Of a stretch of 37,591 nucleotides of DNA, positions 1-37,591 are shown piece by piece; within the stretch, counting starts at the first letter, position 1; every line of letters starts with the position of its first letter. The DNA is taken from positions 1 through 37,591 of the forward strand of contig JAUVAX010000022.1 of assembly GCA_030591685.1 (NCBI GenBank). The letters run 5' to 3'. Below the pieces are notes generated by a model. The model saw nothing but the letters and a program-made list of their open reading frames with translations. It had not been told where the DNA came from and ran no database searches. Made by a program: the position numbers and the translations under genes. The DNA comes from Pseudobdellovibrionaceae bacterium (GTDB taxonomy: Bacteria > Bdellovibrionota > Bdellovibrionia > Bdellovibrionales > UBA1609).

Positions 1-41
1 ATATTCAGTTTCTAGCGAATTTTAATTTTTTAATTTAGATT

Positions 42-159
42 TGCTGGTGTCAATAGCGGCGGAGAAACACCTGATCCCATCCCGAACTCAGAAGTTAAGC
101 CCGCCAGCGGCGATGGTAATGCAGAGGTAACTCTGTGTGAGAGTAGCACGATGCCAGTT
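42..159 (+). rRNA. rrf: 5S ribosomal RNA
   Basis: The sequence carries the conserved 5S core, including the CCGAACTCAGAAGTTAAGC block at 82-100 and the GATGGTA segment at 112-118. The ends pair through CTGG (44-47) and CCAG (154-157), as expected for helix I. It is followed at once by a strong terminator, so this is the 3' end of an rRNA operon whose 16S/23S genes would lie to the left of the window. Mature ends are uncertain by a few bases. Confidence 0.95.
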
Positions 160-170
160 CTTTTTTTTAT

Positions 171-200
171 GCCGGTCATTTTTTGACCGGCTTTTTTTTT
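171..200 (+). terminator. Rho-independent terminator of the rRNA operon
   Basis: A perfect 8-bp stem (GCCGGTCA at 171-178 with TGACCGGC at 184-191) closes a five-base T loop and is followed by nine T residues. It lies 12 bases past the 5S gene. Confidence 0.93.
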
Positions 201-346
201 GTAAAAAAAGTATTCCTAATAACACCTTTAAAACTAAAAAGAGTGCACTTATAGCAAAGTATAACCGCCCATGAACTATGCCTTAATGGTAAAGAGCATT
301 TCTCATTATAAATTAAATTTATTTTGGTAAGGTTTTTTAAGGTGTA

Positions 347-826
347 TTATTTTTTAGCGGCGGGTGTTTTTTTTTGTATATAAAGGTTACGGGCCAGCTC
401 CCATTCGACTTCATTTGTTTTAATATCCTTAATTGAATACTGGATCATGATGCCAATTTTACGTGAGTCCTCGTCCCATAGGTGGGTTAAAAGGCCGAGC
501 TCTTTATCGCCTTTTGAGGTGGTGTAAATGGGGGCCTTTAAGTTTGGGAGCCAGGTTTTAAACAGAGGTGAATCGGTATTTATTTTAATAGTTTTTATAT
601 GAGCCCACGAAATAGGGAGCATATTTTTTTTCATCATTGATTGAACATCTTTTTGCCAAGCTACTTGAAAACGATACCCCTGAGCACTTAATTGAGCAGA
701 GGGTTTAGAGAAGTCTTTATTTTGCACTAAATAGAAAATTAATAGAAACAGCAAAGCTGTTGCAAGTATGATTAGGGGGCTAATTATTTTTGTTTTCAAA
801 AAAGAGGGCCTCTCTATAAGTACCAC
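347..826 (-). CDS. Membrane-anchored hypothetical protein
   Basis: This 159-residue protein is not recognised. It has one strongly hydrophobic segment at about residues 14-34, preceded by basic residues (RPSFLKTK), so it is probably anchored in the inner membrane by its N-terminus with a periplasmic domain of about 125 residues. That domain contains several Trp residues and ends in a basic, Ala/Pro-rich tail. The start is a GTG without an obvious ribosome-binding site; a TTG at codon 10 is possible. The gene begins 22 bases after the stop of the vWA lipoprotein gene on the same strand, so the two are probably co-transcribed and may act together at the envelope. The function is unknown. Confidence 0.65.
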   Translation of the reverse strand: MVLIERPSFLKTKIISPLIILATALLFLLIFYLVQNKDFSKPSAQLSAQGYRFQVAWQKDVQSMMKKNMLPISWAHIKTIKINTDSPLFKTWLPNLKAPIYTTSKGDKELGLLTHLWDEDSRKIGIMIQYSIKDIKTNEVEWELARNLYIQKKTPAAKK

Positions 827-847
827 TGACTCAGCTATTATAGTGTT

Positions 848-2023
848 TTATTTTTTTTCACAAACAACAGTGTACTCGACATTACTGCCCGCTGGTAGGT
901 TTGGATTAAAACTGACACGACTTTGTTCATCCACTGAAAATTGAACTTCAAATCCCGGGTCTGGTAAAACGCTGATTTGTATAGGGTCAAAACCCTCATC
1001 AGAGGCAATGCTGTCGCTGACCGGCTTACAGGGCAGGGTAAAGTTAAAAGAGCTTGTTGATATTCTGCTGGCAATATCAATGAGATGGTTTGTGTAGCTA
1101 CTAGAACAAATACTTCCAACTCGGCCAGGTAAAATGTTACCCAGAGAGGAGAGCTCAGCTGTTGGGTTTGAGAGCTTTGCATACCAAGACCCATACTCAC
1201 CAACGATGGCTCCGTTACCCTGTGCGTCCTGAGAGTTTTTGCATGTTGTATCGCCTGGGGGCACAATAAGAGAATGTACACTCATTGCTTTGGTTGGCCC
1301 CAGGGTGGAGGCCAATCGAGAAACTAAAAAATCAGGCGTGTCCTCTGGGGCTAGTGGTAATACTATGCCACCATTGGATCGCACATCTTCGTCAGAGAGT
1401 ATAACAACTGAAAACAGTGAATCGGCTCTAAAAAAATCACTATCGGCACGATCAAGAACCTTGTTGATTGCAAAAATCCCTCTTTCGTCACTTGAAGGGC
1501 ACTCTCTATAATTAGACTGTTCACAGTGAAGGGTTTCGGGGCGCTGAATTGTTTGAGAGAAATAATCAATTTTTTGCTGTTGTGAGAGTGATGTAGATTT
1601 AAGTACGCTTGCCCCGTTTGGAAAGGATATAAACTTACCATCCTGAAAGGCCCCATTGCCGTTCCAGGCAGAGGCATAGTTATAAACTCCTGAGGCGATT
1701 TGACCACTAATATCAGTTGTAGTGATAGCAATTTGGTAATCAATATTTTGTGAATCTAGGGTTTGAATAAAATCAGAAAATTTATCAGCCATCTTTGATT
1801 GCTCTGTAGACATAGAGCCTGAATTGTCGTTAACAAATAAAATATCAACAGAACCAAGGCGGCTTGAATTAGAAAATGAACAACGGTCCCCGTACTCAGC
1901 CTTAATAACACAGCCTAAAAAGTAGCGATCCTGTGGGATGGCCTCAAAGCCAACATCTGAACAGCCGACGTAAAAAACACACAGTGCAATGGCAATTGAG
2001 CTTAATTTTAGTATGGACTTCAT
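848..2023 (-). CDS. von Willebrand factor A domain lipoprotein
   Basis: This 391-residue exported lipoprotein has a hydrophobic leader ending in the lipobox YVGC, so Cys21 is the predicted lipidated residue. A vWA fold begins at about residue 58: a hydrophobic strand (VDILFV) leads into the metal-binding DxSxS motif at Asp66, Ser68 and Ser70, and a later strand ends in ILSDEDV as in other vWA domains. Such domains bind a divalent cation and a protein ligand, so an adhesion or scaffolding role at the periplasmic or outer face is likely, but the ligand cannot be read from the sequence. Additional cysteines in the second half suggest disulfides. The ATG is supported by GAGGAG about ten bases upstream. 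It is first in a probable two-gene operon with the membrane-anchored protein downstream. Confidence 0.85.
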   Translation of the reverse strand: MKSILKLSSIAIALCVFYVGCSDVGFEAIPQDRYFLGCVIKAEYGDRCSFSNSSRLGSVDILFVNDNSGSMSTEQSKMADKFSDFIQTLDSQNIDYQIAITTTDISGQIASGVYNYASAWNGNGAFQDGKFISFPNGASVLKSTSLSQQQKIDYFSQTIQRPETLHCEQSNYRECPSSDERGIFAINKVLDRADSDFFRADSLFSVVILSDEDVRSNGGIVLPLAPEDTPDFLVSRLASTLGPTKAMSVHSLIVPPGDTTCKNSQDAQGNGAIVGEYGSWYAKLSNPTAELSSLGNILPGRVGSICSSSYTNHLIDIASRISTSSFNFTLPCKPVSDSIASDEGFDPIQISVLPDPGFEVQFSVDEQSRVSFNPNLPAGSNVEYTVVCEKK

Positions 2024-2320
2024 TTAATACATCTCCTCGACTACACGTTTCTAGTTCCAATATGTGTGCCAATAAGAGGCATCATTCTAACTCAATGAAA
2101 TCATTGCTAAAATCTACAAAAAATCGGTGAGGGTAATCGCCCCCAAGGGTTTTGAAAATTACATAAGAAGGACTCTTGTCTAAAAAAGTCAGTTATTTTA
2201 TGTAGTTACGACTGTTAGATGTTGCCGGTATTTAATAAGCAGAATTACAAAAAATGTCATTATAAAGCCTCTGATTTCTTAGGCTTAGGGTCTATATCTT
2301 CAATATGAGGGTTTCAGTGG

Positions 2321-3049
2321 TTAGGCGACGAGTTTTTTAGAAGAGGATAAAATATAGCCCTTTCCGTATATATTAATAATGTGATTGTCTATTTCGGGTA
2401 TGAGTTTTTTTAGTTTTGAAATTTGAGCATCTATGGATCGAGGGGATATATCGACCCCTTGCCAAACAAACTGTTGTAGCCACTGACGAGTGAGTAATTG
2501 ATCATGGTTTGTAATTAAAGATAAGAGTAACCGAAACTGCACAGGTGAGGTGTTAATAAGCTGCTCCTCGAATTTTACAATATAGTCGTTAGGGTAGACC
2601 TTAAAGTTATTCCAGCTAAAAAACTCTGGCTCATGAGTCGGGTTATGAATTTTATTTTGAATCACTGAAACATCAGTGGAGAGCCACTTGGTTTTAAGGT
2701 TTAGGATAACGTCACGTAAAACCCACTGCGCTTGAGTGCAGCTAAATACATGGTCTGCGCCGGCTTGAAAATAAGATTTATGTTTTTTTATATTTTCATT
2801 CGGCAATAAAACCACGGTGGCGCCTTTTGGGCGAGAGTCATTGAGTATTTGTCGAAGGTTTTTTGGGTCAATTGTTGAGGCGTCACAAAGGCTAATATCC
2901 GGAGACCACTCGTTAAGCATAAATCGAAACACATCAGTTTGATTTGCATTTTGAGTGATAAGGGGTAGTTTTGTTTGCTCCAATGCCTCAGCCCAGAAGT
3001 GGGGATTACTTGATACAGTTAAAATTTTAATTTTCTCGAGCAAACTCAT
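2321..3049 (-). CDS. OmpR/PhoB-type winged-helix regulator with degenerate receiver
   Basis: This protein of about 242 residues has two parts. Residues 1-115 follow the alternating strand/helix pattern of a response-regulator receiver but lack the usual pair of acidic residues after the first strand (VSSNPHFW stands there). An Asp in the third strand region (LCDAS) could be the phospho-acceptor site, but the conserved Lys is not evident. Residues 150-238 resemble a PhoB-type winged helix, with RLLLSLITNH, a recognition-helix region containing DISPRSIDAQISKLKK, and a C-terminal wing ending in YGKGYIL, which closely matches the family signature G-K/R-GY. I chose the ATG at 3049, which has GAAGAG upstream, rather than the GTG two codons earlier. 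No histidine kinase gene is adjacent. It may act as a phosphorylation-independent regulator; this is inference. Confidence 0.8.
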   Translation of the reverse strand: MSLLEKIKILTVSSNPHFWAEALEQTKLPLITQNANQTDVFRFMLNEWSPDISLCDASTIDPKNLRQILNDSRPKGATVVLLPNENIKKHKSYFQAGADHVFSCTQAQWVLRDVILNLKTKWLSTDVSVIQNKIHNPTHEPEFFSWNNFKVYPNDYIVKFEEQLINTSPVQFRLLLSLITNHDQLLTRQWLQQFVWQGVDISPRSIDAQISKLKKLIPEIDNHIINIYGKGYILSSSKKLVA

Positions 3050-3372
3050 GAACACTCTTCGACAGGTGCAATTAGTGAGTTAATAGGGGGCCGTAAAATA
3101 CTCAAATTGTGACATCCCTACTTTGGCTTACTTTGAGACGCCTGAGCAGGCCTGATGGAGTTGATTTTAGTTGACGTCTTTTTTAAGCTTAAGGGGTAAG
3201 ACCCTGTATTATAGGGGCTTTCAGGGCAATAGTGTCATAACTGTCAAATGAAGGGCCTGTTATGGGCTTTAGAGCCCATGGGGCAACGGTAAGAGCGGTT
3301 TAATTGAAGCTCAATTCAGGGTTGATATTTACTTTAAACACGGCATAATAGCGACTTTTAAAGGGCGCGTCA
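3050..3372. other. Intergenic region between divergent genes
   Basis: No gene is supported in these 323 bases. The one clear structure is a perfect 7-bp hairpin (ATGGGCT at 3262-3268 with AGCCCAT at 3273-3279, four-base loop), which has no T tract and so is not a standard terminator. Promoters for the two divergent genes should lie here, but I could not assign convincing -35/-10 pairs. Confidence 0.5.
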
Positions 3373-4389
3373 TTGAATTCAAATTTAAAAGTGAACACAT
3401 CAGATAACCGAACAAAATTACTGAATAAACGGTTATGCGATTTAGACCTCTGTATTGAGGGGGCCTGGTTTGAGCCGCTCATTAAAAGGGTTAAGCGCGA
3501 ACTCAGAGGGCGTGGTCTTTTATTTTTTCCAAACCTTTGGCTTTCTGATGAGTGGTTTTGTATGGAGGGGCACACTGGCTTAGCCCTTCCTTTTTATCTT
3601 TGCAATAAAGACCTTTTAAAAATGGAGAAGTTATTTATAGGCCCCGTTGATGGGGGCTCAGAGATGCAATTTATTAAAACATTACGCCACGAAGTGGGGC
3701 ATGCCATAGAGCATGCCTTTGAACTACAAAACCACCCCTTAAGAATAAAATATTTTGGTGGCACAAACTCAAAAGTATACCCAAAGCATTACTCGCCGGT
3801 GAGGTACTCAAAAAGGTTTGTTATAAATTTAGAGGACAACTACGCCCAAAGTCACCCTGATGAGGACTTTGCTGAGACCTTTGCCGTCTGGCTACAGTCT
3901 AAATCTAAATGGAAGAAGAAGTATAAAAACTGGCCCGCACTGCATAAGATTTTAGCCATGGATCAAATGATGAAAGAGATTTCTGGTCAAAACCCAAAGA
4001 GATTAAATGCAAAGCCTGTTGATGAGCTCTCAACTATGAATCAAACTCTTAAGACCTATTATCAAAACAAAATAAAACAGCAGCGTAAATATAAGTTTAA
4101 AGTTTATGATGATGACCTAAGGGGTCAGTTTTTGAAATCTCAAGGGGCCGTAAAGGCTGAAAAGTATTTAAAAACGCATAAAAAAGACCTTTTACACTCG
4201 GTGAGTGTAGGGGTTGGTTTACCTAAATACCGCCTTGAAACCATTTATAAGCAAATTTATATTAAAGCTAAAAGTCTTGATTTGTATGTTAAAAGCAACC
4301 AAATAGAAACTCATAAAGAAATGCTGGATCTTTTCACAAAAACTTCGTTACAATTTATAGAAGAAAACCAGCATAGGATTTATATGTGA
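3373..4389 (+). CDS. Putative zinc-binding metallopeptidase (Peptidase_Mx-like)
   Basis: This 338-residue protein has no signal peptide or membrane segment and is probably cytoplasmic. It contains the zinc-metallopeptidase signature HEVGH at residues 106-110, in the context FIKTLRHEVGHAIEHAF, and a downstream acidic segment DEDFAETFAVWL at about 163-174, where Glu168 is the likely third zinc ligand. The same arrangement, with a W/DED-AETFA block about 55 residues after HExxH, is known in the uncharacterised 'putative zinc-binding metallopeptidase' family. The C-terminal 150 residues are Lys-rich and predicted helical. The start is a TTG with AAAGGG about eight bases upstream; no better start was found. 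The stop overlaps the start of the ATP-grasp gene by four bases (GTGA), showing translational coupling. Substrate and reaction are unknown. Confidence 0.8.
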   Translation: MNSNLKVNTSDNRTKLLNKRLCDLDLCIEGAWFEPLIKRVKRELRGRGLLFFPNLWLSDEWFCMEGHTGLALPFYLCNKDLLKMEKLFIGPVDGGSEMQFIKTLRHEVGHAIEHAFELQNHPLRIKYFGGTNSKVYPKHYSPVRYSKRFVINLEDNYAQSHPDEDFAETFAVWLQSKSKWKKKYKNWPALHKILAMDQMMKEISGQNPKRLNAKPVDELSTMNQTLKTYYQNKIKQQRKYKFKVYDDDLRGQFLKSQGAVKAEKYLKTHKKDLLHSVSVGVGLPKYRLETIYKQIYIKAKSLDLYVKSNQIETHKEMLDLFTKTSLQFIEENQHRIYM

Positions 4390-5396
4390 AAGTTCTAGTA
4401 CTGCTCAACGAAAGCTTGATCCCTCCGGAGAGTTTTAAATCAAAGGTCGAGCATGAGTCATCCCCCTGTCGCACAGAGTATGATGTTGTACAGGGCCTTA
4501 ATAAATTAAAACATAAGGTAAAAATACTTGGTGTGGGTGATGATTTAAGGCTTATTCGTCAGTCTATCGATGAGTTTAAGCCCCACGTAGTTTACAACCT
4601 GCTAGAAGAGTTTGCAGGAGAGGCCGTATTTGACCACAATGTTGTCAGTTATTTAGAAATGCTAAGGGTCAAGTACACGGGCTGTAACCCGAGAGGGCTT
4701 ATGCTTTCAAGGGATAAATCTATTTCTAAAAAAATATTTAAGTATCACCGTATCCCGACGCCTCAGTTTTATGTATTTAAGAAAAACAAAAAAATTAAAA
4801 TCCAAAAAAATTTACAGTTTCCTTTATTTGTTAAGACTCTTAATGAGGAGGCCTCGCTAGGGATATCTCAAGAGTCTATAGTGACTAATTTAGAAAATTT
4901 AGTAAAGAGAACTCAATTTTTACATAGTAAGTATAATACAGATGTGATTGCTGAGAGTTATATAAAGGGTCGTGAGTTGTATGTTGGAGTCATGGGTAAT
5001 GAGTCTGTAAAAGTATTACCAGTGATGGAGTTGTTTTTTTCGAAAACCCCAGAGTCAGTCCCTAAGATTGCCACCAGCAAGGTAAAGTGGAACGAAGAAT
5101 ATAGAAAAAAAATGGGTATTAAAACAGGCCCCGCAGCCCCCTTGAGCGAAGATTTAGAGAAACGAATTAAAAACCTATCAAAACGTGCTTACAGAGCCCT
5201 TGAAATAAGTGGTTATGCGCGTATGGATTTTAGGTACGACGAGCTGGGCGATAAACTCTACCTCATAGAGGCCAACCCGAACCCTGATATTGCCAAAAGC
5301 GATGAGTTTGCTAAGTCCGCTCAATTAGCAAATGTCCCTTATGAAAAACTGCTCTCCAAAATTTTATCCCTCGCCAAGCGCTGGACGACGGTTTAG
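4386..5396 (+). CDS. D-Ala-D-Ala-ligase-like ATP-grasp enzyme
   Basis: This 336-residue protein belongs to the ATP-grasp superfamily, closest in layout to D-alanine-D-alanine ligases. An N-terminal Rossmann-like domain (LVLLNES, then HVVYNLLEEFAGEA) is followed by the ligase-type segment YTGCNPRGLMLSRDKS at about 98-113 and by ATP-binding strands (PLFVKTLNEEASLGIS). The C-terminal metal-binding strands contain ARMDFRYDE and IEANPNPDI at about residue 294, the usual Mg/ATP ligands. Such enzymes join a carboxylate to an amine or thiol by way of an acyl-phosphate. The GTG start overlaps the stop of the metallopeptidase gene, so the two are made together and probably act on one substrate. It is unlikely to be the housekeeping Ddl because of this pairing and its divergent N-terminus, but that is inference. 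Confidence 0.82.
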   Translation: MKVLVLLNESLIPPESFKSKVEHESSPCRTEYDVVQGLNKLKHKVKILGVGDDLRLIRQSIDEFKPHVVYNLLEEFAGEAVFDHNVVSYLEMLRVKYTGCNPRGLMLSRDKSISKKIFKYHRIPTPQFYVFKKNKKIKIQKNLQFPLFVKTLNEEASLGISQESIVTNLENLVKRTQFLHSKYNTDVIAESYIKGRELYVGVMGNESVKVLPVMELFFSKTPESVPKIATSKVKWNEEYRKKMGIKTGPAAPLSEDLEKRIKNLSKRAYRALEISGYARMDFRYDELGDKLYLIEANPNPDIAKSDEFAKSAQLANVPYEKLLSKILSLAKRWTTV

Positions 5397-5456
5397 CCAA
5401 GAGATACTATTTTTGACCACTTGCTCTTGATACTAAACTGTATTACTTTTCAACTT

Positions 5457-5843
5457 ATGGAATCAGGTACACACAGTATAGTCATCGGTTACGCCACTTG
5501 GGTCTTTGGTTGGATGGGGGCTCATAGATTTTACTTTGGTAAGCCCATTTCAGGAACTGTTTATTTTTTTACACTGGGCCTTCTTGGGATAGGTTGGATT
5601 GTTGATCTTTTTTTAATCCCTGATATGGATAGAGAGGCTCATTTTAAGTATGCCAAAGGGCCTTGTGATTATAATGTCTCTTGGCTGTTGCTTGTTTTTT
5701 TAGGGGTATTTGGCTTACACCGTTTTTATATGAAAAAATATGCAACTGGGGTTTTATACCTTTTTACTGGCGGGCTTTTTATGTTTGGTTGGCTTTATGA
5801 CCTGTGTACTTTGAATGACCAGGTGAACGAGCTGAACTCTTAA
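5457..5843 (+). CDS. Membrane protein with two TM2 domains
   Basis: This 128-residue protein consists of two tandem TM2 modules, each with two membrane helices joined by a short turn. The first has GAHRFYFGK and ends GIGWIVDLFLIPD; the second has GLHRFYMKK and ends MFGWLYDLCTLND. G-x-HRFY and the closing W-x-x-D are hallmarks of TM2. The inner-membrane location is clear; TM2 proteins have no agreed biochemical function. I start at the ATG at 5457 because domain 1 begins right after it; an upstream TTG at 5421 in frame would add 12 residues. Neither start has a good ribosome-binding site. It lies 60 bases after the ATP-grasp gene and could be in the same transcript. Confidence 0.85.
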   Translation: MESGTHSIVIGYATWVFGWMGAHRFYFGKPISGTVYFFTLGLLGIGWIVDLFLIPDMDREAHFKYAKGPCDYNVSWLLLVFLGVFGLHRFYMKKYATGVLYLFTGGLFMFGWLYDLCTLNDQVNELNS

Positions 5844-6100
5844 AATCGAGTTTATTAAAAATAGTATAAATCTTAAAAACAGCCTTTTAGCTTAATTGTG
5901 GGGCATTTATTAGCCTTCTACTCCTATACAGAGAGTCTTGATGGAGAGTTAAATCGTGATAATAGTGTTTTTAATTAAAGCCAAATCGCGTCAAGGCCTC
6001 AAAGCCTTAGTCATTACAGGTTGAAGTCATTAGTATAATAAGAATTTTACAGTGAAAGAGTTCTCTGTAGTGAGTGCCTATTAATAAAAAGGGAGCATTT

Positions 6101-7054
6101 ATGCTTTATGAAAATATAGTCGAAGCTATCGGTAAAACGCCACTTGTGAAGCTTAACAAAGTGGGCTCAGGGCTTAAGTGTAATTTATATGCAAAATGTG
6201 AGTTTATGAACCCTGGGGGGTCCGTTAAAGACCGTATCGCACGTAGAATGATTTTAGATGCAGAGGCAAAAGGATTAATTAAGCCTGGCGACACCCTTAT
6301 TGAGGCCACCAGTGGCAACACAGGCATTGGCATCGCCATGGCTGGAGCGGCTTTAGGGTATAAGGTCATTATCACTATGCCTGAAAAAATGAGCCAGGAA
6401 AAACAGGTTGCCATTGAATCGTTAGGGGCCACAATTGTAAGAACGCCCACTGAGGCGTCGTTTGACTCTCCGGAGAGTCACATAGCAGTGGCCATAAAGC
6501 TGCAGGCTGAAACTCCAAACTCGTTTATATTAGATCAATATAAAAATAAAATGAACCCTTTGGCGCATTACGAAGAAACAGGTGCTGAAATAGTTGAGGA
6601 CCTTAACGGAAAAGTAGATATGGTGGTTATGGGTACTGGGACAGGCGGTACTCTCACAGGTGTTGCTCGTAAAATTAAAGAGGTTAACCCAGGTGCCATT
6701 ATAGTGGCCGCAGACCCTGAGGGCTCTTTATTAGCTGGGGAAGAAGAGATCAAACCTTATCACGTAGAGGGTATTGGTTATGACTTTGTACCTGATGTAT
6801 TAGACAGAAAGCTTGTAGACAAGTGGGTTAAAACAAATGATCAAGAGTCTTTTAAGCTCGCTAGAGAAGTTATAAAAAACGAAGGAATACTTTGTGGAGG
6901 CTCTACAGGGTCAGCTATGCAGGCGGCCCTTAAGGAGGCCGCGCACCTTAAAGAGGGGCAAAACTGTGTTGTTGTCTTCCCCGATAGTATTAGAAACTAC
7001 ATGACTAAGTTTTTAGACGATTCTTGGATGAAAGAAAATAAATTAAGTAAATAA
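6101..7054 (+). CDS. cbs: Cystathionine beta-synthase (catalytic core only)
   Basis: This is a 317-residue fold-type II PLP enzyme. The PLP lysine is Lys43 in [11 protein letters not shown], the substrate loop SGNTG is at 71-75, and the phosphate-binding loop is GTGTGGT. The segments [23 protein letters not shown] and the C-terminal [10 protein letters not shown] match cystathionine beta-synthases more closely than O-acetylserine sulfhydrylases, so condensation of serine and homocysteine to cystathionine is the better call. The N-terminal haem domain and the C-terminal regulatory CBS pair of the animal enzyme are absent, as in many bacterial forms. The ATG has GGGAG five bases upstream; a GTG nine codons earlier is in frame but is poorer. 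Expected role: transsulfuration towards cysteine in the cytoplasm. Misnaming as cysK is the main alternative. Confidence 0.92.
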
Positions 7055-7168
7055 AATCAGAGTGAGCAATATTAGGACTTATAATTTTTTTTACTGGGAT
7101 TGTTAGGCCATCATAAGTATTTATTTAACCCATAAATTCGTATTTAAGTTTTAATCAAACAGAAAACC

Positions 7169-8110
7169 TCAAGATTTTAGTGTTTCTTTTAAAAAAAATT
7201 TTAAATTCTCAGCAGTGATAGAGATTAATTTTTTTCGAGCCTCCGCGCTGGCCCAAGCGTTATGTGGGGTTATAAAAAGGTTGTTACCTTTATAGTTGTA
7301 GAGTTCATTACCTAAAGAGGGGGGCTCTTCAGAGAGAACATCAAGCGCCGCCCCTTGGATTTTATTATTTTCAAGAGCCCCCAGAAGGTTACTTTCATTA
7401 ACAACGCCCCCGCGAGAGGTGTTTATTAAAAAAGAAGAGGGCTTCATTTGGTTTAAAAAATCCTCATTGACTAAATTTTTTGTACGTTCACATAAAGGGC
7501 AATGCAGGGTAATGAAGTCACTTTTTTTTATGAGCTCTTTGAGTGGAGTTCTATTCGTTGAGGTTTCGATAAAAGATTCGGCAATGAGGGTGTTCATGCC
7601 AAAGCATTTAGCGAGTTCATTAACACGAGCTCCAATATTACCAAACCCAATGATACCAAGAGTTTTGCCTTTAAGTTCAAATATAGGAAGATCAAGACGG
7701 CAAAAGACCTCTGATTTAGACCAATCGCCCCTTTGGCAAGACTGAATATAACGATTTTGTTGAGTAGCTAAGTTGAGCATCAAGGTTATTGTGTGTTGAG
7801 CGACAGATTCGGTACTGTAACGGGTCACATTTTTTAAAATGATTTTGTTTTTCTTGATATAATCGATGTCAATATTATTTGTACCCGTAGCTAGGACTCC
7901 GATATATTTTAATCGAGTGGCTTTAGAAAGAAGAGCTTCATTTAAAATCACTTTATTTGTAAGTACAATGTCACAGTTTTTAATTCGCTCAAGGGTTTCG
8001 CTCTCATGAGTCGTGTTAAAAACTTCTAGATTTATATCAAGCTTATTGAGCTCCTTTAAAGCCTCTTGGGGTACGTTAAGTGTTTTAAAGTCTAAGAGGG
8101 CAGCCTTCAT
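7169..8110 (-). CDS. NAD-dependent D-2-hydroxyacid dehydrogenase
   Basis: This 313-residue protein has the full architecture of the D-isomer 2-hydroxyacid dehydrogenases: an N-terminal flavodoxin-like half, a central NAD-binding domain with GIIGFGNIG at about 150, and a C-terminal return of the first domain. The catalytic triad is present: Arg233 in NTSRGG, Glu262 in SEEPP and His283 in TPHNAW. It resembles glycerate/hydroxypyruvate reductase-type members, which reduce 2-keto acids with NADH, but the substrate cannot be fixed from sequence. There is no ACT domain, in contrast to the SerA gene at the right of the window. CAGGAG lies about ten bases before the ATG. It converges with cbs across a gap of about 110 bases. 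Confidence 0.88.
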   Translation of the reverse strand: MKAALLDFKTLNVPQEALKELNKLDINLEVFNTTHESETLERIKNCDIVLTNKVILNEALLSKATRLKYIGVLATGTNNIDIDYIKKNKIILKNVTRYSTESVAQHTITLMLNLATQQNRYIQSCQRGDWSKSEVFCRLDLPIFELKGKTLGIIGFGNIGARVNELAKCFGMNTLIAESFIETSTNRTPLKELIKKSDFITLHCPLCERTKNLVNEDFLNQMKPSSFLINTSRGGVVNESNLLGALENNKIQGAALDVLSEEPPSLGNELYNYKGNNLFITPHNAWASAEARKKLISITAENLKFFLKETLKS

Positions 8111-8320
8111 TTTGAAATACTCCTGATTTTGGGTGTATTTTTCTTTAAAATAAATAGGAAAAACAAAATATGATAAAAAATATTTATGTAGTCAGTTTCT
8201 CATGGGCCTTAAGCGTATGTTTTAACCACAGTGTAATCAACAAAATAGGGCACTTTAAATGTAAAAAGTTTAAACTTTATGGCCTCAGATCAATTCTAAT
8301 GAGTCCTTGCTGGGGGGCAG

Positions 8321-8340
8321 ACTGGCTCTAGATTCGCACA
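8321..8340 (+). promoter_or_regulatory. Candidate sigma-54 promoter (-24/-12)
   Basis: CTGGCTC at 8322-8328 and TCGCA at 8334-8338 place the invariant GG (8324-8325) and GC (8336-8337) exactly 12 bases apart, as in sigma-54 promoters. The -24 half matches well; the -12 half has TCGC instead of TTGC. It lies about 30 bases before the lipoprotein leader at 8368, which is short but workable. Confidence 0.4.
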
Positions 8341-8367
8341 CCTAAACAAACATCAAGAGGAGCAAAC

Positions 8368-8505
8368 ATGCGTATTTTTTTAATAAATTTTTTTATATTA
8401 GGGTCCTGCTTACTCGTGGGGTGTGGGTCTGAGCCGGTGAATATGTCTTCTGAGTCCTATCGAAACAACCTTCAGTCAATGATTGGTCAGAGTCATTTGC
8501 TCTAA
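8368..8505 (+). CDS. Lipoprotein leader peptide in frame with the glucosaminidase
   Basis: This 45-codon reading frame starts at an ATG with a good ribosome-binding site (AAGAGGA, 8355-8361). It encodes a clear lipoprotein signal: hydrophobic residues 3-17, then LVGC with Cys19 as the lipidation site. It ends at a TAA (8503-8505). The same frame then stays open without another stop through the glucosaminidase gene, which begins its own weak TTG 15 bases later. The simplest reading is that this is the true 5' end of the glucosaminidase gene, cut off by a nonsense mutation or sequencing error. Alternatively it is a free-standing small lipoprotein. Confidence 0.65.
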   Translation: MRIFLINFFILGSCLLVGCGSEPVNMSSESYRNNLQSMIGQSHLL

Positions 8506-8520
8506 CCCTCGTACGTTTCT

Positions 8521-9573
8521 TTGGAATCTAAAAATGGACCTAGGCATGCAGTAGAGAGTCCAGAAAAAACTTTATCTAATACTGTCGATAGGGTTGTAGA
8601 AATTAAGCAAGTAAGCTTTAGCGAGTTTGAGGGTTGGTGTAATGCTGTGGACGTGAGTTCAAAAACTTTATCAGACTCAGAGAGAGATGTCCCTAAGTTT
8701 TTCTTACCTAGGGTTCCCTCGAATGAGTTAGGTAAAATGAGAGTGTTAAAAAAGAAAAATAACTTTGTATGTGTTTTGTTGCCTCATGTTTTACAGGTAA
8801 ATAGTGAATTAACCTTGATGAGAAAAACAGTTTTAAGTTTGTTAAGTAAAATTAAAAGTAAGAGTCTTAACTTTAATGAGCGCGTTTTTTTAACTTTTTC
8901 ACTTTTAGAGTTTAAGCTGATAAGTGCTGAGGTGCCCTCTGAAGCACTTGTTTCACGTCAGGAAAGGCAGCGAATTACCCACGTTGAGGCTGAAAAAATA
9001 GTTCTCTCGGACAAAGATTATGAAAATTATGATCTCATTGAGCGTCAATTACTGGACCGAGTAAATATTATACCGGTGGCAATGAGTTTAGCGCAAGCAG
9101 CAACAGAGACTGGTTGGGGGAGCTCACGTTGGACTAGGGATTATAATAATTTAGCAGGGCTACAAATTAATTTTGGAAGTCGATTGAACTTATCTTCTTC
9201 AGCAAAAAATGAAAATAAAAACTATGTTCTAAAATTCCCGAGATGCGGCTTGTCGGGTAAGTATAATCAAATTTGCGCGATAACATTTGAGACTATTCAT
9301 GAAAGTGTTCAGTTGTATGCGAGAAGGCTAAATACAGTTTCCCTTTTTAAGCCCTTTAGATCTGAGAGAGCAAGGGTGACGACCTCGGGTGAGTGTCTAA
9401 GTACAAAAAAGCTTTTACAGAAAAAAGTATTAAATGGGTATGCTGCGGACCTCATGTACCATAAAACGCTAACAAATTTAATTGCCAAGTCCTCTCATAT
9501 TGAAAAATTTGATGGGTTAAGCCAGCTACCAGGGGCCTGCCTGGCCAATCTGACACCTTGCTTGCCGGCTTGA
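8521..9573 (+). CDS. Bax-like glucosaminidase, likely the body of a split lipoprotein gene
   Basis: The C-terminal half (about residues 165-330 of 350) is a glucosaminidase/Bax-type domain: IIPVAMSLAQAATETGWGSSRW holds the catalytic-type Glu196 after an A-Q-A-A helix, and NNLAGLQ and Y-x-x-x-LN follow, as in enzymes that cut beta-N-acetylglucosamine links in peptidoglycan. The N-terminal 150 residues are unrecognised. As it stands the protein starts at a TTG without a ribosome-binding site and has no export signal, which makes no sense for a cell-wall hydrolase. The missing signal lies directly upstream in the same frame, behind a single TAA. The gene is therefore probably disrupted, or rescued by readthrough, or affected by a sequence error. 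slyD-like follows 63 bases later. Confidence 0.75.
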   Translation: MESKNGPRHAVESPEKTLSNTVDRVVEIKQVSFSEFEGWCNAVDVSSKTLSDSERDVPKFFLPRVPSNELGKMRVLKKKNNFVCVLLPHVLQVNSELTLMRKTVLSLLSKIKSKSLNFNERVFLTFSLLEFKLISAEVPSEALVSRQERQRITHVEAEKIVLSDKDYENYDLIERQLLDRVNIIPVAMSLAQAATETGWGSSRWTRDYNNLAGLQINFGSRLNLSSSAKNENKNYVLKFPRCGLSGKYNQICAITFETIHESVQLYARRLNTVSLFKPFRSERARVTTSGECLSTKKLLQKKVLNGYAADLMYHKTLTNLIAKSSHIEKFDGLSQLPGACLANLTPCLPA

Positions 9574-9584
9574 ATTGAGTAAAA

Positions 9585-9613
9585 TTGACAGTTAATGTAG
9601 CGCTCTCTAACAC
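9585..9613 (+). promoter_or_regulatory. Candidate sigma-70 promoter for the SlyD-like gene
   Basis: TTGACA (9585-9590, perfect -35) is followed after 17 bases by TAACAC (9608-9613, a weak -10). It lies 24-50 bases before the start at 9637 and just after the glucosaminidase stop, so the isomerase gene probably has its own transcript. Confidence 0.45.
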
Positions 9614-9636
9614 CTAATTAATTAAGGGTAAAACTT

Positions 9637-10101
9637 ATGAAAGTTTCAAAAAATCATATCGTTAAAGTGGCCTATGCACTTAAGAACACACAAGGTCAGC
9701 TGCTGGATAGCAGAAATGAAAAAGCCCCCTTGGTTTACCTACATGGACAGGGGCATATAATAACGGGGCTTGAGGAGGCTTTAGAGGGCCGAGCCATAGA
9801 CGAGTCATTTACAGTCACAATACCACCAGAAAGGGCCTATGGCGACGTAGACCCTGGTAGTATTCAGGTTGTACCTAAAGAGAGTTTTAGTGATGTGGAG
9901 GATTTATCGCCCGGTATGCAGTTTAAAGTGAACACCCCTGCAGGAGAGGTTGTTGCGGTATTAACAGAGGTTTTAGAAAGTGAAGTCGTTATAGACGGCA
10001 ACCACCCCTTGGCGGGTGAAACATTGAATTTTGAAATTAAGGTTTTAAGTGTAAGGCCAGCCACTCAAGAGGAGCTGGCCGATAAACAAGTACACGATTA
10101 G
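9637..10101 (+). CDS. SlyD-like FKBP-type peptidyl-prolyl isomerase
   Basis: This 154-residue cytoplasmic protein follows the SlyD plan: a split FKBP domain with VKVAYALKNTQGQLLDS at the N-terminus and LVYLHGQGHIITGLEEALEG at about 29-48, the inserted-flap (IF) chaperone domain beginning around PPERAYGDVDP, then the returning FKBP strands (LTEVLESEVVIDGNHPLAG and LNFEIKVL). Such proteins catalyse proline cis/trans isomerisation and act as folding chaperones. The His/Cys-rich metal-binding tail of E. coli SlyD is missing here; the protein ends soon after the last strand, so nickel delivery is unlikely. The ATG has AAGGGT about ten bases upstream. Confidence 0.92.
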   Translation: MKVSKNHIVKVAYALKNTQGQLLDSRNEKAPLVYLHGQGHIITGLEEALEGRAIDESFTVTIPPERAYGDVDPGSIQVVPKESFSDVEDLSPGMQFKVNTPAGEVVAVLTEVLESEVVIDGNHPLAGETLNFEIKVLSVRPATQEELADKQVHD

Positions 10102-10115
10102 AGTTATAAAATAAA

Positions 10116-10289
10116 TTAGTGAATAATTCGGTTGTTAACTTTGGCACAGATTTCGTAAACAGTTCGGCCTTGTCCTTCGGCGCCTATAAGAACTAACATT
10201 TCGCCTTCAATTTTTACCGCTTCATGAGTTAGTAAAACAGCCCCATATTCAAATATGCAGCGATGGCAGGTGGGTGCTAGCCACATTTT
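10116..10289 (-). CDS. Small hypothetical protein with a CxxC motif
   Basis: This 57-residue open frame lies convergent to the SlyD-like gene. It begins MWLAPTCHRCIF, whose C-x-x-C could bind a metal or be redox-active, followed by a stretch with plausible beta-strand alternation (VKIEGEMLVLIGAEGQGRTVYEI) and a third Cys. Codon choice looks protein-like, which is the main support. I use the internal ATG; a TTG 12 codons earlier is also open. There is no strong ribosome-binding site. The function is unknown, and a spurious frame remains possible. Confidence 0.4.
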   Translation of the reverse strand, partial: KMWLAPTCHRCIFEYGAVLLTHEAVKIEGEMLVLIGAEGQGRTVYEICAKVNNRIIH

Positions 10290-10443
10290 GAATTTTGTTC
10301 TCAAAATTACTAAGTGTGATTTCAAGCAGTTAACTTAGAGTTATGAAAAATAGTTATAGGTACCTGAATGAGTGGTGTTTACTGGGGGCATGGAGTATGC
10401 TGCACCGCATAACAAAGAACCCAATCTAAAAAGTGAGGTACTT

Positions 10444-11670
10444 ATGAAAAAAGTAGTGAACAAATATTTTTGTACATTATTAACATTACCTTTAATTGTA
10501 GCCTGCTCGGCAGTTGCGAGTGACTTCATTAAAGAAGAGGTGGTAGAGCCAGGAAAGCTCAGTGCAAGCCTAAGAGTTCGAACCGAGTTTGTAGAGGATG
10601 ATGCTAAAAATAAAGATGCAGATGCTTCTACCATTCAGGTGCGCGTGAGATATGAAACTAAAAAAGTAAACGGCCTTCAAGGTTTTGTTGAAGGGCAAAC
10701 GGTTATTGATGCCTACGGTGACTATAATGACACTCAAAATGGTAAAGTTGAGTACCCTGTTGTGGCGGACCCTGATGGCAGTCAAGTCCATCAAATGTAC
10801 TTTAACTATGAAGCCTTTGGGGAGAATAATATAAGAGTTGGTCGTCAAGAAATTGTATACGACAATTCTCGATTTATAGGTAATGTTGGTTGGAGACAGA
10901 ACGCTCAATCTTTTGACTCTGTGTTGATAACTAATGATTTTATACCAAAAGTTAGTGTCGATGTGGGTTATATTGATAACGTAAAAAACATTAAAAATAA
11001 CACAGACAGTATGTCGACTCCAATTGTGCGCCTCTCATATAGTGGATTAGAGTATGGAAAGGTTGTTCTCTACGGGTACTTTGTAGATTATGATGAACCA
11101 AAAAATGAAAAAAAATCAAACCGTACAATTGGTGCTCGATTTAGTGGTGCTTACCCTGTATCTAAAGATAATAAGCTTACTTACGCGGCTGAATATGCCG
11201 AGCAAAAGGATTACGGGGATAACCCTAAGTCTTTTAATGCAGACTATCTCCTTGCTGAAGTCGGTGTGAGCTTAGATAAGTGGTCAGGTACGCTTGGTTA
11301 TGAAGTTTTAGGTGGAGATAAAGGAGCACAGGTCGGATTTATGACCCCTCTAGCAACTTTACATAAGTTTCAAGGGTGGGCTGATAAGTTTTTAGTAACA
11401 CCTGCTGAAGGTATAGAGGATAAATACATGACCTTAAAAACCACAGCTCTTCCTTATGGAGTTTCTGCAGCAGCGACTTACCATGAGTTTAACTCTGATA
11501 TAGGCAGTACGCATTACGGAGACGAGCTGGATGTGACACTTGTTAAAAAGATGAAGTCCGGAAAGCTTAAAGGTGTTGTCTTTGTTGTTAAGGCCGCTCA
11601 TTACAATGCGGATGAACATGCTGAAGACACAAATAAATTAGTATTTCAATTTACAGCACCTTTTAATTAA
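10444..11670 (+). CDS. Outer-membrane beta-barrel, alginate-export/porin-like
   Basis: This 408-residue protein has a Sec signal (basic MKKVVNKYF, hydrophobic core, cleavage near AVAS-DF at residues 25-26) followed by about 380 residues of alternating amphipathic strands with aromatic girdles and short turns, ending in FQFTAPFN. The segments QGFVEGQTVIDAYGDYND and IRVGRQEIVYDNSRFIGNVGWRQN resemble the alginate-export (AlgE-like) barrel family, in which R-x-G-R-Q-E is typical. A channel for a small or anionic solute in the outer membrane is likely, but the solute is unknown. The ATG at 10444 has AGTGAGG just upstream; in-frame codons further 5' would add a non-hydrophobic extension. A terminator follows 35 bases after the stop. 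Confidence 0.85.
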   Translation: MKKVVNKYFCTLLTLPLIVACSAVASDFIKEEVVEPGKLSASLRVRTEFVEDDAKNKDADASTIQVRVRYETKKVNGLQGFVEGQTVIDAYGDYNDTQNGKVEYPVVADPDGSQVHQMYFNYEAFGENNIRVGRQEIVYDNSRFIGNVGWRQNAQSFDSVLITNDFIPKVSVDVGYIDNVKNIKNNTDSMSTPIVRLSYSGLEYGKVVLYGYFVDYDEPKNEKKSNRTIGARFSGAYPVSKDNKLTYAAEYAEQKDYGDNPKSFNADYLLAEVGVSLDKWSGTLGYEVLGGDKGAQVGFMTPLATLHKFQGWADKFLVTPAEGIEDKYMTLKTTALPYGVSAAATYHEFNSDIGSTHYGDELDVTLVKKMKSGKLKGVVFVVKAAHYNADEHAEDTNKLVFQFTAPFN

Positions 11671-11688
11671 TCAATTAATCAATTAATC
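11665..11688 (+). repeat. Three tandem copies of AATTAATC
   Basis: The 8-base unit AATTAATC is repeated three times without error, overlapping the stop codon of the barrel gene. It could be a slippage-prone microsatellite; any length change would alter only the stop region and the 3' untranslated sequence. Confidence 0.8.
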
Positions 11689-11704
11689 AAAAGACATTAA
11701 CATC

Positions 11705-11739
11705 AGCTCTCGCAAATTTACTTGCGGGAGCTTTTTTTT
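11705..11739 (+). terminator. Rho-independent terminator after the barrel gene
   Basis: An 11-bp stem with one G-T pair (11705-11715 with 11722-11732) and a six-base loop is followed by a run of eight T residues. It is well placed to end the barrel-gene transcript. Confidence 0.9.
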
Positions 11740-11821
11740 GTAATCGATACTTTTATTTATAAAAATTAAAATAAATTACTAATACTGCAAACTGTGCTGA
11801 ACCCAAAAAGTAAAAAAATAC

Positions 11822-12403
11822 TCACTGAACGATTTGCACACTGCCGCTGCAGGCAATGGCTGCGATTTCCCACCCTTTGGGTGGCAGTGATGATTGAGTA
11901 CTAAAGGCGCTCTGAAGACAAAAGCGTACGTCAGAAGCCGGAGTGCCGCCGCTACAGGCCATAGCAGCAATGTTCCAGCCCCTTGGGCCTATAGAGGATT
12001 GGGCATTGTAGGCTTCGATAAGGCATTCGTCGACGGTTTCCGCCAGGGTGCCGCCGGCACAGGCTGTTGCCGCGACAGTCCACCCCTTGAGGCCGGCGGA
12101 GGGCTGGGTCAGAAATGCTTTTTGAAGACAGGGGCCAACTACGGTATGTAAAGAGCCCCCGCTACAAGCGATGGCTGCAATTTTCCATCCGGCGGGGCCA
12201 CTTGAAGATTGTGTTTTATAAGCGTTTTGCAGGCACAAGCTAACTCCTGTAGCGGGAGGGGGATCGTTGAGAGGTGCTTTTTCATTTATTCGCTCAGAAT
12301 CATCGCTATTCACAGTGACGGAAGTGCCCCTCTCGCAGGAGCACAAAGCCATGCTTAGAGATGTAAGTGAAATTAACATTAAGCCTCTCCATGTTATCGT
12401 CAT
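11822..12403 (-). CDS. Lipoprotein with four 35-residue cysteine repeats
   Basis: This 193-residue protein has a signal ending in LCSC, with Cys23 as the likely lipidation site. A Pro- and Asp/Glu-rich linker (24-56) follows, then four tandem repeats at 57-91, 92-126, 127-161 and 162-193. Each repeat starts with CL and reads roughly C-L-x-x-A-Y/F-x-x-Q-S-S-x-x-P-x-G-W-x-I-A-A-x-A-C-S-G, giving two Cys and one invariant GW per unit. Eight repeat cysteines suggest four disulfides formed outside the cytoplasm. I do not recognise the repeat as a named domain. The start at 12403 has AAAGGAG about ten bases upstream; a 12430 start would place this site inside the gene. The repeated DNA is moderately diverged, so the array is not a recent duplication. 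Binding of a ligand or partner at the cell surface is a guess. Confidence 0.8.
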   Translation of the reverse strand: MTITWRGLMLISLTSLSMALCSCERGTSVTVNSDDSERINEKAPLNDPPPATGVSLCLQNAYKTQSSSGPAGWKIAAIACSGGSLHTVVGPCLQKAFLTQPSAGLKGWTVAATACAGGTLAETVDECLIEAYNAQSSIGPRGWNIAAMACSGGTPASDVRFCLQSAFSTQSSLPPKGWEIAAIACSGSVQIVQ

Positions 12404-12566
12404 ACCTTTAGCTCCTTTAATATGTGTCATTAATTATGACAATTTTCAGTCGTAGATTTAATTATAAGTATCATACAATAGCCTTAAGAGTAGTAACACG
12501 AGTAAATAGCAAAAAACATACTATCTTCTAAGGGCCCGGCGCTCGATTAAAAAAATGCACTATTAA

Positions 12567-12603
12567 CCTCTCGCCCAAGGCGTGGTGGTGGGGGGGGAGA
12601 GGG
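12567..12603 (-). other. G/C-rich hairpin between two genes
   Basis: CCTCTCGCCC at 12567-12576 can pair with the G-rich run ending GGGAGAGG at 12595-12602, leaving a loop rich in GTGG. It lies just past the stop of the exported ATP-grasp-like gene on its transcript. No T tract follows directly, so it is a possible terminator or mRNA-stability hairpin only. Confidence 0.4.
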
Positions 12604-12623
12604 CATTAATGGGCACATAAAAA

Positions 12624-14168
12624 TTAGTGACCCCGACTAAATAAGGATGAGCATTTTGATTTTATAGAGTTTAGCAAAAACCGACCGGATTTAAGAAATT
12701 CATCACCTAATATAAATACCGCGTTCTGGGAGGCCTTTCCGTACCGGCCGGTGAGGTTAGTTTTCTCTCCAACGGGTGCTGAGCGACTCCATGGTATTAC
12801 AGAGGATGCGACGGTATCTTTAGAGTTAATATAACCAAAGGTTCTTAGGTCAAAAGCCTTTCCTAGTTTTTCGGGTAAACTTATATGCTCTTGTCGGATA
12901 AAATAATCCTTACGATGAAGGATATGGTTTATTATTTTTTCGTACTTTTTGTTAGGGACTAACGTACCATCTTTGATTACAAACTCGTGAGTGAGGTCTG
13001 TGCCCAAGTAGACATCTTCACCTCCTCTGCCGTGTAAACTTTTAAAAACAAAGTTTTTGACTAAGTTAGGGTCTTGAAAGGTTTTTAATAACTCAGCATC
13101 GGTGTAATCTTTTAAATTAACAGTGCTTGGGACTTTAAAAATAAGCTCTTCGTTGAGGTAAAAATAACTGAGCTTTTCAAGCACAGTTAGCAGATGCTTG
13201 TTTGACAAATTCTCAGCACCAGGTGAGATGTTCAGACGAAGTCGCCCTTTATTATGGGCCGTAATTAGCATATTTAATGGAATTTTATGTTTTAAAAAGG
13301 AGGATTGCATATCTAAGTGCACAAACCCTATACGCTCTAACTCAAGGGTTCTTGAGTTTACAACATAAATATCGTCTTTAATTTTAACTAGAGCATTTGG
13401 GCTGTCCCTTGAAACTAGGCCTGATAGTTCAACAGTAACATCTTTAAAGCCCATTTCTCTAAAAATATTTAAAATTCTATTTTTCTTGGGTCCATATCCA
13501 TTTGGTAACACACTTGAGTGATGTTGAAGGAGCACTTTCGCGCCACTGTTAATGTTGTCCTCGGCGTAAACCTTTTCAAGCTCATTATAAAAATCAATAG
13601 GATTCCCCTTAGACATTAACTCTAGCGGCCAATACTTGGGGTATGATTTAAAAAAAGAATCCCGTGCTAACTGCATGTCACCAATCCCCCCAGCATATGA
13701 GGTGACGCCGGCCTCAATTAAATAAAAATTATTTTTGTGCAGAATCAAATCGGTAGCGACCATAAAATTGGGGTTAATAAGGGTTGGGCTGCTGCTCTGA
13801 GAATTCATGTATAAAGAGACATCAGAAGTGGAGAGGATGTTGGATTGATATATCCGAGCACTCTCACCTAAATTTATATCAGCGTAAAAGGCTTTGTATA
13901 AACGGGCGAGTTGTTTTGTGCCGGCCTGTAGGCGCATGGATTGATCTTGGTTGAGAATTACAGGTATAGGTTCGATATCATTAACGCCTTTAAAATCATT
14001 CTTTGACATCAGTAAGCCTTCCTGAATTTGTCGCTCAGACATAGAATTATAAGTTTTTAATACGTAGCTGTAGTTGTCATGTACACCAACATCATCATAC
14101 ATTATCGGGACCTGGGCCCAGCACACTGATGTTGATAAAAAAAACATAAATACATAAGTAAACTTCAT
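12624..14168 (-). CDS. Exported circularly permuted ATP-grasp-like protein
   Basis: This 514-residue protein begins with a Sec signal (MKFTYVFMFFLSTSVCWAQ, cleavage probably after CWA). The rest resembles the circularly permuted ATP-grasp family usually found in the cytoplasm beside transglutaminase-like and alpha-E genes. The N-terminal part has an acceptor segment NFMVATDLILHKNNFYLIEAG followed by AGGIGDMQLAR at about 157-168. The nucleotide-binding core is VFKSLHGRGGEDVYLG at about 373-388, and the metal-binding end is AFDLRTFGYI at about 434-443 with SRSAPVGEKTNLTGRYG behind it. Export is odd for an ATP-using enzyme, so it may be a binding protein derived from the fold, or act in an ATP-containing compartment. 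TAGGA precedes the ATG; a TTG one codon earlier is possible. It has not been matched to a characterised protein. Confidence 0.65.
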   Translation of the reverse strand: MKFTYVFMFFLSTSVCWAQVPIMYDDVGVHDNYSYVLKTYNSMSERQIQEGLLMSKNDFKGVNDIEPIPVILNQDQSMRLQAGTKQLARLYKAFYADINLGESARIYQSNILSTSDVSLYMNSQSSSPTLINPNFMVATDLILHKNNFYLIEAGVTSYAGGIGDMQLARDSFFKSYPKYWPLELMSKGNPIDFYNELEKVYAEDNINSGAKVLLQHHSSVLPNGYGPKKNRILNIFREMGFKDVTVELSGLVSRDSPNALVKIKDDIYVVNSRTLELERIGFVHLDMQSSFLKHKIPLNMLITAHNKGRLRLNISPGAENLSNKHLLTVLEKLSYFYLNEELIFKVPSTVNLKDYTDAELLKTFQDPNLVKNFVFKSLHGRGGEDVYLGTDLTHEFVIKDGTLVPNKKYEKIINHILHRKDYFIRQEHISLPEKLGKAFDLRTFGYINSKDTVASSVIPWSRSAPVGEKTNLTGRYGKASQNAVFILGDEFLKSGRFLLNSIKSKCSSLFSRGH

Positions 14169-14362
14169 CAATAAACATTTCCTATAGTGAGTATATAAAA
14201 TTAAAGAAACTTAGGATTAGGGTGAAAGCTTCGGTCATGGTGATCTTATGCTACCTAAGAACATAAATCATAAAAAACAGGTCCGTGTGAATTTTTTTAA
14301 ATGAGTGATCAGTAGTTAGACAGTTCTTAAGAGGTGTTTGATGATTCTCGACGATTAGAGAG

Positions 14363-14398
14363 GGAGAGAGGGCAGGGGGGGATCCCCGCCCCCTCTCC
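14363..14398 (-). terminator. Strong GC-rich hairpin after the small exported protein gene
   Basis: GGAGAGAGGG (14363-14372) faces CCCCCTCTCC (14389-14398) across a GC-rich centre with further G/C pairing. It is placed 13 bases past the stop of the 14411-14818 gene. There is no clear T tract on the transcript side, so it may end transcription less cleanly or protect the mRNA 3' end. Confidence 0.5.
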
Positions 14399-14410
14399 AG
14401 GTAAGAGTTG

Positions 14411-14818
14411 TTATTTGAGGTAAGCCTCAAGGAGTAGGTTTATGGCGTTAGCGGGCCCATTATTTGAGCCAAGGCTTGCTTTAAACGAACCCGTAAGAGC
14501 TTCGGTGATGGGTTTGTAGGAGGAGCCATTAAGACTAAAGGTGTAATGGCCTTTATTGATTTTAATCCAAAAATCTTTTTTTATTGTAATGTAGCTGGCC
14601 TCTTGCTGTGTGATTTCAAAGAGGTCGCCGGTGCTGGAGAAGGTTACGGGGAGCTCGTCTCCCTTGATAAATTCAATAATAAGCTCTGTGGCCTCGCCTG
14701 TAGCAAGCTGTGCTAATGCCTCGGCATTTATATCGGTAGCTCGAATAGTTTTTGCCTGGGCGGCAGCAGAAAGGCATAGACCCGTTACTATGATGAGGTG
14801 ATTGATTTTATTGAACAT
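14411..14818 (-). CDS. Small exported protein, BlaI-operator controlled
   Basis: This 135-residue protein has a clear Sec signal (FNKINHLIIVTGLCLSAAAQA, cleavage AQA-K at 22-23). The mature 113 residues are not recognised; the pattern of strands (ELIIEFIKGDELPVTF, YITIKKDFWIKI, HYTFSLNG) suggests a small beta-rich domain followed by a helical C-terminal segment. The ATG at 14818 has AAGGAGAG eight bases upstream. An operator with perfect TACTAC/GTAGTA arms (14833-14848) sits directly before the ribosome-binding site, and the repressor and sensor genes are next upstream on the same strand, so this is the probable output gene of that system. No beta-lactamase features are present. Confidence 0.78.
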   Translation of the reverse strand: MFNKINHLIIVTGLCLSAAAQAKTIRATDINAEALAQLATGEATELIIEFIKGDELPVTFSSTGDLFEITQQEASYITIKKDFWIKINKGHYTFSLNGSSYKPITEALTGSFKASLGSNNGPANAINLLLEAYLK

Positions 14819-14832
14819 GTTCTCTCCTTTTG

Positions 14833-14848
14833 TACTACGCATGTAGTA
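14833..14848 (-). promoter_or_regulatory. BlaI-type operator before the small exported protein gene
   Basis: TACTAC-GCAT-GTAGTA is a 6-4-6 dyad with perfect arms, matching the known BlaI/MecI operator core (TACTACA...TGTAGTA). It lies 15-30 bases upstream of the start codon. The same dyad type occurs twice before the BlaI-like gene, which supports shared control. Confidence 0.85.
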
Positions 14849-14873
14849 GTTTGTGTTATAAAAAAACTCTATT

Positions 14874-15995
14874 TTAGAGCCCTAAAGCCTGTAATAAATA
14901 AGTCAGCCAGTCAGGGGCTTTTAGTTCTGAGGCTGTGTGGTTGCCCCCAATAGTGGTTAGTAAAACAGCTGTTGTAATCCAAAGAGCAAAAACATAACGA
15001 ACCCCTTTGTATTGCCAACCCATTCGGGGTGGTTTAAGTCCGTCAGCCTCAATAAGCCTATTGACTCGGACCTTTAAAAGAGACTTTTCTCTAAAAAATG
15101 CAGAATAAAGTATGAACCGCCCACTAGTGCTAGTGCACTCCTTGAGTTTTATAAGGGCTGAGGCTAAGGATGCGGCAGAGGCCCCACTTTTAACCGCCCA
15201 TTCATCTGCGACAACCTCGCGAAGTCGATCGATTTTTCGACTTAATAACTTGTATCCAGGTATAAACCAAAAAAGATCACCAAGAACTTGAACAAAAAGA
15301 GTCATGATTAAATCAAACTGCCTAATGTGCCCGAGTTCGTGCTTTAGCACAGCATCTAGCTCGTCAGTATTTAGCTTTTTTAAGCTATCAGCGGGGACAC
15401 ATATATAGGGGTTTAAAACGCCCCCTGTAAAGGGAGTGCCTGAAAAATATTTAGAGCAATAAACATCAATAGTTCTAAATTTAAGTGAGATTTTTTGTAA
15501 GGCATGGGCATTTAGGCGATCCTTTTTTCGCACCCGTTCAAATTTAACCCCTTTTTTTATGCGAAAGAAAACCAAAGTGAATGCAACCATCGCGGCGACA
15601 AGTAATATTAAAAGGGGTGCGACGGATCCAAATTCTCTACTGAGCCAAATGGTTAAATAATCCCCCAAGCTAGATACATACTCTTGGCCGCTAAAATTAC
15701 GCACATAAAAAACGGCATTTAAAAAGGGCCCCCACTGGCTAGCACCAGCGCCAATTTCTAAGCTCTGTTGGCCGGGAGGCAACATAAAGGGATCAATACC
15801 CGATAACAGAACTGAGTCAGCAGGGACCCCTCTAAGAGTGTCATAAACAATTTTAAAAAATGGTAAAGATAATAAAAATAATCTCCATGGGCCTGTTTGT
15901 ACTCTAAATAACCAGAGAAAAAAACTAACAACTAAAAGGCCACAAAATAAAGAAAAAATCGAATTGGTGAGTAAGTTAAAAAATACGGCCGTCAT
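14874..15995 (-). CDS. BlaR1/MecR1-like M56 membrane metallopeptidase
   Basis: This 373-residue protein is an integral-membrane zinc protease of family M56. Membrane helices lie at about 8-32, 40-50, 124-146, 228-248 and 331-346. The catalytic HELGH is at 219-223 and Glu260 in REVVADEWA is the third zinc ligand. In known systems the sensor protease becomes active on a stimulus and leads to loss of the BlaI/MecI repressor. Here the large extracytoplasmic penicillin-binding sensor domain is missing: only about 28 residues follow the last helix. The stimulus must therefore be sensed by the membrane part, the 54-121 loop, or a partner. It overlaps the repressor gene by four bases, showing one operon. 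Confidence 0.88.
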   Translation of the reverse strand: MTAVFFNLLTNSIFSLFCGLLVVSFFLWLFRVQTGPWRLFLLSLPFFKIVYDTLRGVPADSVLLSGIDPFMLPPGQQSLEIGAGASQWGPFLNAVFYVRNFSGQEYVSSLGDYLTIWLSREFGSVAPLLILLVAAMVAFTLVFFRIKKGVKFERVRKKDRLNAHALQKISLKFRTIDVYCSKYFSGTPFTGGVLNPYICVPADSLKKLNTDELDAVLKHELGHIRQFDLIMTLFVQVLGDLFWFIPGYKLLSRKIDRLREVVADEWAVKSGASAASLASALIKLKECTSTSGRFILYSAFFREKSLLKVRVNRLIEADGLKPPRMGWQYKGVRYVFALWITTAVLLTTIGGNHTASELKAPDWLTYLLQALGL

Positions 15996-16387
15996 TTTTT
16001 GAGCCCTCTTAATTTTTTATCAACAGCTTTTTTTAGCTCTTCAAGTTCAGCCTGAGATAAATTATCCTCAGAGTCCAAAAGGCCAAGTATGGGTCTAAGT
16101 CCCTCTGTGCCAAAAAGTGATTTTTTTACTCGTTCAAGTATTTTGGTGGGGGACGAATTTTTTTTATTAACAGTTTCATAAACAAACTGTCGTCCGTCTT
16201 TTTTACGGCTCAGTAGTCCTTTATTGTATAGCCTAACAAGAACGGTCATAACAGTTGTGTAAGCTAGGGTTTGCCCTGATTTTTTAAGTAAAGCACGGAT
16301 GTCGCTCACAGAAGACTCACTGTTTGAGCGAACAACTCCTAATACTTGCATTTCTAAAGGCCCGACCTCGGGAAGTTTCTTTGACAT
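15992..16387 (-). CDS. BlaI/MecI/CopY-family repressor
   Basis: This 131-residue protein is of the BlaI/MecI type. The N-terminal winged helix spans about residues 5-75, with LEMQVLGVVRSNSESSVSDIRALLKKSG, the typical recognition segment LAYTTVMTVLVRLYNKGLLSRKKDGRQFVYE, and a helical C-terminal dimerisation part (80-131). T-T-V-x-T-x-x-x-R-L-x-x-K-G is the family signature. It should bind DNA as a dimer and be inactivated through the M56 protease encoded just downstream. Two BlaI-type dyads flank a perfect TTGACA -35 element before its start, so it represses itself, and a third lies before the small exported protein gene. The start is the ATG at 16387. Confidence 0.93.
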   Translation of the reverse strand: MSKKLPEVGPLEMQVLGVVRSNSESSVSDIRALLKKSGQTLAYTTVMTVLVRLYNKGLLSRKKDGRQFVYETVNKKNSSPTKILERVKKSLFGTEGLRPILGLLDSEDNLSQAELEELKKAVDKKLRGLKK

Positions 16388-16397
16388 GAAGCCAAGT

Positions 16398-16413
16398 TAC
16401 TACACCGGTAGTT
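16398..16413 (-). promoter_or_regulatory. BlaI-type operator 1 (proximal) of the repressor operon
   Basis: TACTAC-ACCG-GTAGTT is a 6-4-6 dyad with one mismatch in the arms. It lies 11 bases upstream of the blaI-like start, over the probable -10 region. Confidence 0.85.
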
Positions 16414-16415
16414 TT

Positions 16416-16421
16416 TGTCAA
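16416..16421 (-). promoter_or_regulatory. -35 element of the blaI-like promoter
   Basis: The minus strand reads TTGACA, a perfect -35 hexamer, placed exactly between the two operator dyads. A weak TAACTT -10 lies 16 bases downstream. Binding of the repressor to either dyad would cover this promoter. Confidence 0.6.
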
Positions 16422-16435
16422 CTACAGGCGTAGTA
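16420..16435 (-). promoter_or_regulatory. BlaI-type operator 2 (distal) of the repressor operon
   Basis: AACTAC-AGGC-GTAGTA is a 6-4-6 dyad with one mismatch in the arms. Its spacing of 22 bases from operator 1 puts the two on the same face of the helix, about two turns apart. Confidence 0.85.
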
Positions 16436-16652
16436 ATAAGTTAATATTTATTTTTAGTGGTGGGGTTTGAGGCGAGCCAACTCATTGTTTTTACAAAAGA
16501 AATTTTCATATTTTAAGGCTTGATGTTTAGCAAAAAGCAGGGCGTCAAGTTGAAATTATGGGCAAGAGTTAAAACTCGAAAAGCCCCTGTTAATATACTT
16601 TGAGCCGAGCCTCATTAAGGCAAGCTGAAAGTAAGACAGTGGCTCCAGCAGG

Positions 16653-17534
16653 TTAGGTATTTGGCCTCTTAGGGTCATTTTTTATAAAGGTGTACTCATT
16701 GCAACCAAGTCCGCCGGCACATGTTTTTAATCGTATCAGCGTAAAACCCTTTTTAAGATAAAAATGAATGATATCCTCTGGTTTTGCCACCTCAAAAGGG
16801 TAGCCACCCACCCAGTCTACGACATCATGCCACCTCGACATGCCTCTGTTTTTTTTATACTTTTTCCAACCCATAAAAGGTATAGGGTTTTTAAATGTGA
16901 GTAGCTTACGTATAGATGATTTGAGCTCCATAAAAATTAAAAGTTCAAAGGCAAATAATTTATTGAGTGGGGAGGGGAGCTTGTTGTACAAAATTTTTAT
17001 TTTGGTCCACATTTTACTCGCCCAACCCTGATCGTTGTATATGGCAATGCTTAAAAGGCCATTATTTTTTACTAGAGGTATAATGTTATTGAGGGCTTGA
17101 TACATATCCCCAGTGTGGTGTAGCACGCCCCATGAATACACGATGTCAAAGGAGCCTAAAGATAAAATATAGTCTTTGTCTAGAGCACTGCCCTCTTTGA
17201 TTTCCCATTGATGAGCTGAAATTTTTTGTAAATCTCGAAGTCTTTTTGTGCAGTTAATTGACTCAGGGTCATAATCAAACGAGTAAACTTGCGCACCTAA
17301 ATCATGGGCAGCGAGGCTAAAAAGGCCACTGCCAGACCCAACGTCAATAAATTTTAAATTTTCAAAACTTTGTAGTTCAAATATTTTTTGTAAGGATTTT
17401 TTGGCTGTCTCAACACGTTCATTAGAAAAATCATCAAGATACTGCCCCCAATTTTTACCAAATTCAAATCGGGCTCCTTTTTGAACCTCTAGTCGGTGGC
17501 TATTAGTAGTGGGGCTCACAAATGGCTCTTTCAT
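16653..17534 (-). CDS. Class I SAM-dependent methyltransferase
   Basis: This 293-residue cytoplasmic protein contains the SAM-binding core: FIDVGSGSGLFS (motif I) at about 61-72, an acidic end of strand 2 (YSFDYDPESI), FDIVYSWGVLHHTGD (motif post-I/IV) and LLSIAIYND. The C-terminal third is characteristic of a subfamily with RGMSRWHDVVDWVGGYPFEVAKP and AGGLGCNEYTFIK near the end. Members of this subfamily are often found with surface-polysaccharide genes, but none is nearby here. The substrate is unknown. The start ATG at 17534 has no strong ribosome-binding site (TAGGTAAA). It stands alone on the minus strand. Confidence 0.85.
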   Translation of the reverse strand: MKEPFVSPTTNSHRLEVQKGARFEFGKNWGQYLDDFSNERVETAKKSLQKIFELQSFENLKFIDVGSGSGLFSLAAHDLGAQVYSFDYDPESINCTKRLRDLQKISAHQWEIKEGSALDKDYILSLGSFDIVYSWGVLHHTGDMYQALNNIIPLVKNNGLLSIAIYNDQGWASKMWTKIKILYNKLPSPLNKLFAFELLIFMELKSSIRKLLTFKNPIPFMGWKKYKKNRGMSRWHDVVDWVGGYPFEVAKPEDIIHFYLKKGFTLIRLKTCAGGLGCNEYTFIKNDPKRPNT

Positions 17535-17809
17535 AATTTTACCTAAACTTGTTTGTAGTTAAAATGTGATGAGGGTTCCTCATAGTTATCATAAATCTTA
17601 GATCTTTGATTATCAACTGAACAGAAGCTTTGAGGAGAAGTCAGCCTTAGGTCGTGAAACTTAAGACCAAGCCCTAAACCTTAGGTGTTCACCTCCCAAA
17701 CAGGAGATGCTCGGCCTTATTAATAAAATTAAATAATTACTTGGTGCCTCAATATATGAGTGACCCGACACAGGCTTACACTTTGTACTGATATGGACCC
17801 GTTGTAAAT

Positions 17810-17886
17810 TGGTCGGGGAGACAGGATTTGAACCTGCGACCCCTGGCACCCCATGCCAGTGCTCTACCGGGCTGAGCCACTCCCCG
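17810..17886 (-). tRNA. tRNA-Pro (anticodon GGG)
   Basis: The minus strand folds into a full cloverleaf: acceptor CGGGGAG/CTCCCCG, D stem GCTC/GAGC, anticodon stem CTGGC/GCCAG with loop ATGGGGT, and T arm GCAGG-TTCAAAT-CCTGT. U33 precedes GGG. Discriminator A and an encoded CCA end (17812-17810) are present. It reads proline CCC/CCU codons. Confidence 0.96.
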
Positions 17887-17959
17887 ACGAATATTTTTAT
17901 TACACTAGTTAAAACGACCTAAATACGCAAGCCATGCTGCAGACATTTATGGTTTGTGT

Positions 17960-19579
17960 TTAATGCCTTGAGCCGGGCCCTACGGGGTATCTTCTCGGTG
18001 TATTTGACGCCCTTGGGGGGCTAAAGATATTATGAAATTTAGTTTTTTTGCCCTTTTTATATTTTTCTAAGTCTTTGTTTTTATAACTCTCTAAAGCTTC
18101 GAGCATGGCCTGGTGATAAAAAAGAAGTCCTCCGTTTTGCTCGCGGTACTGTGACCCTAGCTGCTCTAGGTGATCTTGCATGAGGGTGCCGATCTCTTCA
18201 AGGATCACAATAGAGTCCATGGCTTTAACAGGTATGTTTTTAGGGAACTTATGTTTAAACCCTAAATCAGCAGCCCTAACGAGCTTACCAAACCTAGATT
18301 TTAGATTTTTAATAACGTTGGGTTTAAATTTATAGCCATCATTCTCCATCCACTCAAAAACCTTGGTTAAGATGGCGTCTTTATAGCGGATGTTTCTGAT
18401 TTTTCTGTAATCTCTCCACTCGGCAAGTAGTTCGAATTGAGAGTCTACGTCCATATCACCAGGGGCAAAAGTTTTAAACTGCTTAATGCCAAGGCGATGG
18501 GCTAAGTCATTAGTTAATGGTATTTGGCTCATAAAGGTAGGCATTTTAACTCCATATTTTATAAACCCCATATAAGCCATTTCTGAGCAAAAAACCTCGT
18601 CAGTGTCCTTTAATGACATTTTAAAATCGTAGGGGACATTATGGTTTACATCATCTTTTTTTAACCAGGGTTTCCACCATTTTTGGCTCTTTTTCATTTT
18701 TTTCGTTAAAACTTTATAACTGTATTGGGCCGCTTTGTGAGCTAACTCATGATCTGGGTACCTAAACTGTAAAACTCGGGCATTGCCATCGTCGAGGTAC
18801 TCTCTCATGGGCCTGATTGTCGAGCCTATTTCAATATGGGCTTCGAGGGCTAAAACATTATCCATGGTTCTGATTTCTTCAATAGTAAACTCAGCGCCAG
18901 GCTTTTCGCCAATAATATATATTAATGAGATATGGCTAAACTGGGTATCTACATCACCAATTCGCGCAATGGCGGCGCTGGTGATGGCGTTGCCTCGGCT
19001 CATAAATACGTCACCAGAACGAACTTTAACCTGGTCATTGCCAGGGGGTAGTAAAAGTTCAGGTGATACGCCTTCAAGAGTATTTAGCGTTTTGGGGTGT
19101 AAATCAGCAACATAAACTTCAGGGGCTATAAAGAGTTCACCTAAGTAGTCTTCGATATAACGTGTGGCACGAATGGCTGTTCGCATAGATTGTACACAAC
19201 CTAACAGCTCTTTATTTTTCAAATCATGTTGATGAGTTTTTACGAAATCACCTAACCGCTCTCTTAACATTAAGCGGCCCAACCAAATGGTGTTGATGAT
19301 TTCTAGGTAGTCGCCATTGACCTTGTCAAAGTTAAAAGCATGAGGGTCGACCTCAATAAGGTCTGAATAGAGTTTATTTAATATCACAGGGCACGATTTA
19401 ATGTTGAATTCTTCAGGGTTCGAAACTAACTGATAGTAATCTTGGGAGACCTTTAATAAGTCAATAGAGGGTTGGTGGCTACTCACAGCACTTTGAGGTT
19501 CAAATGCATAACTGGCTGTTGATTTAAATAACAGTAGCAAAACAAAAAAAGTATAAGTTATAAGCTTGTGTATTTGCAT
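17960..19579 (-). CDS. Exported YiiX-like permuted papain-fold hydrolase
   Basis: This 539-residue protein has a Sec signal at 1-25 (cleavage near SYA-F). The central part (about 185-350) matches the YiiX/YebB family of permuted NlpC/P60-type papain folds: VRSGDVFMSRGN opens the domain, the catalytic His is in QFSHISLI at about 215, and the catalytic Cys is in EVFCSEMAY at about 330. The permuted order, His before Cys, is the family feature. Characterised relatives hydrolyse amide or ester bonds in cell-wall peptides or lipids. The 130-residue N-terminal and 190-residue C-terminal extensions are unrecognised and helical; E. coli YiiX has only about 200 residues. The last residues are Arg/Pro-rich. 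It likely acts in the periplasm or is secreted. Confidence 0.8.
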   Translation of the reverse strand: MQIHKLITYTFFVLLLLFKSTASYAFEPQSAVSSHQPSIDLLKVSQDYYQLVSNPEEFNIKSCPVILNKLYSDLIEVDPHAFNFDKVNGDYLEIINTIWLGRLMLRERLGDFVKTHQHDLKNKELLGCVQSMRTAIRATRYIEDYLGELFIAPEVYVADLHPKTLNTLEGVSPELLLPPGNDQVKVRSGDVFMSRGNAITSAAIARIGDVDTQFSHISLIYIIGEKPGAEFTIEEIRTMDNVLALEAHIEIGSTIRPMREYLDDGNARVLQFRYPDHELAHKAAQYSYKVLTKKMKKSQKWWKPWLKKDDVNHNVPYDFKMSLKDTDEVFCSEMAYMGFIKYGVKMPTFMSQIPLTNDLAHRLGIKQFKTFAPGDMDVDSQFELLAEWRDYRKIRNIRYKDAILTKVFEWMENDGYKFKPNVIKNLKSRFGKLVRAADLGFKHKFPKNIPVKAMDSIVILEEIGTLMQDHLEQLGSQYREQNGGLLFYHQAMLEALESYKNKDLEKYKKGKKTKFHNIFSPPRASNTPRRYPVGPGSRH

Positions 19580-19978
19580 TTAATGGCCCCTCTAAATGGA
19601 TCTTATGTTTAGTGACAGGCGCCACTTTAAAGCAAATTTAAAAAAATGAAAGTACATTGAATTTTTTATAAAAAATAGAATTTTGTTTAAAAAACTTTGT
19701 TGAGGTGTTTTAATTAATCACGCGGGCTCACGGGTGCTGCTTAAAGTAATAACCCGGTTCAGGTGCAATGAACCCCTCTGTAGGGGTAATGTGGCGAGCT
19801 TTAAGACTTTGTGAGTGTGCTTACAGTTACAGGCATTGAATTTGGTACAATTTAGGCATATATAAAACGTTCAAACTGTGACCGTTTATTCGACACTCTT
19901 TATTATTTTTTGCCTTAGTGATAAAAGCTTTAAAAGTAAATTTTATTTTAAAATTATAAAATAAAGCGCTCAGGAGAT
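19580..19978. other. 399-base intergenic region between divergent genes
   Basis: No gene was found in this AT-rich stretch. The right half holds a good promoter candidate (TTGAAT at 19836, TATATA at 19859). The left part contains an AT-rich tract around 19635-19720 and a short GGGGT/ACCCC element near 19772-19790, neither of which I can assign. Confidence 0.5.
19836..19864 (+). promoter_or_regulatory. Candidate sigma-70 promoter of the lipid operon
   Basis: TTGAAT (19836-19841) and TATATA (19859-19864) are separated by exactly 17 bases and lie about 115 bases upstream of the first gene of the operon. Confidence 0.5.
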
Positions 19979-20935
19979 ATGATTATTGAAAACTCAGTAA
20001 TTTCTGTCAGCAGTACATACCTAAATATTATGCTAACGCTATTTACAATACTTTGTTCGGCGACCTTAGTGAATGTACTTTTGTTATTCAAATCACCTAA
20101 AAATGAAACCTTTAAAAAAGTAAAAATCATAATTAAATCTTGGTGGATCATTGTAATCACAATACTTGTCGCCGGGGTGTTTGGTAAATATGGATTTTTA
20201 GTTTTATTTGGCGGACTAAGTATATTTAGTGTCCTTGAATATTTTAAAGTGACTAAAATTAAATTTTGTAAACAAGAGATGAAAGCCTTTCTAATTATCT
20301 CTATTTTGTTGCAATTAGTTTTAATTAATAATTACGCATTCACGCACTTTGCTGTTTTTCCTAGTATATATGCGATCCCAACAGTTTCGTTATTAATTTT
20401 CAGATCTAAAACGGGTCAAGATTTATCCCGGTACTTAGCTGTTTATTTGGGTGTGCTGCTTTTTACACACTATGTTTTATATTCAGTGGCTATTATTTAC
20501 TCAGGTCCAGAGTTACTGGGCAGCCAAGATAGTGCTTTTGTTTTATTTTTTCTACTCATCGGTTTAACTCAGTTAAATGATATATTTCAGTTTATTTTTG
20601 GTAAGTCTTTTGGGAGAGTAAAAATTGTACCTCATTTAAGCCCCAATAAAACAGAGGCTGGTTTTATTGGCGGGATAGTAGCTACAACTTTACTAGGTGG
20701 TTATACATTTAATTTTTTTTTAGGGATAGATTTTAATGTTTCTTTAGGCTTAGGGTTTTGTATTTCACTTTTTGGTATTTTTGGGGACTTGACCTTTTCT
20801 ACCGTTAAACGGCATTTAGGGATCAAAGATTTTAGCAGTGCTTTGCCAGGGCACGGTGGGTTACTTGATCGATTAGACAGCGTTATTTTTACTACTCCTG
20901 TTTTGTTTCATGTTATTAACTATTTTTTAAGGTGA
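19979..20935 (+). CDS. CdsA-family phosphatidate cytidylyltransferase (first copy)
   Basis: This 318-residue inner-membrane protein has about eight hydrophobic helices and the C-terminal signature of the CdsA family: SPNKTEAGFIGGI at about 222-234, GIFGDLTFSTVKRHLGIKDFSSALPGHGGLLDRLDS at about 265-300, with the DRLDS end. It activates phosphatidic acid with CTP to give CDP-diacylglycerol. The AGGAG at 19970-19974 supports the ATG. It is the first of three tightly packed genes (gaps of 6 bases and an overlap of 1 base) with an EmrE-like protein and a CDP-alcohol transferase, as in the YnbB/YnbA pairing of E. coli. A second CdsA-like gene lies at 33681-34604, so this copy is probably specialised. 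Confidence 0.88.
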   Translation: MIIENSVISVSSTYLNIMLTLFTILCSATLVNVLLLFKSPKNETFKKVKIIIKSWWIIVITILVAGVFGKYGFLVLFGGLSIFSVLEYFKVTKIKFCKQEMKAFLIISILLQLVLINNYAFTHFAVFPSIYAIPTVSLLIFRSKTGQDLSRYLAVYLGVLLFTHYVLYSVAIIYSGPELLGSQDSAFVLFFLLIGLTQLNDIFQFIFGKSFGRVKIVPHLSPNKTEAGFIGGIVATTLLGGYTFNFFLGIDFNVSLGLGFCISLFGIFGDLTFSTVKRHLGIKDFSSALPGHGGLLDRLDSVIFTTPVLFHVINYFLR

Positions 20936-20941
20936 TTGTTT

Positions 20942-21301
20942 ATGAAGGACCAATTAGTACCTATTTTACTCAACTTACTCGCAGCCCTGTTTGGTGGTTT
21001 AGGCCAGTACGCGTATAAAAAGGGCGGGTTACTATTAACAGAGGTTTCTATATTTAAAAATTACCACCTGTGGACAGGGGTTTTATTATTTATCTTTGTT
21101 ATGATTTTGTTTGTTATAGGCTACAAAATGGGTGGGCGAATCTCTGTAGTTTACCCTTTTTATGCAACCACGTTTATTTGGGGGGCTCTTATTGGATATT
21201 TTTGGGAGAACGAGCCTTTAAATTTAGGCATCATCGGTGGTACGTCATTAATTTTAGTAGGACTGGCAGTTATTGCCCAAAGCATTGCAAAGGTGTCTTA
21301 A
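20942..21301 (+). CDS. Small EmrE/DMT-like membrane protein
   Basis: This 119-residue protein has four hydrophobic helices (about 5-20, 35-55, 60-82, 92-112) and resembles half-length drug/metabolite transporter (SMR or EamA-half) proteins: GGLGQYAYKKGG in the first helix region, VVYPFYATTFIWGALIGYFW in the third, and a C-terminal helix GGTSLILVGLAVIAQS. Such proteins dimerise. The start is the ATG at 20942 with AAGGTG overlapping the upstream stop; its last base is the first base of the next start (TAATG). Because it sits between two lipid-synthesis genes it could translocate a lipid or head-group rather than a drug, as similar small proteins do for undecaprenyl-linked aminoarabinose. That is inference. 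Confidence 0.8.
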   Translation: MKDQLVPILLNLLAALFGGLGQYAYKKGGLLLTEVSIFKNYHLWTGVLLFIFVMILFVIGYKMGGRISVVYPFYATTFIWGALIGYFWENEPLNLGIIGGTSLILVGLAVIAQSIAKVS

Positions 21302-21939
21302 TGGATGATAGTCGTAGAGATGTAAAATCAAGAAATAATAATTTGTTTCACCGCCTCTCAAGGGGGCTCATTAGCATGGGGCTAATGCCTAACCACATCT
21401 CTTTGTTAAGTGTTTTATTTGCGGCCCTTGGAGCTTATGGGTTTTTATTAATCTCTCAAGGAAGTGTTCTTTTGGGTGCCATAGTTACTTTTGTGGGCAT
21501 TCAGTTTAGGCTTATTTGTAATCTCATAGATGGTTTAATGGCCGTTGAGGGCCAGCTCAGCTCTCCTCAAGGGGAGCTTTATAATGATGTACCTGACCGG
21601 TTTTCTGACTGGTTTCTTATTTTAGGCACCGGATTTGTAATACAAAGTTACCCTCAGGGGTGGAATATAGCTTGGGCGGCAGCAACTCTAGCTATTTTAA
21701 CAGCTTATATAAGAGTTTTAGGCGCCAGTCAGGATGTGGGGCATGACTTTGGGGGCCCTATGGCCAAGCAACACAGAATGGCAGTGTTAAATTTAGGGGT
21801 TATCGGCACCCTTGTTGAGCATGTTTTGTTCCCCGGGTCTTTAGGCATGAGCCTTTATGTATCTGTTTGTGTTATTTTAGTGGGCTCAGTTATTACTTGC
21901 GGCCTTAGACTTTTTAGAATTTCAAAAAAACTTTCGTAG
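21301..21939 (+). CDS. CDP-alcohol phosphatidyltransferase
   Basis: This 212-residue protein has about six membrane helices and the CDP-alcohol phosphotransferase motif. It reads LIDGLMAVEGQLSSPQGELYNDVPDRFSD at about 77-105, equivalent to D-x-x-D-G-x-x-A-R...G...D...D with the first Asp replaced (N-L-I-D-G), as in the YnbA-like subgroup. These enzymes exchange CMP on CDP-diacylglycerol for an alcohol head-group. The ATG at 21301 overlaps the preceding stop by one base, which rules out the longer upstream reading frame that runs out of phase through the EmrE-like gene. With the CdsA-like gene it completes a two-step route from phosphatidic acid to a phospholipid. The head-group is unknown. 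Confidence 0.87.
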   Translation: MDDSRRDVKSRNNNLFHRLSRGLISMGLMPNHISLLSVLFAALGAYGFLLISQGSVLLGAIVTFVGIQFRLICNLIDGLMAVEGQLSSPQGELYNDVPDRFSDWFLILGTGFVIQSYPQGWNIAWAAATLAILTAYIRVLGASQDVGHDFGGPMAKQHRMAVLNLGVIGTLVEHVLFPGSLGMSLYVSVCVILVGSVITCGLRLFRISKKLS

Positions 21940-22009
21940 GGGTATGTGCTCAATAAATATTTGTCTTGTTGGCACTAATGGTGGGTACACTTTTTAATGC
22001 AGCGAGTCT

Positions 22010-22026
22010 CTGGCATAGCGTTTGCT
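22010..22026 (+). promoter_or_regulatory. Sigma-54 promoter (-24/-12) of the coiled-coil gene
   Basis: CTGGCAT (22010-22016), five bases, then TTGCT (22022-22026) match the sigma-54 consensus YTGGCAC-N5-TTGCW at all but one position. GG (22012-22013) and GC (22024-22025) are 12 bases apart. It lies 72 bases before the start of the 1249-residue gene, leaving a normal leader. Expression would need a sigma-54 activator; one is encoded at 34604-35935. Confidence 0.75.
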
Positions 22027-22097
22027 AATAAGCTCATTAACTACATAAAGTGGTGCAGTTTTGTTACTAAATACAAGGTATATAAGAGGGGGAGAGT

Positions 22098-25000
22098 ATG
22101 AGTTTACGGGGATTAATTTTAACTGGTGTCTTTTTGGCGTTAATCGCACAACAGTCCGAGGCCGCTAAGCCGCTACCAGATCATTTAAATGTGAATAAAT
22201 ATGAGGCCATTTATAAACAAGCTCGCGAGCGCTCAGGCGAGGCCCGTGATCGCGCTAACAACTCGAGGTTGCAAGTTGAGCAACTCGCAGGCGAAATCTC
22301 CGACAGGCAAAGAGATATCGAAAACTCTCAACAGAGTATTTACGAAAACGAAAACGAGATCACTCGCCTAAGGCGGGACATCCCTAGAATTGAGGACGAT
22401 ATATATAGTGCCGAACAACTTATCTCAAGGATGGTTTCGGATATTAAAGATAAAGAGTACCGATTAGCTGAAATACGAACACGGGCCAAGCGTTTAAAGC
22501 GTAAGAGAAGTCATTTAGAAGATGAGCGGCACGTGATTGCTGATGAGATAAATAACATACGTCCAAGATATAAAAAAATTAAAGCTAAGTATAATGAAAA
22601 GTCAAAAGAGCTGACCCGACTACAAAATCAAAAAGCCGCTACTAAACAGAGCATCCGTGACTCTCAAAGCAAAATAGAGAAAAACAAAAAAGACATTCAA
22701 ACTCTAAAGCAGAGCATTCCACTGATGAAGTCTGAAATCACACGACTGAAGCAAAAAGTATCAGAGCTTAAGTCTAATATGGCCCCCCTTAAGGCCTCAC
22801 TGAAGGAGACAGAAACTAAGGTTCACGCACAACAGGCCAACGTAAAGAGGGCGCTCAATAAAAAGAGTCAAAAAGAAAAGAGAGTTCAAGAGCTAAAGCC
22901 CCAAATGAGCCAAGTACAAAAAAAGATGGCTCAAGTGCAAAAAAAAATAAATGTAGCTCAATCTAAAGTTAACGCATCAAAGGCTAAGGTCGAACAGTCA
23001 AAAAAGCTAGTGAGTAATAGCCAGAGAAACATAGACGCAAAAACTGCTGAAATCGCGGTTTTAAAAGAGAGGCTAGATAACTTTGACAGTAAAACTCAAC
23101 AAATGCAAAAAAACCTCAGAGCTTTTAATGTAACCCTTAAAAAGCATCGAAACGAGTTTGACAGCTTAAAGAAAAAGAAAAACAAAACAGAGGCTGAAAA
23201 AAAGCGAGTCGGCGAGCTGTTAAGAGAAATAGTACAGCTTAATCAAAAAATCGCTAACGTCAAAAAGAGAATCAATCAAAGAGGTCAAAATAAGTCAAAA
23301 CTTCAAGCTCAATTAAAAAAATTAAACTCACAACTAGCTCCTATGAAATCCTTTTTAGAGCGGTTTAAAACAACTTTAGCCTTAAGGCAAAAAGAGCTCA
23401 GTGCTGCTGAGAGTGTACTTAATAATGAAAAAGAAAACTTACAAGCCGTTAAACGAGAGTCTAGAGGTGTGTTAGTTCAGTTTAAAAAAGCTAAGAGTGA
23501 ACTTTTGCAAGCGACAGAGAGTTACCGTACGGCTCAATCATTGTTAGACCAATTAAACTCAAGGGTGTTAACTATTAACGCCCAGATCGCATCAACAAAT
23601 AGTCAGATTTCAAAATCAAGGGCGGCTATTGAGTCAAAAGAGGCAAAAATCACACAAACTCAGGCGATGATCCCTAAATTAAAAAGTGAAATACAAAGTT
23701 TAAAACAAAGGCTGGCCGAGCTTAATGGGCAACTAACGACCCTAGAGGCACAAGTCATAATAGTTAAAAGTGAGGAGCAACAGTTAAGTCGTCGTTTAGC
23801 AGCTTTGCAGGTAAAGGTAGATGAAATAAAGTCGAGACTGCATTTAAAGGATAAAGACATTAGGGCTTTAGAGCAAAAATTAGATCGAGTACGAAGAAAC
23901 CGAAAGGTCGTTAAAGAGGAGATATTAGATTTAGATGATAAAATTTCATATAAATACGAGCAAGTAGACAGCATGAAAGAGGCGATTATACAAAACCGCT
24001 CTGAAATGTCCTCCCTTGCAAGGGACAACTCAAGCCTTTACCAAAAGATTACTTATGATAAAGAGTTATTAAGGGGGCAAGAGGCCGAGTTAGCACAAGT
24101 TAAAAATGAATACTATGAGCGAGAGTCCACGGCAAAAAACCTTGAGGGCAAAACACAGCTTGCAAAAAATAAACTTGATGAGGTTTCTGATCGATTTTTT
24201 GCCCTAGCTGATGCGGCGAGTGACTTTGGCTCAAGAGAGGGCGAAAACTCAGGAACCCCTAAGGGGTCGCATGAAGGCGAGCGCGTCGGGGACCCTGCGG
24301 GGGCTCAACAAGGACGTATCAAAGGTGAAGCCGAAGGACTCATTTTTGGGTTTAACAAAGGCAAAGAAGTGGGCTTTAGTGAGGGTCAAAGCAAAGGGTA
24401 CCAAAAAGGGCTCAATGCCCCTGAAAACTTTGATCGTGGGTACTCGCTGGGGTTAATAAGTGGTAAAAAGGCCGCTCTTGATGAGGCTGTCGCTATAAGT
24501 CGACCTAAAGGCTATAAAGTAAAAATGCAAGAGCTGTTGAGTCAGCTTCCGGCAAGAAGTACCTCTTTCCCCAATACTCTAGTTAATACTAGAGGGGTGT
24601 TGATGAGCTCTCTAGGGGGTGTGTCAGGGTCTTCAGATTTTCAAAAACCCTTGGCGTACATTAACAACACCTCTATCCCGTTAAATTTAGAGTTCAGTTC
24701 TTTTGAAGCGTCAGGGGCAGAGCAGGCTTGCGCTGAAGAAAAACCATCAAGTGTGGCCAAGCAAGTACTTTCTAGGTCGAGCGTGTGTAAGTACGAGTAC
24801 TCTGAGGTTAACGAGTACTGTATTAACGCCTACGAGGACTCTTATGAAAGAGCCTATGCAAGCAGTTACTCTAAAAGCTACAACCAAGCTTACATGCAAG
24901 CTTGTGTGCCCAGCTATGAAGTTGCTTTTAGTGAAAATGAAACCGTGAGGTACGATAAGGGCTATCAGACCACTTACTTACCTACGTTTAGAGAGTACGA

Positions 25001-25847
25001 AGCCATAGGTGCAAAAGAGGCCCAGGCAGGTGGTTTTAAAAAAGGCAAAGTAAAAGCTTTTAATGACAACATTGAGGCTTTTCGTAGCGAGCAATACACC
25101 TTAGGTGAAATAAGTGCAGTTAATGAGCTTAAAACAAGCCCTGTTGTGCGCTTAAAAGACGTTGAGTTTGTAAAGGTCACCGAGGGGCACAAAGGTCACT
25201 TTGTCCCCGGCGATACAATTAAACTCAACGCGACCATTGTTAACTATGGTGAGGTGGCTACTGAGCCGGGTCAGGTTAAAGTAAAAATCATACCCGTATC
25301 TACAAATGTCGAAGTACTTGAGGGGGCTGAGTGGGTGGATGTAGTCGGCCTTGATGGCGTAACGGTCTCAAAAGTATTAAACATTAAAATGGTTAAAATT
25401 AAAAAGGTCGGCACTTTATCTCCTATAGTGATTAAAGTACAAATGCTTAGAGGGGACAGTTTGATTGATGAAAAACAAGTCCAGTACTCAATGGAGCCCC
25501 ATGTGGTGTCAACGCTTTCAAAAACCAAAGGGTACACTCCAACACCTAAAGTAAATTGGACTCAAAGATTAAAGTTTTACTTTAAAAACTCAAGCAATCA
25601 AAACCCAAAAGAAAACTTAAACGTGACCCTATCAACCAAAGATATCCCGGCGGACTGGATTGATTTTAAAAAGAACAATCAAGTTATAAACTCTAGCAAG
25701 TTTGGCCCCGGTAAAACTCAAAAAGTTAAACTTTACTATAAAATCTTAAACAAAAAAGCAAAAGGTAAAGAAATCAAATTAGTTATCACGGTAAAGTATA
25801 AAGGTAATATTTCTTTTCAAAAGTATATAACCATTAAGCCAAGATAA
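22098..25847 (+). CDS. Giant exported coiled-coil protein with Gly- and Tyr-tetrad repeats
   Basis: This 1249-residue protein opens with a Sec signal (cleavage near SEA-A at 22-23). Residues 30-705 are almost unbroken coiled coil, rich in Lys, Gln, Glu and Ser, with few prolines. Residues 711-771 then carry 16 glycines at exact four-residue spacing, with further Gly at 781, 785 and 789. Residues 907-944 carry Tyr (or Cys/Phe) every four residues, eight times or more. From about 1010 two beta-sandwich segments follow: one CARDB-like (VPGDTIKLNATIVNYGEVATEPG) and one DUF11-like to the C-terminus. It looks like an extracytoplasmic fibre, tether or stalk with a C-terminal binding head. GGGGGAGAG precedes the ATG, and a sigma-54 promoter lies upstream. 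Function unknown; no homologue is recognised. Confidence 0.9.
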   Translation: MSLRGLILTGVFLALIAQQSEAAKPLPDHLNVNKYEAIYKQARERSGEARDRANNSRLQVEQLAGEISDRQRDIENSQQSIYENENEITRLRRDIPRIEDDIYSAEQLISRMVSDIKDKEYRLAEIRTRAKRLKRKRSHLEDERHVIADEINNIRPRYKKIKAKYNEKSKELTRLQNQKAATKQSIRDSQSKIEKNKKDIQTLKQSIPLMKSEITRLKQKVSELKSNMAPLKASLKETETKVHAQQANVKRALNKKSQKEKRVQELKPQMSQVQKKMAQVQKKINVAQSKVNASKAKVEQSKKLVSNSQRNIDAKTAEIAVLKERLDNFDSKTQQMQKNLRAFNVTLKKHRNEFDSLKKKKNKTEAEKKRVGELLREIVQLNQKIANVKKRINQRGQNKSKLQAQLKKLNSQLAPMKSFLERFKTTLALRQKELSAAESVLNNEKENLQAVKRESRGVLVQFKKAKSELLQATESYRTAQSLLDQLNSRVLTINAQIASTNSQISKSRAAIESKEAKITQTQAMIPKLKSEIQSLKQRLAELNGQLTTLEAQVIIVKSEEQQLSRRLAALQVKVDEIKSRLHLKDKDIRALEQKLDRVRRNRKVVKEEILDLDDKISYKYEQVDSMKEAIIQNRSEMSSLARDNSSLYQKITYDKELLRGQEAELAQVKNEYYERESTAKNLEGKTQLAKNKLDEVSDRFFALADAASDFGSREGENSGTPKGSHEGERVGDPAGAQQGRIKGEAEGLIFGFNKGKEVGFSEGQSKGYQKGLNAPENFDRGYSLGLISGKKAALDEAVAISRPKGYKVKMQELLSQLPARSTSFPNTLVNTRGVLMSSLGGVSGSSDFQKPLAYINNTSIPLNLEFSSFEASGAEQACAEEKPSSVAKQVLSRSSVCKYEYSEVNEYCINAYEDSYERAYASSYSKSYNQAYMQACVPSYEVAFSENETVRYDKGYQTTYLPTFREYEAIGAKEAQAGGFKKGKVKAFNDNIEAFRSEQYTLGEISAVNELKTSPVVRLKDVEFVKVTEGHKGHFVPGDTIKLNATIVNYGEVATEPGQVKVKIIPVSTNVEVLEGAEWVDVVGLDGVTVSKVLNIKMVKIKKVGTLSPIVIKVQMLRGDSLIDEKQVQYSMEPHVVSTLSKTKGYTPTPKVNWTQRLKFYFKNSSNQNPKENLNVTLSTKDIPADWIDFKKNNQVINSSKFGPGKTQKVKLYYKILNKKAKGKEIKLVITVKYKGNISFQKYITIKPR

Positions 25848-25861
25848 TTAATAAAAACTAT

Positions 25862-25895
25862 AAACTGCCGGGTCCATGCCCGGTGGTTTACTTTT
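25862..25895 (+). terminator. Probable terminator after the coiled-coil gene
   Basis: CCGGG (25868-25872) pairs with CCCGG (25879-25883) around a six-base loop, and the outer AAAC/GTTT bases can also pair past a two-base mismatch. A short T run (25892-25896) follows. Confidence 0.6.
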
Positions 25896-25972
25896 TAAGC
25901 TCTAAAAGTGACATTTGTATCCTCTCATCGGTATTTTATTTTAGAAATAAGCCTTCAATCCGATAAGTTAAT

Positions 25973-26947
25973 ATGAGACATGCAATTCTATTCCTACTCC
26001 TTGTTCAGGCGAGTTCAGCATTAGCTGATACAGAGGCTACTAATTGCACAAACTGCAATCACCCCAAGAGGGGTTTAGAAAAAATAATTTCATTTTATAG
26101 TGATGTCTATAAGGCTTTGACTAATGCCCCACGAAAGACCATCGAGTGTAAAAGTATAGATTTAAGTCAAAAACCCGCCTTAAAACAAAGAAAATACCTA
26201 CGTCAAGCTAGCGGTCAATTTTGTTCAGCCTTTGCTTTTGCGGATGTGCTTTCAAGTAATTTAGACACTCCAATATCTGCTATGGATATTATGTTTAGTG
26301 CAGCAGAGATAAAAGGATTAGAATCTGATAGCGAATTTATTTTAGCCAATTTTAAAATTGATCAAATTCAAGATGCAATCAATAAGCATGGTGTTTGTCC
26401 AGAAAATGAATTAAATGTACCTTATTGGGGAGGCATACAATCAGCAGATTTAATTGTTCCAACCCTGATTTCATTTAATATAGCTGTAAAAGAAGATAGT
26501 TCTGAGCACTTGAAGTATGGGTTGGAATCTGGTTTGTTTAGAAATTTATCTTTTTCAAAAGAGATAAAAAGTCTATCTAAAGAAAATTCAAATTTTTCTA
26601 GGTTTATGCTTAAACTAGCTCAAAAAAATTGCAAAGAAAAAAGAACTCACCCAAAGGTTCAAGCCTTAGGAACAGCTATGCCGTTTTTACGGCGTGAAAA
26701 ATTGAAATTTTTAGATAATCTAAGAGTGTCAATAAATAATGGCAAGGCCGTGGTTTTGGGCTTAAATTCTTCTGTACAAAATCACGCTGTTTCTTTAGTC
26801 GGAACAAGAAGCGTTAAAGGGAAGTGCGAATATATTATAAGAGACTCAGCCTCCTCTAAATTAAATACAATAGAGACTTATTCTGAAGAAGAAATGATGA
26901 ATATGGTGAGGTCATCATTTCAGGTATCAGTTATTTCAGGTCACTAA
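25973..26947 (+). CDS. Exported papain-like cysteine protease candidate
   Basis: This 324-residue protein has a short Sec signal (cleavage ALA-D at 18-19). The segment RQASGQFCSAFAFADVLSS places Gln78 six residues before Cys84, the same spacing as the oxyanion Gln and catalytic Cys of papain, with the helix SAFAFA after it. NHAVSLVG at 270-277 fits the catalytic His (His271), and YIIRDSAS follows where papain has the Asn strand, here with Asp. The two halves are separated by a helical insert of about 100 residues. Several other Cys (CTNC near the N-terminus, CPENE, NCKEK) suggest disulfides. It follows the coiled-coil gene after a terminator. It may cleave proteins outside the cytoplasm; activity is inferred from three motif residues only. 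Confidence 0.65.
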   Translation: MRHAILFLLLVQASSALADTEATNCTNCNHPKRGLEKIISFYSDVYKALTNAPRKTIECKSIDLSQKPALKQRKYLRQASGQFCSAFAFADVLSSNLDTPISAMDIMFSAAEIKGLESDSEFILANFKIDQIQDAINKHGVCPENELNVPYWGGIQSADLIVPTLISFNIAVKEDSSEHLKYGLESGLFRNLSFSKEIKSLSKENSNFSRFMLKLAQKNCKEKRTHPKVQALGTAMPFLRREKLKFLDNLRVSINNGKAVVLGLNSSVQNHAVSLVGTRSVKGKCEYIIRDSASSKLNTIETYSEEEMMNMVRSSFQVSVISGH

Positions 26948-26964
26948 TCTCTACCTTAAGATGA

Positions 26965-27110
26965 ACAGTGAACAGGAACGGAGCCCTGTTTATTGTTCCA
27001 ACTCCTCCAATTATTGTCTAAAGTTGTTAGTGCAATTAGGGGTTTACGGTTTGTATATGCAAGCTGAATATGTGGCTCCGTCCCTCCTCTCCTCCTCTCA
27101 GCCTCACTGT
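26965..27110. repeat. Small element with matching inverted ends
   Basis: ACAGTGA (26965-26971) and TCACTGT (27104-27110) are inverted copies, and inside them CGGAGCC (26979-26985) faces GGCTCCG (27074-27080). This gives a 146-base block with two nested inverted repeats and a pyrimidine-rich tract (27081-27100). No gene is supported in it. It could be a remnant of a small non-autonomous element or a structured transcript; the matches are short, so chance is possible. Confidence 0.35.
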
Positions 27111-27117
27111 ATTCAAT

Positions 27118-27186
27118 ATCATGCCAGATCATGCTATAAAGCACATATTTTCATTGCATGATCTGGCATGATCTGTCATGATCTAA
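27118..27186. promoter_or_regulatory. Operator-like repeat array before the Fic gene
   Basis: A perfect 17-base inverted repeat (ATCATGCCAGATCATGC at 27118-27134 and its complement at 27156-27172) surrounds a 21-base spacer containing TATAAA at 27135. The right arm continues as three direct repeats of CATGATCTG with a 10-base period (27157, 27167 and 27177). The last copy ends only two bases before the likely start codon. This is the arrangement expected for cooperative binding of a regulator on one face of the helix. Confidence 0.7.
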
Positions 27187-27188
27187 AA

Positions 27189-28316
27189 ATGATGTCATTT
27201 CAAATAGATAAAGAGCTAACTAAGCGACTCATATCCCTTAATGAGACGTTTTCAGAGAAAAATGCCCAACTAGCGGAGCTCTCTCAGCGAGACCGAGAAA
27301 TGATCCATAAATATGCTTGGGTCAGCACAGTGGGAGCATCTACGCGCATAGAAAATGCAATCCTGACTGACTCCGAGGTAAATTGGCTGGATTCAGTTTT
27401 GGACAGTGATGGGAAAAAAACAGCTTTTGAGGCTCACAGAGAGCAAATAAAAGACAAGCTCTCTAATGATAAGGAGCGAAGCTCTGAAGAGGTCGCTGGG
27501 TGTCGTACTGTATTACTATTAATATATGAACAGGCTAAAAGTTATTTGCCCCTAAGTGAGTCGACGATTAAGGGTCTTCATAGTGAGCTTCTTAGGAGTT
27601 ACTCTAAGCCAGTCCTTGTAAAAGGCGATTATAAAAATCATCCAAACTCGGTCATCGAAGAAAACCACAACACCGGTGAGAAAAAAACCGTTTTTAAAAC
27701 GGCTGACCCTGGAGTTGAGTCAGAAATGGCAATGAGAGATCTTGTAGCTTGGTACAATGAGGCCATTAACGAAGAGCCATGGACACTAGCAGTAGCTTGT
27801 GAATTTGTTTTTCGATTTTTAGCAATTCATCCATTTCAAGACGGCAATGGTCGACTTGGGAGGGCGCTTTTAATAATGTCACTACTTCAGGCCTCGAATG
27901 AAAAATTAGCCAACGTAACTTACTATATGGCTATTGACCGTCATATTGAAAGGCATAAAGAGGAGTACTACATAGTATTGAACCAATGTTCTAACGGAGA
28001 GTTTTCAGCTGATTCTAATAAGTATAAAATTGAATATTTTCTGAATTTTATGATTAAAGTTTTAGAATCTTCTTTAAATGATATTGATTTTTATATTAAA
28101 CGGACAAAGTCCTATAAAAAGTTACCCGAGTCAGCGATAAAAGTTCTAGAGTGTTTTAATGAAATGCCAGAGGTTCGTTTGAAGCCAAAAAATATTCGAG
28201 AGGCAACTAATCTCCCCACTCGAACGGTGGCAAATGCTCTTCAAACTCTTTTAAAAACTGAATTTATCCAGCGCTACGGGCAGGGGTCGGCAACAAATTA
28301 TCAAATTTTATTTTGA
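27189..28316 (+). CDS. Fic-domain AMP-transferase (class II) with C-terminal winged helix
   Basis: This protein of about 375 residues carries the full Fic active-site motif HPFQDGNGRLGR near residue 213, which transfers AMP from ATP to a hydroxyl on a target protein. The N-terminal helix has STRIEN at about 51-56, the S-x-x-x-E-N inhibitory motif of class II Fic proteins, so it is auto-inhibited rather than paired with an antitoxin. The C-terminal 60 residues look like a winged helix (IREATNLPTRTVANALQTLL, then a GQGSATNYQ wing), a common arrangement in Fic proteins that may bind DNA. The start is uncertain: ATG at 27189 or 27192, since an upstream ATG at 27168 lies inside the repeat array; none has a ribosome-binding site. 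Targets are unknown. Confidence 0.9.
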   Translation: MMSFQIDKELTKRLISLNETFSEKNAQLAELSQRDREMIHKYAWVSTVGASTRIENAILTDSEVNWLDSVLDSDGKKTAFEAHREQIKDKLSNDKERSSEEVAGCRTVLLLIYEQAKSYLPLSESTIKGLHSELLRSYSKPVLVKGDYKNHPNSVIEENHNTGEKKTVFKTADPGVESEMAMRDLVAWYNEAINEEPWTLAVACEFVFRFLAIHPFQDGNGRLGRALLIMSLLQASNEKLANVTYYMAIDRHIERHKEEYYIVLNQCSNGEFSADSNKYKIEYFLNFMIKVLESSLNDIDFYIKRTKSYKKLPESAIKVLECFNEMPEVRLKPKNIREATNLPTRTVANALQTLLKTEFIQRYGQGSATNYQILF

Positions 28317-28413
28317 AAAAAAGAGGGGCCGAAAAAAGAGCAACGGAAATGCTAATTTATCTAATCAGTTTTAAAATGATCTTTTCTGTGTAATTTCAGT
28401 TACTAGGGTTAAA

Positions 28414-28490
28414 TGGTGATGGCGGCACGACTCGAACGTGCGACCGTCTGCTTAGAAGGCAGATGCTCTATCCAACTGAGCTACGCCACC
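28414..28490 (-). tRNA. tRNA-Arg (anticodon TCT)
   Basis: The minus strand gives a complete cloverleaf: acceptor GGTGGCG/CGCCATC with one G-T pair, D stem GCTC/GAGC, anticodon stem TCTGC/GCAGA with loop CTTCTAA, T arm GCACG-TTCGAGT-CGTGC, discriminator A and encoded CCA. It reads arginine AGA/AGG codons. Confidence 0.96.
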
Positions 28491-28606
28491 ACAATGGTCA
28501 ATTTCAATGAAAGAATATTTTTACGAAACTTAAACCTGTTAGTCAAAAGTTAATCGGGTTGAGTTTAAAAGACTATCGATGCCTCGCATCAATAGGGGCT
28601 CAGTAC

Positions 28607-29944
28607 TTAATCCACCTTTTTTTTATGGGGTATGAGTTTAAACACAAGCACCCCAAGGAGGGCAGTAAAGACTGAGGCCGATAAGATGCCTGTTTTGGAG
28701 TAAGTCTCAAGCTCCGGTGCGAGGGCGAGGTTGCTTATAAATAAAGCCATTGTAAACCCAATACCCGCAAGCAAACTGGCTGAAAACATATGAGCCCATG
28801 TTACACTTTTGGGGAGCTCGGCTATTTTTAATTTGCAAGCTATCCATGAAAAAAACATAACCCCGATGGGTTTACCAAGCAGTAGCCCAAAAATAATCCC
28901 CAGCGTAATGTTATTAGCAAACACTATATTAATTTCAGAAAACTCTAGGTGAACCCCTGCATTAACAAAAGCAAAAACAGGCATAATCACATAACTCACC
29001 CAGGGGTGCAGAAAGTGAATGATTCGCTCTAAGGGGGATTTACCCTCGATGGCCACTTGTTTGATTTCATCGATTTTATACAGAGCTGTCTTGTTTAAAG
29101 AGGTCTCGTCACTTTCGCCACTAAGCATATTTGAAAGGTCTTTTGCAAATAGGGTCATTTTTTCACTCATGGATTTCTTTTTTTGATAGGCATCAAGAGG
29201 GGTCATAAGGCCCAAAATCACACCGGCAATGGTGGCATGTACGCCGCTTTTTAAAACAGCAAACCAGGCGGCAAAACCTAAAATGGTATAAACAAGTAAG
29301 TTTCGAATGCCTGAATACCTAAAGAGCGTAATAATAGCAAAAATAATAGCCGCGGCCCCAAGCGCACCTTGTGAAATATCGGCTGTGTAAAAAAATGCGA
29401 TAACAAGCACAGCCCCTAAGTCATCAACAATAGCCAGGGCGAGTAAAAAGACTTTAAGGGCAAAAGGTACTCGCTTACCGAGCATGGTGAGTACGCCCAC
29501 AGCAAAGGCTATGTCTGTGGCCATGGGGATCCCCCAGCCGGCAACCCCCTCACTGGTTGTGTCGTTAAAGTAAAGATATATTAACGCCGGAGCCACCATG
29601 CCCCCGATTGCTGCAAATATAGGTAGGGCGGCTTTTTTTGGTGAAGAGAGCTCCCCTTGAAAGAGTTCTGATTTAATCTCAAGCCCAACAACAAAAAAGA
29701 AAATCACCATAAGGCCATCGTTAACCCAGTGAACTAAGGACTTTTCAATAGAAAACTCTCCGAAGCTAACGCCAATGGGCATATGTATAAAATGATTATA
29801 AGATTCGTGAAAAGGTGAGTTAGCTAAATACATAGCAATAAAGGTACTGATTAAGAGTAAAATACCACTTGCTGACTCTAGGGCCAGAAAGTTCTCCATG
29901 GGGCTGACTATGTTTTTAATGACTCGTTCGGCTCGTTTTTTCAC
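28607..29944 (-). CDS. nhaA: NhaA-type Na+/H+ antiporter
   Basis: This 445-residue inner-membrane protein matches NhaA throughout: ANSPFHESYNHF near the start, WVNDGLMVIFFFVVGLEIK in helix II, GGMVAPALIY, GWGIPMATDIAFAVGVL, and ALAIVDDLGAVLVIAFFYT, which holds the paired Asp residues that bind Na+ and protons. It exchanges cytoplasmic Na+ for protons and helps keep internal pH and salt in balance. A 60-residue cytoplasmic loop rich in charged residues (about 255-300) precedes the second half, longer than in E. coli NhaA. The start is a GTG. It begins 34 bases after the stop of korB and may be transcribed with korAB, which would join sodium export with an energy-metabolism enzyme. Confidence 0.95.
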   Translation of the reverse strand: MKKRAERVIKNIVSPMENFLALESASGILLLISTFIAMYLANSPFHESYNHFIHMPIGVSFGEFSIEKSLVHWVNDGLMVIFFFVVGLEIKSELFQGELSSPKKAALPIFAAIGGMVAPALIYLYFNDTTSEGVAGWGIPMATDIAFAVGVLTMLGKRVPFALKVFLLALAIVDDLGAVLVIAFFYTADISQGALGAAAIIFAIITLFRYSGIRNLLVYTILGFAAWFAVLKSGVHATIAGVILGLMTPLDAYQKKKSMSEKMTLFAKDLSNMLSGESDETSLNKTALYKIDEIKQVAIEGKSPLERIIHFLHPWVSYVIMPVFAFVNAGVHLEFSEINIVFANNITLGIIFGLLLGKPIGVMFFSWIACKLKIAELPKSVTWAHMFSASLLAGIGFTMALFISNLALAPELETYSKTGILSASVFTALLGVLVFKLIPHKKKVD

Positions 29945-29978
29945 GCGTTGTTTGCCCTTTGTTAAGTAATATTTATGG

Positions 29979-31007
29979 CTATTTAAAACCTTTTAGTATT
30001 TCTGTTAAGTGCTTTGGGTCTGGTTGCATTTGGTCTGTTGGTAAATGAGCCAGAGGTGTGTCGCTTAAATTTAAATGGTCTAAAACATTTTTTTGGTTTT
30101 CGTTGATATAAAAAATGCCAGTGAGTATTTGCCCGCTGTCGCGTGTTTCTATAAGAGTTTTTATGGTTTCTTCGCGATTAAAAACATCGTGACCTTTTTT
30201 GATTTTTTTTAGCGTTAAAGTAGAGCCGTCGGGCATTTTAACCTGGGTGGTCTCGCCCTCATTGTAGTCTACTTTAATGTCTTCAGAGGGTTCAACAAGA
30301 CCGATTTGGTGAAGGGGGCTGAGGTGCTCTTTGACATAGGTAAAAGACTTTGTAGAGCCCTCATTGTTGGCATAGGTCACACACGGTGAAATAATATCTA
30401 TCACAGCCGTACCCTTATGCTTCATAGCTGCCAGTAAAATTTGAGTGAGTTGTTTATTGTCGCCCGAAAAGCTTCGGGCCACAAAGCCACACCCTAAATC
30501 TAAAGCCATTGAGCACAGGTCGATGGTTTCAAAGGGGCTTTTGTCCCCTGACTTAATTTTAGACCCCTTGTCGGCTGTGGCCGAAAACTGACCCTTTGTG
30601 AGCCCGTAAACCCCATTATTTTCAATAACATAGAGCATCGGCAGGTTGCGCCGAATGAGGTGTATAAAGCCCCCGATGCCTATGCTGGCCGTGTCTCCGT
30701 CACCAGAAATACCTAAGGTATATAGGTCTTTATTGGTAATTTTGGCTCCCGTGGCCACAGGGGCCATGCGCCCGTGCATAGAGTTAAATGAATGAGAAGA
30801 GTTTAAAAAATAAGCCGGGGTTTTAGAAGAACAACCAATACCACTGACCTTCGCCACTTTATAAGGGTTTATTTGAGATAAAAATAAAGCGTTTGTAAGA
30901 ACTGCTGTAATGCTATTGTGCCCGCAGCCGGTACAAAGGGTGGTTTTAGCGCCAAGGTAATCTTTTTTAGTCAGTCCAAAGGCGTTTACGTTTTTAGATT
31001 CACTCAC
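29979..31007 (-). CDS. korB: 2-oxoacid:ferredoxin oxidoreductase, beta subunit
   Basis: This 342-residue subunit carries the thiamine diphosphate site: GISGDGDTASIGIGG binds the Mg/TPP and N-N-G-V-Y-G-L-T-K-G-Q follows as in KorB-type proteins. CTGCGH at the N-terminus, with a further Cys near GIGC, supplies Fe-S cluster ligands. It decarboxylates a 2-oxoacid, most likely 2-oxoglutarate, with CoA and passes electrons to ferredoxin. Its GTG start overlaps the korA stop by four bases, so the two subunits are made in step. No separate ferredoxin-like delta subunit is encoded next to them, consistent with the two-subunit type. 2-oxoglutarate against other 2-oxoacids cannot be settled from sequence alone. 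Confidence 0.9.
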   Translation of the reverse strand: MSESKNVNAFGLTKKDYLGAKTTLCTGCGHNSITAVLTNALFLSQINPYKVAKVSGIGCSSKTPAYFLNSSHSFNSMHGRMAPVATGAKITNKDLYTLGISGDGDTASIGIGGFIHLIRRNLPMLYVIENNGVYGLTKGQFSATADKGSKIKSGDKSPFETIDLCSMALDLGCGFVARSFSGDNKQLTQILLAAMKHKGTAVIDIISPCVTYANNEGSTKSFTYVKEHLSPLHQIGLVEPSEDIKVDYNEGETTQVKMPDGSTLTLKKIKKGHDVFNREETIKTLIETRDSGQILTGIFYINENQKNVLDHLNLSDTPLAHLPTDQMQPDPKHLTEILKGFK

Positions 31008-32806
31008 GATAAGCCCCCTTCAATTGAAAGTATTTTTTTTGTAACAAACTCAGCACTAATGGACTGTCCATTGTAATTAAGTACTGAGTGAACTTTATCA
31101 TAAAACTGAGGGTACTTATTTAAGAGCAGTTGCTTTAATTGGGCATCTCTATTTTGCTCAATTAAATATATGCGGTCGTTTTTTTGTAGGTAATCTAAAA
31201 CCTCATCAGTAAAAGGCAGGGCACGCACCCGTAAGTAGTTAGTTGAAATATTTTGAGCCTGTAATAAGCTTTGGGCTTCTTGTATGCAAGAGTCAGTAGA
31301 GCCGTAAGCGATGAGCCCGGTTTTTATTTTATCATTTTGTTGCACAAGGGGTTTGGGGACATATTTTTTTGCTGTTTCATATTTAAGTTTTAATCGGTCA
31401 AGGGTGTGCTCGTAAACCTCGGGGCTTTCGGAGTATTGGGCGCTCTCATCATGCCCTGTGCCTCTGGTAAAATAAGCGGCTTGTTTGTGTTCAGTGCCGG
31501 GGAGTGTGCGGTAGGGTATGCTATCGCCATCCAGGTCTTTGTAGCGGTTAAACTCACCACGCTCGTTAAGCGCTTGAGAGTTAAGGACTTTACCTCGGTC
31601 AAATTTTTGCTCTAAAGGCTTTAGCTCGTCTGTGCACCAAAAATTCATCCCTAGGTCTAAATCACTTAAAACAATAATTAAGGTTTGCAAGCGTTCAGCT
31701 AAATCAAAACACGTTTGGGCAAATTCAAAACACTCTTTGGGGTTTGCAGGCAAGAGCAGCACGTGCTCTGTGTCGCCATGGGAGAGGTGGGCGGCAAATA
31801 GTACATCCGACTGCTGAGTACGAGTGGGCAAACCTGTTGAGGGGCCCCCTCTTTGTACATCCCATATAACAGCCGGGATTTCGGCAAAGTAACTATACCC
31901 CGCCGCCTCGCTCATTAAAGATAACCCCGGGCCACTGGTGCAGGTCACAGCACGGCCTCCGGCCCAGCCAGAGCCAAGCACCATAGAAAGAGCTGATATT
32001 TCATCTTCGGCCTGTACGACAGCAAAATTATTTTGAGCGTCTTTATTAACCCTTAACTGTTTGGCATAAAAATCAAAACCCTCAGCAATACTGCTGCTGG
32101 GGGTAATGGGGTACCAAGACATAAAGTTGCAGCCCCCATATACAAGCCCCAAACTAGTGGCCGTGTTGCCATCAATAAGTATTTTGCCATCGTTGCCACC
32201 AGTTATGGCTTTTACTTTAAAATCAAAATTACTTTTAATAGAGCTTAAATGTTCTTTGGCGTACTGCACCCCTATGCGAAACGCCTTAATATTAGGGGGC
32301 GCAACGCTGGGTTTTGATTTAAATTGGTCGCCAATTACGGCCTCAACAGTTTTAAAATCCAGGCCAATAAGCTCAGATAAAACGCCGACGTAAATAATAT
32401 TAATAAGCAGCTTTCTTAGCTTTGCCGAGTCTGAGGCCTCTCTCGCCAGCTCAGTAAAGGGCACTGCTATATTAAGGGCTTCGCTATTAAGTAAGGTTTT
32501 ATCAAATTTAAAAGAGTCATTGTAGATAAACACGCTGCCTGGTTTTGTTTTAGCTATATCTTTAGCAAAAGTAACAGGGTTCAGGCTAAGTATAATGTTA
32601 TAGTTTAACGAGTTTGATAAAAAACCATCAGGATTAACCCTAATGGTAAACCAAGTGGGCAGGCCTTGAATGTTTGAGGGGAACAAGTTTTTACCCGACA
32701 CCTTAAGCCCTAAACGAAATAAGCTTTTAACCAAAATATTATTGGCAGACTGGCTGCCACTGCCGTTTTCAGTAGCAATATGCAGGGTAAAGTTATTCGT
32801 CGCCAC
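31004..32806 (-). CDS. korA: 2-oxoacid:ferredoxin oxidoreductase, fused gamma-alpha subunit
   Basis: This 600-residue protein is the fusion of a gamma domain (1-185; begins NFTLHIATENGSGSQSANNIL) and the alpha chain (about 205-600). The alpha part has GNTATSLGLVYGGCNFMSWYPITPSSSIAEG, the signature for the TPP-pyrimidine side, followed by DEISALSMVLGSGWAGGRAVTCTSGPGLSLMSE. The second half holds the CoA-facing domain (about 470-600). It forms the catalytic complex with KorB, and the pair interconvert a 2-oxoacid and its acyl-CoA. The start is a GTG. Gene order alpha-beta-nhaA and the short gaps suggest one operon. A cytoplasmic, oxygen-sensitive or oxygen-tolerant form cannot be told apart here. 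Confidence 0.9.
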   Translation of the reverse strand: MATNNFTLHIATENGSGSQSANNILVKSLFRLGLKVSGKNLFPSNIQGLPTWFTIRVNPDGFLSNSLNYNIILSLNPVTFAKDIAKTKPGSVFIYNDSFKFDKTLLNSEALNIAVPFTELAREASDSAKLRKLLINIIYVGVLSELIGLDFKTVEAVIGDQFKSKPSVAPPNIKAFRIGVQYAKEHLSSIKSNFDFKVKAITGGNDGKILIDGNTATSLGLVYGGCNFMSWYPITPSSSIAEGFDFYAKQLRVNKDAQNNFAVVQAEDEISALSMVLGSGWAGGRAVTCTSGPGLSLMSEAAGYSYFAEIPAVIWDVQRGGPSTGLPTRTQQSDVLFAAHLSHGDTEHVLLLPANPKECFEFAQTCFDLAERLQTLIIVLSDLDLGMNFWCTDELKPLEQKFDRGKVLNSQALNERGEFNRYKDLDGDSIPYRTLPGTEHKQAAYFTRGTGHDESAQYSESPEVYEHTLDRLKLKYETAKKYVPKPLVQQNDKIKTGLIAYGSTDSCIQEAQSLLQAQNISTNYLRVRALPFTDEVLDYLQKNDRIYLIEQNRDAQLKQLLLNKYPQFYDKVHSVLNYNGQSISAEFVTKKILSIEGGLS

Positions 32807-32948
32807 TAAAGCACCACCTGTTGGCTCAAGCCAATCTTAGAGGGAGGGGTTAACTGAGTCATAAAATATATTTTTACCATGAAATGTATGAAAAATCGCT
32901 TATTCCCTATATGCGTTGAGCGCTGCATCTATTGAGTGTTTTTAAGCC

Positions 32949-33680
32949 TTATGCCTCGTCAACAAGCGGCTTATAAGCGTTGGGGTTAATTTGTGTGACC
33001 CACTCCCTGTAGTTTTTATCAACCTCTGCTATGTCAGCAGGGGGTTGCACAGGGCCCACATGAACAATCAGCTTACCTGGGCGCGGAAAGCTGCCCTTTG
33101 GCATAAGCTCTGAATTGCCCTCTAGGTACAAAAACAAAATAGGGGTGTTTGTTTTTTTACTAAAAATACTGACACCTCTTTTAAAACGGTGGATGTAGCC
33201 GTCTTTAGAGCGGGCCCCTTCGGGGAATAAAATCATCCATACGCGGTCTAGCCGAGTGAGCAGGGTTATGCATAATTTAACGGCCTCGCCAGTTTTATCT
33301 TTACGATCAATGGGGATGGCCCCTAGGCAATGCTTTGAAAAAAAGGTGAAAACTGGGTTTTTAAACCAGTAATCTTTGGCAGCAGCCATGTATAAGTCAG
33401 TCCAAGAGCTAAACGATATAGCCGCGGCAATAGAGACCGCATCAAGGTGGCTGGCGTGATTAGATATAATCAAAAGCTTAGGGTTGTCTTTAAGTACTTT
33501 TTTTAGGCTGCCGACCACTTTAAGCCGTATATAAAAGCGAAATAAAAGCTTTAAAAAAATAGCCCACAAAACTCTAAAAAACCAACTAGTAAAGTCAAAT
33601 TGACGGGTAAATAAGGGGAGGTGCTTTAAGTGCCCCGGTAGGTTAAACCATTGTTCGTTTTCGTAGTCCCATTTGTCCAC
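32949..33680 (-). CDS. PlsC-like 1-acylglycerol-3-phosphate acyltransferase
   Basis: This 243-residue protein has the LPLAT motifs: NHASHLDA (NH-x4-D catalytic pair) at about 77-84, a substrate-binding FPEGARS at about 156-162, and a membrane-proximal hydrophobic helix near 32-50 (FRVLWAIFLKLLFRF). It adds an acyl chain to lysophosphatidic acid or a related lysolipid, at the inner-membrane face. The GTG start comes immediately after the stop of the CdsA-like gene (TAA then GTG), so translation is probably coupled. PlsC then CdsA are consecutive steps of phospholipid synthesis, which makes the pair sensible. The substrate is not certain: other LPLAT family members act on different acceptors. 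Confidence 0.88.
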   Translation of the reverse strand: MDKWDYENEQWFNLPGHLKHLPLFTRQFDFTSWFFRVLWAIFLKLLFRFYIRLKVVGSLKKVLKDNPKLLIISNHASHLDAVSIAAAISFSSWTDLYMAAAKDYWFKNPVFTFFSKHCLGAIPIDRKDKTGEAVKLCITLLTRLDRVWMILFPEGARSKDGYIHRFKRGVSIFSKKTNTPILFLYLEGNSELMPKGSFPRPGKLIVHVGPVQPPADIAEVDKNYREWVTQINPNAYKPLVDEA

Positions 33681-34604
33681 TTAAGAGGGCCTCTGCTCTA
33701 AGTATAAAAATATGTAATAAAAAACAGGGGCAATAAAAATTATTTTATTTAAGCGGTCAATAACATCCCCTCGGCCAATAATAAATATACCCGTGTTTTT
33801 AAGCCCCAGGTCTCTTCGAACAACGGCTATTATAAGATTACCTAAATGCCCCACAATGGCCACTGTGAGGGCGGCCGTAAGCCAATAAGTATCAGAGCGA
33901 TTAGGCAGCAGGTGGCGCAAGGCCCATGCCACAAGAATGGTGAGGGCTGTAGAGGCTAAAACACCCTCAATGCTCACCCGGCTAGTGATTTTATTAAAAA
34001 GCTTATGCTTGCCAAAAAGGATGGTGATAATATGAGAGGAGTTCTCACTGATCTCTGCAAGTATGTATATGTACATGACAATATAAACACCGTTATCAAA
34101 CTGCAGGATGCGGCCCATGTGTAAAAACGACCAGCCAAAAAATATAAAACCCATAAGTGAAAGCGACATGTACTGAATCATCGAACTAGCAGAGTTTCTA
34201 ATGAGGGGGATTAACAGTATAGACCCTAAAAAAATCATAGGTACCACATCAAAGTACTGCGTATTTTTTGTGTGTATTAACCCGCCAGCAATGAATATAA
34301 ATATATAAGTCGCCCAAATAAACCAACTGCGGTGATACATGCCCACCATTTGGTAATAGGTTTTACAGGCATAAATGCTCAGTAAGATTAAAAATATAAG
34401 CTGCCAGGGCTCTTTAAAGGCAAAAATAACAAAGACAAATGGGGCAAAAAAAATCCAACTCTTTAGGCTCGCCCAAATGGCTGTTGTTTGTGTGTTTTTA
34501 TCTTTAAAAAAATAAGTGGTCGCTGAAACTAATATTAAAAACACAACAATGGCAGCTGCTGTTTCTCGGTAGAGAGGCTCTATCCATAGGGAGTCTTTAA
34601 ACAT
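33681..34604 (-). CDS. CdsA-family phosphatidate cytidylyltransferase (second copy)
   Basis: This 307-residue protein has about eight membrane helices and a CdsA-like C-terminus: SIEGVLASTALTILVAWAL, then GHLGNLIIAVVRRDLGLKNTG and GRGDVIDRLNKIIFIAPVFYY, equivalent to the conserved GD...K-R...G-KD...P-GHGG-x-DRxDS block. Two details are unusual: D-x-S-E-S is altered and the PGHGG segment reads IGRGD. The first half is divergent. It should produce CDP-diacylglycerol, but the changes leave room for a different nucleotide-alcohol reaction. The start ATG overlaps the response-regulator stop in TAATG, with GGAAAG upstream. A second CdsA-like gene exists at 19979-20935. Confidence 0.82.
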   Translation of the reverse strand: MFKDSLWIEPLYRETAAAIVVFLILVSATTYFFKDKNTQTTAIWASLKSWIFFAPFVFVIFAFKEPWQLIFLILLSIYACKTYYQMVGMYHRSWFIWATYIFIFIAGGLIHTKNTQYFDVVPMIFLGSILLIPLIRNSASSMIQYMSLSLMGFIFFGWSFLHMGRILQFDNGVYIVMYIYILAEISENSSHIITILFGKHKLFNKITSRVSIEGVLASTALTILVAWALRHLLPNRSDTYWLTAALTVAIVGHLGNLIIAVVRRDLGLKNTGIFIIGRGDVIDRLNKIIFIAPVFYYIFLYLEQRPS

Positions 34605-35935
34605 TATACTTTCCAATCGATTTGGTAGTCTTTAACTTTTTTATAGAGGCTTGATCGGGAGATTTTAAGTAATTCACACGCAGGGTCAACATCTTTATAC
34701 TTTAATAGGCAGGCCTTAATGGTCGCTTTTTCAAAATCTTTTATTAACTCAGCGAGTCCTATAGAAAAATCAAGGCTTTTTGTGCTTGCGGTAAAATTAG
34801 AGGGGGCAATAAGGGCGGTCACATCCTCGGGTCTAATAAGGGGCAGAGGGGATTGAACAAGGAGCTGTTCGCAAATTCGCTTAAGCTCTCGGACGTTGCC
34901 GGGCCAATTGTGGGCCTTTAGGCACGAGGTGGCCTCAGGGGTGAGTTGCTTTTTTCGAACAGAGTCATGACTTAAAAAGTACTCGGCTAGAGTTTTAACA
35001 TCATCAGCACGTTCTCTAAGCGGGGGCAGGTGGATGCTTTTACCACGGATGCGCCAAAGTAAATCCTCTCTAAACGCCTCATTTTTGACCATCTCGTCTA
35101 GGTCTCGATTGGTGGCTACGAGTACACGGGTGTCTACAGTGATAGACTCATGGGAGCCCACTCGCCTGACCTCTCCTGAGTCTAAAAATCTTAAGAGCTT
35201 CACCTGCATAGGCGGGCTGAGGGCTTCGATTTCATCTAAAAACAAATCACCACCATGGGCCGCCTCAGCAAGGCCCATTTTATTTTGGTCGGCCCCCGTA
35301 AAGGCTCCATTTACGTGGCCAAAAAATTCGGATTCAAATAAACTCTCAGAAATAGCGGCAATGTTAACGCTTATAAAAGGGCGCTCCCCCTCTTGGTTGT
35401 GTAAAAGGTTTGCTAGGATCTCTTTACCCGCACCAGACTCGCCTTCAATTAAAATAGGCCCGTGCTCACCTTTAAGGGCCGCCACTTGCTTTTTTATGTC
35501 GTTTATTTGTGAGCTGTTGCCAATAAGTGGTTGAGTTTTCAATTGAGAACGCGAAGAGGCCTCGTGTAAAAGCAGCAGGGCCTCTACTTTACCTAAAGTC
35601 AGCTGTAGCTCGTCGAGGTTTAGGGGCTTGGCTAAAAAACGAGAGGCTCCGGCTTTGAGGCACTTTTCCATAAGGTTACGATTGAGGTCGCCACTCATGG
35701 CGACAATTTCTAAGTGGGGGTCTTTTTGTCGAAGGGCTTTTATGGCCTCGACACCCTCTTCAATTTTAAGGTTACCGGTTAAATGAATATCTACAAAGGC
35801 GGCATGAAATTTACTTACAGGCACATCCGCAAGGCTGTTAACCCCCGTAAGTCGCCATTGGCCCTCAATGGCCATGCGTATGGATTGTAAAACAAGGTCG
35901 TCATCATCAATGGCAAGTAAGTTAAATTGTGACAA
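34604..35935 (-). CDS. NtrC-type sigma-54 response regulator
   Basis: This 443-residue regulator has three parts. A receiver (1-115) shows the acidic pair at 10-12 (IDDDD), the phospho-acceptor Asp at about 49 (AFVDIHLTG) and the conserved Lys in FLAKPLN. The AAA+ domain (about 140-365) has the Walker A motif GESGAGKE, the sigma-54 contact loop GAFTGA, Walker B (GGDLFLDEIEAL), and the sensor R in LLWRIRGKSI. The C-terminal Fis-type helix-turn-helix ends in DPACELLKISRSSLYKKVKDY. It activates sigma-54 promoters once phosphorylated. It begins with a TTG preceded by AAGGGG. It is first in an operon with a CdsA-like and a PlsC-like gene. No cognate kinase is adjacent. Confidence 0.93.
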   Translation of the reverse strand: MSQFNLLAIDDDDLVLQSIRMAIEGQWRLTGVNSLADVPVSKFHAAFVDIHLTGNLKIEEGVEAIKALRQKDPHLEIVAMSGDLNRNLMEKCLKAGASRFLAKPLNLDELQLTLGKVEALLLLHEASSRSQLKTQPLIGNSSQINDIKKQVAALKGEHGPILIEGESGAGKEILANLLHNQEGERPFISVNIAAISESLFESEFFGHVNGAFTGADQNKMGLAEAAHGGDLFLDEIEALSPPMQVKLLRFLDSGEVRRVGSHESITVDTRVLVATNRDLDEMVKNEAFREDLLWRIRGKSIHLPPLRERADDVKTLAEYFLSHDSVRKKQLTPEATSCLKAHNWPGNVRELKRICEQLLVQSPLPLIRPEDVTALIAPSNFTASTKSLDFSIGLAELIKDFEKATIKACLLKYKDVDPACELLKISRSSLYKKVKDYQIDWKV

Positions 35936-36166
35936 TTAAGGGGCCCTTCTTATTTGAATTAAAAAACAATGCTTAAGGTGTAGCTTATATGGGGGCTGGC
36001 GGTTTACGAAGAGCTTTTTTTTTAAAAGTGGGCTTCGACGCGTTATAAATAGATTGTTTCATGATATTTAAAAAGTTAACTTAAACCAGGGTATTCACTG
36101 GCTTCTCTCTTTTTGTTAAGTACCCCGTGAGTAAAGCCATACTCGTGTTTTAAACTGGAGAACTTT

Positions 36167-37384
36167 ATGACTGTCGGCATACACAAGACCCCCCGAATTT
36201 TGCTTCTTGAAGGTATACACCCCATAGCTGTAGATGATTTAAAATCAAATGGCTTTAATGTGGAGCGATTAGAAACCGCCCTGTTAGAAGAAGAGCTTAT
36301 TGAAAAATTAAAAAACTTTGATGCCGTTGGTATACGATCTAAAACTCAGATTACAAAAAATGTGATTAAAAATAGCCCCCATTTATTAGGCATTGGTTGT
36401 TTTTGTATTGGCACCAACCAGGTCGATTTAGAAGAGGCCAATTTAAACGGCATCCCGGTGTTTAACGCCCCTTACTCTAATACAAGGAGTGTGGCTGAGC
36501 TTGTGATTGCTGAGATGATTTGCCTCTCTCGGCAGGTGTGTGACCGGTCTATTTTAGCTCATAGTGGGGAGTGGCAAAAATCAGCTAAGGGCTCAAAAGA
36601 AGTTCGAGGCAAAACATTAGGGATTATCGGTTACGGGCACATCGGCAGCCAAGTGAGCGTGTTGGCTGAAAGCATGGGGTTGAATGTTATATTTTTTGAC
36701 GTTGTTAAAAAATTACCCCTAGGTAATGCGACGAGCATAAATACAATAACTGAAGTTTTAAAACGCTCTGACTTTGTCACGTTACATGTACCAGAAACCC
36801 CTGAGACACAAAACATGATTACGGCCTCAGAGCTTAAAATAATGAAGCATTCATCTTTTTTAATTAACGCCAGCCGCGGTACGGTTGTAGACATCCCAGC
36901 CCTTAGAGAGAGCCTGTCCTCAGGCCACCTGGCGGGGGCGGCCGTAGATGTATACCCTGTCGAGCCGAGTTCGAACAAAGAAAGTTTTACCTCGGAGCTA
37001 CAGGGGGCAAAAAACGTAATACTCACCCCTCATATTGGGGGCAGCACTGAAGAGGCGCAAGAGTCCATCGGGGGCGAAGTGGCTGAGAGTTTTAAAAAGT
37101 TTTTTAATCGTGGCACCAGTGCGGGGGCTGTGAACTTTCCGCAACTTGAGCTGCCGGCATTTAGTGACTGCTTAAGGATTTTAAACATACATAAAAACGT
37201 CCCAGGAGTGTTGAGCGAAATAAACGGGCTCGTTTCGGCAACAGGGGCGAATATTAAATCTCAACACCTCTCTACTGATTCAAACATAGGGTACCTAGTT
37301 CTTGATATTGAGCACGACCAGACCTTGAGTTTAGCAAAACAAATCGACGCTCTTGAGACCTCTATAAAAACAAGAGTCATTTAA
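36167..37384 (+). CDS. serA: D-3-phosphoglycerate dehydrogenase
   Basis: This 405-residue protein has the E. coli-type SerA layout. The catalytic and NAD domains show TLGIIGYGHIGSQV at about 150-163, NASRGTVVD with the catalytic Arg near 238, VDVYPVEP with Glu near 267, and TPHIGGSTEEAQ with His near 291. A C-terminal ACT domain follows (about 335-405; INGLVSATGANI and GYLVLDIEHD), the site of serine feedback in relatives. It oxidises 3-phosphoglycerate to 3-phosphohydroxypyruvate, the first step to serine. The residues GCFCIGTNQVDL after the first domain match SerA rather than generic dehydrogenases. CTGGAG precedes the ATG. Serine made here would supply the cbs enzyme encoded at 6101-7054. 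Confidence 0.95.
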   Translation: MTVGIHKTPRILLLEGIHPIAVDDLKSNGFNVERLETALLEEELIEKLKNFDAVGIRSKTQITKNVIKNSPHLLGIGCFCIGTNQVDLEEANLNGIPVFNAPYSNTRSVAELVIAEMICLSRQVCDRSILAHSGEWQKSAKGSKEVRGKTLGIIGYGHIGSQVSVLAESMGLNVIFFDVVKKLPLGNATSINTITEVLKRSDFVTLHVPETPETQNMITASELKIMKHSSFLINASRGTVVDIPALRESLSSGHLAGAAVDVYPVEPSSNKESFTSELQGAKNVILTPHIGGSTEEAQESIGGEVAESFKKFFNRGTSAGAVNFPQLELPAFSDCLRILNIHKNVPGVLSEINGLVSATGANIKSQHLSTDSNIGYLVLDIEHDQTLSLAKQIDALETSIKTRVI

Positions 37385-37394
37385 GGCCTTGTTT

Positions 37395-37591
37395 TTATAG
37401 GTCTATGACCTTGCCAGGGTTAAGTATTAAATCAGGGTCGAATATTTTTTTTATTTTTTTCATGATTTCAATTTCAGCAAGACTTCTTGTGTGGTGTAGG
37501 TAGGGTTTTTTAGTGAGTCCCACACCATGCTCGGCTGAAATACTGCCCTTGAACTTTTCAATACAGTTAAATAAAAGGGTGTTGACCTGGG
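37395..37591 (-). CDS. 3' end of a GlcD-type FAD-linked oxidase (partial)
   Basis: Sixty-four complete codons plus a stop are inside the window; the rest of the gene lies to the right. The visible part contains [14 protein letters not shown] followed by E-I[12 protein letters not shown] and ILNPGKVID near the end. This is the C-terminal signature of the FAD-oxidase family (D-lactate dehydrogenase or glycolate oxidase GlcD; the His in EHGVG is conserved). It converges with serA with only ten bases between the stops. The exact substrate cannot be told from this fragment. Confidence 0.85.

What the first reader, a model, noticed from the sequence alone, without database searches (positions are those of the whole stretch)
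22098..25847. 1249-residue exported protein with 16 exactly spaced glycines and a Tyr tetrad
After nearly 680 residues of coiled coil, residues 711-771 have Gly at every fourth position, 16 times in a row, then again at 781, 785 and 789. Residues 907-944 have Tyr, with Cys and Phe substitutions, at the same four-residue step. Four-residue steps put the small and aromatic residues on one slowly winding stripe of a helix, as in GxxxG packing helices or the Yae1/FliH-type Gly repeats. Together with a signal peptide and C-terminal beta-sandwich domains this suggests an extracytoplasmic fibre or tether with two special packing segments.
Basis: partly seen in the sequence, partly recalled or inferred. 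Interest (0 to 1): 0.72.

Follow-up and report, generated by a model that had tools for sequence, protein, structure and literature searches.

The report
Exported rod protein with glycine-tyrosine zippers
A long secreted rod-shaped protein, found across a phylum that includes bacteria-hunting bacteria, carries two strictly conserved helix stripes, one of tiny residues and one of aromatic rings, that look built for unusually tight right-handed helix packing, a motif described so far mainly in a flagellar export protein and, in short form, in the human SMN protein.

Summary
The ORF at 22098-25847 encodes 1249 residues: signal peptide, a heptad (period 3.50) coiled coil, 16 glycines at exact 4-residue steps (711-771, then 781/785/789), and an aromatic stripe at the same step (phase 908-964). 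Same-composition shuffles never came near it. The gene is a phylum-wide family in Bdellovibrionota, including Bacteriovorax. In 61 orthologues at about 20-30% identity to it, the 22 "Gly" slots are 97.8% Gly/Ala/Ser (19% in neighbouring columns). The seven core aromatic slots are 93% Tyr/Phe/His/Trp (4% in neighbouring columns). Residues 908-987 have no indel in any of the 61. A Cys pair capping the aromatic helix is conserved. The constraint is therefore small/aromatic size, not Gly or Tyr as such. A 4.0-residue period implies a right-handed supercoil of about 36-42 residues per turn, as in GASright pairs. Both segments read [aromatic]-x-x-[small], the register of the SMN "YG zipper". Best reading: an extracytoplasmic rod that switches from a left-handed coiled coil to a tight right-handed YG/GASright zipper and ends in two Ig-like domains. 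Who pairs with whom is unproven: structure prediction was uninformative and array lengths do not covary. Biological role unknown.

The parts
22098..22163 (+). Sec-type signal peptide, residues 1-22 (MSLRGLILTGVFLALIAQQSEA|AK); no lipobox Cys
   Evidence: read from translation; homologues also begin with signal-like N termini; not run through a signal-peptide predictor
22173..22235 (+). conserved N-terminal motif of the mature protein, residues 26-46 (LPDHLNVNKYEAIYKQARERS); family pattern [LIV]P[DSN]x[IVL][DN]xxxY
   Evidence: same motif right after the signal peptide in homologues of several families
22215..24167 (+). heptad coiled coil, residues ~40-690 (period 3.50)
   Evidence: Fourier analysis; coiled-coil Pfam/NCBIfam models only, mostly below cut-off
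24216..24410 (+). small-residue stripe 1, residues 707-771: A707 then 16 Gly at step 4
   Evidence: slots 97.8% G/A/S in 61 orthologues (with stripe 2)
24438..24488 (+). small-residue stripe 2, residues 781-797 (G781 G785 G789 A793 A797), after a nearly fixed 10-residue break
   Evidence: exactly 16 residues in 61 of 61 orthologues
24489..24785 (+). variable linker, residues 798-896
   Evidence: 797-908 spans 74 to 149 residues in 53 orthologues; pLDDT 23-32 over most of it
24729..24731 (+). C878, proposed to pair with C936: the two are present together in the window protein and three nearest homologues and absent together in two others
   Evidence: disulfide inferred
24786..24821 (+). C897-xxx-Y901-...-C908, conserved Cys pair capping the aromatic helix (probable disulfide)
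   Evidence: pattern C-x3-[YF]-x(5-12)-C in 52 of 72 homologues; 51 of 72 have exactly two Cys in all
24819..24989 (+). aromatic stripe, residues 908-964, step 4 (C Y Y Y Y Y Y C Y F E Y Y Y F), with a small residue often at i+3
   Evidence: slots 912-936 93% Y/F/H/W, 4% in other columns; 56 residues long in 61 of 61
24903..24905 (+). C936, in phase with the aromatic stripe, proposed partner of C878
25008..25058 (+). small-residue stripe 3, residues 971-987 (G971 A975 G979 G983 A987)
   Evidence: fixed spacing in 61 of 61
25146..25844 (+). two Ig-like beta-sandwich domains, residues ~1017-1249
   Evidence: AF2 model strands 1017-1246; Foldseek to transglutaminase C-terminal barrels and integrin domains, fold level only
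25861..25890 (+). strong intrinsic terminator (13-bp stem, T run) just after the stop: the gene closes its own transcription unit

Best explanation
An exported, disulfide-stapled structural rod. Shown: a 650-residue heptad coiled coil runs into a 90-residue segment with a stripe of Gly/Ala/Ser every fourth residue. A variable linker leads to a second segment with an aromatic stripe at the same step, then two Ig-like domains. Inferred: both segments are helices; a stripe of period 4.0 can only stay at an interface if helices wrap right-handed, about 40 residues per turn, crossing about 40 degrees with axes 6-6.6 A apart. That is the GxxxG/GASright arrangement, continued over many repeats. Aromatic rings sit on the backbone of small residues of the partner helix, as in the SMN YG zipper. 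So the rod changes from a left-handed to a much tighter right-handed supercoil at the Gly segment, giving a stiff, in-register junction that fixes oligomeric state and presents the Ig-like domains outside the inner membrane. The Gly segment most likely dimerises in parallel as a continuation of the coiled coil, with the aromatic helix packed against it. Function as envelope or surface tether/spacer is the least certain step.
For: 22 small slots 97.8% G/A/S in 61 orthologues, including eight weaker ones first missed by a Gly filter; other columns 19%. Aromatic slots 93% vs 4%; zero indels in 908-987 in 61 of 61 while the linker varies 74-149. Mean entropy 0.62 bits in small slots vs 2.98 elsewhere. 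Both stripes co-occur in 72 of 73 family proteins, always Gly first, also in members without the long coil (L144, L156). Crick geometry: period 4.0 gives a right-handed pitch of 50-60 A and 35-45 degrees crossing at 6-6.6 A. GxxxG pairs are right-handed (PMC8395321). [aromatic]-x-x-[small] register in both segments: x1 hydrophobic 0.35 vs 0.25, up to 0.91 at slot 767; small at i+3 0.55 vs 0.27/0.36. SMN: Y side chains pack on the i+3 Gly of the partner helix (PMC8287954). Cys pair and signal peptide support export to an oxidising compartment. AF2 calls parts of both stripes helical.
Against: AF2 confidence over the stripes is only about 25-60 with five-row alignments, so packing is not predicted. 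Array lengths of Gly and aromatic stripes do not covary once phylogeny is removed (independent contrasts r=0.03, p=0.80). Gly is a poor helix former; the first ten Gly slots have few hydrophobic residues at x1, so this part could be flexible unless partnered. No conserved gene neighbour reveals a role.
Confidence: 0.55

Rival explanations
1. Heterotypic zipper: the Gly stripe packs against the aromatic stripe (same chain or partner chain), rings filling the Gly groove, rather than Gly-on-Gly homodimerisation.
For: Both have the same unusual period 4.0, so they can share one right-handed supercoil. They co-occur in fixed order in 72 of 73 proteins. The first ten Gly slots have few hydrophobic residues at x1 while the aromatic stripe has about ten aromatic slots in a row. 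Clade means of array size tend to rise together.
Against: No length covariation after phylogenetic correction. FliH and Yae1/Lto1 Gly arrays are thought to pair without a separate Tyr stripe (PMC2674601, PMC4523923).
Confidence: 0.35
2. The Gly stripe is a pure homodimer zipper as proposed for FliH, and the aromatic stripe is a separate ligand or partner binding face (for example binding glycan, peptidoglycan or a partner protein through the ring ladder).
For: FliH-like pattern AxxxG(xxxG)mxxxA (PMC2674601) matches A707...A797 here. The aromatic stripe is polar except for the ring column and the small i+3 column.
Against: An exposed ladder of about 14 aromatic residues without an indel in 80 residues is less typical than a packed core; identity Y/F/H is interchangeable, which a ligand site would tolerate less.
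Confidence: 0.25
3. The Gly-rich region is a flexible, disordered hinge and the 4-residue spacing is a by-product of composition or repeat expansion.
For: AF2 pLDDT about 25-60; one-residue length difference (63 vs 64) in 26 of 61 orthologues.
Against: No DNA repeat. Run of 16 vs shuffle maximum 7. Slots accept Ala and Ser but almost nothing larger, at large divergence.
Confidence: 0.08

Closest known systems
FliH / YscL glycine repeats (AxxxG(xxxG)mxxxA; Trost and Moore 2009, PMC2674601)
   Same: Long soluble GxxxG array capped by Ala; Tyr/Phe/Leu favoured at x1 and Glu at x3
   Different: FliH is a cytoplasmic export-ATPase partner with its own C-terminal domain; here exported, after a 650-residue coiled coil, with a separate aromatic stripe and Ig-like domains. 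NCBIfam FliH model 17.6 bits against a cut-off of 192
Yae1/Lto1 deca-GX3 (PF09811; Paul et al. 2015, PMC4523923)
   Same: GX3 array; there it is needed for Yae1-Lto1 complex formation (mutagenesis)
   Different: The window protein falls below the Pfam cut-off (15.6 vs 27.5 bits); eukaryotic cytosolic Fe-S adaptors, no aromatic stripe
SMN YG box / YG zipper (PDB 4GLI, 4RG5; Gupta et al. 2021, PMC8287954)
   Same: YxxxYxxxY and GxxxGxxxG motifs at step 4, Y packing on the i+3 Gly of the partner helix
   Different: Three repeats interdigitated on one helix in SMN; here 22 small slots and about 14 aromatic slots on two separate segments, exported bacterial protein; no sequence homology found
GASright / glycine zipper transmembrane pairs
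   Same: small-xxx-small, right-handed crossing
   Different: Those are short and in membranes; here about 90 residues long with polar surroundings, no transmembrane segment evident

Membership tests
FliH/YscL | match to the curated FliH model including the C-terminal ATPase-binding domain | tested here: not met
   PRK13386 FliH 17.6 bits, cut-off 192, only over 751-816
FliH/YscL | cytoplasmic protein | tested here: not met
   signal peptide (by eye) and conserved Cys pair
FliH/YscL | AxxxG(xxxG)mxxxA glycine array | tested here: met
   A707-G711...G771, G781-G789-A793-A797; A at 793 and 797 in 52 of 53
Yae1/Lto1 (PF09811) | PF09811 above gathering score | tested here: not met
   window 15.6 bits vs 27.5; 15 of 20 homologues match at E<=0.1, best 9.6e-7
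SMN YG zipper | Y-motif and G-motif interdigitated (YxxG) on the same helix | tested here: inconclusive
   YxxG register enriched in the second half of the Gly stripe and Yxx[small] in the aromatic stripe, but the strict columns are on separate segments
SMN YG zipper | Y side chain packs on the i+3 Gly of the opposing helix | not testable with these tools
   needs a structure; AF2 low confidence
GASright / GxxxG right-handed helix pair | small residues at i, i+4, i+8 ... | tested here: met
   97.8% G/A/S over 22 slots in 61 orthologues
GASright / GxxxG right-handed helix pair | right-handed crossing about 40 degrees, axes <7 A apart | not testable with these tools
   geometrically required by period 4.0 if the stripe is an interface, not observed
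canonical heptad coiled coil (N-terminal 650 residues) | hydrophobic period 3.5 | tested here: met
   3.50, power 42.6 vs shuffle 8.9

The most novel reading that the evidence does not exclude
A heterotypic glycine-tyrosine zipper: a stripe of about 20 small residues and a stripe of about 14 aromatic residues, on separate segments of one exported rod, wrap as a continuous right-handed two-helix supercoil of roughly 50-60 A pitch, a soluble packing mode far longer than the three-repeat SMN example, and its handedness switch from a heptad coiled coil sets the stiffness or twist of an envelope rod in Bdellovibrionota.
Probability: 0.35. Interest if true: 0.8.

Novelty: new variant of a known kind. 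Interest (0 to 1): 0.6.

Why it matters
Long soluble GxxxG arrays were described as extremely rare outside FliH, and no structure of one was known when they were surveyed (PMC2674601). Here is a phylum-wide exported family in which such an array is nearly invariant in size class, next to an equally strict aromatic array. It gives many natural sequences, with probable Cys staples, from which to solve the structure of a continuous right-handed small-residue helix pair, and it points to an uncharacterised envelope rod in lineages that include predatory bacteria.

Tried and rejected
(1) Zipper prediction that Gly and aromatic array lengths covary: raw Spearman 0.34 vanished under independent contrasts (r=0.03). 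(2) Internal duplication of the Gly and aromatic halves: hhalign probability 27% over 10 columns, rejected. (4) Solved-structure search: the best matches of the profile are low-complexity Gly repeats, nothing matches the window alone. (5) Gene neighbourhood: no conserved neighbour apart from a subtilase-like gene in three relatives. (6) Genus g38: no match in 21 of 24 genomes. The G070 hit (L154) is NGNANG low complexity and was dropped; the weak hits in G056 and G068 were not inspected. (7) Selection bias: a Gly filter had dropped eight orthologues with more Ala/Ser; adding them lowered G/A/S only from 98.9 to 97.8%. (8) Plasmids and phages: no match. The first scan of the genome collection by peptide patterns found no relative, but is insensitive; distribution outside the phylum is therefore untested.

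Full report
Observation. The ORF at 22098-25847 (+) encodes 1249 residues. Gly stands at 711, 715... 771 (16 in a row) and at 781, 785, 789. The aromatic stripe is in phase 908: C908, Y912-Y932, C936, Y940, F944, then E948, then Y952, Y956, Y960, F964. In 20,000 shuffles of the same 110-residue segments the longest runs were 7 for both classes, against 16 and 10. No DNA tandem repeat lies under the stripes. Residues 40-690 have hydrophobic period 3.50 with power 42.6 against a shuffled 8.9. The two stripes have periods near 4.0 (3.94 and 3.99). Pfam and NCBIfam give coiled-coil models, mostly below cut-off, and nothing for the stripes or the C terminus above cut-off.

Family. In the window's own taxonomic family 6 of 36 genomes searched (own included) have a clear relative, and the wider order and phylum hold many more. 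Named relatives are Bacteriovorax and Halobacteriovorax records, in Bdellovibrionota (lineage; that such bacteria prey on others is general knowledge). Genus g38 lacks a verified one (the two weak hits in G056 and G068 were not inspected). I fetched about 70 full or nearly full proteins. Most complete ones begin with a signal-like peptide, and many carry right after it the motif [LIV]P[DSN]x[IVL][DN]xxxY. The order is then coiled coil, Gly stripe, linker, aromatic stripe, beta domains. Some members (L144, L156) lack the long coil but keep both stripes, so the pair of stripes is the core of the family. A Gly stripe is always N-terminal to the aromatic stripe (72 of 72 with both; one of 73 lacks an aromatic run of four).

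What is conserved. In the first seven-sequence alignment the invariant columns were already mostly the Gly slots. In 53 orthologues mean entropy is 0.62 bits in the small slots and 2.98 in the other columns of 707-797. Because my filter had asked for lag-4 Gly pairs, I added back eight orthologues it had dropped. Over 61 sequences the 22 slots are 97.8% Gly, Ala or Ser (66% Gly), against 19.3% in the remaining columns. Aromatic slots 912-936 are 93.2% Tyr, Phe, His or Trp, against 3.8%. Residues 908-987 are the same length in all 61, 781-797 too, while the 797-908 linker ranges from 74 to 149 in 53 of them. The 707-771 stretch is 64 residues in 35 and 63 in 26, so one single-residue slip is tolerated. 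The constraint is on side-chain size, which is what a packed interface demands. The window protein is the Gly-rich extreme (19 of 22 slots Gly, the rest Ala). Caveat: the set was gathered with profiles built on these segments, so members that lost the stripes altogether could have been missed.

Cysteines. A pair C-x3-[YF]-x(5-12)-C just before or at the start of the aromatic stripe occurs in 52 of 72, and 51 of 72 proteins have exactly two Cys. In the window protein and its three nearest relatives two further Cys (878, 936) appear together; two other relatives lack both. Disulfides are inferred, and fit export.

Geometry. For a stripe to remain at an interface with period 4.0 on helices of 3.60-3.65 residues per turn, the supercoil must be right-handed with 36-42 residues per turn. 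At axis distances of 6.0-6.6 A this gives a pitch of 50-60 A and a crossing angle of 35-45 degrees; a heptad gives a left-handed 11-27 degrees over 6.0-9.5 A. GxxxG pairs cross right-handed, for example 50 degrees in EphA1 (PMC8395321). So the rod should switch handedness where the coiled coil meets the Gly stripe. This is calculation, not observation.

Register. In the Gly stripe the residue after Gly (i-3 of the next Gly) is hydrophobic in 35% of cells against 25% at the other two positions, reaching 72-91% at slots 751, 755 and 767. In the aromatic stripe the i+3 position is small in 55% against 27% and 36%. Both are thus [aromatic]-x-x-[small]. In the SMN YG box each Y side chain packs on the main chain of the i+3 Gly of the opposing helix, with Gly face to face (PMC8287954). 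FliH arrays also favour Tyr/Phe at this position (PMC2674601). In Yae1/Lto1 the deca-GX3 glycines are needed for complex formation (PMC4523923).

Structure prediction. With five-row alignments AF2 makes parts of both stripes helical but at pLDDT about 25-60, so it neither supports nor refutes a packing. The C-terminal 230 residues form two Ig-like sandwiches at pLDDT mostly 55-80; Foldseek matches are to transglutaminase C-terminal barrels, integrins and other Ig-like folds with low TM-scores, so only the fold is claimed.

Mechanism. Shown: export-type architecture, heptad rod, two size-class stripes under strong selection, conserved Cys pair, Ig-like ends. Inferred: a tight right-handed helix pair through the small stripe, aromatic rings on small-residue backbone, stiff junction, display of the C-terminal domains outside the inner membrane. 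Unresolved: whether the small stripe pairs with itself, with the aromatic stripe, or both. The prediction that array lengths covary failed under independent contrasts. I lean to a parallel dimer continuing the coiled coil with the aromatic helix packed on it. No operon partner tells the role: a strong terminator-like site follows the gene at once, and neighbours differ between genomes.

Verdict. The interpretation as a helix-packing rod is well supported at sequence level and unproven structurally. New family, variant of a known packing kind.

Noticed in passing
window 25973-26947 (+): Exported 324-aa protein with papain-like motifs (GQFCSAFAFA ... NHAVSLVG ... IIRDS) but no convincing Pfam match; starts 126 bp after the rod gene, beyond a terminator-like site.
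   Followed up: partly
window 17960-19579 (-): Large protein with a permuted papain-like Peptidase_C92 (YiiX/YaeF) domain, weak Pfam score.
   Followed up: no
window 21070-21939 (+) beside 19979-20935 (+): Possible CDP-alcohol phosphatidyltransferase-like protein (motif DGLMA...GELYNDVPDRFSD, read by eye) next to a CdsA-like gene; Pfam did not call the former.
   Followed up: no
window 27168-28316 (+): Fic/DOC protein with a C-terminal winged-helix-like region.
   Followed up: no
L059 6582-10241 and 10442-14203: Two tandem paralogues of the rod protein in one genome of the same genus as the Bacteriovorax record.
   Followed up: partly
L054 12043-12708, L056 12244-12822, L063 11667-12437: In three relatives a small exported subtilase-like protein (LDSG ... 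GSSFS) lies directly after or overlaps the rod gene.
   Followed up: partly
L144, L156: Family members with Gly and aromatic stripes but no long coiled coil; L156 has a 29-slot Gly/Ala run.
   Followed up: partly
L154 (3.98-Mb single-contig genome of genus g38): 1207-aa exported protein with several hundred residues of NGNANGN/TDGHSDG low complexity; unrelated to the finding.
   Followed up: no
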